A stretch of 64,000 nt of DNA from Limimaricola sp. G21655-S1 (GTDB lineage Bacteria; Pseudomonadota; Alphaproteobacteria; Rhodobacterales; Rhodobacteraceae): positions 62,001 through 126,000 of the forward strand of contig NZ_JAPWGO010000007.1 of assembly GCF_027213785.1 (NCBI RefSeq), given 5' to 3'. The position numbers and the translations under genes are program-made. How positions within the stretch are numbered: the stretch's first letter is position 1; each line of letters begins with the position of its first letter. This document shows, piece by piece, positions 1 to 64,000 of this stretch. The notes below the pieces were generated by a model that saw nothing but the letters and a program-made list of their open reading frames with translations, had not been told where the DNA came from and searched no databases.

Positions 1-71
1 TAACGCGAAACGCCGAAGACCCGTCAAGGTCCCCGGCGCTCGGATCGCTTTGCCACGCAGCCGGCTAGGCC

Positions 72-821
72 TCAGCCCTCGGCATAGGCCTGCATCACCT
101 CGTCGGAGGCCTCGACATTGGTGGTGACGGTCTGCACGTCGTCGTCATCCTCGAGCGTCTCCACCAGCTTCATCAGCTTGGCGAACTCCTCGGCGTCGAG
201 CGGCGTGCGGTTCTGCGGCTTCCAGATCAGCTTGGTGGTCTCACTCTCGCCGAGCGAGGCCTCGAGCGCCGTCGCCACCTCGTTGAGATCGGTGTCGGCG
301 CAGTAGATCCAGTGGCCGTCCTCGTCGCTCTCGACATCCTCGGCGCCGGCCTCGATCGCGGCCATCATCACCGTGTCGGCATCGCCGACCTCGGCCTTGT
401 AGTGGATTTCGCCCTTGCGATCGAACATGAAGGACACCGAGCCGGTCTCGCCGAGATTGCCGCCGCTCTTGCCGAAGGTCGAGCGCACGTTCGAGGCGGT
501 GCGGTTGCGGTTGTCGGTCATCGCCTCGACGATGACGGCGACGCCGCCGGGACCGTAGCCCTCGTAGCGGATCTCGTCATAGCTCTCGGCGTCGCCGCCC
601 TGCGACTTCTTGATGGCGCGGTCGATCACGTCCTTGGGGACCGAGACCGACTTGGCCTCCTTCACGGCCATGCGCAGGCGCGGATTCTTGTCGGGATCGG
701 GGTCGCCCATCTTGGCGGCGACGGTGATCTCCTTGGAGAGCTTCGAGAACAGCTTGGAGCGCGCGGCGTCCTGCCGCCCCTTGCGGTGCTGGATGTTGGC
801 CCATTTGGAATGGCCGGCCAT
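72..821 (-). CDS. yebC: YebC/PmpR-family DNA-binding regulatory protein
   Basis: This 249-residue protein is full length for the YebC/PmpR (TACO1) family. It opens with the family signature [18 protein letters not shown] and continues with the conserved acidic middle and C-terminal domains. Members act in the cytoplasm as DNA-binding regulators, and recent work on the family links them to translation at proline stretches. It is the last gene of a leftward group with a carrier, a metallophosphoesterase and 5-FCL. The ATG at 819-821 starts exactly at the family N-terminus. Confidence 0.95.
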
Positions 822-896
822 GGCGGGGCTCCTGTCGTGATATGCGAAAGTCCGGGTCTCTATATGCCAGCCCCCGCGAAGGGGGCAAGCGGTCCC

Positions 897-2675
897 TCAA
901 AGCGGGAAGAACAGCGGAATCACCAGCGAGGCGGTCAGCGCGGTCAGCACGTTGAGCGGCACACCGATCTTCAGGAAGTCGGAGAACTTGTAGCCCCCCG
1001 GCCCATAGACCAGCGTGTTGGTCTGATAGCCGATCGGCGTCGCGAAAGCGGCCGAGGCGCCGAACATCACCGCCACGATCAACGGCCGCGGATCGACACC
1101 CAGCGCCTGCGCCAGGCCGATCGCCACCGGCGTCAGGATCACTGCCACAGCGTTGTTCGACACGATCTCGGTCAGCACGGAGGCCAGCAGATAGACCACC
1201 AGCACCAGCGCCCAGCTCGGCAGGTGCATCAGACCGGGTGTCAGCCACTCGACCAGCAGCGATACCGCGCCGGAGTGATCGAGCCCCGCCCCCACCGCCA
1301 GCATCCCGAAGATCAGCGCCAGCAAGCGCCCGTCGATGAAGCCGAACGCCTCGTCGGCGTCGATGCAGCGTGTCAGCAGCACCACCGCCACGCCGATGAA
1401 GCTCATCACCGCGATGTTGGCGACACCGATTGCCGAGAGGCCGACGATGGCAAAGAGCACGGCGAGCACGATCGGCGCATGGCTGCGGCGATAGGCACGC
1501 TCGGTCGGCTGGGCGACGTTGACGAGGTTCATGTCGGTGGCAAGCCGTTGGATGTCGGCCATCGCACCTTCGAGCAGCAGCGTGTCACCGACCCTCACCA
1601 CCAGATCGTCGATCTGGCGACCGATGTTCTTGTCGCGGCGATGGACCGCAAGGGTATAGACGCCGTAGCGGCGGCGCAGGCGCAGATCGCCGAGCTTGCG
1701 GCCCACCATGCGGCAGTCGGGCGTGATCAGCACCTCGACCGTGGTGGTTTCCACCGCCGACACCTGATCGACGCGGCGCAGGCTCTTGTTGGCCTGAAGG
1801 GACAGAAGTTCGGTCATCGCGGTTCGCAGCACCACCCGGTCGCCGACCTCGAGCGTGACACCGGTGAGGTTGCGCCGGAGCGAGGCGTCGCCGCGCACCA
1901 CGTCGATCAGCCGCACGCCTTCGCGCTTGAACAGCTGCACGTCGGTGACCTCGCGGCCGATCAGGTTGCTGTCGGGCGGAATCACCGCCTCGGTGAAGAA
2001 GCGCATCTTCGACTTGCCCGAAAGCAGCCCCGCCATGGAATCCCGGTCCGGCAGCAACTTGCGGCCGATCAGCCCCAGATAGGCCACTGCCACACCAGCC
2101 ATGAGCAGCCCGGCGCCGGTGATCTCGAAGATGCCGAAAGGCTCCATGCCGGCGGCCTGCACCACGCCGTCGACCAGCAGGTTGGTCGAAGTGCCGATCA
2201 GCGTCAGCATGCCACCGAAGATGGCAAAGTAGCTCAGCGGGATCAGCAGCTTCGAAGGCTGATGCCCCATCTGCGCCGAAAGCCGCACGAAGATCGGGAT
2301 CATCACAACCACGATCGGCGTGTTGTTGATGAAGGCCGACATGGCGAGCACGGTGAAGGTGAGCGTGATCAGCGTCGTTCTGGGACGCTTTTCGACATGA
2401 CGGGCGGCCTGGGCCGAGATCCAGTCGAGCGCACCGGTCCGCACGAGGGCACCCACCACCACGAAAAGCGCGGCGATGGTCCACGGGGCCGGGTTGGCGA
2501 AGATGCCGATGGCTGCGGCCTCGGGCAGGATGCCCAGAACGAGCATGGTGATGGCGCCGGTGATCGCCACCACCTCGACGGGATAGATCTCGCGCAGGAA
2601 CGCCAGGAACATGGCCAGCACGATCAGCATCGCGGCGATCGCTTCGGCCTCGGACGACAGGGAAATGCCGAACAT
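897..2675 (-). CDS. SLC13-family anion permease with two RCK_C (TrkA-C) domains
   Basis: This 592-residue inner-membrane protein has an N-terminal block of hydrophobic helices (about residues 5-200), then two soluble TrkA-C/RCK_C-like repeats (about 205-285 and 300-375), then a second helix block to the C-terminus. That layout is typical of bacterial SLC13/DASS-type carriers annotated as Na+-coupled dicarboxylate, citrate or sulfate transporters. The substrate cannot be read from sequence. The helical segment containing INNTPIVVVMIPIF matches the conserved SNT-like substrate/Na+ loop of the family. The ATG at 2673-2675 is preceded by GGAAGG at good spacing; an upstream TTG is less likely. Confidence 0.88.
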   Translation of the reverse strand: MFGISLSSEAEAIAAMLIVLAMFLAFLREIYPVEVVAITGAITMLVLGILPEAAAIGIFANPAPWTIAALFVVVGALVRTGALDWISAQAARHVEKRPRTTLITLTFTVLAMSAFINNTPIVVVMIPIFVRLSAQMGHQPSKLLIPLSYFAIFGGMLTLIGTSTNLLVDGVVQAAGMEPFGIFEITGAGLLMAGVAVAYLGLIGRKLLPDRDSMAGLLSGKSKMRFFTEAVIPPDSNLIGREVTDVQLFKREGVRLIDVVRGDASLRRNLTGVTLEVGDRVVLRTAMTELLSLQANKSLRRVDQVSAVETTTVEVLITPDCRMVGRKLGDLRLRRRYGVYTLAVHRRDKNIGRQIDDLVVRVGDTLLLEGAMADIQRLATDMNLVNVAQPTERAYRRSHAPIVLAVLFAIVGLSAIGVANIAVMSFIGVAVVLLTRCIDADEAFGFIDGRLLALIFGMLAVGAGLDHSGAVSLLVEWLTPGLMHLPSWALVLVVYLLASVLTEIVSNNAVAVILTPVAIGLAQALGVDPRPLIVAVMFGASAAFATPIGYQTNTLVYGPGGYKFSDFLKIGVPLNVLTALTASLVIPLFFPL

Positions 2676-2741
2676 CGTCAAAACCTTCCGGGGCGGCCGA
2701 GTGTCACGGCCGGAACTCTACTATGGCCCATGGCCGAAATC

Positions 2742-3557
2742 TCACGCGGGGCCCGTCTGCGACAAGCGGCCACCCTGTCGCACCATCTCCACCCGCGAGG
2801 CGAGGCCGGTGCGGTCGTCGGTCTCGACATAGAGGCCGCACAGGGTGACCTCCTCCATCGCCGGGGTGAAGCGCCCGCCCGGCATGCCGGTGACGAAGCG
2901 CCTGAGCGGCTCGTCCTTCTGCATGCCGATGACGCTGTCGTAATCGCCGCACATGCCGGCATCCGACTGGAAGGCGGTGCCACGCGGCAGGATCGTCGCA
3001 TCCGCCGTGGGCACATGGGTGTGAGTCCCCACCACGATCGAGGCGCGACCGTCGCAGAAATGCCCCACGCCCATCTTCTCGCTCGTCGCCTCGCAATGGA
3101 TGTCGATCAGACTCGCCGCGACCGCCCCCCCCGGCGGGTGCGCCTTGAGTACCGGCTCCAACGCCGAGAAGGGATCGTCATAGGGGCGGCTCATGAAGAC
3201 CTGCCCCAGAACCTGCGCCACCAGGACCTTGCGGCCCCGCGTCGCCTCGAACACCCGCGCGCCGGTGCCGGGGGCGGATTTGGAGTAGTTCAGCGGCCGG
3301 ATGATGCGCGGCTCGGCCTCGCAGAACCGCAGCATGTCCTTCTGGTCGAAGGCGTGATCGCCCAGCGTGATGACATCGGCGCCCGCCTCGAGAAGGCCCT
3401 TGGCATGCTCGATCGAGAGACCTCGCCCGCCGGTGGCGTTCTCGCCGTTGACCACCACGAAATCGAGCCGCCAGTCGCGGCGCAGGCCCGGGAGCCGCTC
3501 CGCCACGGCCTGCCGGCCACCGCGACCCATCACGTCGCCAAGGAACAATATTCTCAT
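2742..3557 (-). CDS. TIGR00282/YmdB-family metallophosphoesterase
   Basis: This 271-residue protein has the metal-binding motifs of the calcineurin-like YmdB group: GDVMGRGG at the N-terminus, VNGENATGG, GDHAFDQK and GTHTHVPTADA near the C-terminus. YmdB relatives are phosphodiesterases acting on cyclic nucleotides or RNA ends, but the in vivo substrate here is unknown. The ATG at 3555-3557 places the first metal ligand a few residues from the start, as in the family; an in-frame extension upstream is not supported. It lies between 5-FCL and the SLC13 carrier on the same strand. Confidence 0.9.
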   Translation of the reverse strand: MRILFLGDVMGRGGRQAVAERLPGLRRDWRLDFVVVNGENATGGRGLSIEHAKGLLEAGADVITLGDHAFDQKDMLRFCEAEPRIIRPLNYSKSAPGTGARVFEATRGRKVLVAQVLGQVFMSRPYDDPFSALEPVLKAHPPGGAVAASLIDIHCEATSEKMGVGHFCDGRASIVVGTHTHVPTADATILPRGTAFQSDAGMCGDYDSVIGMQKDEPLRRFVTGMPGGRFTPAMEEVTLCGLYVETDDRTGLASRVEMVRQGGRLSQTGPA

Positions 3558-3693
3558 CCCGTCGGTGTTAGGGCGGCCATTTGCAAAGGGCAAGCGAAGC
3601 GTCGCCACCATGCGATGTCACGTTGCGATGCCGCGCGAACCGCCCGATCCGCCGGCAGGGGCCGTAACGAAACGCCCGTTCCGCCAGCCCGGC

Positions 3694-4260
3694 TCAGCCT
3701 GGCACGACGATTCCGGTTTCGGTCACGATCAGGTCCAGCGGTTGGTCCGTGGGTTCGACCGGAATCTCCTCCGCCTCCTGCGCGGCGAAGGCGAACCCCA
3801 CCGCCATGACCGGCCCCGAGGCCCGCAGCCGTTCAAGTGTCCGGTCGTAGAAACCGCCGCCATAGCCGAGCCTGTGCCCGTGCCGGTCGAAGGCCACCAG
3901 CGGCACGATGACGATCTCGGGCGTGATCCACTCGCCCGCCACCGGGACATGCGCGCCGAAATGCCCCTCTTCGAGCGCGCAGCCCGGGGTCCATTCGCGA
4001 AACCGCAATGGCCGCCCCGCCCCCTCGATCACCGGCACGCCGATGCGTGCATGGGAGGATGCGGCCTCCATGGCGGGCAGCGGGTCGATCTCGCTGCGCA
4101 TCGGCATGTAGCCCGCGATCGGTCGCGCCGGGTGTTCCAGCAGCCAGCGGGTCAAGTGTTCGGCCTGGGTGCTGGCGGAACGGTGCGCCAGTTCGCGGCG
4201 CAGAAACGCCGCCTCGCGCGCGGCCTTCTTGCGAGCCGCAAGGCCAGTGATGCCGCTCAC
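3694..4260 (-). CDS. 5-formyltetrahydrofolate cyclo-ligase
   Basis: This 188-residue enzyme has the usual family length. It converts 5-formyl-THF to 5,10-methenyl-THF using ATP, clearing an inhibitory folate in one-carbon metabolism. The diagnostic motif GYGGGFYDRTL is present near the C-terminus, and the N-terminal basic helix (AARKKAAREAAFLRREL) matches the family. The start is taken as GTG at 4258-4260, which overlaps the mgtE stop (GTGA), so translation is probably coupled to mgtE. The longer upstream reading frame is a shadow of mgtE. Confidence 0.93.
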   Translation of the reverse strand: MSGITGLAARKKAAREAAFLRRELAHRSASTQAEHLTRWLLEHPARPIAGYMPMRSEIDPLPAMEAASSHARIGVPVIEGAGRPLRFREWTPGCALEEGHFGAHVPVAGEWITPEIVIVPLVAFDRHGHRLGYGGGFYDRTLERLRASGPVMAVGFAFAAQEAEEIPVEPTDQPLDLIVTETGIVVPG

Positions 4261-5645
4261 AACAGGATCACCGAGGCGAGGCCGAGGAAGGCGAAGAAGC
4301 CCACCACGTCCGTGACCGTGGTCACGAAGGTGCCCGAAGCCAGCGCCGGGTCGATGCCGAAGCGGTCGAGCACGACCGGCACGACCACACCCGACAGCCC
4401 CGCCACCACGAGGTTGATCACCATGGCCACGGCGATCACCGCGCCGAGCATCGGCGAGCCGAACCAGACGAGGCCGACGATTCCCATCACCACGGCGAAG
4501 GCCAGCCCGTTGATCAGCCCCACCGCCACCTCGCGCCGGATCACCCGCCAGACGTTCGAGGTGGTCAGGTCGCGCGTGGCGATGGCGCGCACCGCGACGG
4601 TGAGCGACTGGGTCCCCGCATTGCCGCCCATCGAGGCGACGATCGGCATCAGCACGGCAAGGGCCACGAGACCGGCGATGGTCTCCTCGAACAACGAGAT
4701 GACCAGCGAGGCGATGATCGCCGTGCCGAGATTCACCGCGAGCCATGGCAGCCGCTGCTTGGTGGTTTCGCGCACCGAATCCGACAATTCGCTCTCGCCG
4801 CCGACGCCGGCGAGGCGAAGGATGTCCTCCTCGTGCTCCTCGTCGAGCACGTTCATCGCGTCGTCGATGGTGATCACCCCGACCAGCCGGTCGTCGTCAT
4901 CGACAACCGGCGCCGAGATCAGGTGATACTGGTTGAAGGCGTAGGCCACCGCACCCTCGTCATCCTCGATATGAAAGGTGCGAAAGCTCTCTTCGGTGAT
5001 GTCGCGCAGTGGCGTCGAGCGGGGCTTGGACAGGAGCCGCCCGATCTGCACGTAGCCCACGGGCTTCATGCGCGGATCGACCAGCATCACGTGGTAGAAC
5101 TGATCCGGCAGCGTATCCGAGCGGCGTAGGAAATCGATCGCCTCGCCCACGGTCCAATGTTCGGGCGCGCGCACCACCTCGACCTGCATCAGGCGGCCGG
5201 CGGATTCCTCGGGATAGGCCAGCGCCTTTTCGACCGCGATCCGGTCGGTGGCGGCCAGCGCGTCGAGCACGGCGGCCTGCTGATCCTCGTCGAGATACTC
5301 GACGAGGTCGACCACGTCATCGGATTCGAGCTCGCGAACCGCCTCGGCCAGCTCCGTCGGCGCGAGCGACTGGATGATCTCCTCGCGAAGGTTGTCGTCG
5401 AGTTCCGAGAGGATCTCGCCATCCATCCCGCCCTTCCAAAGGGCCAGCAGCGCGCGGCGATCTCGCGCGTCGATCTGCTCAAGCAGGTCAGCGATATCGG
5501 CGGGGTGGAGCGGCGCGAAGATCGTGTCGAGCCGCGCCGCATCGCCGGCCTCGACCGCGTCGAGCACCTCGTCGAAGAGCCGCGCCGGAAGGCCGAAATC
5601 GTCCTCGTCGCTGTCCGGCTCGTGGCTTTCGATCTGGTCGTCCAT
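4257..5645 (-). CDS. mgtE: Magnesium transporter MgtE
   Basis: This 462-residue Mg2+ channel/transporter shows the standard order: an acidic N-terminal MgtE_N superhelix (about residues 25-130), a pair of CBS domains (about 135-260) and five hydrophobic helices at the C-terminus (about 285-462). The conserved pore segment containing PIVASMGGNAGTQS is present. In the family the cytosolic N and CBS domains close the pore when Mg2+ is high. The ATG at 5643-5645 gives the normal N-terminus; 17 extra residues upstream are unlikely. It is followed by 5-FCL with overlapping stop and start codons. Confidence 0.95.
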   Translation of the reverse strand: MDDQIESHEPDSDEDDFGLPARLFDEVLDAVEAGDAARLDTIFAPLHPADIADLLEQIDARDRRALLALWKGGMDGEILSELDDNLREEIIQSLAPTELAEAVRELESDDVVDLVEYLDEDQQAAVLDALAATDRIAVEKALAYPEESAGRLMQVEVVRAPEHWTVGEAIDFLRRSDTLPDQFYHVMLVDPRMKPVGYVQIGRLLSKPRSTPLRDITEESFRTFHIEDDEGAVAYAFNQYHLISAPVVDDDDRLVGVITIDDAMNVLDEEHEEDILRLAGVGGESELSDSVRETTKQRLPWLAVNLGTAIIASLVISLFEETIAGLVALAVLMPIVASMGGNAGTQSLTVAVRAIATRDLTTSNVWRVIRREVAVGLINGLAFAVVMGIVGLVWFGSPMLGAVIAVAMVINLVVAGLSGVVVPVVLDRFGIDPALASGTFVTTVTDVVGFFAFLGLASVILL

Positions 5646-5754
5646 GGCATCTCCCGGTGTTGGCGCGGACCATAATGGATGTTCGCGCAACGGCAACCGG
5701 AGCGCAGGGCACCGGCCGATTTACCTGCGCGCGCGCCGCTCCTATCCTTCGCCC

Positions 5755-7044
5755 ATGACACAGACATTGCACCTGGGCCAGACCCTGAACTTCACCGGCG
5801 ATCCCTTCATCGAAGGCCCCGCCGCCGCCACCCATTCAAGCCGCGGCGCGGTGCTGGTCGAGGGTGGCCGGGTCGTCGCCACCGGCGAGGCCGACGCGCT
5901 GCGGGCGCGACATGGCGGCGCGGAGGTGATCGATCACGGCGAGGGGCTGATCCTGCCGGGCTTCGTCGATGCGCATATGCATTACCCCCAGACCGGGATG
6001 ATCGCGAGCTGGGGCAAGCGGCTGATCGACTGGCTCAACAGCTACACCTTTCCCGAGGAAGGCAAGTTCGCCGACCGCGCCTATGCCGACGAGGTCGCGG
6101 GCCGTACGCTCGACCTCGCCATCGCCAACGGCACCACGACGCTCACGAGCTTCTGCACGATCCATCCCGGCAGCGTCGATGCCTTTTTCGAGGCGGCCGA
6201 GGCGCGCGGCATGGCAGCCTTCGCGGGCAAGACCTGCATGGACCGCAACGCGCCCGATTTCTTGCGAGACACCGCGCAGAGCGCACATGACGACAGCAAG
6301 GCGCTGATCGCGCGCTGGCACGACAAGGGCCGCGCCCGCTATGTCATCACGCCGCGCTTTTCGCCCACCTCGACGCCGGAGCAGCTAGACGCGCTGGGCG
6401 CGCTCTGGGCCGAACATCCGTCCTGCCTGATGCAGACGCACCTATCGGAGCAGGTGGACGAGATCGAATGGGTGAAGGGCCTGTACCCGGAGGCGCGCGA
6501 CTATCTCGACACCTACGAGGCGCATGGCCTCTTGGGCGAACGCGGTCTCTACGGCCACGCCATCCATCTGGAGCCGCGCGAGGCGGACCGCCTGCGCGAG
6601 GTCGGGGCCGGGCTCGTGCACTGCCCGACATCGAACACCTTCATCGGCTCGGGCATCTTCGACATGGCCGCGCGGGTGGCCGAGGGGCAGCGGATCGGGC
6701 TGGCCTCGGATACGGGTGGCGGCTCGTCCTTCTCGATGCTACGGGTAATGGGCGCCGCCTATGAGCTGGGCCAGCTCAGGCGCAACCCGATCCACCCCGC
6801 GCAGCTCCTGTGGCTCGCCACCGAAGGCTCGGCCAAGGTGCTGCATGCCGAAGGCGATATCGGCCGCCTCGCGCCCGGCGCGGCTGCCGACATGATCGTG
6901 CTGGATCTCGCCTCGACCCCCGGAATCGCCCAGCGCTCGGCGCTGGCCGCGGACATCTGGGAGGCCCTGTTCCCGACGATCATGATGGGGGACGACCGCG
7001 CAATCACCGCTACCTATGTGGCGGGCCAGCGTATGAAGGGCTAG
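5755..7044 (+). CDS. guaD: Guanine deaminase
   Basis: This 429-residue amidohydrolase matches bacterial guanine deaminase in length. Metal and substrate motifs are visible in order: FVDAHMHYPQTG (HxH metal site), MQTHLSEQVDEI, LYGHAIHLEPRE and ASDTGGGSSFSML. It hydrolyses guanine to xanthine and ammonia in purine catabolism. The ATG at 5755 was chosen because the protein then starts at the family N-terminus; the longer frame upstream overlaps the mgtE region antisense. No purine riboswitch or purine operon is seen next to it. Confidence 0.93.
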   Translation: MTQTLHLGQTLNFTGDPFIEGPAAATHSSRGAVLVEGGRVVATGEADALRARHGGAEVIDHGEGLILPGFVDAHMHYPQTGMIASWGKRLIDWLNSYTFPEEGKFADRAYADEVAGRTLDLAIANGTTTLTSFCTIHPGSVDAFFEAAEARGMAAFAGKTCMDRNAPDFLRDTAQSAHDDSKALIARWHDKGRARYVITPRFSPTSTPEQLDALGALWAEHPSCLMQTHLSEQVDEIEWVKGLYPEARDYLDTYEAHGLLGERGLYGHAIHLEPREADRLREVGAGLVHCPTSNTFIGSGIFDMAARVAEGQRIGLASDTGGGSSFSMLRVMGAAYELGQLRRNPIHPAQLLWLATEGSAKVLHAEGDIGRLAPGAAADMIVLDLASTPGIAQRSALAADIWEALFPTIMMGDDRAITATYVAGQRMKG

Positions 7045-7159
7045 TCCCCGTTTCGGAAAGCTGCGCGTCGAGGCGAGATCACCTTTGCCACGGTGCGCAG
7101 CGGCCTGATGACTTTGTTCCTGAAATACGCAAATCCTGCCATTGCCAGCCGCGCGCCGC

Positions 7160-7972
7160 TCAGCAGGTCTGGCGCAGCAGTTCCAGCGCCTCGGCGTGAA
7201 TGCCCGCATTGGCGGCCGCAATGACGCGCCCGCCCTCATGCGCCGGGCCGCCCTGCCAGTTGGTGACGACGCCTCCTGCGGCCTCGATCACGGCGATGGG
7301 GGCGCATATGTCATAGCTGTTGAGCCCCGCCTCGATCACGAGGTCGACCTGCCCCAGCGCCACCAGCGCATAGGCGTAGCAATCCATGCCATAGCGCGTC
7401 AGCCGGGCCTTCCGGCTCACGGCTTCGAAGCCCGCCTGTTCGGCCGGACTGCCGACTTCGGGAAAGGTGGTCATCACGATCGCTTCGGAAAGCGCGCGGG
7501 ACGCACCCGTCGCAAGACGACTTTCCCCCAGCGGCCCGTCAAGACGCGCGATGCCCAAGCCCCCCTCGAAACGTTCGCCGATATAGGGCTGGTCGATCAC
7601 TCCGAAAATCGGTCCGTTCTCGTCGCGAACCGAGATCAAAACGCCCCATGTGGGGGTCCCGGCAATATAGGCGCGGGTGCCGTCGATCGGGTCGAGCACC
7701 CAGGTCAGCCCGCTGGTTCCGGGTTCGGCGCCGTATTCCTCGCCGAGGATCGCGTCCTCGGGACGTCGCTGTGCCAATACCGCCCGCATCGTGCGTTCGG
7801 CCGCGCGGTCGGCCTCGGTGACCGGGTCGAAACCGACCCCGTCGCCGGTCTTGTCATCGACGCCGATGCCCTGCCGGAAGTGGCGCAGCGTCTCGGGCCT
7901 CGCGGCATCGGCCAAGGCATGGGCCGTGGCAACGATGTCGCGGATGAGATCGGGTGAGTATGTGCCGGTCAT
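7160..7972 (-). CDS. hisN: Histidinol-phosphatase (inositol monophosphatase fold)
   Basis: This 270-residue protein belongs to the inositol monophosphatase superfamily and is closest in pattern to the HisN branch, which removes phosphate from histidinol phosphate in histidine synthesis. Metal-binding motifs seen are GEEYG, WVLDPIDGTRAYIAGTPTWG and the C-terminal SYDICAPIAVIEAAGG. The ATG at 7970-7972 gives a family-like N-terminus. It is convergent with guaD and downstream of a divergently starting XRE gene. A general IMPase role is the alternative. Confidence 0.85.
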   Translation of the reverse strand: MTGTYSPDLIRDIVATAHALADAARPETLRHFRQGIGVDDKTGDGVGFDPVTEADRAAERTMRAVLAQRRPEDAILGEEYGAEPGTSGLTWVLDPIDGTRAYIAGTPTWGVLISVRDENGPIFGVIDQPYIGERFEGGLGIARLDGPLGESRLATGASRALSEAIVMTTFPEVGSPAEQAGFEAVSRKARLTRYGMDCYAYALVALGQVDLVIEAGLNSYDICAPIAVIEAAGGVVTNWQGGPAHEGGRVIAAANAGIHAEALELLRQTC

Positions 7973-8073
7973 GAAGCGCCCATCCTGCTCGGACGGATCG
8001 GCCGCCCGACGGCGGCGGTAGCGCGCGGACGGCGCCCCGGTCAAGACCGGGGACCGTCCTCCAACGGGTGCTT

Positions 8074-8442
8074 TCAGGCGGCGTCGCTCAGCACGCGGGC
8101 CAGGTCGAACAGGCGGCGGCGCTGCTGTTCGGGGATCGCGTAATAGGACCTCAGCAGTTCCAGCGCCTCGCGGTCGGCCATCACGTCGCCGGGCATGTCG
8201 CCGGGCCGGGCCTCGGGCTCCGCCGCGTCCATGCCCTCGAAGAAGAAGGACACCGGCACGCCGAGCGCGTGGGCGATGTCCCACAGACGCGAGGCGCTGA
8301 CGCGGTTCATGCCGGTTTCGTATTTCTGGATCTGCTGGAACTTGATGCCGACCTTTTCGGCTAGCTGCTGCTGGGTCGTGCCATTCATCCAACGGCGATG
8401 ACGGATGCGCTTGCCAACATGGACGTCAACGGGATGCTTCAT
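8074..8442 (-). CDS. XRE-family helix-turn-helix transcriptional regulator
   Basis: This 122-residue protein has a Cro/C1-type HTH at about residues 10-65 (KRIRHRRWMNGTTQQQLAEK and FQQIQKYETGMNRVS) followed by a short C-terminal region rich in charged residues. Small XRE proteins of this shape are common in single copy in Rhodobacteraceae chromosomes; their regulons are mostly unknown. It lies 101 bp upstream of hisN on the same strand. Its own upstream region carries near-repeated GTTGCAAA sequences that could be its operator. Confidence 0.88.
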   Translation of the reverse strand: MKHPVDVHVGKRIRHRRWMNGTTQQQLAEKVGIKFQQIQKYETGMNRVSASRLWDIAHALGVPVSFFFEGMDAAEPEARPGDMPGDVMADREALELLRSYYAIPEQQRRRLFDLARVLSDAA

Positions 8443-8919
8443 CGGCTGTCCTTCTTAACCTTCTGCGCCCAAATGCGGTACTCGACCGGACGCTGCGCGT
8501 TGCAAATGTTTTTCGGGCACGCATGCCCATCAGTATATATCCATTTAGACACGCATCGGTTGCAAAGGTCATCATGGCTTTTTGGTCATGACCCGGGTCA
8601 AATGGACAGTGAAACTGTCCGGAAGGTCAGGACCGCAGAGCAAACCCGTGTTTCCTTTGGCGAATCGTGGCTGAACAGCACGGGATCGGTCCATGAACCT
8701 GTCTTGAACGGCGCGCTTGCGATCAGGGGCTGCCAAACCAACCCGGGAAGCAGTCTGCGGCGAGGCTCGTTCCCGCACTTCCGGACGCGCATCGGCGCCG
8801 TGATCAGTGGCCTTCGAGCCTTGTTACCACACTGCGGCGCCAACGGCGTCAGGCTTGAAAAGCGCCGCCCAATCCCCAATATCGAAACCGAGCAGTTTTT
8901 CTTCTGACCGGAGGTCTCA
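8443..8919. other. 477-bp divergent intergenic region with two palindromes
   Basis: No gene is supported here; the long plus-strand frame through it has no recognisable protein features. The region separates the leftward XRE gene from the rightward BI-1/YccA gene and must hold both promoters. It contains a perfect 12-bp palindrome, TGACCCGGGTCA, at 8589-8600 and a GGACAGT-GAA-ACTGTCC dyad at 8604-8620. It also has two GTTGCAAA boxes at about 8499-8506 and 8559-8566. Confidence 0.5.
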
Positions 8920-9696
8920 ATGGCTGAATTCAATACGATCCGCGCGACGGCCGGGGCCCGCTCCGCTCGGATCGACGAAGGGCTTCGCGCCCACATGAAC
9001 AAGGTCTACGGCACGATGTCCGTGGGCATGCTGATCACCGCCGCGGCGGCGTGGGCTATTTCGGGTCTGGCGACCACGACCGACCCGGCGCTCGCGGCCG
9101 CGCAGATCGGCACTGGCAAGTATCTGACCAGCTTCGGTGCCGCGATCTATGCTTCGCCGCTGAAATGGCTGATCATGTTCGCGCCGCTGCTGTTCGTCTT
9201 CGGCTTCTCCGCCGGCATGAACCGCATGTCGGCCGCCACCGCGCAGGTCGTCTTCTACGCCTTCGCCGCGGTGATGGGCCTGTCGCTCAGCTCGATCTTC
9301 CTCATCTTCACCGGCGTCTCGATCATTCAGGTGTTCCTGATCACCGCCATCGCCTTCGCGGGGCTGTCGCTTTACGGCTATACCACGAAGAAGGACCTGT
9401 CGGGTTTCGGCACCTTCCTGATCATGGGCGTGATCGGCCTGATCGTGGCCTCGATCGTGAACATCTTCCTCGCCTCCTCGGCGGTGGCCTTCGCCATCTC
9501 CGTGCTGGGCGTGCTGATCTTCGCCGGCCTGACCGCCTATGACACGCAGAACATCAAGAACATCTATGTGAGCCATGCGGCCCACGGTGACAGCGAGTGG
9601 CTGGGGAAAGCCGCCATCATGGGCGCGCTGCAGCTCTACCTCGACTTCATCAACATGTTCATGTTCCTGCTGCAGCTTTTCGGCAATCGCGAATAA
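8920..9696 (+). CDS. Bax inhibitor-1/YccA-family membrane protein
   Basis: This 258-residue inner-membrane protein has about seven hydrophobic helices and the family's short polar N-terminus (residues 1-30). It also has a conserved acidic/helical C-terminal end (YLDFINMFMFLLQLFG), which is typical of the BI-1/YccA group. YccA-type members modulate FtsH protease, and others behave as pH-gated Ca2+ leaks. The start ATG at 8920 is preceded by GGAGGT at good spacing. A clear terminator follows at 9723-9750, so the gene is probably monocistronic. Confidence 0.93.
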   Translation: MAEFNTIRATAGARSARIDEGLRAHMNKVYGTMSVGMLITAAAAWAISGLATTTDPALAAAQIGTGKYLTSFGAAIYASPLKWLIMFAPLLFVFGFSAGMNRMSAATAQVVFYAFAAVMGLSLSSIFLIFTGVSIIQVFLITAIAFAGLSLYGYTTKKDLSGFGTFLIMGVIGLIVASIVNIFLASSAVAFAISVLGVLIFAGLTAYDTQNIKNIYVSHAAHGDSEWLGKAAIMGALQLYLDFINMFMFLLQLFGNRE

Positions 9697-9722
9697 GCTT
9701 CGTGACAGACGAAATCGATCCA

Positions 9723-9750
9723 GGGGTCGGCGGCAACGCCGGCCCTTTTT
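9723..9750 (+). terminator. Rho-independent terminator after the BI-1/YccA gene
   Basis: An 8-bp stem (GGGTCGGC with GCCGGCCC, one T-G wobble) with a six-base loop is followed directly by five Ts. It lies 27 bp after the stop codon of the BI-1/YccA gene. Confidence 0.8.
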
Positions 9751-9760
9751 CCATGTGGGG

Positions 9761-10555
9761 CTATTCGTCCGGCAGCTGCGCCTTCACGCACCAGGCCCGT
9801 GCCGGCAGGCGGATCGGTCCGCCATGGTCGAGCCGTTGCGCCAACGCGCCGCGCAGCCGCGCCCGGGCATCGGGGTCGAGACCGTCGAGGTACCGCTTCG
9901 CCGTGCTCGGGGCCTGGGTGAAGGGACGCCAATAGGCCTCGAAATCCTCGTGCTCGCTCATCGTGTCGATCTGCCCTATCGCCGGCTCCAGCCCCACGGC
10001 GCGACAGGCCCGTTCAAGACCGGCAAAGTCGCAATCGGCAAAGCGGTGCCGTTCGGAGGACCGCACCGCCTCGGGGTCGATGGACCCGGCCGCCTGCCAG
10101 AACGCATCCAGCATGCCCATGCCGCCAGAGGGATAGTCCCAAACATAGAACCCCAGCAGGCCACCGGGGCGCAGCACCCGGCGCATCTCGGCCAGCGCCG
10201 CTTCCATCGAAGTTGCGAAATTGACGAAGAGCCCGGCCACGGCGACGTCGCGGCTCTCCTCCGGCAATGGCAGTTGGAGCGCGTCGCCATGCTCGATGCT
10301 GAGGCGGGCGTCGGAGAAGCGATGTTGCAGATGCGCGACGAAGCTCTCCGACTCCTCGATCGCAAGCAGGTGCCGCGGCGCCGAGCGTTCGAGGATCGCG
10401 GCGGTCAGGACGCCGGTTCCGGCACCGATATCGATCCAGTCGCCTCCGGTGGGCGCCTTGAGCCAATCCAGGAACCGATCAGCGACGGGGCGACTCCAGC
10501 GCCCCATGAACAACTCGTAGGCCTCGGCTTCGGCCCGCGCGACAATCCCGTCCAT
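9761..10555 (-). CDS. Class I SAM-dependent methyltransferase
   Basis: This 264-residue Rossmann-fold methyltransferase has the SAM-binding glycine-rich motif DWIDIGAGTGVL (motif I, about residues 40-52), an acidic residue after the second strand (LLAIEES) and the post-motif RVLRPGGLLGFYVWD. This is the UbiE/type-11 pattern. The methylated substrate is unknown. Of two nearby ATGs, the one at 10553-10555 sits about 8 bp after GGAGG and is preferred over 10570. It is convergent with the YccA gene. Confidence 0.85.
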   Translation of the reverse strand: MDGIVARAEAEAYELFMGRWSRPVADRFLDWLKAPTGGDWIDIGAGTGVLTAAILERSAPRHLLAIEESESFVAHLQHRFSDARLSIEHGDALQLPLPEESRDVAVAGLFVNFATSMEAALAEMRRVLRPGGLLGFYVWDYPSGGMGMLDAFWQAAGSIDPEAVRSSERHRFADCDFAGLERACRAVGLEPAIGQIDTMSEHEDFEAYWRPFTQAPSTAKRYLDGLDPDARARLRGALAQRLDHGGPIRLPARAWCVKAQLPDE

Positions 10556-10730
10556 GGCGCACCCCTCCACGATCTCCTTCGCCCTATCCTATCATGATCG
10601 GGCGCGTGGCGCTGCATCGCGGTCCGCCATGCGGATGGGTCATCTGCCCCGTCACGCGGCCAAGGGCGTGCGTCCGCGAGGATGCGAGTGCGTCGATCGG
10701 GTTGATCCTCGCCTCACCCCGGCCGCTAAG

Positions 10731-11270
10731 CTACTTGCCCATCTTCGAGAGCTTGGACTGCAGTTCGGCGAGCTGCTTCTTGATGTCGTCGAGGTTGTCG
10801 TCTTCCTTTTCCGGCTTGGGACCGGTGGAGCCCATCATGCCCCCCGTCATCGCCTTGAAGAAGGCCTGCTGCTGCGCGCGCATCGCCTCGAAGCCGGGCA
10901 TCTGCCCCATCGGCGAAACCTTGGTCATGTTCTCCATGAGCTTCGACTGCCCGTCGCGCAGCATCTCGAACGAAGCGGCGAGGAACTGCGGCACCACGGA
11001 GCTGGCCTGGCTGGTATAGCTGCGCACCAGATCCGTCAGCACATCGACGGGCAGTACGCTTTCGCCCCGGCTTTCGTGTTCTGCGATGATCTGCAACAGG
11101 TATTGGCGGGTCAGGTCGTCGCCGGATTTGAGATCGACGATCTGCACCTCGCGGCCCGCGCGGATGAAGCCGGCGATATCCTCGAGCGTGACGTAGTCGC
11201 TGGTTTCGGTGTTGTAGAGCCGCCGGCTGGCATATCGCTTGATCAGAAGCGGTTTCGTGGTTTCGGCCAT
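10731..11270 (-). CDS. phaR: PHA synthesis repressor PhaR
   Basis: This 179-residue protein has the PhaR N-terminal DNA-binding domain (LLIKRYASRRLYNTETSDYV, residues 7-26, then VTLEDIAGFIRAGREVQI) and the PHB accumulation regulatory domain (about 70-110). The tail is coiled and charged. In Paracoccus and Rhodobacter, PhaR binds both PHB granules and TGC-rich operators and represses phasin and its own gene. The ATG at 11268-11270 follows GGGGAAAG. It is the last gene after phaC and phaP. Confidence 0.93.
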   Translation of the reverse strand: MAETTKPLLIKRYASRRLYNTETSDYVTLEDIAGFIRAGREVQIVDLKSGDDLTRQYLLQIIAEHESRGESVLPVDVLTDLVRSYTSQASSVVPQFLAASFEMLRDGQSKLMENMTKVSPMGQMPGFEAMRAQQQAFFKAMTGGMMGSTGPKPEKEDDNLDDIKKQLAELQSKLSKMGK

Positions 11271-11325
11271 CTCTTTCCCCCCGGCATGATGCGCTGCAGC
11301 AAAGCCTAGGACGGTGTTTCGCAAA

Positions 11326-11358
11326 AAGAAAGGGCGGGCTGTCGATGACAGCCCGCCC
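11326..11358 (-). terminator. Terminator between phaP and phaR
   Basis: A perfect 12-bp stem (11332-11343 with 11347-11358, GGGCGGGCTGTC) closes a three-base loop. Read on the minus strand it is followed by TTTCTTTTTGC. It begins 33 bp after the phaP stop. It would let phaP be made at much higher level than phaR, as expected for an abundant granule protein. Confidence 0.85.
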
Positions 11359-11390
11359 ACCGCGGCGTGGGAGGAGCGCCGCAGTGCGGC

Positions 11391-11855
11391 TTACTTCGAG
11401 GCCGCCTGAGCGGTCTGCGAAGAGGCCTTGCGAGTCGCGGCCTGAGCATCGGCGCCGGCCTTCTTGGCGGCGGCGGTCATGTCGTCGCTCATGTCCTTGC
11501 CGGCCGAGAGCATCAGCTCGAGGGTCTCGGTCTGCAGCTTCTTCGCGATTTCCGCGAAGGCGGCCATGTGCTCGGAGGCGGCTTCGGCGGAGGAGGAGGC
11601 GAAGTCGCTCATCGCCTTGGCGTAATCGGCGGGCTCCGACTTGGCGCGAGTCACTTCGCCGAACTTGGCGAGCGTGTCCTGGGCCCACTTGGCCGAAAGC
11701 TCGGTTGATTTCTGCGCCGCTTCGAGATTGGCGGCGGAGAGCTTCTCGGCGAGCGCGGATTGGTTCTTGAACATCTCTTCCATGTTCTTGGTGTCGACGG
11801 GGAAGGAGCCCATCATGTCTTTGAAGATCGCGGTGAAGTCTTGCGTGTTGGCCAT
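11391..11855 (-). CDS. phaP: Phasin (PHA granule-associated protein)
   Basis: This 154-residue, alanine- and lysine-rich, almost wholly helical protein without a signal peptide matches the phasin_2 family. It coats the surface of polyhydroxybutyrate granules in the cytoplasm. The repeated A/K/S pattern in residues 35-154 suggests an amphipathic coiled coil. The ATG at 11853-11855 fits the phasin N-terminus (MANTQDFTAIFKDMMGSF). Context is decisive: phaC is upstream, phaR downstream, and two PhaR-type operators lie directly in front. Confidence 0.92.
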   Translation of the reverse strand: MANTQDFTAIFKDMMGSFPVDTKNMEEMFKNQSALAEKLSAANLEAAQKSTELSAKWAQDTLAKFGEVTRAKSEPADYAKAMSDFASSSAEAASEHMAAFAEIAKKLQTETLELMLSAGKDMSDDMTAAAKKAGADAQAATRKASSQTAQAASK

Positions 11856-11925
11856 CAGAAGTCCCTTTCTGGTCGCTGCGGCAGCACCATGGCCCCGCTC
11901 TGTCGAACTGATGAGCTGAATATGA

Positions 11926-11967
11926 ATGCTGCGCCGCAGCATTTCAAGATGTTTTTCTGCGGTGCAG
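11926..11967. promoter_or_regulatory. Two putative PhaR operators upstream of phaP
   Basis: Two CTGC-N3-GCAG elements lie in front of phaP: CTGCGCCGCAG at 11929-11939, inside a perfect 17-bp palindrome (11926-11942), and CTGCGGTGCAG at 11957-11967. Their spacing is 28 bp centre to centre. This is the TGC-rich form described for PhaR sites in Paracoccus/Rhodobacter. A related CTGC-N1-GCAG lies at 11876-11884, and a TGCTGCAGC-like site lies before phaR at about 11290-11302. The assignment is by pattern and context only. Confidence 0.65.
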
Positions 11968-11997
11968 CAAAAAACTTCCCCAAGGGCAGGAAGCGCC

Positions 11998-13830
11998 TTA
12001 TTCGGCTGCGAGGCGGCCCCCCGTTACGTAGCGCCCCGGAGCCGGGCCCAGTGCTGGATGCGACTTGGAACCGGGCTGACGCGCTGGCACCAGTTCGCCC
12101 GATCGCGGCTTCAGCCATTCGATCCAGACCGGCCACCAAGACCCTTCGTGCTTGGTCGCGGCCGCGCGCCATTCCTCGGGCGTCCTGGCCGGTTTGTCAT
12201 TGGTCCAATAGCCGTATTTCTTCTTGGCAGGCGGGTTCACGATGCCCGCGATATGGCCCGAGCCCGACAGCACGAAGGTCTTGTCCTTCGAGCCCATCTT
12301 CTGAATGCCGCGCCAGCTCGAATCCCACGCCGCGATGTGGTCGCTTTCGCATCCGACCGCGAAGACCGGCACCGTCACTTCCGAGATCTTGGCCAGATGC
12401 CCGGCCACGGTAAAGCCCTCGGTCGCGAACAGGTCCTGCTGGCACAGGCCGCGCAGATATTCGACAGCCATGCGGGCCGGCAGGTTGGTGCCGTCGCCGT
12501 TCCAGTAGAGCAGGTCGAAGGCGGGGGGCGCCTCGCCCATCATGTAGCTCCGGATCGCGGGCTGGTAGATCAGGTCGCGCGCGCGCAGGAAGGAGAAGGT
12601 GCGCGACATGTAGAACTTGTCGAGCACACCCGCCTCGCGCGCCTCCGCTTCGATGCCGTCGACGAAGTCGTCGTCGAGGAACACGCCCACCTCGCCCTGA
12701 TCCGAAAAATCGGTAAGGGTGGTGAAGAAGGTCGCCGAGTTGACCGAGTTGTCCTTGCGCGCCTTGAGCACCGACAGCGTCAGGCTCAGCGTGGTCCCGG
12801 CGATGCAGTAGCCCACCGCGTTGACCTTCTTGACGCCGCAGATCTCCTTCACCGTCTCGATCGCCTGAAGATAGCCATCTTCCACATAGTCGGTCATGCC
12901 GATCTCGGCATAGCTCGGGTCAGGGTTGATCCAGCTCACCACGAAGAGCGTGTAGCCCTGCTCGACGACGTGACGGATCAGGCTGTTCTGCGGCTTCAGA
13001 TCGAGGATGTAGTACTTGTTGATCCAGGGCGGGAACAGCACCACCGGCGTCTCATGCACGTCCTCGGTCTGCGGCGCGTACTGGATCAGTTCGAACAGAT
13101 GGTTGCGAAACACCACCTCGCCCGGCGTGGTGGCGAGGTTCTCGCCCACCCGGAAGGCATTGCCGTCGGCCAGCGTCACGACGAGGTTGCCCTTGTTGGC
13201 CTCGAGATCGCGGACCAGGTTCTCGAGCCCGTCGATCAGGCTCTGGCCTTCCGTCTCGAGCGCCTTTTGCAACGCGTCGGGATTGGTGGCGAGAAAGTTG
13301 GTCGGGCTGAACATGTCGACGATCTGGGTCGCGAAGTAGTCGAGCCGCTTCTTCTCGCGCGGCTCCAGACCCTCGATCGAGTCGATCGCCATCCGCACCG
13401 CCTCGGCATTGGTCAGATATTGCTGCTTGATGAAGTTGAACCAGGGATGGGTGTCCCATAGCGGGTTGGAAAACCGGCGGTCGCCCTTCTTGTCGCCGGC
13501 CACGGGGGCCGCGCCGGGCACCAGTTGCTGCTGCGCCTCGACGTAATGCCTGAGCGTCTTGCCCCAGTAGCCGAGCTGGTGCTCCATCATCCGGGCCGGG
13601 TCTCGCATCATCTCGGCCCAATAGGTCCCGGCGGCCTTCATGTAGAGGTCGTGGCTCGGCCCCTGCAGGCTGGGCGGCACCTGTCGCCCCTGCCCCATCG
13701 CGCCGACGAGCCGCTGCGTCAGCTCCTCGATCCGGGTCAGATTGGCTTCCAGCCGTGCCTTGGCGCCCGTGGCCAAACCGTCACCGGTCCCGCCCTGATC
13801 CGCGCCCTTGCCGTGATCGTCAGTTGTCAT
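11998..13830 (-). CDS. phaC: Class I poly(3-hydroxyalkanoate) synthase
   Basis: This 610-residue enzyme polymerises (R)-3-hydroxyacyl-CoA into PHA on granules. The lipase-like box GYCIAG places the nucleophilic cysteine at about residue 343, with the downstream GCESDHIAAW (Asp) and GSGHIAG (His) completing the triad. The N-terminal PhaC_N domain (about residues 90-270) and the length match class I synthases that work without PhaE or PhaR subunits. The ATG at 13828-13830 is divergent from phaZ with a 124-bp gap. Confidence 0.96.
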   Translation of the reverse strand: MTTDDHGKGADQGGTGDGLATGAKARLEANLTRIEELTQRLVGAMGQGRQVPPSLQGPSHDLYMKAAGTYWAEMMRDPARMMEHQLGYWGKTLRHYVEAQQQLVPGAAPVAGDKKGDRRFSNPLWDTHPWFNFIKQQYLTNAEAVRMAIDSIEGLEPREKKRLDYFATQIVDMFSPTNFLATNPDALQKALETEGQSLIDGLENLVRDLEANKGNLVVTLADGNAFRVGENLATTPGEVVFRNHLFELIQYAPQTEDVHETPVVLFPPWINKYYILDLKPQNSLIRHVVEQGYTLFVVSWINPDPSYAEIGMTDYVEDGYLQAIETVKEICGVKKVNAVGYCIAGTTLSLTLSVLKARKDNSVNSATFFTTLTDFSDQGEVGVFLDDDFVDGIEAEAREAGVLDKFYMSRTFSFLRARDLIYQPAIRSYMMGEAPPAFDLLYWNGDGTNLPARMAVEYLRGLCQQDLFATEGFTVAGHLAKISEVTVPVFAVGCESDHIAAWDSSWRGIQKMGSKDKTFVLSGSGHIAGIVNPPAKKKYGYWTNDKPARTPEEWRAAATKHEGSWWPVWIEWLKPRSGELVPARQPGSKSHPALGPAPGRYVTGGRLAAE

Positions 13831-13954
13831 ACACCCTCCCGCGCCCTAGTTTGCAGGCGCAGCATGCGGCCTGCCGGGGCGGGCCTGTGCGCCCCGCGTG
13901 CCGCCGAGGCGGGGCTGGCCCGACGGACCTACGACCCCTGCCTGGAGCAGTCTT

Positions 13955-15652
13955 ATGAAGTATATGCCGACCTACGACCTGATGGAAAGCGTGCGCAATA
14001 CCAACCAGTGGTTGGGTGCGACCGCGCGCGCCATGGGCGACTACCCGGCGATGGCGATGACCGCCAACCCGGCGATGCAGTTGCTCAAGGCATGGGGCGA
14101 CGTGACCGAGCGCAGCTTCGCACGCATGGTGGCCAAGCCTGACTGGGGCATCCCCTCGATCACCGGCCCCGATGGCAAGGACCACATCGTCCGCGTCGAG
14201 ACGCTGGTGGAACGCCCCTTCGGCGACCTGATCCGCTTTACCACCCCCGGCAGAAAATCGCCGAAGAGGCGCGTGCTGCTGGTTGCGCCGATGTCCGGCC
14301 ACTACGCCACCCTCCTGCGCAAGACGGTGATCAGCCTGCTGCCCGATTGCGACGTGCATATCACGGATTGGCACAACGCCCGCGACATCCCGGTGAGCAA
14401 GGGCAAGTTCGACGTCGAGGACTACACCAAATACGTGGCCGAGTTCATGCGCCATCTCGGCCCGGACCTGCACGTGATCGCGGTGTGCCAGCCGGTGCCG
14501 CTCACCCTCGCGGCCACGGCGATGCTGGCCGAGGACGACCCCGAGGCGCAGCCGCGCTCGCTGACGCTGATCGGCGGGCCGGTGGATCCCGACGCCGCCG
14601 CCACCGACGTCACCGATTTCGGCAGCCGCGTCACGATGGGCCAGCTGGAGCATTCGATGATCCAGCGGGTCGGTTTCAAGTACAAGGGCGTGGGCCGCGA
14701 GGTCTATCCCGGGCTGCTGCAGCTCGCCTCCTTCATCGCGATGAACGCCGCCACCCATGCGCAGGCCTTCACCGACCAGATCTTCCGTGCCGCCCATGGC
14801 AAGGCGTCCGAGCACGACAAGCACAACCAGTTCTACGACGAGTATCTCGCCGTGATGGACATGACGGCAGAGTTCTACCTCTCGACCGTCGAGCGCGTCT
14901 TCAAGTCGCGCGACATCGCGCGCAACGCCTTCACCGTGGATGGCCGCCAGCTCGATCTGGGCAAGATCACCTCGGTGGCGGTGAAGATCGTCGAGGGCGA
15001 AAAGGACGACATCTCGGCCCCTGGCCAGTGCCTCGCCGCGCTCGACCTGCTGACCGGCCTGCCCGATGATCGCAAGGCGGCGCATCTGGAGCCCGGCGCC
15101 GGGCATTACGGGATCTTCGCCGGGTCGAGCTGGCGCAACAACATCCGGCCGCTGGTGCTGCAATTCATCGACGCCAATTCCGATGCGCCGGCCAAGCACA
15201 CGACCAAGGTCGGATCTCCCAAGCCGGCCCAGCCGTCGAAGCCCGCCCGGTCGGCCAAGCCCGCCGCCACAAAGGCGAAGCCGTCCGGGACGAGCAAGCC
15301 CAAGGCCGCCAAGCCCGAGGCGAAGGTCGCGAAGGACATCGCCAAGGGGGCCGAAGCCGGGGCGCATGAAGCGAAGCCCGTGGCGAAGACGGCCGAACCG
15401 GTCGTGGCGAAGCAGCCGACGAGCGAGCCTGCCGCCGCCGAGCCGGCCGTATCGAAGCCGACACTGGTGAGTTCGAACAGCAACGCACCGAAGCAGGAGC
15501 CGACCAAACCCGCGGCGGCCCCGCAGCAGGCCGATGCATCGAAGGCCGAACCGTCGAAGACGGATGCGCCGAAGGGCGGGACCGCCAAGCCCGCTGAGAC
15601 GCAATCCGACGCCGCGCAGCCCGGCAAGCCGACCCGCGCCGCCAACGACTGA
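13955..15652 (+). CDS. phaZ: Intracellular PHA depolymerase with a long Lys/Pro/Ala-rich tail
   Basis: Residues 1 to about 407 match the intracellular PhaZ1 family, including the VCQPV motif with the catalytic cysteine at about residue 178. The enzyme degrades stored PHB granules. The remaining about 158 residues are low complexity, rich in A, K, P, S and E with repeated SKPA/AKPA units and no predicted fold. Total length is 565, against about 400-430 usual for the family. The codons stay GC-rich and in frame, so the tail looks genuine. It is divergent from phaC and ends 4 bp before the next convergent gene. Confidence 0.92.
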   Translation: MKYMPTYDLMESVRNTNQWLGATARAMGDYPAMAMTANPAMQLLKAWGDVTERSFARMVAKPDWGIPSITGPDGKDHIVRVETLVERPFGDLIRFTTPGRKSPKRRVLLVAPMSGHYATLLRKTVISLLPDCDVHITDWHNARDIPVSKGKFDVEDYTKYVAEFMRHLGPDLHVIAVCQPVPLTLAATAMLAEDDPEAQPRSLTLIGGPVDPDAAATDVTDFGSRVTMGQLEHSMIQRVGFKYKGVGREVYPGLLQLASFIAMNAATHAQAFTDQIFRAAHGKASEHDKHNQFYDEYLAVMDMTAEFYLSTVERVFKSRDIARNAFTVDGRQLDLGKITSVAVKIVEGEKDDISAPGQCLAALDLLTGLPDDRKAAHLEPGAGHYGIFAGSSWRNNIRPLVLQFIDANSDAPAKHTTKVGSPKPAQPSKPARSAKPAATKAKPSGTSKPKAAKPEAKVAKDIAKGAEAGAHEAKPVAKTAEPVVAKQPTSEPAAAEPAVSKPTLVSSNSNAPKQEPTKPAAAPQQADASKAEPSKTDAPKGGTAKPAETQSDAAQPGKPTRAAND

Positions 15653-15656
15653 GCGA

Positions 15657-16838
15657 TCAGGCGGCGGCCAGCGCCTTGGCCGCCGCCGTCACCCCGCCCG
15701 CGCCATGCGGGATCGACAGGGACGAGAGCCCCGCCTCGATGGTCCCGAGCGCGCCCAGCACCATATGTGCATTCACGTGGCCCATATGGCCGATACGGAA
15801 CCAGCCCTCGGGCGGTGTCCGTCCCAGCCCGATCCCGAGCGTCACCCCCATTTCCGTCTCGCACCAGTCGCGCAGCCGGTCCGCGTCAGGTGCGCCCAGA
15901 TGGATCGACGTCACGGCGTGGCTGCGATCCTCCGCCGAGCGCACGCCGAGCCGCATCTCTCCTTCGCAGCCCCATGCCTCCACGGCCGCCCAGATCGCGC
16001 TTGCGAGGCGGGCATGCCGGCGCCATACCGCCTCGATCCCCTCCTCGACGATCAAGTCCAGCGCAGCGCGCAGCGCGTAGAGGTGATGGGTCGGCGCGGT
16101 GCCCGCGAAATACTGGTAATACAGGTCGGGCGCGGCGCGCGGCCGCCAGTCCCAGTAGGGCGTGACCATGTCCGCGCGATGGCGGGCTTCGGCCGCACGC
16201 TCGTTGAAGAAGGCAAAGCCCAGCCCCGGCGGCGTCATCAGCCCCTTCTGGCTCGCGGTGATCGCGACGTCGACGCCCATCGCGTCCATCTCGAAGCGGT
16301 CGCAGCCCATGGAGGCGATGCAATCAGCCATCAGGAGCGCCGGGTGCCCCGCCGCGTCGAGCGCGGCGCGGTAGCCCGCCATGTCGGCCCGGACCCCGGT
16401 CGCGGTATCGACATGGCAGGAAATGACGGCGCGGATCTCGTGGCTCCGATCGGCGCGAAGCCGGTCGGCGAGCTGGCCCGGATCGACCGGCCCGGCCCCG
16501 TCGCTCTCGATCACCTCGACCTCGGCGCCCAGCGCCCGTGCCGTGGCGACCCAGCCATGGCCGAAATGCCCTGCCACAAGTGCAAGGGTCCGGTCGCCCC
16601 GCGCCAGCACGTTCAGAAGCGCCGCCTCCCACATGCCGTGGCCGTTCGAGATGTAGATCGCGGCGTGATGGTCGGTGCCGGCGACCCGCTTCAGGTCGGG
16701 AAACAGCGTCGCGGTCATCTCGTGCAGCGCGCCGGTATAGATGTTGGGCGCCGGGCGCTGCATCGCCGCGAGCACCCGGTCGGGCATGACCGAGGGGCCG
16801 GGAATGGCGAGATAGGGGCGACCGTGGGAAAGCGACAT
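15657..16838 (-). CDS. PLP-dependent aminotransferase, alanine-glyoxylate/PucG type
   Basis: This 393-residue class V aminotransferase has the PLP lysine in TASQKGLMTPPG and the N-terminal IPGPSVMPDRVL typical of alanine-glyoxylate/serine-pyruvate and (S)-ureidoglycine-glyoxylate aminotransferases. The exact amino donor cannot be decided from sequence, and no purine catabolic genes are adjacent. The ATG at 16836-16838 gives the family N-terminus. It is convergent with phaZ and downstream of an unknown protein on the same strand. Confidence 0.88.
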   Translation of the reverse strand: MSLSHGRPYLAIPGPSVMPDRVLAAMQRPAPNIYTGALHEMTATLFPDLKRVAGTDHHAAIYISNGHGMWEAALLNVLARGDRTLALVAGHFGHGWVATARALGAEVEVIESDGAGPVDPGQLADRLRADRSHEIRAVISCHVDTATGVRADMAGYRAALDAAGHPALLMADCIASMGCDRFEMDAMGVDVAITASQKGLMTPPGLGFAFFNERAAEARHRADMVTPYWDWRPRAAPDLYYQYFAGTAPTHHLYALRAALDLIVEEGIEAVWRRHARLASAIWAAVEAWGCEGEMRLGVRSAEDRSHAVTSIHLGAPDADRLRDWCETEMGVTLGIGLGRTPPEGWFRIGHMGHVNAHMVLGALGTIEAGLSSLSIPHGAGGVTAAAKALAAA

Positions 16839-16905
16839 GCGTGGGCCTCGCGAGGGTTGATCGGCGCGCAGCCTCGCCCCGCCCGACGCCGCCGTCAACG
16901 CCCTC

Positions 16906-17535
16906 TCAGTGCCCCAGCGCCCGCGCCAGCGCCGCCTCGACCGCCGCCACCTCGGCCTCGCCCTCTTCGGGCATCGCGCCATGCAGGTTGTTGAGGTCGC
17001 TTACATAGCCGCGGATTTGCTCGCGCAGCGAAGCGCGGCTACGGTCCGGAACGATGCCCGCCGCGCGCAGCTCCGCCTCGGTGGCCGGCGTCTTTTCCGG
17101 ATACCTGGTCAGATCGGCAAGCCTCAGCCCGGCGGTGATCCCGCGTCCGCGCGAAAAGAAGCTGCGATAGTCGCGCACCGCCACCAGCCCCATCGGCTCG
17201 GGGCCGAGCCCCGCCGCGTGCAGCCTTTGGAACATCACCCAGTTCTCGGCCACCCGGCGCAACACCGGCGTCGAGAAGGCCCGCGCCCAATCCTCGGCAT
17301 CGCGGCGCCGGTCGAAGCCGCCCAGCACCTCCTCGCGCCGGGGCGCCTTGTGGTAGATGCAATGCTGCCGCCCCGCCACCGCGTGCATCAGCTTGATCTG
17401 CGGGCCGGGCAGGTAAACAGCCCAGGCGCCCCATTTCACCCGGTGCGGTCGTCCGGCGATCATGGCGTGGCTGGGCCACAGCCTTACCTTGTCGATCAGC
17501 TCGATGCCTTCGTGATCCATGCCCGCCTCTTTCAT
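16906..17535 (-). CDS. Conserved hypothetical protein
   Basis: This 209-residue soluble protein has no family I recognise. It is rich in Arg, Trp and His, with a compact mixed N-terminal half (RVKWGAWAVYLPGPQIKLMH) and a helical acidic C-terminus (EEGEAEVAAVEAALARAL). No signal peptide or membrane helix is visible. An alternative ATG at 17518-17520 has a better-placed GAGG and would shorten it by five residues. It is divergent from the phosphatase gene. Confidence 0.7.
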   Translation of the reverse strand: MKEAGMDHEGIELIDKVRLWPSHAMIAGRPHRVKWGAWAVYLPGPQIKLMHAVAGRQHCIYHKAPRREEVLGGFDRRRDAEDWARAFSTPVLRRVAENWVMFQRLHAAGLGPEPMGLVAVRDYRSFFSRGRGITAGLRLADLTRYPEKTPATEAELRAAGIVPDRSRASLREQIRGYVSDLNNLHGAMPEEGEAEVAAVEAALARALGH

Positions 17536-17640
17536 CGCTCCGCCCTGCCCTAGGCCGCGCCTGCGGCCCCGTCAAACCCGCCTGCCTTGCGAGAGGGGCT
17601 CGGGATGCTTATGGAATGCCGGATGCGTGGGATAGGACCG

Positions 17641-18321
17641 ATGATGAAGCTTCTCGAGGATCTGAAGGCCTGGGAGCGGCGCGCCCGCACCGGGCGGCAT
17701 CATCACCTCGACGATGCCGGCGCCCGCCGCCGCGCGCTGGCGAGCTACCTGATACTCGACCACGCGATCCTGCGCTACTGGTGGACCAATTTCCATCTCG
17801 TGACCCCGGGCGTGTTCCGTTCGAACCAGCCGACGCATGGCCGGTTCGAGAAGATGGCCAGGATCGGCATTCGCACGGTCATCAACTTGCGCGGCGAGGG
17901 CGGGCATCCGCGTTACCTGTTCGAGGCCGAGAGCTGCCGGGCGCTGGGGCTGCGGCTTGTCTCGACCCAGCTTTCGGCGCGTCGCGCCGCACCGCGCGGC
18001 CAGATCCTGCGGCTATTCGAGTTGCTGCGCGAGGCCGAGCGCCCCGTGGTGATGCATTGCAAATCGGGTGCCGACCGCGCCGGTTTCGCCTCGGCCCTGC
18101 ATCTTCTGGCCGAGGGCCGGCCGATCGAGGAGGCGCGCCGCCAACTGCATCCGCGCTTCCTGCATTTTCGCCGCTCCCGCACCGGGATCCTCGACCACAT
18201 CCTCGACCTCTATGCCACGCGGCAGGAGCGCGGCCCGATCGGGATCGAGGACTGGATCGCCACCGAATACGATGCCGAGGCCGCGCAGAGCAGCTTCGAG
18301 GCCGGACGGGCCAGGCGATGA
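17641..18321 (+). CDS. Protein tyrosine/dual-specificity phosphatase family protein
   Basis: This 226-residue protein has the cysteine phosphatase loop VMHCKSGADRAG (CX5R) in its second half and an upstream VFRSNQPTHGRFEKMA segment like bacterial DSP-type phosphatases. The substrate is unknown. The start is taken at the ATG pair 17641/17644 after AGGA. Its stop overlaps the start of the next gene (ATGA at 18318-18321), so it is translationally coupled to an ABC exporter, which suggests a role in the same envelope-related process. Confidence 0.82.
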   Translation: MMKLLEDLKAWERRARTGRHHHLDDAGARRRALASYLILDHAILRYWWTNFHLVTPGVFRSNQPTHGRFEKMARIGIRTVINLRGEGGHPRYLFEAESCRALGLRLVSTQLSARRAAPRGQILRLFELLREAERPVVMHCKSGADRAGFASALHLLAEGRPIEEARRQLHPRFLHFRRSRTGILDHILDLYATRQERGPIGIEDWIATEYDAEAAQSSFEAGRARR

Positions 18322-20111
18322 CCACCGCGCTGCGCCCTCCCGCCGACGCCGATCCGGCTGCGCCGCGCCCTGACCGCCGCGGGCTGTTTCTTTGGCTGTG
18401 GCGCAGCTACCTCTCGCGGCACTGGCGCTGGTTGGTGGTCGCGATGGTCCTGATGGCGATCGAGGGCGGCTCGCTGGGGCTGTTCGCCTCGATGATGAAG
18501 CCGATGTTCGACGAGGTTTTCGTCGCCGGGCGGACCGAGGCGCTGTGGATCGTTGGCGTCGTGGTAATGGGCATCTTCATCGTGCGCGCCGTGACCTCGC
18601 TGGGCCAGCGCGTGCTGATGACCACGATCCGCGAGCGCAGCGCCGCCCGGCTGCGGGCCGACCTGCTGGCGCATCTGATGCGGCTCGACGGCGGCTGGCA
18701 TCAGGCGCATCCGCCGGGCTACCTGATCGAGCGGGTGCAGGGCGACGTCAACTCGATCAACCAGGTTTGGGCCGCGCTCATCACCGGGGCCGGGCGCGAC
18801 GTGACCTCGGTGGTCGCGCTGTTCGCGGTGGCGCTCTCGGTCGATTGGCGCTGGACGCTGGTGGCGCTGATCGGCATCCCGATCCTCGTGCTGCCCTCGC
18901 TGCTCGCGCAGAAATACGTGCGCCGTCGGTCGCGCAGCTCGCGCGAGATCGCGGCGCGCATGTCGACCCGGCTCGACGAGGTGTTCCACGGCATCGCGCC
19001 GATCAAGCTCAACGGGCTCGAGCGCTACCAATCCGAGCGCTATGACCGCCTGATCGGCGCCCGTGTGCGCGCCGAGATTCATGCCTCTTCGGGCCAGGCT
19101 GCCATTCCATCGATGATCGACATCATGACCGGTCTCGGCTTCCTCGGCGTGCTGTTCTACGGCGGCGCCGAGATCATCGCCGGTGACAAGTCGGTCGGCC
19201 AGTTCATGGCGTTCTTTACCGCCATGAGCCTTGCCTTCGAACCGCTGCGCCGGCTCGGCAACATCTCGGGCCAATGGCAGACCGCCGCCGCCAGCCTCGA
19301 GCGGATGCGTGCCATCTTCGACGCGAAGCCCTCTCTCGTTTCGCCCGCGACGCCGCGCCCTGCCCCCCAAGGAGCTCCGGAGATCCGGCTGGAGGACGTA
19401 CGCCTCGCCTATGGCGATCTGCCGGTGCTACGCGGCGCGAGTTTCACCGCCAAGGCGGGCCGCACCACCGCTCTGGTCGGCGCATCGGGAGCGGGCAAGA
19501 GCACGGTGTTCAACCTGCTGGCCCGGCTCGTCGATCCGCAATCGGGAGAGATCACCATTGGCGGCGTGCCGACCCGCGCGCTCGCGCTCGAGGATCTGCG
19601 CGGGTTGATCTCGGTGGTGACGCAGGACGCGCTGCTGTTCGACGAATCGATCCGCGACAACATCCTGCTCGGCCGGACCGACGTCTCCGAGAAGCGTCTG
19701 CGCGAGGTGCTCGACGCGGCGCATGTCTCCGATTTCCTGCCGCGACTGGCCAAGGGCCTCGACAGCCCGGCCGGGCCGCGCGGTTCGGCGCTTTCGGGCG
19801 GGCAGCGCCAGCGCGTGGCCATCGCCCGCGCGCTTCTGCGCGACACGCCGGTGCTGTTGCTCGACGAGGCGACCAGCGCGCTCGACACGAAATCCGAGGC
19901 GGTGGTGCAGCAGGCGCTGGAGCGGCTTTCGGAGGGGCGCACGACGCTGGTGATCGCGCACCGCCTGTCCACCGTGCAGGGCGCCGACAGCATCGTGGTG
20001 ATGGACCACGGTCAGGTGGTCGATCAGGGCAGTCATGCCGAGTTGCTGGCGCGGGGCGGTCTTTATGCCGATCTGCATGCGCTGCAGTTCCGCGACCCCG
20101 AGACGGGCTGA
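18318..20111 (+). CDS. ABC exporter half-transporter (fused permease and ATPase)
   Basis: This 597-residue half-transporter has six membrane helices (about residues 30-320) followed by an ATPase domain. The domain contains Walker A GASGAGKS, signature LSGGQRQR, Walker B VLLLDEATSALD and the H-loop IAHRLS. The architecture is that of MsbA-type lipid/polysaccharide or multidrug exporters working as dimers. The substrate is not evident. It starts inside the stop codon of the phosphatase gene. ygfZ follows on the same strand after 32 bp. Confidence 0.92.
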   Translation: MTTALRPPADADPAAPRPDRRGLFLWLWRSYLSRHWRWLVVAMVLMAIEGGSLGLFASMMKPMFDEVFVAGRTEALWIVGVVVMGIFIVRAVTSLGQRVLMTTIRERSAARLRADLLAHLMRLDGGWHQAHPPGYLIERVQGDVNSINQVWAALITGAGRDVTSVVALFAVALSVDWRWTLVALIGIPILVLPSLLAQKYVRRRSRSSREIAARMSTRLDEVFHGIAPIKLNGLERYQSERYDRLIGARVRAEIHASSGQAAIPSMIDIMTGLGFLGVLFYGGAEIIAGDKSVGQFMAFFTAMSLAFEPLRRLGNISGQWQTAAASLERMRAIFDAKPSLVSPATPRPAPQGAPEIRLEDVRLAYGDLPVLRGASFTAKAGRTTALVGASGAGKSTVFNLLARLVDPQSGEITIGGVPTRALALEDLRGLISVVTQDALLFDESIRDNILLGRTDVSEKRLREVLDAAHVSDFLPRLAKGLDSPAGPRGSALSGGQRQRVAIARALLRDTPVLLLDEATSALDTKSEAVVQQALERLSEGRTTLVIAHRLSTVQGADSIVVMDHGQVVDQGSHAELLARGGLYADLHALQFRDPETG

Positions 20112-20143
20112 CGTCGGTCGCATGGCCCCCTATGTAGGGCGGC

Positions 20144-20881
20144 ATGACACAGGACCGTAGCATCATCGCCGTCACCGGCGCCGACCGCGAGGAGTTCCTT
20201 CAGGGGCTCGTCACCAACGATATCGCCCGGGCGAAGGATGGCCTCGCCTATGCGGCGCTGCTGACCCCGCAGGGCAAGCTCATCGCCGATTTCTTCCTGA
20301 AGGGAGAGAGCGACCGTTTCCTGATCGATGTCGCCGCCGAGGTGGCGCCGCAGCTGTTCCAGCGGCTGTCGATGTACAAGCTCCGCGCCGACGTGGCATT
20401 GGCCGAGGCCGATCTCAAGGTCTCGCGCGGGACCGGTCCCGCGCCCGACGGCGCCCTGCCCGATCCACGCCACACGGCGCTTGGCTGGCGGCTCTACGGC
20501 GCGCAGGCGGGCGATGATGGCAGCGACTGGACGGCGCTGCGGGTCGAGCACCTGATCCCCGAATGGGGTCACGAGTTGGGGCCCGAGAGCTACATCCTCG
20601 AAGCCGGGTTCGAACGCATGAACGGCGTCGATTTCCGCAAGGGCTGCTATGTCGGGCAGGAGGTCACAGCACGGATGAAGCACAAGACCGAACTGCGCAA
20701 AGGCTTCGTCCGCGTCGCGGTCGAAGGCCCGGCGGAGCCCGGCACCGAGATCACGAGCAGTGAGAAGGTCGTGGGTACGCTGCACAGCCGCGCGGGCGAC
20801 CGCGCCATCGCCTGGCTGCGCTTCGACAGGGCATCGGAAGAGATGCAGGCCGGCGCGGCGAGGGTGGCGCGGCTCGACTAG
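20144..20881 (+). CDS. ygfZ: Folate-binding Fe-S cluster assembly/repair protein YgfZ
   Basis: This 245-residue protein is related to the GcvT aminomethyltransferase fold and carries the YgfZ signature KGCYVGQEVTARM near residues 165-177. In E. coli, YgfZ uses tetrahydrofolate and helps maintain certain Fe-S enzymes such as MiaB. The start ATG at 20144 matches the short family N-terminus. Its TAG stop overlaps the TAG stop of the convergent downstream gene (CTAG at 20878-20881). Confidence 0.93.
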   Translation: MTQDRSIIAVTGADREEFLQGLVTNDIARAKDGLAYAALLTPQGKLIADFFLKGESDRFLIDVAAEVAPQLFQRLSMYKLRADVALAEADLKVSRGTGPAPDGALPDPRHTALGWRLYGAQAGDDGSDWTALRVEHLIPEWGHELGPESYILEAGFERMNGVDFRKGCYVGQEVTARMKHKTELRKGFVRVAVEGPAEPGTEITSSEKVVGTLHSRAGDRAIAWLRFDRASEEMQAGAARVARLD

Positions 20882-21705
20882 AGCAGCGCCGGGCCGAGAC
20901 GTGCCGCCACGGCCTCCCAGGCCGCCTCGCTCGACGCGGTGAGCAGATAGCCCGCGTCGCGCGGCAGGCCGAGATGGTAGCCGCGACCGTCAAGCATCCG
21001 CGCCACGCCGCCCGCGCGCGTCACCGCCAAGGCGCCCGCAGCGTGGTCCCACGGATTCAGCACCGCGGCCAGCGCCGCCTCCGCATGGCCCTGGGCGATC
21101 AGCCGGTATTCATGGCAGGAGCAGCGCAGGCTCGTCACCCGGCCGAAGCCGGGAAATGCGGCGGCGACGGCATGCTGCCGTTCAGCCGGCAGGAGCGCCA
21201 GCGACACGTAGAGGTTCATGCGATCGGGATCGCTGATCTTCGAGGTCGACAGGACCCGGCGCCCGCCGTCCGAGGTCACCAGTTCGCAAGGACCCTCCTC
21301 ATGTGCCTCGATGCGGTCATCGAGCAACGGGTCGTAGAGGAGGCCATGCGTCACACGACCTCGCTTCCCGAGTGCCAGGATCATGCCGAAGAGCGCCAGG
21401 CCGCGCGCAAAGTTCCAGGTCCCGTCGACCGGGTCGATGATCGCCGAAAGTTCGGCCGTGCCCAGCCCGTCGAGGAGCGTGGCATCCTCGGAGACTGACT
21501 CCTCCCCCACGATCAACGCGCCGGGCAGCAGGTCGCGCAGCGCCGCCGCGATGCGGGCCTCGGCCCTGGTGTCGGCTTCGGTGACGAGGTCGTCGGGACC
21601 GCTCTTGGTGGCGATGTCGCCTTCCCCGAGCCGCCGGAACCGGGGCAGGATCTCGGCCCGCGCCGCGGCCTTCAGGATCTCCGCCAGTTCGCCGTTGCCG
21701 ATCAT
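20878..21705 (-). CDS. Inositol monophosphatase-family protein
   Basis: This 275-residue member of the inositol monophosphatase fold has GEESVSED, IIDPVDGTWNFARG and NPWDHAAGALAVTRAGG as the metal-binding motifs. Compared with the HisN at 7160-7972 it lacks the histidinol-phosphatase-like pattern and could act on inositol-phosphate, 3'-phosphoadenosine or a related substrate. The ATG at 21703-21705 was chosen as the family-like N-terminus. It is downstream of efp but separated from it by the efp terminator. Confidence 0.85.
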   Translation of the reverse strand: MIGNGELAEILKAAARAEILPRFRRLGEGDIATKSGPDDLVTEADTRAEARIAAALRDLLPGALIVGEESVSEDATLLDGLGTAELSAIIDPVDGTWNFARGLALFGMILALGKRGRVTHGLLYDPLLDDRIEAHEEGPCELVTSDGGRRVLSTSKISDPDRMNLYVSLALLPAERQHAVAAAFPGFGRVTSLRCSCHEYRLIAQGHAEAALAAVLNPWDHAAGALAVTRAGGVARMLDGRGYHLGLPRDAGYLLTASSEAAWEAVAARLGPALL

Positions 21706-21722
21706 CGTCGCCTCCCGCCAAG

Positions 21723-21751
21723 AAAAAAGGGCGGCCCCGGTGGAGCCGCCC
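21723..21751 (-). terminator. Terminator of efp
   Basis: A GC-rich stem (GGGCGGC at 21729-21735 with GCCGCCC at 21745-21751), extended by two C-G pairs around a short loop, is followed on the minus strand by six Ts. It lies about 53 bp after the efp stop. Confidence 0.8.
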
Positions 21752-21803
21752 CCGATAGGGCGCAGTCTGCCGATCCCCGGTCCGGCCGCAAGGCCGGAGG
21801 GGC

Positions 21804-22367
21804 TCAAGCGCGCTCGGCGTATTCCATGGTCTCGGTGTTGACGACGATGTCCTCGTCCTGGCCGATGAAGGGCGGCACCATCACCCGCACGCCATTGTCG
21901 AGCAGCGCCGGCTTGAAGCTGTTGGCCGCGGTCTGGCCCTTCACCACCGGCTCGGTCTCGACGATCTTGCAGGTGACCTTCTGCGGCAGCGACACGTTCA
22001 GCGCCTCGTCACCGTAATACTCGATATGCACGGTCATGCCGTCCTGCAGGAACGGGCGGCGATCGCCCAGAAGCTCGGCCGGCAGCGCGATCTGGTCGTA
22101 GGTCTCGCTGTCCATGAAGGTCAGCATGCCGTCGGCTTCGAACAGGAACTGCTGGTCCTTCTGCTCGAGGCGCACGCGCTCGACCTTGTCAGCGGAGCGG
22201 AAGCGCTCGTTGAGCTTGGAGCCGTTGCGCAGGTTCTTCATCTCGACCTGCGCGAAGGCGCCGCCCTTGCCGGGTTTCACGTGATCGACCTTCACGGCAG
22301 CCCACAGGCCGCCATTGTGCTCGAGAATGTTGCCGGGGCGGATTTCGTTACCGTTGATCTTGGGCAT
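21804..22367 (-). CDS. efp: Elongation factor P
   Basis: This 187-residue translation factor rescues ribosomes stalled on polyproline. It has three beta-barrel domains: KOW-like (1-65), central OB (about 70-130) and C-terminal OB (about 132-187). The modified-lysine loop reads [10 protein letters not shown], with the lysine that is lysylated in EpmA organisms. The modification enzymes are not in this window. The ATG at 22365-22367 gives the family start. A terminator follows the gene. Confidence 0.96.
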
Positions 22368-22520
22368 GTCGGTCCATGTGACGGAATTGTGGCGATGGGT
22401 TGATCGAGATTGGCCCCCGCCTATATCTCGCGGGTCGCCCCAAGGCAAGCTGAGCCGACTCGCCCCAGCCCCGCAAGGTCGTCACGCGCGGAGCCATGCA
22501 CTGAACACATGGCTGACATT

Positions 22521-22554
22521 CCGAAAACGGTGACCCGAATCACCGTGGTTTCGG
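22521..22554. repeat. Composite inverted repeat upstream of the small conserved gene
   Basis: CCGAAA (22521-22526) and CGGTGA (22528-22533) are mirrored as TCACCG (22540-22545) and TTTCGG (22549-22554) around a six-base centre, with a small internal loop. It could be an operator or an RNA hairpin about 50 bp before the next start codon. Confidence 0.45.
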
Positions 22555-22605
22555 GCTAGTCACTCTGACGCATTGGCGACAAGAGCAAAAAGAACGTAAG
22601 GAAGC

Positions 22606-22932
22606 ATGATGAAGGATTTCGTTGACGGCACCGCCTACAACAACGAGCAGGGCAACCGCGCCCGCAAGCTCTTTGCGGCCGTCGTGCTTGCCGCTCTGGA
22701 TGACGCCATCGCCGACGACAAGAAATATGGCAACGGCCCCGAGCAGATCGCCCGCTGGGCGCGGTCGCGCGACGGGCGCGAGGTGCTGTCCTGCGCCGGC
22801 ATCGATCCCAATGAGCGCGTCGTGGCGGGCCTGATGGAATTCGTGGGCAAGGGTGTGCGCACCTCGGTCGCGCTGTCGCGCGAAGAGAGCGAGCGTCGTC
22901 ATGCGGCCGAGCTGGAATCCCGCGCGGCCTGA
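22606..22932 (+). CDS. Small conserved Rhodobacteraceae protein (DUF6280-like)
   Basis: This 108-residue soluble protein begins FVDGTAYNNEQGNRARKLFA and contains GNGPEQIARWARSRDG. The pattern resembles a small uncharacterised family widespread in Rhodobacteraceae, probably DUF6280; this identification is from memory and not checked. It looks helical and has no membrane segment or known motif. AAGGA precedes two adjacent ATGs (22606 and 22609), and either could be used. A strong bidirectional terminator follows. Confidence 0.75.
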   Translation: MMKDFVDGTAYNNEQGNRARKLFAAVVLAALDDAIADDKKYGNGPEQIARWARSRDGREVLSCAGIDPNERVVAGLMEFVGKGVRTSVALSREESERRHAAELESRAA

Positions 22933-22951
22933 TCGACGCTTCCCGACCTGC

Positions 22952-22986
22952 TGAAAAAACGCGGCTTCCATTCGGAGCCGCGTTTT
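22952..22986 (+). terminator. Bidirectional terminator
   Basis: An ACGCGGCT/AGCCGCGT stem is flanked by A6 on the left and T6 on the right, so it can stop transcription from both sides. It serves the small conserved gene on the plus strand and the membrane protein gene on the minus strand. Confidence 0.9.
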
Positions 22987-23005
22987 TTCTTGCCCGGCAG
23001 CCGTT

Positions 23006-23575
23006 TCAGAAGACGAAACGCCAGATCCCCGACGATCCCAGTTCGGCCGCAAGCAGCAGCACCAGCCCCGCCCGCATGACGAGGCTTCTGAACCGCCAGA
23101 GCATGAAGCCCGTCAGCAACACGGACAGGCCCGCCTCCAGGGGCCCGATGATCCCGGCATGGTGGCTGCGGTCCCAGTAGCTCAGCGGCGAAACGAACCG
23201 CCAGTCGCTCAGCGGCCAGAACATCGGCCGGGCGTCCGCCCCGTGCAGCGGCAGGTCGAGCGCGAGGTGCAGCAGCCCCGCACCGGCAAAAGCGGTGAGA
23301 ACGGGCCAGCGCCGCCAGATCGCGAGCGCCAGCAGCGCGCCCCAGATCGGGAACGAGTTGTCGACGGCGAAGACGGACATCCACGCATCCGAGAAATAGT
23401 ATTCGCCGAAAATCGTGCGTGCCGGCACATCGCCGACGAACCGTGCCCAGGCCACCATGAGGTAGAGCGACACGTCCGGCGCCAGCCCCCCGAGCAGCGC
23501 CGCCGACGTCACAGCGGGCCTCCCCGGCCGCCCGAAGGCTGCCGCGCCGAAGATCAGATGCGCGGGGGTGTTCAT
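23006..23575 (-). CDS. Membrane protein resembling YdjM/DUF457 metal-dependent hydrolases
   Basis: This 189-residue protein has about four hydrophobic helices. It shows a spaced His/Asp pattern (MNTPAHL, GGLAPDVSLY, LLHLALDLPLHGAD, YWDRSHH) like membrane-bound metal-dependent hydrolases of the YdjM/DUF457 type. No substrate is known. It starts 72 bp from the divergent cobQ and shares that promoter region, but no cobalamin motif is seen in it. The identification is by pattern only. Confidence 0.7.
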   Translation of the reverse strand: MNTPAHLIFGAAAFGRPGRPAVTSAALLGGLAPDVSLYLMVAWARFVGDVPARTIFGEYYFSDAWMSVFAVDNSFPIWGALLALAIWRRWPVLTAFAGAGLLHLALDLPLHGADARPMFWPLSDWRFVSPLSYWDRSHHAGIIGPLEAGLSVLLTGFMLWRFRSLVMRAGLVLLLAAELGSSGIWRFVF

Positions 23576-23647
23576 GGGCTTTCCCTTGGGCCGTGCCGTC
23601 CCTAGACAGCTATCTCAGGCGACAGGCGACGGAAAGCGGCGGCAGGC

Positions 23648-25099
23648 ATGGCACGAGCGATCATGATCCAGGGGGCGGGCTCGAATGTCGGCAAGTCGAT
23701 GATCGTCGCCGGGCTGGCACGCGCGGCACGGCGGCGCGGCCTCTCTGTCGCTCCCTTCAAGCCCCAGAACATGTCGAACAACGCTGCCGTGACCGAGGAT
23801 GGCGGCGAGATCGGCCGGGCGCAGGCGCTGCAGGCGCGCGCCGCCGGGGTCCCGCCGCATACCGACATGAACCCGGTCCTGCTCAAGCCCGAAAGCGAGA
23901 CCGGCGCGCAGGTGGTGGTGCAAGGCCAGCGTCTTACCACGGCGCGGGCCCGGGATTACGCGGCCCTGAAGCCGCAACTCTTGCCGCGCGTGCTGCAAAG
24001 CTTTCGCAGGCTCGCCGCCGCGCATGATCTCGTCATCGTCGAAGGCGCGGGCAGCCCGGCCGAGGTCAATCTGCGGGCGGGCGACATCGCGAATATGGGC
24101 TTCGCCCAGGCGGCCGGTGTACCGGTAGTGCTTTTGGGGGATATCGACAGGGGCGGCGTGATCGCGCAACTGGTCGGCAGCCATGCGGTTCTGGATGCCG
24201 ACGACGGGGCTCTGATCCGGGGCTTTGCCGTCAACAAGTTCCGCGGCGACGTCAGCCTCTTTGCCGAAGGCATGCGTTTCATCGCAGGCCGCACCGGCTG
24301 GGCGCCGCTGGGGATCGTGCCGCATTTCGCCGAAGCTTGGCGGCTGCCCGCGGAGGACGCGGCCGAGATCGTATCGCGGCCCGGCGGTGCGCTGAAGATC
24401 GTGGTGCCGCGGCTGAACCGGATCGCCAATTTCGACGATCTCGACCCGCTCTCCGCCGAGCCCGGTGTCAGCGTAACGATGATCGAACCGGGACGCCCCC
24501 TGCCCGGCGATGCCGATCTCGTGCTGATCCCCGGCTCCAAATCCACCATCGCGGATCTCGCAGCCTTTCGGGCGGAGGGCTGGGACATCGACCTGCGCGC
24601 GCATCTGCGCCGCGGCGGCCGCGTCATGGGCATCTGCGGCGGCTACCAGATGCTGGGCCGCTCGATCGCCGACCCCGAGGGCATCGAAGGGCCGCCGGGC
24701 CAGGTCGAGGGCCTGGGCCTGCTCGATGTCGAGACGGTGATGCGGCCCGAAAAGCGGTTGGGCCTGGTGGCGGCGCAGTTGCGTGCGGATGGTACGCCGC
24801 TCCGGGGCTACGAGATCCATATCGGCCGAACCACCGGACCGGATCACGCCGCGCGGGCGTGGCTCGACATCGAGGGTCGCCCCGAGGGGGCGGCAAGCAC
24901 CGACGGGCTGGTGCGCGGCTGCTATCTGCACGGGCTGTTCTCGGAGGACGCTTTCCGCGCCGCCTTTCTGGCCGAACTGGGCGTCGTCTCGCGCCCCGGC
25001 TACGAGGATGCGGTGGAGACGACGCTCGACGCGCTGGCCGCGCATCTCGAGCGGCATCTCGATATCGACCGGCTGCTCGCGCTCGCGGCGCCGGTCTGA
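23648..25099 (+). CDS. cobQ: Cobyric acid synthase
   Basis: This 483-residue enzyme amidates four carboxyl groups of adenosylcobyrinic a,c-diamide using glutamine and ATP. The N-terminal dethiobiotin-synthetase-like P-loop domain begins [15 protein letters not shown]. The C-terminal class I amidotransferase has the nucleophile in GICGGYQML (cysteine at about residue 329) and the His in [10 protein letters not shown]. No other cobalamin gene is adjacent. It ends 4 bp before the convergent PopZ-like gene. Confidence 0.96.
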
Positions 25100-25103
25100 A
25101 GGA

Positions 25104-25991
25104 TCACTCGAATTCGCCGCTTGCCAGCGCCCGGAATATCTCGCGGCGCACCAGCTTGCGCAGGTTGCCGGTGATCCGGTCGCCCAATGGACCGCGCAGT
25201 TCCTCGCGCAGCACCTCGGTGATCAGACGACGCAGCATGTCCTCTTCGACAAGAGCGTCGGGGGACGGCGTTGGAGCGGCCGCCTCGCCCGACTTGGCCG
25301 CTGGCTCCGCGACCTGCGGCCCAGCGGGCGCTGTCGCCGCCGACTGCTCCTGCATCTCGGCGGCCGTCTCCGGCCTGCTCAGGGGTTGCTGATCTTCGAC
25401 ATCGGGACCAGACGCCTGCGGTTGCGGGGCGCTCTGCATCTCGCGCGGAACGCTCGGGGCGGCGCGTCCGGTGGACACGGGGCCGACATGGCGGCGGCTC
25501 AGGAACGGGGTGTCCTCGGCCCGCGCCGAGGACCAATCCATCACCGGCGCCGGTTCGCTGCCGTCGGGCTCCCACTCGTCGGCGCGATGCGTGATCGCCG
25601 ATTCGAGTTCGGCAATCGTCTCCTCGAGACGCGAGCGCAACGAGCCGCCCTTGTCGGAAGATGCGGCGGTCAGGTCGGCAGGCTCGAAATCATCATCCGC
25701 CGATGCCGCGCCGGGCGTTCCCGTGTTCGCCGCGACGGGGGCCGGAAAGCGCGATGGCCGCTCGGCCGCACCCTCTCGGCCGGACACCCGCAGGGCCGGC
25801 GTCAGGACCAGCGGCGCATCGCCGCGTCTTTCGGCACGCACCCGCGATGGCGCCACCGGCGATCTGCCGGCTGCATCGGCCGATTGCTGCGGCGCGGGAC
25901 GTCCTCCGTCCTGCCCCTCGCCATCCGCAAGCAGCCTGCGGATGGAGGAGAGCACATCCTCGATTTCGACGCTCTTGACCGGATCGGACAT
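25104..25991 (-). CDS. PopZ-like protein with disordered Pro/Ala-rich linker
   Basis: This 295-residue protein has a short N-terminal helix (VEIEDVLSSIRRLLADG) and a roughly 200-residue linker rich in P, A, E, D, S and R with no predicted fold. It ends in a conserved basic helix (GPLGDRITGNLRKLVRREIF). The order of N-helix, acidic disordered linker and C-terminal oligomerisation helix is that of alphaproteobacterial PopZ/DUF2497 polar organising proteins. The C-terminal helix differs from Caulobacter PopZ, so this is a resemblance and not a firm assignment. tolC lies upstream on the same strand. Confidence 0.6.
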   Translation of the reverse strand: MSDPVKSVEIEDVLSSIRRLLADGEGQDGGRPAPQQSADAAGRSPVAPSRVRAERRGDAPLVLTPALRVSGREGAAERPSRFPAPVAANTGTPGAASADDDFEPADLTAASSDKGGSLRSRLEETIAELESAITHRADEWEPDGSEPAPVMDWSSARAEDTPFLSRRHVGPVSTGRAAPSVPREMQSAPQPQASGPDVEDQQPLSRPETAAEMQEQSAATAPAGPQVAEPAAKSGEAAAPTPSPDALVEEDMLRRLITEVLREELRGPLGDRITGNLRKLVRREIFRALASGEFE

Positions 25992-26064
25992 GATCTACCC
26001 TGCTTGCCTCGAGAGAAGTCTAGCGAAGCCCCGGTCGCCCGGCAACAACCCCGCCAGCAGCGGT

Positions 26065-27453
26065 TCAGCGGCCGATCGCCTCGAGCACACGGTCCAGCGC
26101 CTTGCCCTGCGCCGATGTGGCGGCGGGCGCATTGCGCACGAGGTTGTAGTAGGCCACCGGGTCATAGACCTGTACCGGCAGCCCCAACTGCTCGGCGGTC
26201 AACCGGCCGATCGCTGCCAGCACGACGTAACCCGCCAGCGTCTCGTCGATCTGCGCCGAAACCAGCGTGGCACGCGCGTCGAGCAGGTCCTGCTCGGCAT
26301 TGAGCACGTCGAGCGTGGTCCGCGCCCCGAGCCGGGCCTCCTCGCGCAGGCCGTCGAAGGCCACTTGCGCCGCCCTAACTTCGCGGGTCGAGGCCTCGAT
26401 GCTGGCGCGCGCGACGGAGAGCAGCGAATAGGCGTTGGCCACGGTCTGCTCGACCGTGCGGCTGGTGTTGAGCAGATCGCCCCGCGCCGCGTCGCGATTG
26501 GCCTTGGCTTGCCGAATCTGGCTGGCCAGCTGGCCGCCCGAATAGATCGACTGCTGCATCCTGATGCCGATCTGCTCTTCGTCGTCGAAATTGTCGTCGA
26601 CCGAGATGCTGCCAGTGAGCGACAGTTCCGGGCGAGTCGTCGCCTCGGCCCGGGCGATGTTGAGTTCGGCGACAGTGACGGCATACTGCGCGCCCTTGAT
26701 CGACGGATGCTCGCGCCGCGCGATGGCCTGCGCCTCGGCAAGGCTTCCCGGAATTCGCGCATCGGGCGCTTGGGCGAGGCCATCCGGATTGCGCCCGACC
26801 GCCGCACGGAATTCGGCGATGGCTTGGGTCAATCCGCCCTCTTCGGAGGCAAGAAGGCTGCGCGCGGACGCCAGGGCGGCCTCGGCCAGCGACACGTCGG
26901 TCCTCGTGACCTCACCAACCTCGAATCGGTCCTGCGCGGCGCGCAGTTCCTGAGTGATCAGACGCAAGTTGTTGCGGCGCAGTTCGACGAAGGCGCTGGC
27001 GCGCTGAACTTCCATGTAGGCTTGGACGATCCGCTGCAACACCTGCTGCTCCACGCCGCGGAGCCCTTCCCGCGTGGAAAGCACCAGCGCCTTTTGCGCG
27101 TCGATGCCGTAGCGGCTCTGACCGCCATCATAGAGCAGCAGCGACGCGGAAAGGGTAGCAGAGCTGGAGACGTCGAAACTGTCGACACCGGCCGTGCCGG
27201 GAGCGGCGTCGCGCAGCGCGCTGCTGGTGGAAAGAGCGGTCTGAGCCGACCAGCTGATGATCGGCCTCAGCGCACCGATCGCCTGCGCCACGTCCTCGTC
27301 GGCCGCGCGCAGCAGCGCCCGGTTCTGATCGAGCAGCCCGCTGTTCTCATAGCCATAGGCCAAGGCTTGCGCGAGCGTGTCAGCCCGCGCGGGCGCCACG
27401 ACGGCGGCGGCAAGGCCGGCACCCAAAATCAAGCTACCTACAATTCGCCGCAT
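26065..27453 (-). CDS. tolC: TolC-family outer-membrane efflux/secretion protein
   Basis: This 462-residue protein starts with a Sec signal peptide (cleavage likely after APARA, about residue 24). It then has two repeats of the long-helix/beta-strand pattern of OEP/TolC proteins. The trimer forms an outer-membrane and periplasmic exit duct for efflux pumps and type I secretion. No pump genes are adjacent. It sits directly downstream of the isoaspartate methyltransferase (33-bp gap), a neighbourhood common in related genomes. Confidence 0.92.
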   Translation of the reverse strand: MRRIVGSLILGAGLAAAVVAPARADTLAQALAYGYENSGLLDQNRALLRAADEDVAQAIGALRPIISWSAQTALSTSSALRDAAPGTAGVDSFDVSSSATLSASLLLYDGGQSRYGIDAQKALVLSTREGLRGVEQQVLQRIVQAYMEVQRASAFVELRRNNLRLITQELRAAQDRFEVGEVTRTDVSLAEAALASARSLLASEEGGLTQAIAEFRAAVGRNPDGLAQAPDARIPGSLAEAQAIARREHPSIKGAQYAVTVAELNIARAEATTRPELSLTGSISVDDNFDDEEQIGIRMQQSIYSGGQLASQIRQAKANRDAARGDLLNTSRTVEQTVANAYSLLSVARASIEASTREVRAAQVAFDGLREEARLGARTTLDVLNAEQDLLDARATLVSAQIDETLAGYVVLAAIGRLTAEQLGLPVQVYDPVAYYNLVRNAPAATSAQGKALDRVLEAIGR

Positions 27454-27486
27454 ACCACCCTGCCCTCTTGTTTTTCACTCGTGCCC

Positions 27487-28170
27487 TTACAGCACGAAGT
27501 CCTGTTCCGCCTCGAAACCCTTCAGAAGCGGCGCTCCCGCGTTGAACGCGAAGCGCCACGAGATCCGCCCGTCGATCTTGTAGCCGATCCGGACCACGCC
27601 CAGCGCGCCTTCGGCGAAGATCGCCGCGACCCGGCCGCCTTCGCGCAGCTGCGCGTCAAGCGCATCGGGAAAACGTTCGATCGCGCCCTCGATGATGATG
27701 ACGTCATAGGGACCGCTCTTGGGCGCACCCTCGGCCAGCGGGGCGCAGATCACCGCCGCGTTGTCGACGCCATGCTCGGAAAGGATCGACTGCGCCTCGG
27801 CGGCGCGCGCCTCGTCATCCTCGACCGCCGCGACGAAGCCCGCGAGCCGCGCCAAGAGCGCGGTTGAGTAGCCCAGTCCGCAACCCAGATCGAGCACCGC
27901 GTCCTGCGGATCGATCTCGAGCCCGTCGAGCATCTTGGCCAGCGTCCGCGGCTCCAGCACCACGCGGTCCCCGCCCAGCGACAGGTTTTCGCCCACATAG
28001 GCCGCCTCGCGCAGCGCCGCGGGCACGTAGGCCTCACGCGGCACATCGAGCATCGCGTCGATGATCGGAAATTTCGTCACGTCAGAAGGCCGTACCTGCG
28101 TATCGACCATGAAGACGCGGCGGGTCGCATAATCAACCACGGACCGGACTCTTTCGTTCAATTTCTCCAT
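27487..28170 (-). CDS. Protein-L-isoaspartate O-methyltransferase family protein
   Basis: This 227-residue SAM-dependent methyltransferase resembles PCMT: VREAYVP-type segment DVPREAYVPAALREAAYVGE, then the SAM motif VLDLGCGLGYSTALLARL and VIIIEGAIERFP. The canonical enzyme repairs isoaspartyl damage in proteins, though this shorter alphaproteobacterial branch may have another role. The ATG at 28168-28170 was chosen because the frame upstream loses family similarity. Confidence 0.85.
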   Translation of the reverse strand: MEKLNERVRSVVDYATRRVFMVDTQVRPSDVTKFPIIDAMLDVPREAYVPAALREAAYVGENLSLGGDRVVLEPRTLAKMLDGLEIDPQDAVLDLGCGLGYSTALLARLAGFVAAVEDDEARAAEAQSILSEHGVDNAAVICAPLAEGAPKSGPYDVIIIEGAIERFPDALDAQLREGGRVAAIFAEGALGVVRIGYKIDGRISWRFAFNAGAPLLKGFEAEQDFVL

Positions 28171-28553
28171 GGCCGTGATGCCACAACCTCCGGCAAGCGG
28201 CAACTGCTCAGCGCCTTTGCGAGGCCGCCGCACCGCTTTGGTCGTGCCTTGCGGCCACACATGCAGATTGTTCACGGAGGCGGCGACGCCGTACCCCGCT
28301 GGCCACGAACTGCGGTAGGCAGCCTGCAAGACGATGTTCGAAGAGCGGTAAAGTGATTGTATGCAGACTTTTGACCGCTTGATGGAGTCGCGATGCGGGC
28401 AGCCATACCATAATGTTTCTGCACGTCTCACGACATGAGCCATTCGAAACCACCCTTCGACGAGTCGCGCATTCAAGCCCACCAGCTTGCTCGGAAAGAC
28501 ATCGATAATTGCTTGACGCCTGCCACGACAAACCATAGTGAAGCCGACACCGA
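28171..28553. other. 383-bp intergenic region between the methyltransferase and tRNA-Cys
   Basis: No gene is supported here. The long minus-strand frame through it is an extension of the methyltransferase frame without protein-like composition. It holds the methyltransferase promoter on the left and the tRNA-Cys promoter on the right. Confidence 0.5.
28513..28541 (+). promoter_or_regulatory. Putative tRNA-Cys promoter
   Basis: TTGACG at 28513-28518 is followed after 17 bp by TAGTGA at 28536-28541, 13 bp before the mature tRNA 5' end. The -35 box is close to consensus and the -10 box is weak. Confidence 0.5.
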
Positions 28554-28627
28554 GGCGGGTTGGCGGAGAGGTTACGCAGCGGATTGCAAATCCGTGTAGA
28601 CCGGTTCGATTCCGGTACCCGCCTCCA
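28554..28627 (+). tRNA. tRNA-Cys (GCA anticodon)
   Basis: A full cloverleaf can be drawn. The acceptor stem is GGCGGGT paired with ACCCGCC, and the anticodon stem is GCGGA/TCCGT around the loop TTGCAAA (anticodon GCA at 28586-28588). The T-loop is GTTCGATTC, the discriminator is T, and CCA is encoded. The 3' half, from the anticodon stem onward, belongs to the 50-bp repeat found again at 37948-37997, so this copy was rebuilt by the inserted element. Confidence 0.95.
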
Positions 28628-28628
28628 T
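28579..28628 (+). repeat. Left attachment site (attL), 50-bp direct repeat
   Basis: The 50 bp from the anticodon stem of tRNA-Cys to one base past its CCA end are identical to 37948-37997. The core holds the dyad GGATT-GCA-AATCC of the anticodon arm, a usual crossover site for tyrosine integrases. The integrase gene ends 73 bp to the right. Confidence 0.93.
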
Positions 28629-28701
28629 TCTCTTTCAATGACTTGCGTCACGTCGCCTCCTTTCGAGGTTGAGCCGTTTACACCGGCGTTTACAGTGTCA
28701 G

Positions 28702-29769
28702 TCATGCGAGCCTCCCCTTCGCCTGCGCCAGCTTCACAAGGATGGCGTCAGATTCGTCGGGGGAGACACGGGCATAGCTCTCGATCACCGCTGCCGCGTG
28801 CCGGATGCTCCAGCCCATGTGCGAGGCGATCTCTGCGAGGGTCAGACCCGCGTTGAGCAGTCGGGTTGCTGCCGTTCCCCGGGCGTCCTGTAGCCGCAGA
28901 TCGAGGCCCAGCGCCGCAGGCGTCAGTCCTGCCTTGTCGCGCCACTGGCGGAGCCCTTCGGAGGCCCGGTGGGTGGTCAGTGGGCGACCGCGCTCACTCA
29001 GCAGGATCAGCATTCTATCTCGCGGCGTAGCGTCCAGGACCTCGGCCATGGCCGGCGTCACGGGGATCGTAGCCCGGCGGCCACGCTTGTTCGTGCGCAC
29101 CTGGATACGGCGGCCGCGCGGGGTTTCCTCGATGTGCTGCCAGCCAAGGCGGATCAGGTCACCGGGCCGCAGGCCGGTTTCACAGGCGGCAACCAGGATG
29201 CGCCGCACCCATTCGGGCGCCACTGCCATGACCGCATCCTGATGCATGGGCGACCAGACGATGTCGGAGCGGTCGACCTCATAGACCTTCGAGAAGCCGG
29301 CGCAGTGGTGAAGCCGGATCTTGCCGGCATCCTTCCACGCCCAGTTCAGGATGCGGGTCACCACGGTCCCGGCATAGTCAAACTGCTTGGGGGAGTGCGC
29401 CCAGGCTTGCCGCCACTCGTTGACCTCGGCACGGGACTCCGGCTCCTCGAACAAGGCAGCCGGGTCGTCCTTGAACGCCTCGGCGAAGCGCAGCGCCCAT
29501 TTCCGGTAGTCTTGGCGGGTGCGCTCTCCCTTCGGCATGTGCGGGCTCGAGAGGAAGTCGTCCACCATCTGGGGCGTCATGTAGGCGGCGGGCCTCGGGG
29601 TTTCGCAGGCCTTGCCCAGCGCGACGAAGAACTCGGGGTCAGTGGGATGGCGCTTGGTGTCGGTCCAGAACTTCGGGCCGCCCCGCCATGCGTAGAAGTG
29701 CCACCGGCTCCCGCCCTTCACGGCTCGGCGGACGCGATGGATCCCCTTTGGGAGGTCATACCGCGCCAC
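28702..29769 (-). CDS. Tyrosine recombinase/integrase
   Basis: This 355-residue site-specific recombinase catalyses insertion into tRNA-Cys. It has an N-terminal arm-binding and core-binding region (1-165), then a catalytic domain. The catalytic domain has the first Arg in ETGLRPGDLIRL, a Lys in NKRGRRATIPV, the second Arg in LQDARGTAATRLL, MGWS in place of the second His, and the nucleophile Tyr in VIESYARVS. The box normally written HxxR reads QDAR here. The GTG start at 29767-29769 follows GGAGG at good spacing and overlaps the end of the excisionase-like gene by 14 bp. Confidence 0.93.
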   Translation of the reverse strand: MARYDLPKGIHRVRRAVKGGSRWHFYAWRGGPKFWTDTKRHPTDPEFFVALGKACETPRPAAYMTPQMVDDFLSSPHMPKGERTRQDYRKWALRFAEAFKDDPAALFEEPESRAEVNEWRQAWAHSPKQFDYAGTVVTRILNWAWKDAGKIRLHHCAGFSKVYEVDRSDIVWSPMHQDAVMAVAPEWVRRILVAACETGLRPGDLIRLGWQHIEETPRGRRIQVRTNKRGRRATIPVTPAMAEVLDATPRDRMLILLSERGRPLTTHRASEGLRQWRDKAGLTPAALGLDLRLQDARGTAATRLLNAGLTLAEIASHMGWSIRHAAAVIESYARVSPDESDAILVKLAQAKGRLA

Positions 29770-30043
29770 GGCGCTGCCTCCGCTGTTCGGTCAGGCTCAG
29801 CTGGCGGCCGGTATCGGCTGCCGTGTCGTTGAGGCCCTGCGCCTCGTTCAGGCGGCGGCGGACGAGGTGCGGATCGTACCATCCGGGACGGCCGGGCACC
29901 GGCGTGATGCGATGCTTCGCGCAGAAGTCGCGGAAGGCATTGTTCGTCCCGGAGTACCCCCAAGCCTCGGCAAGATCGGCACCGGGGATCAGGCCGATCA
30001 TGTCAGCGAAGGTATGCGCGAGGATGGTAGAGCGGTTAGACAT
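29756..30043 (-). CDS. Excisionase-like small DNA-binding protein
   Basis: This 95-residue basic protein is encoded directly upstream of, and overlapping, the integrase gene. Its central part (IPGADLAEAWGYSGTNNAFR, then WYDPHLVRRRLNE) looks like a small winged-helix or HTH fold of phage excisionases. The ATG at 30041-30043 follows AGGAGG with ideal spacing. An excisionase or directionality role is inferred mainly from position. It could also be a regulator of integrase expression. Confidence 0.65.
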   Translation of the reverse strand: MSNRSTILAHTFADMIGLIPGADLAEAWGYSGTNNAFRDFCAKHRITPVPGRPGWYDPHLVRRRLNEAQGLNDTAADTGRQLSLTEQRRQRRGAV

Positions 30044-30110
30044 GCTTGGCCTCCTCCTGTGCGCCATGTTTGGCGGCCGCCAGGCTGAGAGATATGCGGG
30101 AAGGTTTCAT
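30036..30110 (-). CDS. Possible 24-residue leader peptide upstream of the excisionase-like gene
   Basis: A 24-codon frame (MKPSRISLSLAAAKHGAQEE and four more residues) starts at 30108-30110 behind AAGG and stops inside the beginning of the excisionase-like gene, overlapping its Shine-Dalgarno. It could couple translation of that gene. There is no homology evidence, so it may be a chance frame. Confidence 0.25.
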   Translation of the reverse strand: MKPSRISLSLAAAKHGAQEEAKHV

Positions 30111-30171
30111 CCGGGTTTCACCTTGGAGGGTGCGGCGGCCGTGCCGGCGCCGGGATGCCCCACATGAATGA

Positions 30172-30744
30172 TCAGCTGGCTTCGTTCGGATATGCCGCAT
30201 CGAGGACGTGGCGGAAGTCGACACCGAGGCGGCGGCAGACCTCCATGAAGACAGTCGAGGCGTTGACCACGATGTAGACGGGCGGATTGCCGAGATAGCG
30301 CATGGCTCGCAGCTCGCCGAACTCCTTGCTGAGCTCTGCATTGCGAGGCGCTTCGAGCACGGTCATGCCTTGGTCGCCGTTGACCAGAAGACGGGTCTCG
30401 CCGAGGTTGTGATGGAACGGAAGGGCAGGAAGCCGCATGGCGCTCGGGCTTTCGCCTCCCCAGCCGGAACCGCCATCCGAAAAGTGCGAGAAGCCTGCGG
30501 CCGCTCCGAAGGCTGCCTCTACGTTCCGGCTCCCCACATCCAGAATGGCCTTCGCGATCGCGACCTCCATCAGGTTGTTGAAGGAGAACTGGCGACGTTT
30601 CCCTTTGCCGCCGCCGCCGCCGACACGATGGCCGACCATGACGCGCAGGGCCCAGTTTTGAATATCCCTCGGGGTGGCGCCAGTCGCGGCTGCAACCTCG
30701 GAGGCAAGATAGGTGCGATGAATGATGTCCATGCATAAACTCAT
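30172..30744 (-). CDS. MerR-like helix-turn-helix DNA-binding protein
   Basis: This 190-residue protein has an N-terminal MerR-type HTH (TYLASEVAAATGATPRDIQN, then WALRVMVG) and a glycine-rich basic wing/linker (GGGGGKGKRRQF). A C-terminal domain of about 120 residues is not recognised. It is probably a transcriptional regulator or a replication/partition accessory of the element. Start choice between 30744 and 30732 is open because no strong Shine-Dalgarno is seen. It lies in the same leftward group as the integrase. Confidence 0.7.
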   Translation of the reverse strand: MSLCMDIIHRTYLASEVAAATGATPRDIQNWALRVMVGHRVGGGGGKGKRRQFSFNNLMEVAIAKAILDVGSRNVEAAFGAAAGFSHFSDGGSGWGGESPSAMRLPALPFHHNLGETRLLVNGDQGMTVLEAPRNAELSKEFGELRAMRYLGNPPVYIVVNASTVFMEVCRRLGVDFRHVLDAAYPNEAS

Positions 30745-30820
30745 ACGAGGCTTCTAAGTGGCCAGCAAGAGAAATCCTACGTGAGACTTCTTTACTTACC
30801 ACTTGTTGACTCGTCTCCTG

Positions 30821-31021
30821 TCAGACCGCGTTTCCGCCCTGCACCGCAGTCTGCTTCCGCAGCAGCCGCTGGGCCTCCTCCAGCTCCTTGTCGATGATGT
30901 CGGCAAGGGTGGAGATCGCCTCTCCGTCGCGCAGATCGTCGGGGCTGACGGTCATGCCGAACAGGTGGCAGAGGCTGCGCGCGCGGCTCAGTGCGTCGAG
31001 GGCATCAAGGGTGTCGCTCAT
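30821..31021 (-). CDS. Small element-encoded protein, unknown function
   Basis: This 66-residue acidic, helical protein (MSDTLDALDALSRARSLCHL at the start, then DIIDKELEEAQRLLRKQ) has no known motif. Its ATG at 31019-31021 overlaps the stop of the preceding gene (ATGA), which supports real, coupled translation. Confidence 0.6.
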   Translation of the reverse strand: MSDTLDALDALSRARSLCHLFGMTVSPDDLRDGEAISTLADIIDKELEEAQRLLRKQTAVQGGNAV

Positions 31022-31476
31022 GCTGCCATCCCCTCCGCCGAGCGGATGATGGCCCTTAGCAGCCGGAGGGCATCGTACTGGCTGGGGTCGTCATAGAGAT
31101 CGCCCGCCGCCGCATCGGTCCAGCCCTCTTCTTCCCACATGACATGAGCCAACAGGCGGATGCCCTCGACGGAAGTCGCCCGGCTGCGCATCATCTCGAA
31201 CAGTGCGGCTTCCTTGCGATCCCAAGCGGCTTCGCAGTCGGGCTCATCGGCATCGCCCGAAGGGCTCGTCTCAGCGAGATGCACCCACTGCGCACGAGCC
31301 TCCGCCCATTCCTGGTAGAGAGTGATGATCGGATCCGCCTCCGGGGGCGCCATGGCGGCAGGGTCAGCGCCCAGAGCGGCGGCCGAGGTAGCGCCCAGCG
31401 CGGCAACCGGCAGCGCGCCAAGGATAGCCCGACGCGTAACAGGCTGGATCGGATGGATAGAATCTGGTAGGGTCAT
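31018..31476 (-). CDS. Element-encoded protein with twin-arginine-like N-terminus
   Basis: This 152-residue protein starts with VTRRAILGALPVAALGATSA, an RR motif followed by a hydrophobic stretch, which resembles a Tat signal peptide. The rest is acidic and Trp-rich (LYQEWAEARAQW, HVMWEEEGWTDAA). Function is unknown. The ATG at 31474-31476 follows AGAAGG. It is coupled to the downstream 66-residue protein by an ATGA overlap. The similarity to Tat signals could be fortuitous. Confidence 0.65.
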   Translation of the reverse strand: MTLPDSIHPIQPVTRRAILGALPVAALGATSAAALGADPAAMAPPEADPIITLYQEWAEARAQWVHLAETSPSGDADEPDCEAAWDRKEAALFEMMRSRATSVEGIRLLAHVMWEEEGWTDAAAGDLYDDPSQYDALRLLRAIIRSAEGMAA

Positions 31477-31510
31477 GTTGGACCTTCTCTTCAGGTGGGT
31501 TTCAATCGAA

Positions 31511-31538
31511 GACCGTCAGGGTGGCCGCCCTGGCGGTC
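31511..31538. terminator. Hairpin between the Arc-type gene and the Tat-like gene
   Basis: An 11-bp stem (GACCGTCAGGG with CCCTGGCGGTC, one wobble) lies just after the stop of the small Arc-type gene. On the plus strand it is followed by TTTACTTTT and on the minus strand by TTCGATT. It may attenuate leftward transcription, or stop antisense transcription entering from the left arm. Confidence 0.5.
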
Positions 31539-31539
31539 T

Positions 31540-31695
31540 TTACTTTTGCGCGGAAGCCTCGGCGCGGTAAGCCGCCTGAAGCTGAAAACAGATCTCACTG
31601 TTCTGGCTCCGCCCGTTCTCCTCGGCCGATTCCTTCACTTGCTTCTTCAAGGACTCGGGCATCCGAAGTCCGAACGGCGTTCGATTTGGGATCAT
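31540..31695 (-). CDS. Small Arc-type ribbon-helix-helix DNA-binding protein
   Basis: This 51-residue protein contains the Arc family pattern FGLRMPESLKKQVKESAEEN followed by GRSQNSEICFQLQ: a beta strand that pairs in the dimer, then two helices. It is short enough to be missed by length filters. The ATG at 31693-31695 follows GGAGG with 7-base spacing. It is transcribed leftward, divergent from another Arc-type gene, with a palindromic operator between. It is probably a repressor that controls the integrase arm. Confidence 0.8.
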   Translation of the reverse strand: MIPNRTPFGLRMPESLKKQVKESAEENGRSQNSEICFQLQAAYRAEASAQK

Positions 31696-31712
31696 TGTTC
31701 GCCTCCATAGCT

Positions 31713-31738
31713 ACCATTGGTTGCTAGCTACCAATGGT
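31713..31738. promoter_or_regulatory. Operator between the two divergent Arc-type genes
   Basis: ACCATTGGT (31713-31721) and ACCAATGGT (31730-31738) form an inverted pair with centres 17 bp apart, each itself nearly palindromic and preceded by TAGCT. A further ACCAAG/CTTGGT dyad lies at 31767-31772 and 31783-31788 over the start of the rightward gene. The layout fits cooperative ribbon-helix-helix binding; binding itself is inferred. Confidence 0.6.
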
Positions 31739-31779
31739 CGGCATTGAGCGCAAGGATAATATCGCTACCAAGTGATGCT

Positions 31780-32199
31780 ATGCTTGGTGATTCTGAAGTC
31801 CCCCCTCGTACGCCGCCCTATGGTCTCCGCCTGCCGCCGGAGCTCAAAGAGCGCATCCAAGTGGCTGCCAAGGCGAGCAACCGTTCAATGAACGCTGAGA
31901 TCGTCGCGAGGCTCTTAGCCTCCTTCGACACCGCTTCGGCGGCGGCAGGCTCGAAAGAGATCCCTGGAGAGATCGTGCAGAGGGTCGCGGAGGGCATCTT
32001 TGCCTGCATGGCCGATGAAGGCTGGACACCGCCCCGAGCAGAGCCAAGTCCAGATATTGAGGAGAGACTGGATGTTCTCAATATGCACCTGAGGCACTTG
32101 CAGGGGACGATACTCGAACTCAATGAGCAGGTGAAATCTCTCAGGAATGCTACAACGGAGCCTGATCCGGACCCGCGCCCAGCACCACAAATGAGATAG
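31780..32199 (+). CDS. Arc-type ribbon-helix-helix protein with C-terminal extension
   Basis: This 139-residue protein has an N-terminal RHH domain (YGLRLPPELKERIQVAAKAS, then NRSMNAEIVARLLASF) and a C-terminal coiled region (DIEERLDVLNMHLRHLQGTI, then LNEQVKSL) likely used for oligomerisation. The ATG at 31780-31782 places the RHH strand near the N-terminus as in Arc; a GTG 63 bp upstream lies inside the operator and is unlikely. It is divergent from the 51-residue Arc-type gene. It probably controls the cargo or replication side of the element. Confidence 0.78.
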   Translation: MLGDSEVPPRTPPYGLRLPPELKERIQVAAKASNRSMNAEIVARLLASFDTASAAAGSKEIPGEIVQRVAEGIFACMADEGWTPPRAEPSPDIEERLDVLNMHLRHLQGTILELNEQVKSLRNATTEPDPDPRPAPQMR

Positions 32200-32406
32200 C
32201 CCCTGGAAGAAACACGCTTCCCCGGATCCGAAACAAATCAGAAGAGCGCCACCCGGTCCGCAGATCTGTTTCCTAAGTCATGAGTAACGGGGGGAGAGCG
32301 TGCCCTTGCAGCCATGACCTTGTCTCGCGACAGCTCCGTATCTTGACTCATCAAGGGACACTCCCGACGGTACGGCGGATACCGTTCTGCTACCTATTGG
32401 GGTCCC

Positions 32407-32826
32407 ATGATACGATTTGCTTCCTTGGCCGGGGCGCTGGCGCTTGCCGCCTGTACTTCCCAGACTCAACTCGAAACCACCGCCTTCCAGCGGCAATTCT
32501 CTCTCGCCGAGAACTACCAAGCCGTCTATGCGCGCTCCAACAGCCAGATGCGTGAGTGCTTCGCTGTCGGTATGGCTGAGTTCAACGTGGATGGGCAGCT
32601 GTATCCCGAGCTCGGGTACGGGGAGATCATCTTCGGCGTGAACGGCATGTTCGGTTATCAGCCATACAATCAGATCCGGATCGATAAGAACGGCACCGGC
32701 GCCACGGTCAGCCTCAAGTCCCTTACGCAGACCCCCCAGTCCAGCATGAACTGGCTGGAGTACTGGACCAAGGGTGGACAGAGGTGCCCGCGCATCTCCT
32801 ATGCAGAGACGCCGCCTGCCCTCTAA
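32407..32826 (+). CDS. Small lipoprotein, probable element cargo
   Basis: This 139-residue protein has a type II signal peptide: MIRFASLAGALALAACTSQ, with lipobox LAAC and the acylated cysteine at residue 16. The mature domain has a conserved-looking pair of cysteines (RECF and QRCPRIS) and aromatic residues but no family I recognise. It is predicted to sit on the periplasmic face of an envelope membrane. It lies between the regulators and the capsid operon, where satellites and prophages often carry host-protection genes. Confidence 0.75.
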   Translation: MIRFASLAGALALAACTSQTQLETTAFQRQFSLAENYQAVYARSNSQMRECFAVGMAEFNVDGQLYPELGYGEIIFGVNGMFGYQPYNQIRIDKNGTGATVSLKSLTQTPQSSMNWLEYWTKGGQRCPRISYAETPPAL

Positions 32827-32858
32827 GGGCCGCCACCTGAAGACCGGAGGAGATAGAC

Positions 32859-33074
32859 ATGGCACCCAATCACGGGTTCAAGTGTCGATGCGCCAGATGC
32901 GGATGGACCTCGAGGCGGGCTCCCAAGAACATCACCCGCCCGTGCCCGAAGTGCGGCGGGGCGGTTGGAGTCCACGAACAGGACAAAGAAGCCTACACCA
33001 CCTTTGCCGTGATATCGATCATCGGCCTGGTGGTACTCGCGATCGTCTTCACGGCGCTGGATGTTGGCCCGTAG
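32859..33074 (+). CDS. Zinc-ribbon protein with one C-terminal membrane helix
   Basis: This 71-residue protein has two Cys pairs (CRCARC, with CxxC spacing, and CPKCGG) that would form a zinc ribbon in residues 8-35. One hydrophobic helix follows (TTFAVISIIGLVVLAIVFTA). The Shine-Dalgarno GGAGGAG at good spacing supports the ATG at 32859. It is 32 bp after the lipoprotein on the same strand, so they are probably co-expressed. Function is unknown. Confidence 0.7.
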   Translation: MAPNHGFKCRCARCGWTSRRAPKNITRPCPKCGGAVGVHEQDKEAYTTFAVISIIGLVVLAIVFTALDVGP

Positions 33075-33090
33075 GGGCATCTTGCCCCTA
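33072..33090 (+). terminator. Hairpin at the stop codon of the zinc-ribbon gene
   Basis: A perfect 8-bp stem TAGGGGCA/TGCCCCTA with a three-base loop begins in the TAG stop. No T-run follows, so it is at best a weak or Rho-assisted terminator. Confidence 0.35.
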
Positions 33091-33486
33091 GCCATCGCTA
33101 GATCGAACAGCGCCGGCGTCATAGTCTCGCCCGATCTCTGCGGCAGCGCCTTCACGCCCTCGGGCTAGCGCTGCCGCTCGTGGGCCGTCCCCTTCCAGAT
33201 CGCGCCCATGGCCACGAGGGCCTCAAAACGGCGCTAAGTCGGGGCCAGACCCGAAATGTCTGAATTGCAGATGCGCGAGCTTAACGGGAGCAGTCGGTTG
33301 GAGAGGGGACGGCCTGGAGATTGACCCTCCCCTCCCCCGACAACGCCGCGCGATAGATGGTCGCCGCGCCCTCTCGGGGTTTTGCCGCACTCGCCGAGTT
33401 GCGGGGATGCTTCGGGCGAAGAAATCAAAAGCCCAGGCGCATCCTGCCGATGCGGTGCCACTACTCGAGCGGCACCGCATATCTCA
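33075..33486. other. 412-bp convergent intergenic region inside the element
   Basis: It lies between the rightward cargo genes and the leftward capsid gene. No protein-coding frame is convincing. It holds the hairpin at 33072-33090 and a 10-bp stem with an 11-base loop at 33450-33480. It is the region where a cos, pac or other packaging signal could lie, but no such site can be recognised by eye. Confidence 0.45.
33450..33480 (-). terminator. Hairpin downstream of the capsid gene
   Basis: A 10-bp stem (ATGCGGTGCC with GGCACCGCAT) around an 11-base loop ends 7 bp past the capsid stop on the minus strand. It has no T-run and may stabilise mRNA ends or assist termination. Confidence 0.4.
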
Positions 33487-34743
33487 TCAGCCCTGCACAC
33501 CCGTGACGGTGTAGAAGGCCCCAGCATGCTGAACGGCGATGTCGGTCCGCATGTGGGCGAGGAGGCCGTACTGCATGTTCTCAGCGTACCGCTCTTTCAG
33601 GACCGTCACCGTGATCTGCGAACGCATGCCGATCAGAAGGTGCGAGAAGTTGCCTGCGAAGATCGTGCTCTCGTTGCTACCTGCACCGCCATCGGTCGGG
33701 ATGGCCGTGGTGGTCAGCATCGGGATCTGCTCAACCGCACGCGGCGCCATGCGCGGCTGCTCGTTAGCATCCATCAGGCCGGTCAGCGTGCCCTCGTCGC
33801 GCGGGTGCATGATGATGGCAGAGACGGGCCCGGCGTTCGCGGAGAGGATGCCAGTGCGCGCGGCCACGAGGGGGCTGTAGCCTGTCAGAGCTCCTGCAAG
33901 GGCAGTGGTGCCGATGCCCGAGGTGTTGGCGATGCCGCGCGGCTCAGGGGCCGTGCCAGTGCCCAGCAGAGCCACCCGGTCGAGCTCCTTCGCCAGGGCG
34001 ACGGACAGGATGCGGGGAAGCTCGGTGGCGAGGTTCAGGCTGTCCTCCATGAGCTCGAAGCTGACCTTCGTCATGACGGCGAGGGACTTCGGCCGAAGCG
34101 GCACACGGGCAAACGTCGGATCGCTCTCAGCCACTGCCCCGGCCTCAGCACGCCACGCGGGCGTCGGGTCGGAAGCCAGCTTGGCGATGGAGTGATCGTC
34201 AGAGGTCAGCGGGACCGTCTGAGCGCCCGCCTGGTTCACGACGGAATTGGCCCGCAGGAGGTCGATCAGTCGCGCCGAGAGGACGGTCGGCACGGTGTAG
34301 CCGCCCGCGCTGTCCGAGCCTTCAGCGAGTGCCCGCTTTTCGGTGTCGGTCTTGGCGCCGATGACCATGGAGCGAAGATAGCCGCCCAGCGAGAGGCCAC
34401 GGTACTCGTCCGGCTTCTTCGCCTCGGCCCATGCGGTCATACGCTGCTCGGGCCGGAGCGCATGCCGAACTTCTTCGGCCGCCACGTCGCCGCCGTCGCC
34501 AGCCGCCACCGTGTCCTGACCGAGGGGTCGGCGCGGGTCGCCCTGGTCGTCCGCAGCGTCCCGCAATTCCTCGATTTGCGCCGTGAGTTCATCATGCTCC
34601 AGCATCAGCGCCTCGAAGTCGCGCTCGATCTTCCGGGCTTCGCTTTCCGGCGTGTCGTCCTTGATGCTGCGGTATTTCGCGCGGGCTTCCGCTGCGATCT
34701 CGCGCTGCTTCGCCCGAAGGGTCTTCATGTCGTGTTTGGTCAT
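33487..34743 (-). CDS. HK97-fold phage major capsid protein
   Basis: This 418-residue protein has an N-terminal coiled-coil delta/scaffold region (about residues 1-70, KTLRAKQREIAAEARAKYRS), a linker to about residue 125, then the HK97 fold. The fold region shows SAGGYTVPTVLSARLIDLLR, KSLAVMTKVSFELMEDS, GTGTAPEPRGIANTSG and the C-terminal VLKERYAENMQYGLLAHMRT. The long N-terminal region is normally cut off by a maturation protease, but none is encoded nearby. The ATG at 34741-34743 starts at the scaffold helix. It is the last gene of the leftward operon. Confidence 0.92.
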   Translation of the reverse strand: MTKHDMKTLRAKQREIAAEARAKYRSIKDDTPESEARKIERDFEALMLEHDELTAQIEELRDAADDQGDPRRPLGQDTVAAGDGGDVAAEEVRHALRPEQRMTAWAEAKKPDEYRGLSLGGYLRSMVIGAKTDTEKRALAEGSDSAGGYTVPTVLSARLIDLLRANSVVNQAGAQTVPLTSDDHSIAKLASDPTPAWRAEAGAVAESDPTFARVPLRPKSLAVMTKVSFELMEDSLNLATELPRILSVALAKELDRVALLGTGTAPEPRGIANTSGIGTTALAGALTGYSPLVAARTGILSANAGPVSAIIMHPRDEGTLTGLMDANEQPRMAPRAVEQIPMLTTTAIPTDGGAGSNESTIFAGNFSHLLIGMRSQITVTVLKERYAENMQYGLLAHMRTDIAVQHAGAFYTVTGVQG

Positions 34744-35014
34744 GCTCGTGCTCTTCGCCTGCGTCGGACGCACATGGAGACGCGCCCGACATTTCGGGTT
34801 GCGCCTCCTCCGTCGCTGCGAAGGGTCCCGACGATGTTTCCCGCCGGGCGCGTGCTCGTCTATTTCGGAGCATGCGTAAGCGGTAATAGTATACCCCACT
34901 ACCGCCCATGCCTCAAGCCCTCAACTTTTTGCCTCAGTTTTGCCCGCACAGAAATTTCAGGGCTCAGGTCGGTTCTGGATCGGCCCCGCTGAGAAGTCGG
35001 CACACCACCTCCCA

Positions 35015-35248
35015 TCATGCTCGCCCTGCCACGCCGCAGCGGGTCATCTCGTGAGCCGCCAGTCGGGACAGCGCCCGCTTGAGCCCGTCCACGCCTTCCA
35101 CCTCGATGTGCAGCTGCACCGCAGCCATGAGAAGCGCCGCAGCGAACAGTCGCAGGTCGCCGCCCTCAGCTTCCAGGCCTGATACCGCCTCACTGAGAAG
35201 GCCGGAAACGCGGTCCCTCTCTTTCACGATCATCTGTCGTTCGGTCAT
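35015..35248 (-). CDS. Small element-encoded protein, unknown function
   Basis: This 77-residue helical protein (MTERQMIVKERDRVSGLLSE, then LRLFAAALLMAAVQLHIEVE) starts at ATG 35246-35248 behind GGAGG. Its start overlaps the stop of the preceding small frame (ATGA), supporting coupled translation within the replication/capsid operon. No motif is recognised. Confidence 0.6.
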   Translation of the reverse strand: MTERQMIVKERDRVSGLLSEAVSGLEAEGGDLRLFAAALLMAAVQLHIEVEGVDGLKRALSRLAAHEMTRCGVAGRA

Positions 35249-35361
35249 GAGCGGTCCTCCATTCCAGCGCGCGCACCCAGCCGCCAAGCAAGGAAGAGCC
35301 AGCCCTTCGCCTCGGGCTGCTGCGCCGGCTGCACCACCACGCGGGCTTTGCCGTCCGCCAT
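35245..35361 (-). CDS. Very small element-encoded protein, unknown function
   Basis: The 38-residue frame starts at ATG 35359-35361 (MADGKARVVVQPAQQPEAKG, then WLFLAWRLGARAG). Its stop overlaps the next start (ATGA) and its start overlaps the stop of an HTH-like frame (TGATG), a chain typical of coupled phage genes. An in-frame GTG at 35521-35523 with AGGAGG ten bases upstream could extend it to 92 residues, but the extra part is less protein-like than the overlapping HTH frame. Confidence 0.45.
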   Translation of the reverse strand: MADGKARVVVQPAQQPEAKGWLFLAWRLGARAGMEDRS

Positions 35362-35519
35362 CACTTCGCACCCACTCCTGCGCTGGGCGCAACTCGCAGC
35401 GCGGAGCAGCTCCCGCCCGGGCCGCGCACCTTGTCGGTGGGTACGCCCAGCGCGGAGGCAATGCTGTTCAGGCCCCAGAGCGCCTCGGGTCCTGCCGTGG
35501 GGAGCGGCCAGAGCCAGCG
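35361..35519 (-). pseudogene. HTH-like reading frame without a visible start codon
   Basis: This frame reads WLWPLPTAGPEALWGLNSIA, then SALGVPTDKVRG, a pattern like the first helices of phage HTH proteins, and its TGA overlaps the next ATG. However, the frame is closed upstream by a TGA at 35520-35522 with no ATG, GTG or TTG before the motif. It may be a gene broken by a frameshift, may use a rare start, or may have a one-base sequence error. Confidence 0.35.
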
Positions 35520-35617
35520 TCACAACCGTCACACCTCCTAGAGGTGTGTGACGTTCGTGACGGTCAGACTGGCCCGCACTTGTGACGCACAGTGACGGGG
35601 TGTGACGTTCGTGACGG
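35519..35617. repeat. Iteron-like TGTGACG repeat cluster, possible replication origin
   Basis: An exact 18-bp repeat GTGTGACGTTCGTGACGG occurs at 35546-35563 and 35600-35617. A diverged copy TGTGACGCACAGTGACGG lies at 35581-35598, and an inverted copy with core CGTCACAACCGTCACAC lies at 35519-35535. A CACACCTC-CTA-GAGGTGTG dyad at 35530-35548 sits within the cluster. The cluster lies immediately downstream of the helicase gene. Clustered repeats beside primase and helicase genes are usual at origins of satellites and small replicons; replication activity is inferred. Confidence 0.6.
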
Positions 35618-35623
35618 CGGTGC

Positions 35624-36691
35624 TCAGTCTTCATCCTGCACCCGCCAGACATACTCACCGAACTCTCGCACCTCGTTCAGGTCCATCAGCTTGTCTTTGG
35701 CGCGCTTGAACGCCATGCGTGCCGAACTGTCGGCGACGCCTGAGGTCAGCCCGTGGACGCCGCAGGCCTCGCGCCAGTGGTCGATATGAACCACCTTCCT
35801 GTTGTGCGGGTAGAGATCGCCGGACTTGACCTCCCCATGGTCGCGCAGGGCGTCATAGAGCGCCTGCATCGCCACCTCGTTCTTGCCCGACAGCGGCTTG
35901 CGCTTGGGCTTGGGCGGTTCGGCTGTCTCGACCACCGCACTCGTCACCGGGTCGCCGTCCTCGTCCACCCCGAGCGTGACCGATCGGAGGGTGAAGTGCA
36001 GCGTGTCGGCATAGGCCATGTCGCGCTGCTTCTTGCACACGATCTCGCCCTCGGAGGTCACGTTGATCTCGGTATCGACAGCGGCACGGAGGGCGGAGGA
36101 ACCTCGAGCGCCCCGGTCCTCGTCCTTGCCCGTGTGGTGCACCACCATGACATGCGCGCCAGTCACTTCGCGGATCAGGTCGCAGTTGCGAACGAACATC
36201 GCCGCGTCCTTGGCCGTGTTCTCGTCGCCCGCGCCCATGCTGCGCGCCAGAGTATCGATCACCGTCAGGGCGAAGGCGTCGCCAGGCAGAGCTTCACATA
36301 CCGCGAGCGCATCTAGCTGGCCGTGCAGGTCCAGTCCTATCGGCAGCAGTACGAAGTCCGCCGAGGCCATTTCGGGGTGCTCGCGCTTGAACGCGGCGAG
36401 GCGGTTGCGAACACCCGCCCCGCCCTCGGCCGCGATGTAGAGCACCGGCCCGCCGTTCACCTTGCACCCGCGCCACGGCTTGTTCGCCGCGACATGCATC
36501 GCCAGATCGAGGGCCACGAAGGTCTTGCCGGCGTTCGACGGCCCGTAGAGCATTGAGAGTCCGCGCCGGGACAGCCAGCCTTTGACCAGGTAATTGAGGT
36601 TGAGCACCGGCCCGATGTCGGCGAGCTTCAGCATCCGCCCCTCGATCTCGGAGGCCCGGTTCGCATTGCGGTTCAGGTTGATGACGTTCAC
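35624..36691 (-). CDS. RecA-fold replicative helicase/ATPase (RepA/AAA_25 type)
   Basis: This 355-residue ATPase has Walker A LYGPSNAGKT at about residues 49-58, Walker B ALTVIDTLAR, and HHTGKDEDRGARGSSALRAA as in RepA/DnaB-like hexameric helicases. The C-terminal 90 residues look like a winged-helix DNA-binding region (MQALYDALRDHGEVKSGDLY). It would unwind the element origin together with the primase. The GTG start at 36689-36691 overlaps the primase stop (GTGA), so the two are coupled. It is directly followed by the iteron cluster. Confidence 0.88.
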   Translation of the reverse strand: MNVINLNRNANRASEIEGRMLKLADIGPVLNLNYLVKGWLSRRGLSMLYGPSNAGKTFVALDLAMHVAANKPWRGCKVNGGPVLYIAAEGGAGVRNRLAAFKREHPEMASADFVLLPIGLDLHGQLDALAVCEALPGDAFALTVIDTLARSMGAGDENTAKDAAMFVRNCDLIREVTGAHVMVVHHTGKDEDRGARGSSALRAAVDTEINVTSEGEIVCKKQRDMAYADTLHFTLRSVTLGVDEDGDPVTSAVVETAEPPKPKRKPLSGKNEVAMQALYDALRDHGEVKSGDLYPHNRKVVHIDHWREACGVHGLTSGVADSSARMAFKRAKDKLMDLNEVREFGEYVWRVQDED

Positions 36692-37485
36692 TGCAGGTGC
36701 CTCCGCGCGATCTCCGAGAGGTCGGCGCCGTGCTGGCGCGCCAGGGCGGGGATGGTCGCCCAGCTCACGCCGGTGCGCTTGAAGCTGCGCCACTTCATCA
36801 GAACCTCGCCGGGGCGATACTTGCTGCCGTTGGCGCTCCAGGCATCGGCCAGCGCCAGCCCCTCGTCGGAGCCCCGGAAGCGGTCATGCAGCGCCATCAG
36901 CACCGACACCCAGTCGCCATAGGGAAGATCGGGCGGGATGTGCGACAGCAGCTCCTGCACCTCGCCCGTGGGCGTCAAGCGATCGAGGTTGCGCGGCGGA
37001 GGGGGAGGCGCTTGCAGCAGCATGGCCCGGAGGCCGAACGGGACCGGCGGCAGCTGGAGCGGGACGCTGCCCGCGTAGAAGCCACCCGCGACTTGCGAGC
37101 CGGGCGCGATGACGTAGCCGCCTTCGCCGCGTGTATCGATCTTCGGCCCGATCTTGGACGTGCTGTTCCGGGCTCCCTCGAAGTGCTGGCAGTAGATGTG
37201 CCGGCCGCCCGAGGGCGTCATGACATAGGCGTGGTCGTAGAGGCTTGCGTAGCGCGGCATCGCCAGCAGGCTGTCACGCCCGATCCGTGCGCCGGTCTCC
37301 TTGTCCACGTCCAGGTCGATCACGAACAGCCCATTGGCCGCGCCGCACGGGATGCCCCATGCGCGCGCGCCGTTCGCGTGCCACTGCGTAATCGTGTGCG
37401 GATCGCGGGTCGCCTTGGCCTGCCAGCCCGAGATGAGCGGGGCCTTGTCGGGGCCGGCCGGGAATATCGCAAAGGGGAGGTTCAT
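36688..37485 (-). CDS. Bifunctional DNA primase/polymerase (prim-pol)
   Basis: This 265-residue protein has the archaeo-eukaryotic prim-pol fold in its N-terminal two thirds. It carries the metal-binding FVIDLDVD and the SGGRHIYCQHFEGARNSTSK segment with the catalytic His. A PriCT-like C-terminal domain (SHIPPDLPYGDWVSVLMALH) follows. It makes primers for element replication, paired with the downstream helicase. The ATG at 37483-37485 gives MNLPFAIFPAGPDKAP; the start overlaps the stop of the upstream small gene (ATGA). Confidence 0.88.
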   Translation of the reverse strand: MNLPFAIFPAGPDKAPLISGWQAKATRDPHTITQWHANGARAWGIPCGAANGLFVIDLDVDKETGARIGRDSLLAMPRYASLYDHAYVMTPSGGRHIYCQHFEGARNSTSKIGPKIDTRGEGGYVIAPGSQVAGGFYAGSVPLQLPPVPFGLRAMLLQAPPPPPRNLDRLTPTGEVQELLSHIPPDLPYGDWVSVLMALHDRFRGSDEGLALADAWSANGSKYRPGEVLMKWRSFKRTGVSWATIPALARQHGADLSEIARRHLQ

Positions 37486-37703
37486 GCTGCACCTCCGAGC
37501 ATCTCGGCCTCTTCCAGCCAGTGGGCGCGGGCGCCCCCCATGGCGCTCCCCCAGTCGGGGAAGCGACCCACATGCCATCCGAAACCTCGTTGGAAGTTGA
37601 AGCCATTCACCTCGACCGCATCACCATCCGGGTAGATGCTCAGCGCCTCATCCGGGTTCGGCAGAGGCAGGCGAAGCATGGTAGGAAACAGGACTACGCT
37701 CAT
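37482..37703 (-). CDS. Small first gene of the replication operon, unknown function
   Basis: This 73-residue protein (MSVVLFPTMLRLPLPNPDEA, then YPDGDAVEVNGFNFQRGFGW) has no recognised family. It is the first gene of the leftward primase-helicase-capsid operon, and its stop overlaps the primase start (ATGA). A Trp/Phe-rich tail (WHVGRFPDWGSAMG) suggests a small folded domain. Confidence 0.6.
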   Translation of the reverse strand: MSVVLFPTMLRLPLPNPDEALSIYPDGDAVEVNGFNFQRGFGWHVGRFPDWGSAMGGARAHWLEEAEMLGGAA

Positions 37704-37750
37704 ACGGCCATCCCCCAGTGCATAGCGATTATGGGATGACGAATGGCCCA

Positions 37751-37838
37751 GCGCGCGCTATGTTCAGCGCGAGCTATTTCCCGAGGCTCGACAGTTTCGA
37801 CGCCGCATGCCCCTGCCCGGGCTGCGGCGTTTCTCTTT
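37751..37838 (+). ncRNA. Candidate antisense/structured RNA upstream of the replication operon
   Basis: On the plus strand, opposite to the replication operon leader, a stem CGCGCT/AGCGCG (37754-37771) is followed by a strong ACGCCGCA/TGCGGCGT hairpin (37800-37830) and TTCTCTTT. The second hairpin looks like a terminator although no plus-strand gene precedes it. A short counter-transcribed RNA or a boundary terminator would explain it. No clear promoter was identified. Confidence 0.35.
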
Positions 37839-37947
37839 GCGCAGACCCCGCTTGATCTGTTTACTCCTGCCCGGTAACCCCTTGAATGTTCGTCGTGAAC
37901 TGACCGAGAACGTTTACCGGAAACGCCTTTCCTGTCAGTGGCTTGAG

Positions 37948-37997
37948 GCGGATTGCAAATCCGTGTAGACCGGTTCGATTCCGGTACCCGCCTCCAT
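37948..37997 (+). repeat. Right attachment site (attR), 50-bp direct repeat
   Basis: This is an exact copy of tRNA-Cys from the anticodon stem to one base past CCA (same as 28579-28628). It lacks the 5' half of the tRNA, so it is a duplicated 3' fragment and not a second tRNA gene. Host sequence resumes at 37998. Confidence 0.93.
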
Positions 37998-38163
37998 ATC
38001 CCTACACATCCATTCACGACCCAGGCTGACGGGCTTTGAACCGCGCCGCCGGACCTCGCTGCCATGGTGAAGGGACATTCCTGGCAGCCAACCGATCTTG
38101 CATCCGGCCCAGCCTCCGCGCGCAGCGAGCCCGCTCGAAAGACGAAGCGCCAACTCCTTCCTT

Positions 38164-39441
38164 TTAAGGCTCCGCGGAACCGAGGGCCCGGGTCCCTTGC
38201 TTTTCGGATGATTGATCCATGGCCCAGCCGACGCTGAAGCCGTGCAGGAAGGTCGAGGCGAGGATGACCAGCGCCACGAGGGACCACAATGAATCTTCGT
38301 CGACGAACTCCATGTGGCTCCCCGCATAGCACAGGTAGTAGATCGACCCGATCCCGCGCACGCCGTAGACCGCGACGATGCTGCGGTCGCGCCATCCGAG
38401 CCCGCTTCGCCCCAGCGACAACCAGCCGGCAGCCGGGCGGATCACTAGGAGAAGCACCGCCGCGACGGCGATCTGGGACCAGGTGAGGTCGCGAAACAGC
38501 AACGGCAGCACCGTTCCGAGCGCCACCAGCAATGCCGCCGTGAGGGCATGCTCGATCGATTCGGAGAAATCGTGCAGTCGCTTGTGGAAATGGTGGTCCT
38601 TCTCGATCCGCCGCAAGGTCAGGCCGAGAACGGCCACCGAGATGAAGCCGTAGCCTTCGATCAGCTCCGTCGAGCCGTAGCACAGCAGGATTCCCGCCAG
38701 CGCGACCACCCCCGAGCCGGTCTGGGCCAAGGCTGCATCGGCAGGGAAGCGGAACAGCACGTAGCCCAGCGCCTTGCCGCCGAGCCAGCCCATCGCGGTG
38801 CCCAGTGCGATCCGGTAGATCACATCGCGCAACAGCCAGTCGAGCGCCCAGGCACCGGGGTTGAGCCCCTCGGCCGCGAGGATCAGCCCGAGATAGACGA
38901 AGGGAAAGGCGAGGCCGTCGTTCAACGCCGCCTCGGTGGTCAGGGTGAAACGGACGGGATGCTCGGCCCCCTCCTGTGGCGGTCCGACCTGCACATCGGC
39001 CGCCAGCACCGGGTCGGTCGGGGCGAGAACCGCGCCCAGCAGCACCGCCCCGGCCACGGTCATGCCGGTGAGGCCGACCCCCAGGAAGGCCACCGCGAAG
39101 ATGGTCAGCGGCATCGCGATGCCGAGCATTTGGAAGGTCGGCCTCCAACGCGACCAGGGCCGAAGCTCGTCGAGCCGCATTCCCGAGCCGAACAGCGCGA
39201 CGATCACCGTGAGTTCGCTCGCCAACTCCCATGGCAGCGGCGTCTCGCGGGGGTCGGGCAACGTCGCGAGATCCGGCAGCCAGACCGCGATTCCCGCGCC
39301 GAACAGGATCATCAACGGCGCCGCCGCCGGTTCGCGGCGCGAGATCAGCCGCGGCAGCCAGCGCGCGAGGATGATCACGAGGCCCAGCACTGCCAATGCG
39401 ATGTGATACCGATTCAGCCCGAAAAACGGCTCGCCCTCCAC
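38164..39441 (-). CDS. CPA1-family Na+(K+)/H+ antiporter
   Basis: This 425-residue membrane protein has about 12 hydrophobic helices and conserved antiporter segments GAVLAPTDPVLAADVQVG (TDP motif) and TEAALNDGLAFPFVYLG (the ND pair of the ion site). It also has VYGVRGIGSIYYLCYA near the C-terminus. It exchanges Na+ or K+ for protons across the inner membrane. GTG at 39439-39441 with GAGGAGG upstream is the best start. Longer upstream frames are Arg-rich and lack membrane features. Confidence 0.88.
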   Translation of the reverse strand: MEGEPFFGLNRYHIALAVLGLVIILARWLPRLISRREPAAAPLMILFGAGIAVWLPDLATLPDPRETPLPWELASELTVIVALFGSGMRLDELRPWSRWRPTFQMLGIAMPLTIFAVAFLGVGLTGMTVAGAVLLGAVLAPTDPVLAADVQVGPPQEGAEHPVRFTLTTEAALNDGLAFPFVYLGLILAAEGLNPGAWALDWLLRDVIYRIALGTAMGWLGGKALGYVLFRFPADAALAQTGSGVVALAGILLCYGSTELIEGYGFISVAVLGLTLRRIEKDHHFHKRLHDFSESIEHALTAALLVALGTVLPLLFRDLTWSQIAVAAVLLLVIRPAAGWLSLGRSGLGWRDRSIVAVYGVRGIGSIYYLCYAGSHMEFVDEDSLWSLVALVILASTFLHGFSVGWAMDQSSEKQGTRALGSAEP

Positions 39442-39632
39442 TGGCCCCTCCTCGATCACCCTTTCGAGTGCGACAAACTGCGCCGCCCGCGCCCCGAGGC
39501 AAGGGGAGGTCGCGCAGCGGCAGGCGGGATCGCGCCCGCAGGCGGTAAGGCAGCCCCACCCCGCCGTGACAGCGCCGCCGGCGCCGCCTAGGCTGGTGGC
39601 GTATTCCCGAACCGACCGGAACGAACGCCCCC

Positions 39633-40862
39633 ATGCTGCGCATTCTCGCCTTGCTTCTCGCCCTTCTCCCCGCCTCCCTTGCCGCGCAGGACCGCGCCGC
39701 GCTCGAACGGCAGTTTCGGGGCTGGCTGGAGCAGACCGTCTGGCCGCGCGCGCAAGGCGCGGGCGTGTCCCGCTCCACATTCGAAGCGGCCTTTTCGGGG
39801 GTCACGCTCGATTGGGACCTGCCCGATCTCGTCCCCCCTGGCGCACCGGCGCAGCCGCAACGACAGCGACAGGCCGAGTTCGGCAGCCCCGGCGCCTATT
39901 TCAGCGCAGGCGCGGTGCAGGGCGCGGCCTCGGTGGGGCGGCAGATGGCGGCGCACCATGCCGCCACGCTGACCCGTATCGAGCGCGCGACCGGTGTGCC
40001 CGGGCACGTCGTTCTTGCCATCTGGGGCCGCGAAAGCGGCTATGGCCGCGCCGCGATCCCGCACAACGTCTTTCGGGTACTGGGCACCAAGGGTTTCATC
40101 GGGCGTCGCGCCGGGTATTTCACCGAGGAGCTGATCGCGGCGCTGCGCATCGCCCAGGCGGGTCACGCACCGGGCGCCGCGATGAAATCGAGCTGGGCCG
40201 GCGCGCTCGGCCAGCCGCAATTCATGCCGACGAGCTTCCTCAAATACGCAGCCGATGGCGATGGCGACGGGCGCGCCGACATCTGGCGCTCGGAGGCCGA
40301 TACCCTTGCCTCGATCGCCACCTATCTGGCCCGGCATGGCTGGGTCGCCGGCCGCGACTGGGGGTTCGAGGTCCGGGTGCCGGAGGCGGTCTCCTGCACG
40401 CTGGAAGGGCCCGATCAGGGGCGGCTCATCCGAGACTGGGCGGCCATGGGCATCACCCGCGTGTCCGGCAAACCCTTTCCAGACCACGAGGCCGCGCGCG
40501 ATGGCTTCCTGCTGATGCCGGCCGGGCGGCATGGCCCCGCCTTCGTGGTGACACCCAACTTCTACGTGCTCAAGAGCTACAACATGAGCGATCTCTACGC
40601 GCTTTTCGTGGGCCATGTCGGAGACCGCATCGCCTATGGGGTGGGTGATTTCGCGGGCGGCTGGGGCCGCGTGGGCGGGCTGATGCGCTCGGACGTCGCC
40701 GCAATGCAGCGCGCGCTCGAGGCGAAAGGGCACGACGTGGGCGGCGCCGACGGGCTGGCAGGCTTCAAGACCCGGCGCTCGATCGGTCGCTGGCAGGAAG
40801 CGCAGGGCCGCGCCGCGACCTGCTTTCCCGATGCCGGAATGCGCGGCGCGCTGAACGGCTGA
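39633..40862 (+). CDS. MltB-family lytic murein transglycosylase
   Basis: This 409-residue protein has a Sec signal peptide (MLRILALLLALLPASLAAQ, cleavage after about residue 18). An SLT_2/MltB catalytic domain follows with the catalytic Glu in IWGRESGYGR, then GQPQFMPTSFLKYA. A PG_binding_1 domain is at the C-terminus (SDVAAMQRALEAKGHDVGGA). It cleaves peptidoglycan glycan strands to 1,6-anhydro-muropeptides in the periplasm. No lipobox is present, so it is soluble. It is divergent from the antiporter. Confidence 0.92.
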   Translation: MLRILALLLALLPASLAAQDRAALERQFRGWLEQTVWPRAQGAGVSRSTFEAAFSGVTLDWDLPDLVPPGAPAQPQRQRQAEFGSPGAYFSAGAVQGAASVGRQMAAHHAATLTRIERATGVPGHVVLAIWGRESGYGRAAIPHNVFRVLGTKGFIGRRAGYFTEELIAALRIAQAGHAPGAAMKSSWAGALGQPQFMPTSFLKYAADGDGDGRADIWRSEADTLASIATYLARHGWVAGRDWGFEVRVPEAVSCTLEGPDQGRLIRDWAAMGITRVSGKPFPDHEAARDGFLLMPAGRHGPAFVVTPNFYVLKSYNMSDLYALFVGHVGDRIAYGVGDFAGGWGRVGGLMRSDVAAMQRALEAKGHDVGGADGLAGFKTRRSIGRWQEAQGRAATCFPDAGMRGALNG

Positions 40863-40942
40863 ACGCTTCGGATCGGTCAAATGGCGGAACGCGGGCGGGC
40901 AGCATCCGTTTGTCTCGTGACGGCAAGAGCAGGAGACCGGCA

Positions 40943-42373
40943 ATGAGTTCCCCCGATCCGACGCGACCCTTCCTGCGCGAGGGCGAGACCTGCTGGCGCA
41001 TCGCGCGGGCAGACCGGCTGGCCGTGATCGTCGATGCCGCCGATTACTTCGCGACGATCCGCGAGGTGGTGCGCCATGCCAAGCGCAGCGTGCTGTTCAT
41101 CGGCTGGGATTTCGACACGCGGATCGAGCTCGAACCCGATGCCGAGGTGGATGGTGTGCCCAACACGCTGGGCGCCTATCTCGAATGGGTGGTGGAGAAG
41201 ACGCCCGACCTGCAGGTGCATCTGCTGAAGTGGGATCTCGGCATCATCGAGACGCTGTCGCGCGGCTCGACACCGCTGGTTCTGGCCGATTGGATGACCA
41301 ATGAACGCATCCACATGAAGCTCGACCATGCCCACCCTTCCGGGGCCGCGCATCACCAGAAGATCGTGGTGATCGATGACGTGCTGGCCTTCTGCGGCGG
41401 CATCGACATCACCGCCAAGCGCTGGGACACCCGGTCGCATCCCGACGAGGACCCGCGCCGCAGGCGACCCACCTCGAAGCGTCATTACGGGCCGTGGCAC
41501 GATATCACCACCGCCGTCTCGGGCGACGCAGCGGCGGCGCTGGGCGATCTGGCACGCGAACGCTGGCACGCCGCCACGGGTGAGCAGTTGGAACCGCCCG
41601 GCCCCCAGGCGCCGATCTGGCCTTCGGGCCTCGCCCCCTTGGCCTCCGGCCAGCCGGCCGCCATCTCGCGTACCCTGCCCGCCTACAAGGATCGCGAGGA
41701 GGTGCGCGAGATCGAGGCGCTCTATCTCGAGGTGATCGGCCGCGCCGAAAAGACGCTCTACATCGAGAGTCAGTATTTCGCATCGCGCCGCATCGCGGAA
41801 GCCATGGCCGCGCGGCTGCGCGAGCCCGACGGTCCCGAGATCGTCGTGGTGAACCCGCACACGGCGCAGGGCTGGCTCGAGGAAAAAGCCATGGGCACGG
41901 CACGGGCGCGGCTGCTGCGACTGGTGCGCGATGCCGACCTGCACGATCGGTTCCGCCTCTACACCCCGGTGGCCGAAGCCGGCACGCATATCTATGTGCA
42001 TGCCAAGGTGGTGATCATGGACGACCGGCTTCTGCGCGTCGGCTCGTCGAACATGAACAACCGGTCCATGGGCTTCGACACCGAGTGCGACCTCTCGATC
42101 GAGGTCGAGGACAAGAGCGCGCCGGAACTGGGAGAAAGGATCGTCGGCCTGCGCAACGACCTCGTGGCCGAGCATCTGAACCGCGCCAATTCGGAGATCG
42201 AGGCGACACTCCGAGAAACAGGGTCGCTGGTGCGGACCATCGACCGGCTCCGCGGCGACGGGCGCAGCCTCGTACCGTTCGAGGCGCCGGACTTCTCCGA
42301 GATCGTGGAGGAAGAGTTGGCCGAAACCGATCTGCTCGACCCCGAAAGCACGGCACGATCCTGGACTGGCTGA
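40943..42373 (+). CDS. Phospholipase D-family protein
   Basis: This 476-residue protein has two HKD motifs: HHQKIVVIDDVLAFCGGID in the first half and HAKVVIMDDRLLRVGSSNMN in the second, as in PLD and cardiolipin-synthase-type enzymes. The upstream RSVLFIGWDFDTRIEL and downstream FDTECDLSIEV segments are typical of bacterial PLDs. There is no signal peptide. It hydrolyses or transfers phosphatidyl groups; the substrate is not known. The ATG at 40943 follows AGGAG. Confidence 0.9.
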   Translation: MSSPDPTRPFLREGETCWRIARADRLAVIVDAADYFATIREVVRHAKRSVLFIGWDFDTRIELEPDAEVDGVPNTLGAYLEWVVEKTPDLQVHLLKWDLGIIETLSRGSTPLVLADWMTNERIHMKLDHAHPSGAAHHQKIVVIDDVLAFCGGIDITAKRWDTRSHPDEDPRRRRPTSKRHYGPWHDITTAVSGDAAAALGDLARERWHAATGEQLEPPGPQAPIWPSGLAPLASGQPAAISRTLPAYKDREEVREIEALYLEVIGRAEKTLYIESQYFASRRIAEAMAARLREPDGPEIVVVNPHTAQGWLEEKAMGTARARLLRLVRDADLHDRFRLYTPVAEAGTHIYVHAKVVIMDDRLLRVGSSNMNNRSMGFDTECDLSIEVEDKSAPELGERIVGLRNDLVAEHLNRANSEIEATLRETGSLVRTIDRLRGDGRSLVPFEAPDFSEIVEEELAETDLLDPESTARSWTG

Positions 42374-42393
42374 CCGCCGCTGATCGGGCAATG

Positions 42394-42425
42394 AAAAAAG
42401 GCTGGCGCCCGGTTGCGCCAGCCTT
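42394..42425 (-). terminator. Terminator downstream of the YghU-type gene
   Basis: A 9-bp stem (GGCTGGCGC with GCGCCAGCC) around a six-base loop is followed on the minus strand by six Ts. It lies 25 bp after the YghU-type gene stop and between two convergent genes. Confidence 0.88.
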
Positions 42426-42447
42426 CGCATCTACGGGCTGAACCGGC

Positions 42448-43314
42448 TCAGCCGCCGATCTTGTCCTGCGTTCTGGTCTCGAAATCCTCGGCCGAATGCC
42501 GCTCGTGCAGCTGCAACGCCGGATCGCCGAATGCACGGTTGACCATGCGGCCCCGTTGCACCGCCGGGCGAGCGTCGATCGCCTTGGCCCAGCGCATCAC
42601 ATGCGTGTAGCTCTCCACGTCGAGGAACTCGGCCGCGTCATAGAGACGTCCCAGAACCAGCTGCCCGTACCACGACCAGATCGCCATGTCGGCGATCGAG
42701 TATTCGCCAGCCATGTACTCGGCCTCGGCCAAGTGCCGGTCGAGCACGTCGAGCTGGCGCTTGGTCTCCATGGCAAAGCGGTTGATCGGGTATTCGAACT
42801 TCTCGGGCGCATAGGCATAGAAATGGCCGAAGCCGCCGCCCAGATAGGGCGCGCTGCCCATCTGCCAGAAAAGCCAGCTCAGCGCCTCGGTGCGCTGACC
42901 GGGATCTTTCGGCAGGAAGGCACCGAACTTCTCGGCCAGATGCAGCAGGATCGCCCCGGATTCGAACACCCGCTGCGGCTTGTCGCCGCTCAGGTCGAGC
43001 AGGGCCGGGATCTTGGAATTCGGGTTGATCTCCACGAATCCCGAGCCGAACTGGTCCCCGTCACCGATCCGGATTAGCCAGGCATCGTATTCGGCGCCGG
43101 AATGGCCGGCCTCGAGCAGTTCCTCGAACAGCACCGTGACCTTCACCCCGTTGGGTGTGGCCATGGAGTAGAGCTGGAACGGATGCTCGCCGCGCGGCAG
43201 TTCGGCATCATGGGTCGCCCCGGCGACGGGGCGATTGGTCTTGGCGAACTGGCCGCCATTCTCCGCGTCCCAGGTCCAGACCTTGGGCGGGGTATAGTCG
43301 TTGAGATCCTTCAT
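42448..43314 (-). CDS. yghU: Glutathione-dependent disulfide-bond oxidoreductase (YghU type)
   Basis: This 288-residue glutathione transferase-fold protein has the same length as E. coli YghU. It starts MKDLNDYTPPKVWTWDAENG and has the thioredoxin-like domain at about 45-130 (SMATPNGVKVTVLFEELLEA, INPNSKIPALLD, RVFESGAILLHLAEKFG) and a helical C-terminal domain. YghU reduces small disulfides with two bound glutathiones. The ATG at 43312-43314 matches the family start. Confidence 0.94.
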   Translation of the reverse strand: MKDLNDYTPPKVWTWDAENGGQFAKTNRPVAGATHDAELPRGEHPFQLYSMATPNGVKVTVLFEELLEAGHSGAEYDAWLIRIGDGDQFGSGFVEINPNSKIPALLDLSGDKPQRVFESGAILLHLAEKFGAFLPKDPGQRTEALSWLFWQMGSAPYLGGGFGHFYAYAPEKFEYPINRFAMETKRQLDVLDRHLAEAEYMAGEYSIADMAIWSWYGQLVLGRLYDAAEFLDVESYTHVMRWAKAIDARPAVQRGRMVNRAFGDPALQLHERHSAEDFETRTQDKIGG

Positions 43315-43567
43315 CGGGCGTCCTGTCGGTTTGTCCGGATTGATGACTGAAATGCGGCCCCAGCCCGGATCTGTCGAGGGGAGTGCCGCGCACAAGTCGG
43401 TGCGCCCTATCGCACGACACGCCGATCAGCCTGCAATCATGGCATTTCACTGCCCCGGTTTCCCGCCAAAACGGAACAATCCAGCCGAATTTCCCCTACC
43501 CCGGTGGCAATTCTCCGCTAGTTCCGTCATAAGGCGCCTTTCGAAACAGCTAGGAGAACGCTCCCAC

Positions 43568-45076
43568 GTGACCGATAGAAACCTGCCTTCCCTCGGACTG
43601 GCGCTGCTGCCGGTCGTGCTGACGCTGGGCCTGTTGGCCCTGCAGCTCTTCTATTTCGGCGACTTCACGCCGCATATCCCGCTGGTGATCGGCCTCGCCA
43701 TCACCGGCCTTCTGGGCGTGATGCGCGGCCAGAAATGGACCGATATCCGCGAAGGCGTGTTCCACGTCATCCACGTCTCCCTTCCCTCGCTTTCCGTTCT
43801 GATCGTGGTCGGCATGATCATCGGCGTCTGGATCGCCTCGGGCACCGTGCCGACGCTGATCTATTACGGCCTGACCCTTCTGAACCCCTCGATCTTCCTT
43901 GCCGCCGCGATGATCCTCTGTGCGGTCGTCTCGCTGTCGCTGGGCACGTCCTGGGGCACCGTCGGCACCATCGGCGTCGCGCTGATGGGCATCGGCGCGG
44001 GCTTCGGCATCCCGATGTACTGGACCGCGGGCGCGATCGTTTCGGGCGCCTTCTTCGGCGACAAGATCTCGCCGCTGTCGGACACCACCAACCTCGCTCC
44101 CGCCGTCACCGGCGTGAACATCTTCGACCACATCCAGAACATGCTGCCGACCACCGTACCCGCGATGCTGATCGCGCTGGGCGTCTACATCGTGGCGGGT
44201 TACGGCCTGATCGAACCGGCCGACACCTCGCTCGAGGCGATCACCCAGATCACCGCGCGGCTGGAGCAGGACTTCGCCCTCGGGCTGATCCCGCTGACCC
44301 CGGCATTGCTGGTCATCGGCCTCGCACTGTTCCGCCAGCCGCCGTTGCCCTCGCTCTTCGCGGGCGTGCTGCTGGGCGGTATCATCGCCATGTTCCAGCA
44401 GGGCGTCGGCCTGCATGACGTGTTCACCTACGCGCAATCGGGCTACTCGATCGAGACCGGCATCGCCGACATCGACGCGCTGCTGAACAAGGGCGGCATC
44501 CAGTCAATGATGTGGACCATCTCGCTGATGCTGATCGCTCTGGGCTTCGGCGGCGCGCTGGAGCGTACCGGCTGCCTCGAAGCGATCATCCTCGCCATCG
44601 TCAACCGGGTGAAGAGCTTCGCCGCGGTGCAGTCCTCGGCCATCGTCACCTCCTTCGCCACCAACGTCGTCGCGGGCGACCCCTATATCTCGATCGCCCT
44701 GCCGGGCCGGATGTATGCCCCGCTTTATCGCGGCATGGGCTACTCCACGCTCAACCTGAGCCGCGCCACCGAGGAAGGCGGCACGCTGATGAGCCCGCTG
44801 ATTCCGTGGAACGCCGGCGGTGCCTTCGTGATCACCGCGCTGGGCCTCGGCATCATGGACGGCAACATGGAGAACCTGCTCTACATCCCGCTGGCCTTCG
44901 CCTGCTGGACCGCGCCGGTGATCGGTATCTTCTACGCCGTCACCGGGTTCTTCTCGCCGAAGGCGTCGGAGAAGGACCGCGCCAACTGGGCACGCGACAA
45001 CGAGGACATCATGGACCTGTCGGAGCATGACCACCTCGGCGATCCCGGCCCGGCCAAGGAGGCCATGCCGGTCTGA
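43568..45076 (+). CDS. nhaC: Na+/H+ antiporter NhaC
   Basis: This 502-residue inner-membrane protein has about 12 helices and family segments LGTSWGTVGTIGVALMGIG, GAFFGDKISPLSDTTNLAPA and NVVAGDPYISIALPGRMYAP. It exports Na+ in exchange for H+. The start is a GTG at 43568-43570 behind AGGAG (about 11-base spacing), because earlier frames run into non-coding sequence antisense to the YghU-type gene. A terminator follows at 45109-45138. Confidence 0.93.
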   Translation: MTDRNLPSLGLALLPVVLTLGLLALQLFYFGDFTPHIPLVIGLAITGLLGVMRGQKWTDIREGVFHVIHVSLPSLSVLIVVGMIIGVWIASGTVPTLIYYGLTLLNPSIFLAAAMILCAVVSLSLGTSWGTVGTIGVALMGIGAGFGIPMYWTAGAIVSGAFFGDKISPLSDTTNLAPAVTGVNIFDHIQNMLPTTVPAMLIALGVYIVAGYGLIEPADTSLEAITQITARLEQDFALGLIPLTPALLVIGLALFRQPPLPSLFAGVLLGGIIAMFQQGVGLHDVFTYAQSGYSIETGIADIDALLNKGGIQSMMWTISLMLIALGFGGALERTGCLEAIILAIVNRVKSFAAVQSSAIVTSFATNVVAGDPYISIALPGRMYAPLYRGMGYSTLNLSRATEEGGTLMSPLIPWNAGGAFVITALGLGIMDGNMENLLYIPLAFACWTAPVIGIFYAVTGFFSPKASEKDRANWARDNEDIMDLSEHDHLGDPGPAKEAMPV

Positions 45077-45108
45077 TCCAAGGCTCCGAGCCGCAAGTCA
45101 TGCGACGG

Positions 45109-45138
45109 AACGCCCCGCCCTCACCGGCGGGGCGTTTC
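45109..45138 (+). terminator. Terminator after nhaC
   Basis: An 11-bp stem (AACGCCCCGCC with GGCGGGGCGTT) around a six-base loop ends in a short T-run, about 33 bp after the nhaC stop. Confidence 0.75.
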
Positions 45139-45208
45139 GCGTCTCACGGGTTGGATCGCGATGGGTTCTGCCTATGTCGGAAACAGACCTCATGCGAAAG
45201 GACATCAC

Positions 45209-45478
45209 ATGGCCGGAGGCTGGGCCCGCGACGGTGCGGTGGAAGAGCAGATCGAAGCCTCGATCAATGACGAGCTGAAGCGCATGCAGGCGCGGCGTGG
45301 CCCCTCAGGCGAAAGCCGCACCCATTGCGCCGAATGCGAGGAGGAGATCCCCGAAAGGCGGCGCGCGGCGATCCCGGGGGTCAAGCTTTGCGTCGATTGC
45401 CAGCAGGGGCGCGACAGCCGCCCGGAGGCGCGGGGCGGCATCAACCGGCGCGGCTCCAAGGACAGCCAGCTGCGCTGA
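45209..45478 (+). CDS. DksA/TraR-type C4 zinc-finger protein
   Basis: This 89-residue protein has the four-cysteine finger HCAECEEEIPERRRAAIPGV followed by KLCVDCQ, as in small DksA/TraR/YbiI proteins. It has a basic tail, and the long coiled-coil of full DksA is missing. Such proteins may bind RNA polymerase or be housekeeping zinc proteins; the role here is unknown. AAAGGA precedes the ATG at 45209. Confidence 0.88.
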   Translation: MAGGWARDGAVEEQIEASINDELKRMQARRGPSGESRTHCAECEEEIPERRRAAIPGVKLCVDCQQGRDSRPEARGGINRRGSKDSQLR

Positions 45479-45536
45479 TTTCCGGTGCCGGGTCTGCGAA
45501 TTCGAATGAGGATCGAGCAACGCGCCGGCGTGTCTC

Positions 45537-46601
45537 TCAGACCGCGCCGCCCACATCGTCCGGCGCCACCGCGCTGGCCTTGACGATGGCCCAGACCCGT
45601 TGGCCAGGCTCCAGCCTAAGTGCGCGAGCCGAGCGGCGGGTGACCCGGGCAAGCAGCCTGTCCGCACCGCATAGCAGCCCCACCGCCGCGCCCTCCGGCC
45701 CCTCGTCGACGGCCGTCACCTCGGCGGGCAGGATATTCAACGCGCTCAGCCCCTGCGGCTTTTCGCGCGCGAGGATCACGTCCTGTGCCGAGATCCTGAG
45801 ACGAAGATGCGTGCCGAGCCGCCCCAGCCGCCCCGGCAGCACGATCCGCCCGCCCGACAGCGCCAGTTCGGTCAGGCCGTCGATCCGGTCCAGCCCCGCG
45901 ATGCGCGCGCGCACCACCGCACCCGCCTCCTGCGCACCGATCATGCCCACGGCGGCCGGATCGGAAAGTACCTCGCCCACCGCGCCGACCCGGCGCACGC
46001 CACCCGCCTCCATCACCACCACCGTGGTGGCGAGCCGCGCGACCTCGGAGGCGGCGTGGCTGACATAGAGGATCGGCAGCCCGGCCTCGTCGCGCAGCCG
46101 CTCCAGCCACGGCAGGATCTCCGCCTTGCGCTCGGCATCGAGCGCCGAAAGCGGCTCGTCCATCAGCAACAGGCGCGGATCCGACATCAGCGCCCGTCCG
46201 ATCGCCACGCGCTGCCGCTCGCCTCCCGACAGCGCGGCGGGGCGGCGATCGAGCAGCGTATCCAGCCCCAGCAGGTCGATCACCCTGTCGCGGTCGTGGC
46301 GGCCGCCATAGGCGAGGTTCTTCGCCACGCTCATATGCGGAAACAGCCGCGCATCCTGAAAGACATAACCGACGCGCCGACGGTGCACGGGGATGTCGAT
46401 GCGCGCGGCCCCGTCAAAGAGTACCGCCCCGTCCACCTCGATCCGCCCCGCCTCGGGACGCAGAAGCCCCGCCACGGCGTTGATCAGGCTGGTCTTGCCC
46501 GAGCCCGATTTTCCGAACAGCGCGATGACGCCGGGCGGTGCCTCGAAGCCTGCGTCGAGATCGAAGGCACCGAGGCGCTTTTTCACGTGAATCGCGATCA
46601 T
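45537..46601 (-). CDS. modC: Molybdate ABC transporter ATP-binding protein ModC
   Basis: This 354-residue ATPase has Walker A GKSGSGKTS, signature LSGGERQRV, Walker B LLLMDEPLSALD and an H-loop YVSHAASEV. A C-terminal TOBE/Mop-like domain (about residues 285-354: SALNILPAEVTAVDEG) binds molybdate in the family. It powers molybdate uptake with ModB and ModA. Its ATG overlaps the modB stop by four bases. No ModE regulator or Moco riboswitch is seen nearby. Confidence 0.94.
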   Translation of the reverse strand: MIAIHVKKRLGAFDLDAGFEAPPGVIALFGKSGSGKTSLINAVAGLLRPEAGRIEVDGAVLFDGAARIDIPVHRRRVGYVFQDARLFPHMSVAKNLAYGGRHDRDRVIDLLGLDTLLDRRPAALSGGERQRVAIGRALMSDPRLLLMDEPLSALDAERKAEILPWLERLRDEAGLPILYVSHAASEVARLATTVVVMEAGGVRRVGAVGEVLSDPAAVGMIGAQEAGAVVRARIAGLDRIDGLTELALSGGRIVLPGRLGRLGTHLRLRISAQDVILAREKPQGLSALNILPAEVTAVDEGPEGAAVGLLCGADRLLARVTRRSARALRLEPGQRVWAIVKASAVAPDDVGGAV

Positions 46602-47290
46602 GCCGCGACCCGCCGCGCGATCCGCCGCGACAACCATTCGGATGCCAGCAGCGCGCCCATGGCCAGCGCCACCGACACCGCGACCAGCCGCAGCGCCGCG
46701 CCCTCGCCGCCCGGCATCTGCAGGAAGGCATAGATCGCGGTCGGGATGGTCCGGGTCTCGCCGGGAATGTTTGAGACGAAGGTGATCGTCGCGCCGAATT
46801 CGCCCATCGCCTTGGCAAAGGCGAGGATCGCGCCCGCCACCACGCCCGGCAGCGCTAGCGGCAGCGTCACCGTGGCAAAGACCCTGAGCCGCGAGGCTCC
46901 GAGCGTCGCCGCCGCCGCTTCGAGCCCCGGATCGACCGCCTCGAAGGCAAGCCGCATCGGCCGCACCATGAGGGGGAACGCCATGATCGCGGCGGCCAGC
47001 GCCGCGCCGGTCCAGCTGAAGGCGAAGGATATTCCAAACGGTTCGAGCAGCGACCCCAGCGGGCCCTGCCGCGAGAAGGCGATCAGCAGCAGGTAGCCCG
47101 TCACCACAGGCGGCAGGATCAGCGGCAGGTGCACCAGCCCGTTGAGCAATTGCCGCCCCGGAAATCGACCCTTGGCCAGCGCCAGCGCGCAGATCAACCC
47201 CAGCGGCAGGCTCGCGGCGACGGCGCTGGCCGAAACCTTGAGCGACAGGCGCACCGCCTGCCATTCCTCTGGCCCGAGCCAGTCGGTCAT
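46598..47290 (-). CDS. modB: Molybdate ABC transporter permease ModB
   Basis: This 230-residue permease has five to six helices and the EAA-type cytoplasmic loop EAAAATLGASRLRVFATVTL that contacts ModC. A run of residues LARALGEFGAT-like (FAKAMGEFGATITFV) is conserved in ModB. Its start overlaps the modA stop (ATGA), so modABC is a tightly coupled operon. Confidence 0.94.
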   Translation of the reverse strand: MTDWLGPEEWQAVRLSLKVSASAVAASLPLGLICALALAKGRFPGRQLLNGLVHLPLILPPVVTGYLLLIAFSRQGPLGSLLEPFGISFAFSWTGAALAAAIMAFPLMVRPMRLAFEAVDPGLEAAAATLGASRLRVFATVTLPLALPGVVAGAILAFAKAMGEFGATITFVSNIPGETRTIPTAIYAFLQMPGGEGAALRLVAVSVALAMGALLASEWLSRRIARRVAA

Positions 47291-48066
47291 TGAGAAACCT
47301 TCTCGTCAGGTTGAGACGTCCGGGGTATGGAGAACCCCGCCGCCTCGAAGGTCGCGGCCGCCTCCGCGCCGGAGAGGAAATCGAGAAATGCCGCCGCAGC
47401 GGGATCGGCATCCGCGACGAGCGCCGCGGGGTAACGGATCGGCGGATGGCTATCCGCGGGAAACCGGCCCAAGACCGTTACGCGCGGCTCCTCGATGGCA
47501 TCGGTGCCATAGACGATGCCGATCGGCGCGGCACCGCTGGCAACGAGAGCCAGCGCCGCGCGCACGTTCTCGGATTGCGCGACCCGGGCCTCCACCTCCG
47601 CCCAGAGACCAAGGCTTTCCAGCGCGGCGCGGCCATACTGGCCGGCGGGCACGGCATCGACCAGAGCCATGGCGAGGCGGCCAGAGCCCAGCATCGTGAC
47701 GAGGTCGAGATCGGGGTCGATATCGACCGGGACAGCCTGCGGATCGGCAGCGATCAGGACGAGGTCGTTGCCCAGAAGGTCGCGGCGGCTGCCCGGCTCG
47801 ATCAGGGCGGCGCCTTCGAGATCGTCCATCCACTCCGCGCTGGCCGAGATGAAGATATCCGCCGGCGCGCCCGCCGCGATCTGCCGTGCGAGGGCCGAAC
47901 TCCCTGCATAGGAGACCGTCACCTCCGAACCGCCCTGCTCTTCCCAAGCCGCGACCACCCGGTCCAGCGGGCCTCCGAGGCTCGCCGCCGCGAAAACCAG
48001 CAGGTCGGCCCGCGCGGCACCGGGCAGCGCCAGAAACAGCGCCGCGATCAGGGGTCTCAACAGCAT
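47287..48066 (-). CDS. modA: Molybdate-binding periplasmic protein ModA
   Basis: This 259-residue protein has a Sec signal peptide (MLLRPLIAALFLALPGAARA, cleaved after about residue 20). A type II binding-protein fold follows with LLVFAAASLGGPLDRVV and VSYAGSSALARQIAAGAPAD, the oxyanion-binding loops of ModA. It captures molybdate or tungstate in the periplasm. Of two adjacent ATGs (48069, 48066) the second has better spacing to GAGG. It is the first gene of modABC. Confidence 0.93.
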   Translation of the reverse strand: MLLRPLIAALFLALPGAARADLLVFAAASLGGPLDRVVAAWEEQGGSEVTVSYAGSSALARQIAAGAPADIFISASAEWMDDLEGAALIEPGSRRDLLGNDLVLIAADPQAVPVDIDPDLDLVTMLGSGRLAMALVDAVPAGQYGRAALESLGLWAEVEARVAQSENVRAALALVASGAAPIGIVYGTDAIEEPRVTVLGRFPADSHPPIRYPAALVADADPAAAAFLDFLSGAEAAATFEAAGFSIPRTSQPDEKVSQ

Positions 48067-48128
48067 CATCCACCTCGTGTCTCGACCTCCCTCTCGCATC
48101 CCGTGGCCCCGCCCCGCAAGAGCACGCC

Positions 48129-49253
48129 TCACACCCAGGCCAGGAGCCGTGCCTCGAGCGTCGCGACACGGTCCCGAAACCCGCCCGGGATCTCGCCCGG
48201 GCGCGGCGGATCGAGCAGCGTCGTGAGCCAGCTTTCGGGTGGGGAGACCGCCCGCCTCTGCTTGTGCCACTCCAGCCCCCGCAGCACCGCCTGCGCGGGC
48301 ACCGGCAGGCGATCGGGAATCTCGCGGCCAGCCAGCACCGCCCACGCGGCGGTCCAGAGACGCCCGACGCTCCAGGGGTTGTAGCCGCCGCCGCCCAGCA
48401 GAAGAAACCGCGGAGCGAGCGGCAGCAAGGCCCGCAGTACTCCGAGATGCGCGTGCCCCGACATGGCGAGCCGCGATTGCGGATCCTCGAGCAACGCATC
48501 GGCACCGCATTGCAGCACGATGGCATCGGGGCGAAACATCGCGACGGCGGGCAGGATCACGCGATCGCGCGCCACTGCCATGACATCGTCGCCCGCGCCG
48601 CTGGGGAGCGGCAGGTTGAAGACCTGGCCCGCCCCCTCGTCCTCGACCGCGCCGGTACGGGGCCAGCGGTTCTCTTCATGGGTCGAGACGATCAGCGTGT
48701 CGGAGTCATGCGCGAAGCCCGCCTCGACCCCGTCGCAATGATGCGCGTCGATATCGACATAGGCGATGCGCCGGGCGCCATGCGCCCTGAGCGAGCCGAT
48801 CGCCAGAACCGGATCGTTGAGGTAGCAAAACCCGTTGGCCCGGTCGGGGAGGCCATGATGGGTGCCGCCGCCCGGCAGGTGCAACCGGCCGCCATGCCGC
48901 AGCAACTCGCCCGCCAGCAGTGCACCCCCGGCTCCCGTGGCGGGGCGGCGGAACATCTCCGCGAAGACCGGGTTCGCTGGGGTGCCGAGATGATGCTTGG
49001 CGCGGATCTCGGGCCCGACCTGTTGCGTCGCCTCGGCCGCGATCAACGCCGCGACGTATTCGGGCGTATGAAACCCGTGCAGTGCCGCCGGCCGGGCGCG
49101 CGGGCTCCGCAGATAGACATCGGGCGGCAGCCAGCCCAGCGCCCGGGCCAGATCCATGACCGTCGAGACGCGCGGCACCCGGAGCGGGTGCCACGCCCCG
49201 TAGCTCGAGCCGCGATAGATTTCGGATCCGATGAAACGTGCCGTGGCGGTCAT
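48129..49253 (-). CDS. Histone deacetylase/AcuC-family hydrolase
   Basis: This 374-residue enzyme has the arginase-deacetylase fold with LPGGGTHHGLPDRANGFCYL (tandem His), YVDIDAHHCDGVE (zinc-binding Asp/His) and LLLGGGGYNPWSVGRLW. AcuC-type members deacetylate acetyl-CoA synthetase; others act on acetylpolyamines. The exact substrate is unknown. The ATG at 49251-49253 is at the family start. It is upstream of modABC on the same strand but separated by 62 bp. Confidence 0.9.
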   Translation of the reverse strand: MTATARFIGSEIYRGSSYGAWHPLRVPRVSTVMDLARALGWLPPDVYLRSPRARPAALHGFHTPEYVAALIAAEATQQVGPEIRAKHHLGTPANPVFAEMFRRPATGAGGALLAGELLRHGGRLHLPGGGTHHGLPDRANGFCYLNDPVLAIGSLRAHGARRIAYVDIDAHHCDGVEAGFAHDSDTLIVSTHEENRWPRTGAVEDEGAGQVFNLPLPSGAGDDVMAVARDRVILPAVAMFRPDAIVLQCGADALLEDPQSRLAMSGHAHLGVLRALLPLAPRFLLLGGGGYNPWSVGRLWTAAWAVLAGREIPDRLPVPAQAVLRGLEWHKQRRAVSPPESWLTTLLDPPRPGEIPGGFRDRVATLEARLLAWV

Positions 49254-49391
49254 GCGGCCCTTTCGCTGCAACCTCTGCGGGACCCGACGCGAAGTCGCCG
49301 CCGCCCGCGTGGCAGATAGCACCGATTGCAGTCTTGCCAGCCCCGGCGCGGTCGTGGAACCTCGCCCGACAGGCGCGATCCCAGAGGCCCC

Positions 49392-49883
49392 ATGATTCAG
49401 CTTCCGCTCCGCGTCGCAAGGCGCCACCAGCGCCTCGGGCGCACCCAATTCGCCGCCCTGCCCTGGCGCATGGTGAACGACTCGTTGGAGATCTGCCTGA
49501 TCACCAGCCGGGGGCGTGGCCGCTGGATCCTGCCCAAGGGCTGGCCGATGGACCGTGCCACCCCCGCAGAGGCCGCGGCGCGGGAGGCGCGCGAGGAGGC
49601 CGGTCTCATCGGCCAGCCCGAGGATCGCTGCCTCGGCGTCTGGTCCTACGTGAAGGGCGGCGCCAAGACCGGCTCCCCGCATTTCGCGATGGTGTTCCCG
49701 GTGCATGTCACGCAGGTGCTCGGCGACTGGCCAGAGCGCGGCCAGAGGCGGCGCAAATGGTTTAGCCGCGAGCGCGCGGCGACCAAGCTCGACGCCCCCG
49801 AGCTGCGGCAGATGGTGCTGCTGTTCGACCCGGCGCCGCTGCGCCCGGTTGCGGCGCCGCCGCCACCCTTTGCAGGCTCGTGA
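49392..49883 (+). CDS. NUDIX hydrolase
   Basis: This 163-residue protein carries a NUDIX box GWPMDRATPAEAAAREAREE followed by AGL, matching GX5EX7REUXEEXGU except that the first Glu of the pattern is shifted by the insertion DRAT. It resembles diphosphoinositol-polyphosphate/dinucleoside-polyphosphate hydrolases (DIPP type; QRRRKWFSRERA). It is divergent from the deacetylase gene. Confidence 0.87.
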   Translation: MIQLPLRVARRHQRLGRTQFAALPWRMVNDSLEICLITSRGRGRWILPKGWPMDRATPAEAAAREAREEAGLIGQPEDRCLGVWSYVKGGAKTGSPHFAMVFPVHVTQVLGDWPERGQRRRKWFSRERAATKLDAPELRQMVLLFDPAPLRPVAAPPPPFAGS

Positions 49884-49952
49884 TCGGCCGCGCTTTGCAC
49901 CCGGCCCCGACAGCGCCTATCTGAAGCATATCCTCCACCGGGACCTGCGCCG

Positions 49953-50375
49953 ATGATCCGCTACGACCTCACCTGCAAGAACGGCCACGCCTTCGACAGC
50001 TGGTTCGCCTCCGCGAGCGCCTATGACGCCCTCGAACGCGCCGGACAGCTGTCCTGCGCGGTCTGCGGCGATGCGCGGGTCTCCAAGGCGCTGATGGCGC
50101 CGTCGGTGAGCGAGAACGCCAAGGCGCCCGCGCGTCGTCTCTCCGAGCCCGGCAACCCGCTGGAGCGGGCGATGGCCGAACTCAGGCGCAAGGTCGAAAG
50201 CAGTTCGGATTACGTCGGCGACGCCTTCGCGCGCGAGGCCCGTGCCATGCATGAAGGCAAGACGCCGGAGCGCGCGATCCACGGCGAAGCGCGGCTCGAC
50301 GAGGCGCGCCGGCTGATCGAGGACGGCATCCCCGTGGCTGCCCTGCCCTTCGCGCCGAAGCGCCGGACCAACTGA
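49953..50375 (+). CDS. DUF1178 family protein
   Basis: This 140-residue soluble protein begins MIRYDLTCKNGHAFDSWFAS and has a CxxC pair (LSCAVCGD), giving a zinc-ribbon-like N-terminus. A helical acidic/basic C-terminus (VGDAFAREARAMHEGKTPER) follows. These are the hallmarks of DUF1178, an uncharacterised alphaproteobacterial family. It lies 70 bp upstream of lysC on the same strand. Confidence 0.9.
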   Translation: MIRYDLTCKNGHAFDSWFASASAYDALERAGQLSCAVCGDARVSKALMAPSVSENAKAPARRLSEPGNPLERAMAELRRKVESSSDYVGDAFAREARAMHEGKTPERAIHGEARLDEARRLIEDGIPVAALPFAPKRRTN

Positions 50376-50445
50376 GGCGCGGTCGCGCATTGCCCTCGCG
50401 TCGCCCGGCCGCTATGGAGGCGCCGGAATCTGCGCGAGGAGAGCC

Positions 50446-51684
50446 ATGTCGGTCCTGGTGATGAAATTCGGCGGCACCTCGGTCGCCACGCTCGACCGGA
50501 TCCACCGGGCCGCGAAACGCGTGGCCGTCGAGGTGGCCAAGGGGCACGAAGTGATCGTGATCGTGTCGGCCATGGCCGGCAAGACCAACGAGCTGGTCGG
50601 CTGGGTGAACGAGACCTCGCCCATGTATGACGCGCGTGAATACGACGCCGTCACCTCCTCGGGCGAGAACGTGACCGCCGGTCTCATGGCGCTCCGGTTG
50701 CAGGAAATGGATATCCCGGCGCGCAGCTGGCAGGGCTGGCAGGTGCCGGTTCAGACCACGAGCGCGCATGGCGCGGCGCGGATCCTCGACATCCCGCCCG
50801 CCAACATCCGCGCCAAGTTCGCCGAGGGCATGAAGGTCGCCGTCGTCGCGGGCTTTCAGGGTGTGAGCCCCGAGGGCCGGATCACCACGCTGGGGCGCGG
50901 CGGCTCCGACACCACCGCAGTGGCCTTCGCCGCCGCCTTCGAGGCCGAGCGCTGCGACATCTATACCGACGTGGACGGGATCTACACGACCGACCCGCGG
51001 ATCTGCGAAAAGGCCCGCAAGCTCGACCGGATCGCATTCGAGGAGATGCTCGAGCTGGCCTCTCTCGGGGCCAAGGTGTTGCAGACCCGCTCGGTCGAGC
51101 TGGCGATGCGTTACAAGGTGAAGCTGCGCGTGCTGTCGAGCTTCGAGGAACAGTCCGACGACGCGGGAACGCTCGTCTGCGACGAGGAGGAAATCATGGA
51201 AAGCAACGTGGTCGCCGGTGTCGCCTATTCCCGCGACGAGGCCAAGATGACGCTCATCTCCGTGGCCGACCGGCCCGGCATCGCCTCGGCGATCTTCGGG
51301 GCGCTGGCGGATGCGGGCGTGAACGTGGACATGATCGTCCAGAACATCTCGGAAGAAGGTCGCACCGACATGACCTTCTCCTGTCCCAACGATCAGGTGA
51401 TGCGCGCCGAGAAGGCGGTCGAGGCGGCCCGTGATCGCGGCGACATCCGTTTCAACGATCTCGTCACCGATACCGGCGTGGCCAAGGTCTCGGTGGTCGG
51501 CATCGGCATGCGCAGCCATACCGGTGTCGCCGCCGACATGTTCAAGGCGCTTGCCGCCGAAGGCATCAACATCAAGGTCATCACCACCTCGGAGATCAAG
51601 ATTTCCGTGCTGATCGACCGGAAATACATGGAACTCGCGGTGCAGGCCCTCCATGATGCCTTCGGGCTGGACAAGGCCGCCTGA
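50446..51684 (+). CDS. lysC: Aspartate kinase
   Basis: This 412-residue kinase phosphorylates aspartate, the first step to lysine, threonine and methionine. The N-terminal amino-acid-kinase domain shows KFGGTSVA (residues 6-13), VSAMAGKTNELV and TLGRGGSDTTAVAFAAAF. Two ACT domains at about 265-405 provide feedback control, with VGIGMRSHTGVAADMF in the second. ptsP follows after 41 bp, a common pairing in Rhodobacteraceae. Confidence 0.96.
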   Translation: MSVLVMKFGGTSVATLDRIHRAAKRVAVEVAKGHEVIVIVSAMAGKTNELVGWVNETSPMYDAREYDAVTSSGENVTAGLMALRLQEMDIPARSWQGWQVPVQTTSAHGAARILDIPPANIRAKFAEGMKVAVVAGFQGVSPEGRITTLGRGGSDTTAVAFAAAFEAERCDIYTDVDGIYTTDPRICEKARKLDRIAFEEMLELASLGAKVLQTRSVELAMRYKVKLRVLSSFEEQSDDAGTLVCDEEEIMESNVVAGVAYSRDEAKMTLISVADRPGIASAIFGALADAGVNVDMIVQNISEEGRTDMTFSCPNDQVMRAEKAVEAARDRGDIRFNDLVTDTGVAKVSVVGIGMRSHTGVAADMFKALAAEGINIKVITTSEIKISVLIDRKYMELAVQALHDAFGLDKAA

Positions 51685-51725
51685 CCGGGACCACTCCCCC
51701 CGGACATGGTGGCGAGAGGGCGGCG

Positions 51726-53981
51726 ATGGTCGATCGACTTGTAGAATCCGAAAGCCGCAAGCTTCTGGGCCGCCTTTCGGCGGTCATGGCGGAGGGCGGT
51801 GCCGGTCAGGCGCGGCTCGACCGCATCGTCGGGCTGATCGCCTCGTCGATGAAGACCGAAGTCTGCTCGATCTACCTGTTCCGCGATGCCGAGACGCTCG
51901 AGCTTTGCGCGACCGAAGGTCTCAAGGCCGAATCCGTGCACCAGACGCGGATGCGGCTGGGTGAGGGTCTCGTCGGCCGCACCGCCCGCACGCGCCAGGT
52001 CGTCAACACCGCCAATGCCCCCGGCGAGCCCGGTTTCCGTTACATGCCTGAGACCGGCGAGGAGCGCTATTCGAGCTTCTGCGGCGTGCCGATCCAGCGG
52101 CTGGGCGAACCATTGGGTGTGCTGGTGGTCCAGTCCAAGAATGCCCGCGAGTTCACCACCGACGAGGTCTACGCGCTCGAGGTCGTGGCCATGGTGCTGG
52201 CCGAGATGACCGAGCTGGGGGCCTTCGTCGATACCGGCGCGGCGCTCTCGGCGCGGCATCAGCAGGCCGTCATGTTCAAGGGCACCTCCGGCCAGGAGGG
52301 CGCGGCCGAGGGCCATGTCTGGCTGCACGAGCCGCGCGTCGTCGTCACCAACCCGATCGCCGATGACCCGGCGATCGAACTGGAGCGGCTGCGCCATGCG
52401 GTGGACAAGCTGCGGGTGACCGTCGACGAGCTGCTCTCGGGGGCGACCAGCGCCCATCCTGACCAGGTGCAGGTTCTCGAAACCTACCGCATGTTCGCCA
52501 ATTCGCGCAGCTGGATGCGACGGATGGAGGAGGACATCGAGAGCGGTCTTTCGGCCGAGGCCGCGGTCGAGAAGGAGCAGTCGCTGGCGCGCTCGCGCAT
52601 GAACCGCTCCGGCGATCACTACATGCGCGAGCGGCTCTCGGATCTCGACGATCTGTCGAACCGGCTTTTGCGCATCCTGACCGGCCAAGGGCGCGATACC
52701 GGCGCCGAACTGCCGGACGATCCGGTTCTGGTGGCCCGCAACATCGGCCCCGGCGAACTCCTGGAATATGGCAAGAAGCTCAGGGGCATCGTGCTCGAGG
52801 AGGGCTCGGTCGGCTCGCACGCCGCGATCGTGGCCCGGGCCTGGGCGATTCCGCTGGTGATCCACGCCAAGAACATCACCTCCGAGGCGCTCAACGGCGA
52901 CGTGATCCTCGTCGATGGCGACCAGGGCGTCGCGCATCTGCGCCCGGAGGAAACGGTGAAGACCGCCTTCCGCGACAAGATCGCGATGCAGGCTCGGGCG
53001 CTGGAGCGCTACGCCTCGATCCGCGACATGAAGGCCACGGCGCTGTGCGGCACCACGATCTCGCTGCACATGAACGCCGGGCTGATGGCCGACCTGCCCT
53101 CGCTCGAAGGATCGGGTGCCGAGGGCGTCGGCCTGTTCCGCACCGAGTTGCAGTTCCTGATCCGCAACAAGATGCCCAAGCGGGCCGAGCTGTCCGCGCT
53201 CTATGCCCGGGTGATGGACGCCGCCGACGGCAAGCGTGTCGCCTTTCGCACCCTCGACATCGGCTCGGACAAGGTGCTGAGCTACATGAAGCCCAATGAC
53301 GAGCCGAACCCGGCGATGGGCTGGCGCGCGGTGCGGGTGGGGCTCGACAAGCCCGGCGTACTCAGGATGCAGCTGCAGGCGCTGATCCGCGCGTCCAATG
53401 GCCGCCCGCTTTCGGTGATGTTCCCCTTCATCGCGTTGCCCGCTGAATTCTATGCCGCGCGCGAGGAGTTCGAGAAGGCGATGGAGCGCGAGCGGATCCT
53501 CGGCCACCCGCTGCCCGAGACCGTCGAGGTCGGCGCCATGCTCGAAACCCCGAGCCTCGCCTGGGCGCCGGACCAGTTCTTCCGGGAGGTCGATTTTCTC
53601 TCGGTTGGCGGCAACGATCTCAAGCAGTTCTTCTTCGCCGCCGATCGCGAGAACGAGCGGGTGCGCAGGCGCTACGACACGCTGGACGTGAGCTTTCTGG
53701 GGCTTCTCGATCACATCCTCGCCCGGGCAACCGCCGCCGGCACGCCGATCTCGTTTTGCGGCGAGGATGCGGGCCGGCCGATGGAAGCTCTGTGCCTCGC
53801 GGCATTGGGCTTTCCGATGCTGTCGATGCGCCCCGCCTCGGTCGGGCCCGTCAAGCACCTGATTCGTCACTGCAATCTCAAGGCGCTCAGGGGCGTGATC
53901 CACGAAGCCCGCGACAGCGGCGTGGCCTCGGTCCGCCCCGCCGTGACGAAATGGCTGACCTCGCAAGGCTGGCTGATGTGA
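51726..53981 (+). CDS. ptsP: Nitrogen-type PTS enzyme I, PtsP (GAF domain plus EI)
   Basis: This 751-residue protein has an N-terminal GAF domain (about residues 18-160), a PEP-utiliser N-terminal region, and the phosphohistidine in EEGSVGSHAAIVARAW (His about 365). The C-terminal PEP-binding barrel has SLEGSGAEGVGLFRTELQFL and SFCGEDAGRPMEAL. It starts the phosphate relay EI-Ntr to NPr to EIIA-Ntr, in which GAF-sensed glutamine inhibits EI. It lies directly behind lysC. Confidence 0.95.
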   Translation: MVDRLVESESRKLLGRLSAVMAEGGAGQARLDRIVGLIASSMKTEVCSIYLFRDAETLELCATEGLKAESVHQTRMRLGEGLVGRTARTRQVVNTANAPGEPGFRYMPETGEERYSSFCGVPIQRLGEPLGVLVVQSKNAREFTTDEVYALEVVAMVLAEMTELGAFVDTGAALSARHQQAVMFKGTSGQEGAAEGHVWLHEPRVVVTNPIADDPAIELERLRHAVDKLRVTVDELLSGATSAHPDQVQVLETYRMFANSRSWMRRMEEDIESGLSAEAAVEKEQSLARSRMNRSGDHYMRERLSDLDDLSNRLLRILTGQGRDTGAELPDDPVLVARNIGPGELLEYGKKLRGIVLEEGSVGSHAAIVARAWAIPLVIHAKNITSEALNGDVILVDGDQGVAHLRPEETVKTAFRDKIAMQARALERYASIRDMKATALCGTTISLHMNAGLMADLPSLEGSGAEGVGLFRTELQFLIRNKMPKRAELSALYARVMDAADGKRVAFRTLDIGSDKVLSYMKPNDEPNPAMGWRAVRVGLDKPGVLRMQLQALIRASNGRPLSVMFPFIALPAEFYAAREEFEKAMERERILGHPLPETVEVGAMLETPSLAWAPDQFFREVDFLSVGGNDLKQFFFAADRENERVRRRYDTLDVSFLGLLDHILARATAAGTPISFCGEDAGRPMEALCLAALGFPMLSMRPASVGPVKHLIRHCNLKALRGVIHEARDSGVASVRPAVTKWLTSQGWLM

Positions 53982-54000
53982 CGGCTTGATCCGGAGATCT

Positions 54001-54030
54001 CATTTCCATATATCTTGAATATTGGAAATG
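54001..54030. promoter_or_regulatory. 30-bp dyad in front of arsH
   Basis: CATTTCCA (54001-54008) and TGGAAATG (54023-54030) are perfect inverted arms around an AT-rich centre that itself reads ATAT-CTTGA-ATAT. It ends directly before the Shine-Dalgarno of arsH. The form suits an ArsR/SmtB-type repressor, but no arsR gene lies in this window. Confidence 0.55.
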
Positions 54031-54041
54031 AGGAGACGGTC

Positions 54042-54749
54042 ATGCCCGACTTGCCCAATCTCGACCTTGACCTCCTGCCGCCGGTCGATCCCGCGCTCTA
54101 TGTCGCGCCCGGCGATCCGGGTCATGCGCCGCGCATCCTGATCCTGTATGGCAGCCTGCGCGAGCGTTCGTTTTCGCGCTTCGTGGCCGAAGAGGCGGCG
54201 CGGCTTCTGGAACATCTGGGCGCCGAGGTCCGGCTATTCGATCCCACCGGTCTGCCCCTGCCCGACGGCGCGCCCGTCGACCACCCCAAGGTGGCGGAAC
54301 TGCGCGAGCTGGTGGCATGGTCCGAGGGCATGGTCTGGTCGAGCCCGGAGCGGCATGGCGCGATGACCGGCATCCTCAAGGCGCAGATCGACTGGATTCC
54401 ACTGTCTCTCGGCAGCGTCCGCCCCACTCAGGGCAAGACGCTGGCGCTCGCACAGGTCTGCGGCGGTTCGCAAAGCTTCAACGCGCTCAACCAGATGCGC
54501 GTGCTGGGGCGCTGGATGCGGATGGTGACGATTCCCAACCAATCCTCGGTGGCCAAGGCCTGGGACGAGTTCGACGAGGCGGGCCGGATGAAGCCCTCGC
54601 CCTATTACAACCGCATCGTCGACGTGATGGAGGAGCTGGTGAAGTTCACGCTGATGACCCGGGGCCGTCCCCACCTCACCGATCGCTATTCCGAGCGCGT
54701 CGAAAGCGCCGAGGCGCTGTCGCGGCGGGTCAATACCGGCCGGACCTAA
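54042..54749 (+). CDS. arsH: ArsH-family NADPH-dependent FMN reductase
   Basis: This 235-residue flavoprotein has [20 protein letters not shown], the FMN phosphate-binding loop, [20 protein letters not shown], and the C-terminal [10 protein letters not shown] typical of ArsH. Members oxidise trivalent organoarsenicals or reduce quinones and azo compounds. The ATG at 54042 follows AGGAG and removes nine residues overlapping the dyad. Its TAA overlaps the stop of the convergent EcsC-type gene. Confidence 0.93.
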
Positions 54750-55561
54750 CGCTTTGTCGGCATGCGGCGGCGCTCCAACGCCGCGTGGAAGGCGTCGAGT
54801 ACCTGTTCTTCGCCATGGATCCGCGCCAGCCGCCGCAGCCCGAAATGCACATGCGCCACCTCGACATAGTAATCGACGAAGGCATAGTTCGTCCCCGCCC
54901 CCGCCGCGGCGCCGAGGATCGGCACCGCCTGCCCCGCCAGCTTCTGTCCGAGCACCGTGGCAAAGCGCGGCGCGATACGCGAGATCAGCCGGTTCACCGC
55001 GACGCCCGAGAGCCCGAGCCGGGCCCCGAGAAAGGCGGTGTCGATCCCCTCATCCTCCCCGCCCGGACCACCGGCGCCGAAGACCCGCAGGCATTCGGCC
55101 CGGGTCTCGTCGCTGGCCGGGTCTTCGCCATTCGCCTCGGCGACGCGCTGCACGGCACGGAAGATCATCGTCGTCGCCACCGGAAGTTCGGCCAGGGCGG
55201 TGGTAAGGCCGCCCAAGCCGCCCACCGCGCCCGAAATCGTGGCCATGACCCGCGCCGCCCCATCCGTGCCGAAGGCCGCCTCGAGCGCGCCTGCGCCATT
55301 GCCCGGACGCCGCGTGCGCGCGGCGACGTCGTAGCTGCGCGACAGCGCCGCGCGCGCCGCCGCCTCGATCCGGGCCCGGGCGGGCTTCGGCAACATCCGC
55401 ATGCCACCTTCGACCCGGTCTCCGGCGAGGTTGATGATCCGCATCAGGCCGCGGCCCGCGCGCGCCTGTCGCTCGGCCAGAGCCGCGATCTCGGCCTTGA
55501 CGGTGTCGTCGAGGGGCCGCGGCGGCACTTCGGGATTGATCTCGCGCATGGGTGTGCTCAT
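54746..55561 (-). CDS. EcsC-family protein
   Basis: This 271-residue protein matches the EcsC family: long helices, a Gly/Ala-rich core ([20 protein letters not shown]) and [20 protein letters not shown] near the C-terminus. EcsC is named from the Bacillus Ecs transporter locus, but its biochemical role is unsettled; no Ecs transporter genes are adjacent. It is probably membrane-associated. The ATG at 55559-55561 was chosen because the frame upstream is an antisense shadow of the GNAT gene. Confidence 0.82.
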
Positions 55562-55592
55562 GCGCCGATAATTGGTCTGCGCGACCGGGTTT

Positions 55593-56090
55593 TCAATCGG
55601 TCGGATCGGCGGCACGCGTGACTTCGCCGCCGATGCCGTCCCAAGCGCCATCCTGTAGCGCCAAACCGAGCACACGCTCGGGATTGGTCGGCGGAGGCAT
55701 GAGCACGCCGCCGAGGCGCGAGAAGCCGAAACGGGAATAATAAGGCGCATCGCCCACCAGCATCATCCGCGGATGCCCGGCCATGCGCGCCCGTTCGATC
55801 ACTTCGAAGATCAGCAATCCGCCCAAGCCTTCGCCCTGACGCGTGGGATGTACCGCGACCGGCCCCAGCAGCAGCGCGGCATGATCGCCCACCCGCACCG
55901 GCCAGGTCCGGATCGCGCCCGCCGCCTCGCCGGCGCGGCCCCGGGCCACGAGACAAAGCTCCGCCTCGGGGGGCACGCCGTCGCGCAACCGGTAGGAGGA
56001 GAGCGCCTCGCGGCCCGGCGCGAAACACAGGTCGTAGAGCGCCTCGACCTCGTGATGGTCTCCGGCCTGCTCCTGCGCGATCTCGGCCAT
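55593..56090 (-). CDS. GNAT-family N-acetyltransferase
   Basis: This 165-residue acetyltransferase has the acetyl-CoA-binding segment LLLGPVAVHPTRQGEGLGG (Q/RxxGxG/A) and the following LIFEVIERARMAGHPRMMLV. YYSRFGF is typical of a YhbS-like GNAT subgroup. The acceptor is unknown. It lies upstream of the EcsC-type gene on the same strand (31-bp gap). Confidence 0.9.
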   Translation of the reverse strand: MAEIAQEQAGDHHEVEALYDLCFAPGREALSSYRLRDGVPPEAELCLVARGRAGEAAGAIRTWPVRVGDHAALLLGPVAVHPTRQGEGLGGLLIFEVIERARMAGHPRMMLVGDAPYYSRFGFSRLGGVLMPPPTNPERVLGLALQDGAWDGIGGEVTRAADPTD

Positions 56091-56227
56091 GCGTCACTCC
56101 CGCCCCTTGGCGGCGAAGCGCGCCGCGCGCGCGCCCTAGCACGCCGTGGGGACGGTGCAAACCGCTCGCGCCGCTGGACCCGCCCCGGCCCAGTCGCTAC
56201 CTCTTGGCGCGACCAAGGAGGAAACGC

Positions 56228-56833
56228 ATGTTCTACCGCCCCGAGGATGGCCACAGCCTGCCGCACAACCCGTTCAACGCCATCGTCGCGCCGCGTCCCA
56301 TCGCCTGGGTCTCGACCCGGGGGTCGGACGGGACCGAGAACCTCGCGCCCTATTCCTTCTTCAACGCCGTGGCCTATGTGCCGCCACAGGTGATGTTCGC
56401 CTCGACCTCGGCCAAGGAAGACCGTCCATTCTCGAAGGACACGATGTTCAACATCCGCGAGACCGGCCAATTCTGCGTCAACATCGTCGAATACGCCGCG
56501 CGCGACGCGATGAACGCCACCTCGGGGCCTTGGCCCAAGGATGAGGACGAGTTCGCAAAGGCCGGCATCGAACGCGCCACCTGCCAGACGATCGCCTGTT
56601 CGCGGGTGGCGAACGCGCCTGCGTCGCTCGAATGCCGGCTGGTGCAGATCGTGGAACTGGAAGGTGCGCACAACTTCATGGCCATCGGCGAGGTCACGGG
56701 CGTGCACATGCGCGACGACTGCATCCGAGAGGGCCGGTTCGACGTGACCGCCTTCCAGCCGCTCGCGCGGCTCGGCTACCGCGACTATGCCCGCGTGACC
56801 GAGCTGTTCAGCCTGCCCCGTCCGGGCCAGTAG
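56228..56833 (+). CDS. Flavin reductase-like FMN-binding protein
   Basis: This 201-residue protein has the split-barrel FMN-binding fold: IVAPRPIAWVSTRGSDGTEN, NLAPYSFFNAVAYVPPQVMF and FCVNIVEYAARDAMNATSG. The family includes flavin reductases partnered with monooxygenases and related hydrolases; no partner is adjacent. The ATG at 56228 follows AAGGAGGAAACGC. A very strong terminator follows. Confidence 0.9.
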   Translation: MFYRPEDGHSLPHNPFNAIVAPRPIAWVSTRGSDGTENLAPYSFFNAVAYVPPQVMFASTSAKEDRPFSKDTMFNIRETGQFCVNIVEYAARDAMNATSGPWPKDEDEFAKAGIERATCQTIACSRVANAPASLECRLVQIVELEGAHNFMAIGEVTGVHMRDDCIREGRFDVTAFQPLARLGYRDYARVTELFSLPRPGQ

Positions 56834-56846
56834 CCGGTCCGACAGG

Positions 56847-56886
56847 CGCGAAGGGCGGCCCATCCGGGCCGCCCTTCGCGTTTCCT
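56847..56886 (+). terminator. Terminator after the flavin reductase-like gene
   Basis: A 15-bp perfect stem (56847-56861 with 56866-56880) around a four-base loop is followed by TTTCCTT. It starts 14 bp after the stop. Confidence 0.9.
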
Positions 56887-56904
56887 TGCACCTGACATAC
56901 GCAA

Positions 56905-56925
56905 GCCCGGCCATCAAGGCCGGGC
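56905..56925 (-). terminator. Hairpin terminator after the SulP gene
   Basis: GCCCGGCC (56905-56912) pairs with GGCCGGGC (56918-56925) around a five-base loop, 15 bp past the SulP stop on the minus strand. The T-run is weak. Confidence 0.55.
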
Positions 56926-56939
56926 CCGCGTTTCAGTCC

Positions 56940-58532
56940 TCAGTGGCCGCCGCCCAAGGCGCCGGGCCGAATGTCGTAATCCACCGCCACGCCGTAGTTC
57001 GGATCGTCATCGCTCTCGACCACGAGCTGGCCGGCGCGGCGCAGCAGCGCATGGCAGTCGGGCGACAGGTGCCGCAGCACCAGCCGCTTGCCCGCGGCGG
57101 TATAGCGGTCGGCCATGGTCTCGATCGCGGCCAGTGCCGACTGGTCGGCGACCCGGCTGTGCTCGAAATCGACGATCACGTGGTCGGGGTCCTTATCGAT
57201 CTGGAACAGTTCGGAGAAGCCGTCGGCCGAGCCGAAGAACAGCGGGCCCTGGATCTGATAGACCTTGGCGCCGTCATCGGTGCGGAATGTGCGCGCGCCG
57301 ATCCGCGTGGCGTTCTGCCAGGCATAGGCCAGCGCCGAGACGATGACGCCCGCCACCACGGCGGTGGCGAGGTCGGTCAGGACGGTGATGACGGTCACCA
57401 GCACGATGACGATGGCATCGACGCGCGGCACCCGGCGCATCACCCGGAACGTGTTCCAGGCGAAGGTGCCGATCACGACCATGAACATCACGCCCACGAG
57501 GGCTGCGAGCGGGATCTGCTCGATCACCGGCGCGGCGAAGAGGATGAAGCACAGAAGGAAGATCGCGGCCGAGGCGGCGGCGAGCCGGGTGCGCCCGCCG
57601 GAGGAGACGTTGATCATCGACTGGCCGATCATGGCGCAGCCGCCCATGCCGCCGAAGAAGCCTGTGACGACGTTGGCGATGCCCTGCGCCACGCATTCCT
57701 GGCTCGCGCCGCCGCGCTTGCCGGTGATCTCGGAGACGAGGTTGAGCGTCAGCAGGCTCTCGATCAGGCCGATCGCGGCGAGGATCAGCGCATAGGGCAG
57801 GATGATACCCAAGGTTTCGAGGTTCAGCGGCACCAGCGGGATCGAGAACTCGGGCAGCCCGCCCGAAATCTGCGCCAGATCGCCGACGCGCGGCACCGGC
57901 AGGCCGAGGCCGATGACGATCGCCGCGACGATGCCGATCGCAGCCAGCGGCGCGGGAATGGCACGGGTCATGCGCGGCATGATCCAGATGATGAACATGG
58001 TGAGCGCTACCAGCGCCAGCATCAACACCAGCGGAAAGCCCGACAGGAAGCCGCCCGTGGCCGGATCGTGAAACTGTTCGAGCTGCGACAGGCCGATGAC
58101 GATGGCGAGCCCGTTGACGAAGCCGAGCATCACCGGATGCGGCACGAGGCGCATGAACTTGCCCAGCCGGAAGATCCCCGCGAGCACCTGCAGGATGCCC
58201 ATCAGCACCACCGTGGCGAAGAGATATTCGACCCCGTGTTCCGCCACGAGGCTGACCATGACGACGGCCAGCGCACCCGTGGCCCCCGAGATCATGCCGG
58301 GCCGGCCGCCGATCAGCGCGGTGATCAGGCCGACGAGGAAGGCGGCGTAGAGGCCGACCAGCGGGTTCACACCCGCGACGAAGGCGAAGGCCACCGCCTC
58401 GGGAACAAGGGCCAGCGCCACGGTCAGGCCGGAGAGGATCTCGGTCTTGAAATCGGCCGCGTTGCGCGGCAGGGCCGGGGCGTTTTCCGAGGAAACGGCG
58501 TTGGCCACCACGGCCAGGGGAGATCGGCTCAT
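56940..58532 (-). CDS. SulP-family inorganic anion transporter with STAS domain
   Basis: This 530-residue inner-membrane carrier has about 12-14 helices beginning [20 protein letters not shown], the conserved SulP motif [20 protein letters not shown], and [22 protein letters not shown]-terminal STAS domain (about residues 410-500: [37 protein letters not shown]) follows. SulP proteins move sulfate, bicarbonate or dicarboxylates; the substrate is open. It is divergent from apt. Confidence 0.93.
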
Positions 58533-58731
58533 CGGCTCACTTTCGTTTGGTGGGTCTTCGGGCTGCGGTGGCGGAATAGCCCAGCCGGCCCGTCGACGGA
58601 ACCCGCAAACGCGCCGTTTCCCCGAATCGGGCTTCGCAATGGCCATCGCACGCCTTATGAACGCGCCGCCCCCACTCCGGGGTACGAGACCCGATGCGGG
58701 CCCCGCCCCGCCCCCCAGGACAGGAGCCGTC

Positions 58732-59262
58732 ATGGCCCATGTGACCGATTACATCCGCACCATCCCCGATTTCCCCCACGAGGGAATCCTGTTCCGGGAC
58801 GTAACGACGCTGTTTGCCGACCGCGACGGGCTGCGCCTCGCCATCGAGGGGCTGGTCGAAGCCTGCGAAGGGCTGGAGATCGACACGGTGGCCGGGCTGG
58901 AGGCGCGCGGCTTCATCCTGGGCGGCGCGCTGGCCGACCGGCTGGGCACCGGCTTCGTGCCGATCCGCAAGAAGGGCAAGCTGCCGGGCCGCACCATCGG
59001 CCAGAGCTACAAGCTCGAATACGGCGAGGCCGAGGTCGAGCTGCATGACGACGCGCTGCACCGGGGGCAGAAGGTACTGCTGGTCGACGACCTGCTGGCC
59101 ACCGGCGGCACCGCCGAGGCGGGCATCAAGCTGATCGAACGACTGGGCGCCGAGGTGGTGGCCTGTGCCTTCATCATCGACCTCAAGGATCTCGGCGGCC
59201 GCAAGCTTCTCGAGGGGCTCGGGCACCGGGTCGAGGCGCTCTGCACCTATGCGGGCGACTGA
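58732..59262 (+). CDS. apt: Adenine phosphoribosyltransferase
   Basis: This 176-residue enzyme salvages adenine to AMP using PRPP. The PRPP-binding motif [19 protein letters not shown] and the adenine-specific N-terminus ([20 protein letters not shown]) and [10 protein letters not shown] are present. The ATG at 58732 follows AGGAG. It is divergent from the SulP gene with about 200 bp between, where both promoters must lie. Confidence 0.96.
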
Positions 59263-59353
59263 AGCTCGTCAGGGGGCTTGCGTATTCGAGGAAGAACGAG
59301 CCGGGGAGCGCGCCTTTCCCGGTTCATCTTTTTCCGATTACGCAATTCCGACC

Positions 59354-60763
59354 TCAGCTGCGCAGCACGGCGCCGGGGTTGAGGATGCCGTGCGGATCGA
59401 GCGCCGACTTGATCGCCCGCATCATGGCGAGCTTCGCCGGGTCGCCGTAGCGCTCCAGATCGCCGACCTTGAGCCGCCCGATCCCGTGCTCGGCGCTGAC
59501 CGAGCCGCCGAAGGCATGGGCGAGATCATGGACGATCTCCTTCACGCGCGGCCGGATGTCCTCGTAATCCTTGCGGTCTCGGCCCTTGGGCGGGAACACG
59601 TTGTAATGCAGGTTGCCATCGCCCAGATGGCCGAAGCAGTTGATCCGCACATCGCCGAGCGCGCGCAGCGCCGGGCCGCCCTGCGCGATGAAGTCCGGCA
59701 CCGAGGAGAGCGGCACCGAGATATCGTGCGAGGAGATCGAGCCGATCCGGCGATTGGCCTCGGGGATCGTCTCGCGCACTGACCAAAGCGCCGCGGCCTG
59801 CGCCTCCGACGAGGCGATGACGCCGTCCTCGGACAACCCGGCCGCCACCGCCGCCTCGAAAATCGCGGCGAGGCTGTCTTCGGGGCGCAGCCCCTCGGGA
59901 AGCCCCAGTTCGACCAGCACCATCCATTCGGGCATGGGATCGAGAGGCACCCGTGCGTCGAGCCCGGCTTCGATCAGGAATTCGGGGCCCTGCCGGTGCA
60001 TCAGTTCGAAGGCGGTGACGTTGTCGCCGACCCGGTCGCGCGCCAGCGCGAGGAGATCGAGCGCGGCGCGCGGCGAGGCCACCTGGAACAGCGCGGTGCC
60101 CGAGGCGGCGGGAACCGGCGCCAGCTTGAGCGCGGCGGCGGTGATGACCCCGAGGGTGCCTTCCGCCCCGATCATCAGGTCGCGCAGGTCGTAGCCCGTA
60201 TTGTCCTTGTAAAGCCGGGTGAGCCCGGCCCAGATCTTGCCGTCCGCCGTCACCACTTCGAGCCCGAGGCATTGTGCCCGGGCATTGCCATAGCGCAGCA
60301 CGTTCAGGCCGCCCGCATTGGTCGCCAGAAGACCGCCGATCCGTGCCGACCCTTCGGAGGCGAGCGAGAGCGGGAACATCCGCCCCGCCTCGCGCGCGGC
60401 GCCCTGCACCTCGGCAAGGATCGCGCCGGCCTCGGCCACGAGTACGTTCTCGGATGGATAGACGTCGCGGATCCGGTCCATCCGTGCCAGCGACAGGATC
60501 ACCGGCGCCACGCCTTCCTGCATCACCTGCCCGCCAACGAGCCCGGTGCCGCCGCCATGCGGCACCACGCCCACCCGCGCTTCGTGACAGGCGCGCAGGA
60601 TCGTCGCCACCTCTTCGGTCGAAGCGGGGGCGAGCAGCACGCCCTGCCCCCTGTAGCGGCCGCGCGGCTCCTCGAGGTGCTCGGGTCCGGCCTGACGGAA
60701 GGCGGGCTCGGGAAGCCTGTCCCGCAGAGTGTCGAGGAACTCCGGAGTGGCGGCGTTCAGCAT
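59354..60763 (-). CDS. FAD-linked oxidase (GlcD/D-lactate dehydrogenase type)
   Basis: This 469-residue flavoenzyme has the VAO-fold FAD domain (about residues 38-215: VGVVPHGGGTGLVGGQV, GGLLATNAGGLNVLRYGNAR, GAEGTLGVITAAALKL) and a C-terminal FAD-oxidase domain with FGHLGDGNLHYNVFP and SAEHGIGRLK. It oxidises a 2-hydroxy acid; D-2-hydroxyglutarate, D-lactate and glycolate are candidates. No glcE/glcF is adjacent. It ends the leftward thrC group. Confidence 0.9.
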   Translation of the reverse strand: MLNAATPEFLDTLRDRLPEPAFRQAGPEHLEEPRGRYRGQGVLLAPASTEEVATILRACHEARVGVVPHGGGTGLVGGQVMQEGVAPVILSLARMDRIRDVYPSENVLVAEAGAILAEVQGAAREAGRMFPLSLASEGSARIGGLLATNAGGLNVLRYGNARAQCLGLEVVTADGKIWAGLTRLYKDNTGYDLRDLMIGAEGTLGVITAAALKLAPVPAASGTALFQVASPRAALDLLALARDRVGDNVTAFELMHRQGPEFLIEAGLDARVPLDPMPEWMVLVELGLPEGLRPEDSLAAIFEAAVAAGLSEDGVIASSEAQAAALWSVRETIPEANRRIGSISSHDISVPLSSVPDFIAQGGPALRALGDVRINCFGHLGDGNLHYNVFPPKGRDRKDYEDIRPRVKEIVHDLAHAFGGSVSAEHGIGRLKVGDLERYGDPAKLAMMRAIKSALDPHGILNPGAVLRS

Positions 60764-60776
60764 GGCGGTCTTCTCC

Positions 60777-61361
60777 TCAGCCCGTTGCGGTACGACCGCG
60801 CCGATCGGCCCTCAGATTGGCGTAGAGCACGTGATTGCGCCAGCGCCCGTCGATCTGCAGATAGCTTTGCGCCACGCCTTCATACTTGTAGCCGCAGCTT
60901 TCCAAGAGCCGCCGTGATGGCGTGTTCTCAGGCAGGCAGCCCGCTTCGATCCGGCTCAGATCCATGACGGTGAAGGCATGGTGCACCACCGCCTGCACCG
61001 CCTCGCGCATGTACCCCATGCGCGCGAAGGGCTCGCCGATCCAGTAGCCCGTGGTACCCGCCTGCGCCGGGCCGCGCCGGATGTTGTCGAGGGTGATCGC
61101 GCCGAGAAGCATCTGGTCGGCGCGGCGGATCAGGAACAGCGGCAGCGCCGTGTTCTGGCTGATCGAGCGCTGTGCCCAGTAGACCCGGTTCGTGAAGGCG
61201 CGACGCGTCAAGTGATCGGCGGCCCAGGTCGGCTCCCAGCGGGTCAGGAAGGCCGCCGAATCGCGACGCAGCGCCGCCCAGGCCCGGAAGTCGCCATGCA
61301 CGGGCGGGCGCAAAACGAGCCGCTCGGTCTCGATCTGGACCCGCCGGCGCTGGCCGAGCAT
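60777..61361 (-). CDS. GNAT acetyltransferase, RimJ/RimL type
   Basis: This 194-residue protein has IETERLVLRPPVHGDFRAWA at the N-terminus and GYWIGEPFARMGYMREAVQA as the acetyl-CoA site, then RRLLESCGYKYEGVAQSYLQ, which matches ribosomal-protein-alanine acetyltransferase relatives. Its ATG shares one base with the stop of the upstream M16 peptidase (TGATG), so expression is coupled. Confidence 0.9.
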   Translation of the reverse strand: MLGQRRRVQIETERLVLRPPVHGDFRAWAALRRDSAAFLTRWEPTWAADHLTRRAFTNRVYWAQRSISQNTALPLFLIRRADQMLLGAITLDNIRRGPAQAGTTGYWIGEPFARMGYMREAVQAVVHHAFTVMDLSRIEAGCLPENTPSRRLLESCGYKYEGVAQSYLQIDGRWRNHVLYANLRADRRGRTATG

Positions 61362-62626
61362 CAGGCGGCGAGCCTTTCCTTCAGCTCCTCCAGACGCGGC
61401 GCGGTCTCGGCCGGTCCATAGAGCGCCAGCGCGCTGCCCGCCCCGCCCGCGGCATGGGCGGCGAATTCGCGCACCGCCTCGACGGTGACGGCATCGATCT
61501 TCTCGACCGCCTCCTCGACCGCCGGCACGCGCCCCCAGATCGCGAGCATCCGCGCCAGACGCTCGGCCCGGTTCGAGGGGCTCTCCAGCCCCATCAGCAT
61601 CCCGGCCTTCATCTGCGCCCGGGCGCGGGCCACCTCGGCCTCGCTCATGTCGCCCGCCGCGCGCTTCATCTCGTCCATCGTGATCCGTGCCAGATCGCCG
61701 ATCTCCTCAGCCGAGGTGCCGGCATAGATCGTGGTCATGCCGGTATCCTCGTAGGCCCCGGCCTGCGCGAAGATGGTGTAGCACAGCCCCCGGTCCTCGC
61801 GGATCTTCTGGAACAGCCGCGAGGACATGCCGCCGCCAAGCGCGGTGGCATAGATCTGCGCGGTGTAGATCGCCGGGTCGCGGTAATGCGGACCTTCCAG
61901 CGCCATCGCGAAATGCACCTGCTCGAGCGGCTTGATGACCCGCCTCTCGCCGCCCATGAAGCGCGCGGGCGGCTGGATCGGCGCGGTGACGCGCGGCGCC
62001 AGCCCGCCGAACAGACGCTCGGCCGCGCGCACGATCTCGTCGTGATCCACGTCCCCCGCGGCCGAAAGGATCAGCTGGCCCGGCCCGTAATGCGACCGGG
62101 TGAAATCCTGCAGATCGGCGCGGCTGAACTGCGCAACACGCTCGGCCGGGCCGAGAATGGTTCGACCCAACGGCTGGTCCGGATAGGCCTCTTCCTGAAG
62201 CCAGTCGAAGATGATGTCGTCGGGCGTGTCCAGCGCCTGGCCGATCTCCTGGAGGATCACGCCGCGCTCGACCTCGATCTCCTCTTCCGAGAACACCGGG
62301 TTCAGCAGGATATCCGAGATCACGTCGAGCGCGAGCCCCACATCCTGCCCCAGCACGCGAGCATAATAGGCGGTCATCTCCCGCGAGGTATAGGCGTTGA
62401 TGTAGCCGCCCACATCCTCGATCGCCTCGGCGATGGCGAGCGCCGAGCGTGTCTTGGTGCCCTTGAAGGCCATGTGCTCGAGGAAATGCGCGATGCCGTT
62501 CTGATCCGCCGTCTCGTGGCGTCCGCCAGCCAGCACCCAGATGCCGATCGAGGCCGATTGCAGCCCCGGCATCCGCTCCGTGGCGATGCGGAAACCATTG
62601 GACAGGGTGTGAAGCTGGACACTCAC
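61361..62626 (-). CDS. M16-family zinc peptidase (mitochondrial-processing-peptidase-like)
   Basis: This 421-residue protein has the inverted zinc motif HFLEHMAFKGT (HxxEH, residues about 48-52) and the downstream Glu in REMTAYYARVL-EEIEVERGVILQEI. The two-domain M16 layout has the glycine-rich loop (ALGGGMSSRLFQKIREDRGL) in the second half. The start is GTG at 62624-62626, overlapping the thrC stop (GTGA). Confidence 0.92.
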   Translation of the reverse strand: MSVQLHTLSNGFRIATERMPGLQSASIGIWVLAGGRHETADQNGIAHFLEHMAFKGTKTRSALAIAEAIEDVGGYINAYTSREMTAYYARVLGQDVGLALDVISDILLNPVFSEEEIEVERGVILQEIGQALDTPDDIIFDWLQEEAYPDQPLGRTILGPAERVAQFSRADLQDFTRSHYGPGQLILSAAGDVDHDEIVRAAERLFGGLAPRVTAPIQPPARFMGGERRVIKPLEQVHFAMALEGPHYRDPAIYTAQIYATALGGGMSSRLFQKIREDRGLCYTIFAQAGAYEDTGMTTIYAGTSAEEIGDLARITMDEMKRAAGDMSEAEVARARAQMKAGMLMGLESPSNRAERLARMLAIWGRVPAVEEAVEKIDAVTVEAVREFAAHAAGGAGSALALYGPAETAPRLEELKERLAA

Positions 62627-64000
62627 CGCGCGATCTTCTCCCGAATGACGGATTGCAGGGCCGCGAGATCGTTCTCGACCTGCGTCACCCGCTCCGCACG
62701 GTCATACAGCCCCGCCATCCGGGTTGGAAGGGGCGGCCGGATCGTGGTGGCGGCCTCGACCGCGTCGGGGAACTTGGCCGGATGCGCGGTGGCGAGGGTG
62801 ACCATCGGGTTCGCGCCGAGATGTGCCTCGGCCACGTGCACACCCACCGCCGAATGCGGGCAGAGCAGTTCACCGGTCTGCTCGTGGATGCGACGGATCG
62901 TCTCGCGTGTATCCTCCTCGGTGGCGCGGCCCGAGGCGAAGCTGTCGCGCAGCCGGCCGATCGCGCCCTGGCTCACGGCGAAACCGCCATTCGCCTTCAG
63001 CTCGTCCATCAGCTGCGCCACGGCGGTACCGTCGCGGCCATAGGCATCCCACAAGGCCCGCTCGAAGTTCGAGGAGACCTGGATGTCCATCGAGGGACTG
63101 ATGGTCGGCGTCACGCCCGACTTGCGATGCTCGCCGTTCTCGATGGTGCGGTGCAGGATGTCGTTGCGATTGGTGGCGATGACCAGCCGACCGATCGTCA
63201 GGCCCATCCGCCGGGCGATGTCACCCGCATAGATGTCGCCGAAATTGCCGGTGGGTACCGTGAAGTCGATTTCGCGATGCGGCGCGCCAAGGCTGGTGGC
63301 GGCCGTGAAATAGTAGACCACCTGCGCCAGCACCCGGCCCCAGTTGATCGAGTTCACGCCCGCAAGCCGCACCTCGTCGCGGAAGACGAAATCGTTGAAC
63401 ATGTCCTTGAGCGCGGCCTGACAATCGTCGAAATCGCCGGTCACCGCGAGGGTGTGGACGTTCTTTTCGCGCGGAGTGGTCATCTGCCGGCGCTGCACCT
63501 CGGAGATCCGCTCATGCGGGTAGAGGATCACCACGTCGACATTGGCGAGCCCGCGAAACGCCTCGATCGCCGCCGAGCCGGTATCGCCCGAGGTGGCACC
63601 AACGATGGTGATACGCTCGCCGGAGCGCTCAAGCGATGCCTGAAACAGCTGACCAATCAGCTGCATGGCAAAGTCCTTGAAGGCCAGGGTCGGCCCGTGG
63701 AACAGCTCCAGCAGGTGATGGTTCGGCCCGAGCTGGCTGAGTGGCGCCCGCGCCGGATGCGCAAAGCTCGCATAGGCCCTAGCGATCAGGCGGCGGAACT
63801 CGTCATCGGAGAAGGCGTCGCCGATGAAGGGGCGCATCACCCGAAAGGCCACCTCCTCGTAGGGCTGACCCGCCATGGCCGCGATCTGCGCGCGATCGAA
63901 CATCGGCACGGTTTCGGGGACATAGAGACCGCCATCGCGGGCGAGGCCGGTTAGCATCGCCTCCTCGAAGGAAAGGCTCGGGGCCTGGCCGCGGGTCGAG
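62623..64000 (-). CDS. thrC: Threonine synthase (5' end outside the window)
   Basis: About 459 codons are visible. The frame stays open to the right edge, reading STRGQAPSLSFEEAMLTGLA at the boundary, which is the usual N-terminus lacking only the first few residues. The PLP lysine is in HGPTLAFKDFAMQL, and VPTGNFGDIYAGDIARRMG and SGDTGSAAIEAFRG are typical. It converts O-phosphohomoserine to threonine. It is followed by the M16 peptidase with overlapping stop and start. Confidence 0.95.
   Translation of the reverse strand, partial: STRGQAPSLSFEEAMLTGLARDGGLYVPETVPMFDRAQIAAMAGQPYEEVAFRVMRPFIGDAFSDDEFRRLIARAYASFAHPARAPLSQLGPNHHLLELFHGPTLAFKDFAMQLIGQLFQASLERSGERITIVGATSGDTGSAAIEAFRGLANVDVVILYPHERISEVQRRQMTTPREKNVHTLAVTGDFDDCQAALKDMFNDFVFRDEVRLAGVNSINWGRVLAQVVYYFTAATSLGAPHREIDFTVPTGNFGDIYAGDIARRMGLTIGRLVIATNRNDILHRTIENGEHRKSGVTPTISPSMDIQVSSNFERALWDAYGRDGTAVAQLMDELKANGGFAVSQGAIGRLRDSFASGRATEEDTRETIRRIHEQTGELLCPHSAVGVHVAEAHLGANPMVTLATAHPAKFPDAVEAATTIRPPLPTRMAGLYDRAERVTQVENDLAALQSVIREKIAR

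Follow-up and report, generated by a model that had tools for sequence, protein, structure and literature searches.

The window, by which we mean the whole 64,000-nucleotide stretch of Limimaricola sp. G21655-S1 DNA analysed here, contains at 28579-37997 a mobile element of 9,369 bp (9.4 kb) in a tRNA-Cys gene of the chromosome (Table 1). We consider it probable that this is an integrated phage satellite, whose own HK97-fold major capsid protein (MCP) makes or co-makes a small shell and whose delta domain is matched to a helper that supplies the rest. Its integration, its gene content, its membership of a family, the grouping of its MCP and the modularity of the delta domain are established. 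That the shell is the element's own contribution and everything else comes from a helper is inferred, there being no helper, excision, transcription or particle data. Of the general traits of a phage satellite, the element shows the first, being an integrated mobile element without a complete virion gene set; the second, transfer by a helper phage, is an inference.

Table 1. Features of the element and its integration site, in window coordinates
Feature	Position	Strand	Evidence or remark
tRNA-Cys (anticodon GCA)	28554..28627	+	integration target, intact; ARAGORN
attL core, 50 bp	28579..28628	.	exact direct repeat; attB in G007
Tyrosine integrase, 355 aa	28702..29769	-	PF00589 9e-15, phrog_1 8e-23
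103-aa ORF adjoining integrase	29756..30067	-	no Pfam, PHROGs or PADLOC match
MerR-like regulator, 190 aa	30172..30744	-	weak MerR_1 0.047; cluster C17
66-aa ORF	30821..31021	-	no significant Pfam, PHROGs or PADLOC match
152-aa ORF, hydrophobic N-terminal stretch	31018..31476	-	no significant match
Arc-type ribbon-helix-helix protein, 51 aa	31540..31695	-	PF03869 7e-12
Arc-type ribbon-helix-helix regulator, 160 aa	31717..32199	+	strand opposite MCP; PF03869 4e-10
139-aa ORF	32407..32826	+	lipoprotein-like start by eye; no Pfam or PADLOC match
71-aa zinc-ribbon-like ORF, hydrophobic stretch	32859..33074	+	weak Pfam matches only
HK97-fold MCP, 418 aa	33487..34743	-	Phage_capsid PF05065 3.5e-33
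MCP delta (scaffold) domain, residues 1-66, two helices	34546..34743	-	AF2 helices 4-25, 33-67
Predicted helical-hairpin protein, 77 aa	35015..35248	-	family HMM 1e-25; AF2 pLDDT 92, helices 3-27, 32-70
Putative iteron-type replication origin	35513..35617	.	GTCAC/GTGAC repeats around inverted repeat
RepA-type AAA_25 helicase (RecA fold)	35624..36793, likely start near 36691	-	PF13481 6e-39
Prim-pol primase with PriCT_2	36688..37578, likely start near 37485	-	PF09250 1e-23, PF08707 7e-17
73-aa ORF upstream of primase	37482..37703	-	no match
attR core, 50 bp, tRNA-Cys 3' remnant	37948..37997	.	exact direct repeat

The exact att repeats proposed in the original prediction were recovered by a direct repeat search; they lie 9,369 bp apart, the first spans the 3' portion of the single tRNA predicted within the window, and in the nearest sister genome (G007) the site is empty, with left and right flanks (93% identical each) that overlap exactly in the 50-bp att sequence. 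The site holds the tRNA-Cys gene in the 7 other genomes of the genus as well. In G001, G003 and G006 the genes that flank the element on its left and right lie near each other, and the right flank is different in G002, G004 and G005, where the stretch beyond the tRNA is uncharacterised. A close relative of the MCP is absent from all seven, the single match being one of 30% over 164 residues on a different contig of G003. A full prophage at the same site in close relatives, or decay of the capsid and replication genes, would have refuted the prediction; neither was found. The gene for the MCP is intact and, compared pairwise with four relatives, gives dN/dS of 0.17-0.37 (dS 0.9-1.6); the changes specific to the window MCP comprise 25 synonymous and 35 non-synonymous ones, so that selection on this branch is only weakly tested.

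The integrase, prim-pol, RecA-fold helicase and single HK97 MCP expected from the first reading are all supported by Pfam matches. The integrase is 65% identical to that of locus L043, which carries 45 of the 47 bases of the window att sequence, and the helicase is 63-77% identical to those of 23 of 26 IMG/VR loci. The predicted origin-like repeat cluster is likewise real, since the sequence at about 35513-35617 is kept after the helicase in IMG/VR loci, with 82-92% identity over 85-105 bp in eleven of them and shorter matches in seven further ones; that it functions as a replication origin is inferred. An ORF cluster (C23) was rejected as a gene, being the iteron origin read as protein. The only regulators detected by Pfam in the element are of the MerR-like and Arc types, and the cluster of the former includes satellites L072, L075, L154, L155 and L164. 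The 103-aa ORF is possibly an excisionase, by inference only. The 139-aa ORF, which occupies the position of TerS in several relatives and coincides with a local drop in G+C, is possible cargo, as is the 71-aa ORF; PADLOC found nothing in eight small ORFs of the element.

For the MCP a start at 34743 is more likely than the first GTG of the frame. Its AF2 model (mean pLDDT 88) matches in Foldseek the capsids of roseophage R4C, D3, RcGTA and HK97. Members of the hairpin-protein family lie directly upstream of the MCP in 17 of 38 related genome loci as well as in the window; nothing significant came of fold searches with this protein, and its resemblance to the two-helix delta domain is therefore limited to architecture.

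No further particle gene could be detected. Related loci served to build HMMs for TerL, portal, TerS and tape measure; these had no match in the element at E<=0.01, and an iterated TerS model also gave nothing, whereas the same TerL and portal models match all 8 of the distant MCP loci that extend 5 kb or more to either side. Protease, connector, HNH and lysis genes had no Pfam or PHROGs match in the ORFs scanned. The claim that the element lacks portal, terminase, protease, tail and lysis genes is thus borne out within the reach of these HMMs and, for protease and lysis, of Pfam and PHROGs on the scanned ORFs.

The element belongs to a recurrent family. Scans of genome and viral contigs with the window MCP as a single sequence returned nothing, but an alignment of five MCPs (A1) returned many relatives, including those at 50 genome loci. 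At 38 of these (L152-L189; 28 alphaproteobacterial) the MCP is 36-67% identical and no TerL lies nearby, 24 of them extending 4 kb or more to either side of the MCP; a portal occurs only in L163, inside the element, and in L153, upstream of the integrase. Nine of the remaining 12 loci have both TerL and portal, including all 8 in which 5 kb or more is available to the left and to the right. Both ends were found for 20 elements, that of the window included, which measure 7,727-10,606 bp (median 9,452). The recurring gene order that the prediction had proposed to look for exists in other genomes, at different tRNA genes, and runs integrase, replication, small protein and MCP, followed in many by TerS and in some by a tape-measure gene; the assignment to Rhodobacteraceae is consistent with the nearest named relatives. 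Members of the family reside, for example, in Silicibacter lacuscaerulensis ITI-1157 and Sulfitobacter mediterraneus DSM 12244. TerS is present in 17 of the 38 genome loci and in all seven IMG/VR loci L072-L078; of these 45 loci, 10 have a tail tape-measure gene. Both genes are of phage type. The window element has no TerS, a gene common in its relatives, and this counts against the reading we prefer. MCP matches occurred in 207 phage records and 257 plasmid records, every one below 60% identity, and below 28% among the 30 phage matches listed. The contig of L072 was considered as a concatemer and rejected, the 49-kb record holding one copy of the satellite MCP; it also holds a second MCP, 33% identical. 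A separate observation concerns a 127-bp exact repeat that starts at the tape-measure ATG and is preceded either by a satellite TerS or by siphophage tail genes; its length suggests an assembly k-mer, by inference, and it is a hint only. We found no report of this MCP-carrying satellite family in the literature searched, which did not cover the original cfPICI, VEIME and tycheposon papers. Taken as a whole, these loci likely represent a widespread family of phage parasites.

In the MCP tree the window falls in a clade of 32 rows, satellites only (support 100), nested in one of 62 rows (support 99) from which the phage and prophage panels are wholly absent. TerL or portal accompanies 13 of the 62, most of which, being short fragments, could be phage. 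The delta domain has a different affinity from the shell. Against 35 phage MCPs from loci with TerL or portal, delta identity exceeds shell identity in 24 (medians 32% vs 23%), and the best-matching siphophages reach 36-50% to the window delta vs 20-25% to its shell. The phage panel was, however, recruited with a satellite MCP profile and the best 80 kept, which may favour phages similar in delta, and its rows are not independent; moreover, the window delta (75 aa) had no match at E<=0.01 in 50,697 phage records. Of the 45 satellite rows, 26 have a phage-like delta (z>5), as do 3 of the 13 relatives that have TerL or portal and 2 of 19 cfPICI-like rows; the other 19 satellite rows have no clearly phage-like one. 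Delta swaps are seen between near-identical satellites (L075 vs L164, L154 vs L155, the L077 copies vs L078), and among close satellite pairs third-position identity is lower in delta than in shell in 8 of 17 (three groups); lower delta identity in the other nine, where present, can be faster protein evolution. On these alignments, the satellite MCP is modular, consisting of a satellite shell and an exchangeable delta region.

On our preferred reading, the entry of a suitable siphophage would lead the element to excise from tRNA-Cys, to replicate from the iteron origin by means of the prim-pol and helicase that it encodes, and to express the hairpin protein and the MCP. The latter, alone or together with the helper MCP, would build a small shell, of a size to suit a 9-kb genome, and the helper would provide portal, prohead protease, terminase, tail and lysis. 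The delta would be the helper-facing part, in assembly or as the target of cleavage by the helper protease, and would hence be exchanged by recombination to match the helper, the shell domain staying satellite-specific. Relatives would bring their own TerS for packaging choice, and some a tape-measure protein for the tail; the window element, with neither, would need the helper TerS to recognise its DNA. We hold only tentatively, at somewhat under even chances, that the MCP is a built-in chimera of a conserved satellite shell and an exchangeable, helper-derived or helper-matched delta, such that recombination over a few hundred bases retargets the element to another helper. Induction, helper identity, particle formation, shell size and delta function are all inferences.

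The helper-like delta would also suit an MCP that closed no shell alone, but co-assembled through its delta with the helper protein, shrinking and hijacking helper heads and thereby interfering with the helper, a possibility that we regard as serious though doubtful. It has a precedent: in cos SaPIs of the SaPIbov5 type (PMC5052747, PMC8569155), Ccm is homologous to the helper MCP, has the HK97 fold and a delta domain, and enters mixed shells, the other particle parts being helper-made. Complete elements with an MCP and no recognised TerS point the same way. The likeness to the window, one satellite-encoded HK97-fold MCP with a delta, is nevertheless one of logic: SaPIbov5 belongs to a different phylum and has a different gene set. 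The MCPs of the window family fall in a clade of their own and are often accompanied by a conserved small protein, and related elements carry TerS and tape measure in addition; of the 50 Foldseek matches listed for the window MCP, none is named as Ccm. A cos SaPI with Ccm is further characterised by redirection of helper capsid size and by a helper cos site on the island; what the window MCP shares here is the HK97 fold, by prediction. Against such a role stand two bounded 10-kb elements of the wider clade (L089, L091), which carry a TerL, a portal and a protease-like gene themselves and whose MCP can be presumed to form complete shells, and the low identity of the satellite shell to the best siphophage rows.

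An unlikely origin is a cfPICI from which TerL, portal and protease have recently disappeared. The gene set of cfPICIs comprises MCP, protease, portal, connectors and terminases (PMC10690885). They share with the window element tRNA integration and a capsid gene of their own; the prim-pol, helicase and origin are common to cfPICI-like IMG/VR elements with TerL, MCP and portal (8 mapped), and L043 shares the integrase and att sequence in addition. Yet the MCP is the sole particle gene detected in the window element, so that the cfPICI criterion of TerL/TerS, portal, protease, connectors and HNH is not met. Its MCP has a median shell identity of only 21% to cfPICI-like MCPs, whose 19 rows are set apart by a branch with support 100, and groups instead with the MCP/TerS satellites. 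A module swap is a better fit than a deletion.

A resident helper phage was not found in the host genome, nor was a PF03354 TerL, and the only PF04860 portal sits in a TerL-portal-protease-MCP cluster that we take, by resemblance, to be that of a gene transfer agent. This agent could itself serve as the helper, and a PF04860 portal is present in 26 of 33 genomes searched; but it is absent from the other 7, the delta of the GTA-like MCP shows no similarity to the phage panel (z 0.7), and the TerS and tape-measure genes of relatives are phage-type, which makes it very improbable. Least credible of all is a leftover of a deleted HK97-type prophage: the single structural gene and the lack of TerS and of a resident helper would suit it, but the site is empty in G007, another 19 bounded elements, similar in size, occupy different tRNAs, att, integrase and replication genes are intact, and the MCP stands apart from phage and prophage MCPs with no other late-gene remnants detected.

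PICIs are defined by their own att site, an integrase, their own replicon and a size of about 8-18 kb, and the window element conforms on each count; some relatives further resemble PICIs and SaPIs in having TerS and regulators that were named AlpA-like on their sequence. PICI control also involves Stl/AlpA and derepression by a helper protein; the regulators detected in the window element are of the MerR-like and Arc types. The difference is that the element has its own MCP in place of Cpm-type redirectors. PICMIs of Vibrionaceae are likewise very small satellites of marine bacteria, as far as the consulted part of the source goes (PMC10803314). Plasmids of the pCD630 type in Clostridioides difficile are also small (several of 7.7-8.3 kb) and annotated with a 'phage major capsid protein', but are Firmicutes plasmids, 26-29% identical to the window MCP over the shell region.

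The satellite reading would place between PICIs that remodel heads and cfPICIs that encode whole ones a possible third, widespread strategy, in which the shell protein alone is supplied. Through the modular delta, the fit of a satellite capsid protein to a foreign assembly line, and the change from one helper to another, become open to testing at the level of sequence, and tape-measure genes in satellites would be a new control point for tail length. If the chimera reading is true, such satellites could, with optional TerS and tape measure, determine the shell of a hybrid virion, what it packages and how long its tail is, with only one to three structural genes each.

The element is an exact integration without a counterpart in the nearest relative examined. 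The original observation of exact 50-bp att repeats holds, both direct copies being present, and the integrase adjoins the tRNA-Cys gene and is transcribed toward it. The minus strand carries most of the element's genes: primase, helicase and origin come first, followed by a 77-aa protein and the HK97 major capsid protein (MCP). Beyond the MCP is a region containing plus-strand ORFs, one of them an Arc-type regulator, and after it come small ORFs, a MerR-like protein, a 103-aa ORF and the integrase. That the same site might carry a full prophage in close relatives was not borne out in the nearest sister genome, G007, the flanks of which are 93% identical to those of the window: here the site is empty and the sequence continuous across the 50 bp, and the exact integration is read from this comparison. 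Elsewhere in the genus, the genes that flank the element on the left and on the right recur near each other in G001, G003 and G006, and the right flank differs in G002, G004 and G005; in G005 (L221) some 13 kb separate the conserved left-flank gene from tRNA-Cys, so that the neighbourhood is rearranged there. A search of the seven other genus genomes with the MCP gave a match in G003 only, which is weak (30% over 164 residues) and sits on a different contig. The two ORFs at the position occupied in several relatives by the small terminase (TerS) are possibly cargo replacing it.

Models for large terminase (TerL), portal, TerS and tape measure, made from related loci, found no match inside the element at E ≤ 0.01, in agreement with the earlier claim that portal and terminase are lacking. 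The window's whole genome contains a single PF04860 portal, which is clustered with TerL, protease-like and MCP genes in an arrangement resembling a gene transfer agent (GTA), and no PF03354 TerL; a phage helper, if any, would have to be of external origin or of another type. Whole-genome scanning of 33 genomes, the window's included, detected a portal in 26 and a PF03354 TerL in 9.

An alignment of five MCPs, used as the family query, identified 50 loci in genome contigs and 339 in viral contigs, of which the best 80 were retained. We define the family as 38 genome loci (L152-L189, 36-67% identity) together with the IMG/VR loci L072-L078. For 28 of the 38 the record name is Alphaproteobacteria or an alphaproteobacterial genus; the others are beta, gamma, Nitrospirae, Planctomycetes or unnamed records. 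TerL was found in none of the 38, some of which are short (the MCP is flanked on each side by 4 kb or more in 24 and by 5 kb or more in 22), and a portal in two, within the element in L163 and upstream of the integrase in L153. TerL and portal occur together in 9 of the other 12 genome loci, and in 8/8 of those other loci in which each flank is 5 kb or longer. Both ends were located for 19 relatives, by repeats of 32-59 bp in 12 and, less certainly, of only 15-19 bp in 7; the tRNA genes hit are Thr, Ser, Arg, Asn, Cys, Leu, Val, Trp, Lys and Pro, the end repeat of L160 falling outside any called tRNA. Bounded elements, including the window's, measure 7,727-10,606 bp (median 9,452).

The replication module differs among members: split prim-pol and AAA_25 in the window, fused prim-pol/D5 in L070 and DUF3987 in L071. 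A small protein of one family, predicted to be a two-helix hairpin in the window, is encoded directly upstream of the MCP in 17/38 loci, counting the marginal L155 (0.012), and in the window (1e-25). TerS of the phrog_83/Terminase_4 type is present in 17 of the 38 genome loci and in all seven of L072-L078, a tape-measure gene in 10/45 loci, and a GTA-gp10-like tail tube protein (PF11836) in L171. The MCP is the sole recognised structural or packaging gene in 6 of 20 complete elements (L168, L175, L180, L184, L186 and the window); with five others likewise MCP-only, this state is not unique to the window, though a TerS too diverged for the models is not excluded.

Positions and loci of individual features
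Feature	Sequence	Position	Remark
First 50-bp repeat	window	28579-28628	within tRNA-Cys
Second 50-bp repeat	window	37948-37997	
Two plus-strand ORFs	window	32407-33074	lipoprotein-like and zinc-ribbon-like; lower-G+C stretch
Portal	L163	7428-8606	PF04860, 6e-83; between MCP and TerS; TerL not found
Two TerS-like genes in succession	L164	11118-12090	both phrog_83
Two TerS-like genes in succession	L075	5272-6262	
Tape-measure gene, 3' of MCP or TerS	L152, L154, L172, L176, L177, L181		named by PHROGs
Tape-measure gene, 3' of MCP or TerS	L072, L074, L166, L174		by homology to the preceding

In a FastTree phylogeny of 171 MCPs, a 62-row clade (support 99) unites 45 satellites with 17 IMG/VR rows of middle distance (L079-L095), and every phage and prophage panel row falls outside it; the window MCP belongs to a satellite-only clade of 32 rows (support 100). 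Some branches between these groups are weak (50 and 57). TerL or portal is matched in 13 of the 17 mid-distance rows, among which L089 and L091 are 10.2-10.6-kb elements with tRNA repeats at their ends, integrase, TerL, portal and, judged from sequence, a protease-like gene; most of the rest are short fragments. The 19 IMG/VR rows with the window's helicase (most also with its primase) constitute an MCP group of their own (support 100), and TerL, MCP and portal are present in all 8 that were mapped. Because its replication genes and MCP affiliate with different groups, the window element is, on sequence grounds, a mosaic, with a replication module from this cfPICI-like side and an MCP, small protein and MerR-like regulator from MCP/TerS satellites. 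L043, on the cfPICI-like side, also shares the window's integrase and att sequence. The 23 IMG/VR loci L043-L065, many of about 9-11 kb, have helicases 63-77% and, where found, primases 71-82% identical to the window's, the 8 mapped being cfPICI-like.

In the literature, cfPICIs are described as having every component for capsid formation and packaging (PMC10690885), the typical PICMI is said to encode no capsid remodelling genes (PMC10803314), and the satellite families named in a review are P4-like, PICI, cfPICI, PLE, PICMI, VEIME and tycheposons (PMC11389934); a word search of a Rhodobacteraceae prophage survey (PMC8224337) found neither "satellite" nor "PICI". Among the results listed by our literature search, which did not include the original papers on cfPICI, VEIME and tycheposons, none resembles the family defined here. 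A possible parallel is provided by Clostridioides difficile plasmids (H61-H75), several of 7.7-8.3 kb, which encode a protein annotated 'phage major capsid protein' that matches the shell region of the window MCP at 26-29% identity.

AlphaFold predicts that the window MCP adopts an HK97 fold whose N-terminal delta (scaffold) domain consists of two helices (mean pLDDT 88), and the closest Foldseek matches are the capsids of roseophage R4C, D3, RcGTA and HK97, that of SaPI1 ranking 8. Compared with 35 phage MCPs whose loci contain a TerL or portal match, median identity is 32% over the delta domain (residues 1-66) and 23% over the shell; delta exceeds shell in 24 of the 35, the best rows reaching 36-50% and 20-25%, respectively. 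Elsewhere delta exceeds shell in 4/13 phage fragments, 6/34 MCP loci of the family search, 0/19 cfPICI-like and 0/10 mid-distance IMG/VR rows, and in 0/43 satellites (medians 26% and 58%). A phage-like delta (z>5 against shuffled) occurs in 26/45 satellites, 3/13 TerL/portal-bearing relatives, 0/4 undetermined, 2/19 cfPICI-like rows and 12/37 MCP loci of the family search. Since the panel was not independently selected and its rows are related, these counts are support and not proof; the window delta itself had no match among 50,697 phage records.

The delta region can be replaced between closely related satellites. Identity between L075 and L164 is 93-100% from -449 to -150, 41-75% from -89 to +210, 88-98% up to +690 and from there on 95-100%; the same pattern is seen in L154 and L155 (43-81% inside the replaced region, 83-100% over the shell). 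The latter lie on different scaffolds of one Mangrovicoccus assembly, their shells 98% and deltas 61% identical. L078 shares 98% of its shell and 54% of its delta with L077 copy 1 (third positions 95% and 69%), and has a delta identical to that of copy 2, the shells of these two being more different, a result of recombination. The L077 contig holds its two satellite MCPs with tRNA-Asn in between, L078 being a mosaic of both. Third-position identity is lower in the delta in 8 of 17 close pairs, confined to three groups (L074/L075/L164, L076/L077/L078 and L154/L155), and not in the remaining 9.

In one virus record (G456, read over about 24.5 of its 49 kb), the head-tail module of a siphophage, L227, with TerS, TerL, portal, protease-like, MCP and tail genes, accompanies the 9.4-kb satellite L072, and the two share at least 127 identical bases from the ATG of the tape-measure gene; they could be a helper pair, or the assembly could have joined them at a k-mer that both contain. 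According to PMC8569155 and PMC5052747, Ccm of SaPIbov5 has the HK97 fold and is homologous to the helper MCP, but its delta is shorter and is removed by cleavage; it contributes the pentamers of a smaller shell in which helper MCP forms the hexamers, and cannot form capsids alone. By analogy, the satellite MCP may make, or co-make, a small shell. The bounded TerL/portal elements in the clade suggest a whole satellite shell, the helper-like delta a mixed one, and the data do not decide between them, shell assembly itself being inferred by this analogy. Because protease and portal are missing from the element, the delta would be the part that needs to fit the helper, either as scaffold partner or as protease substrate.
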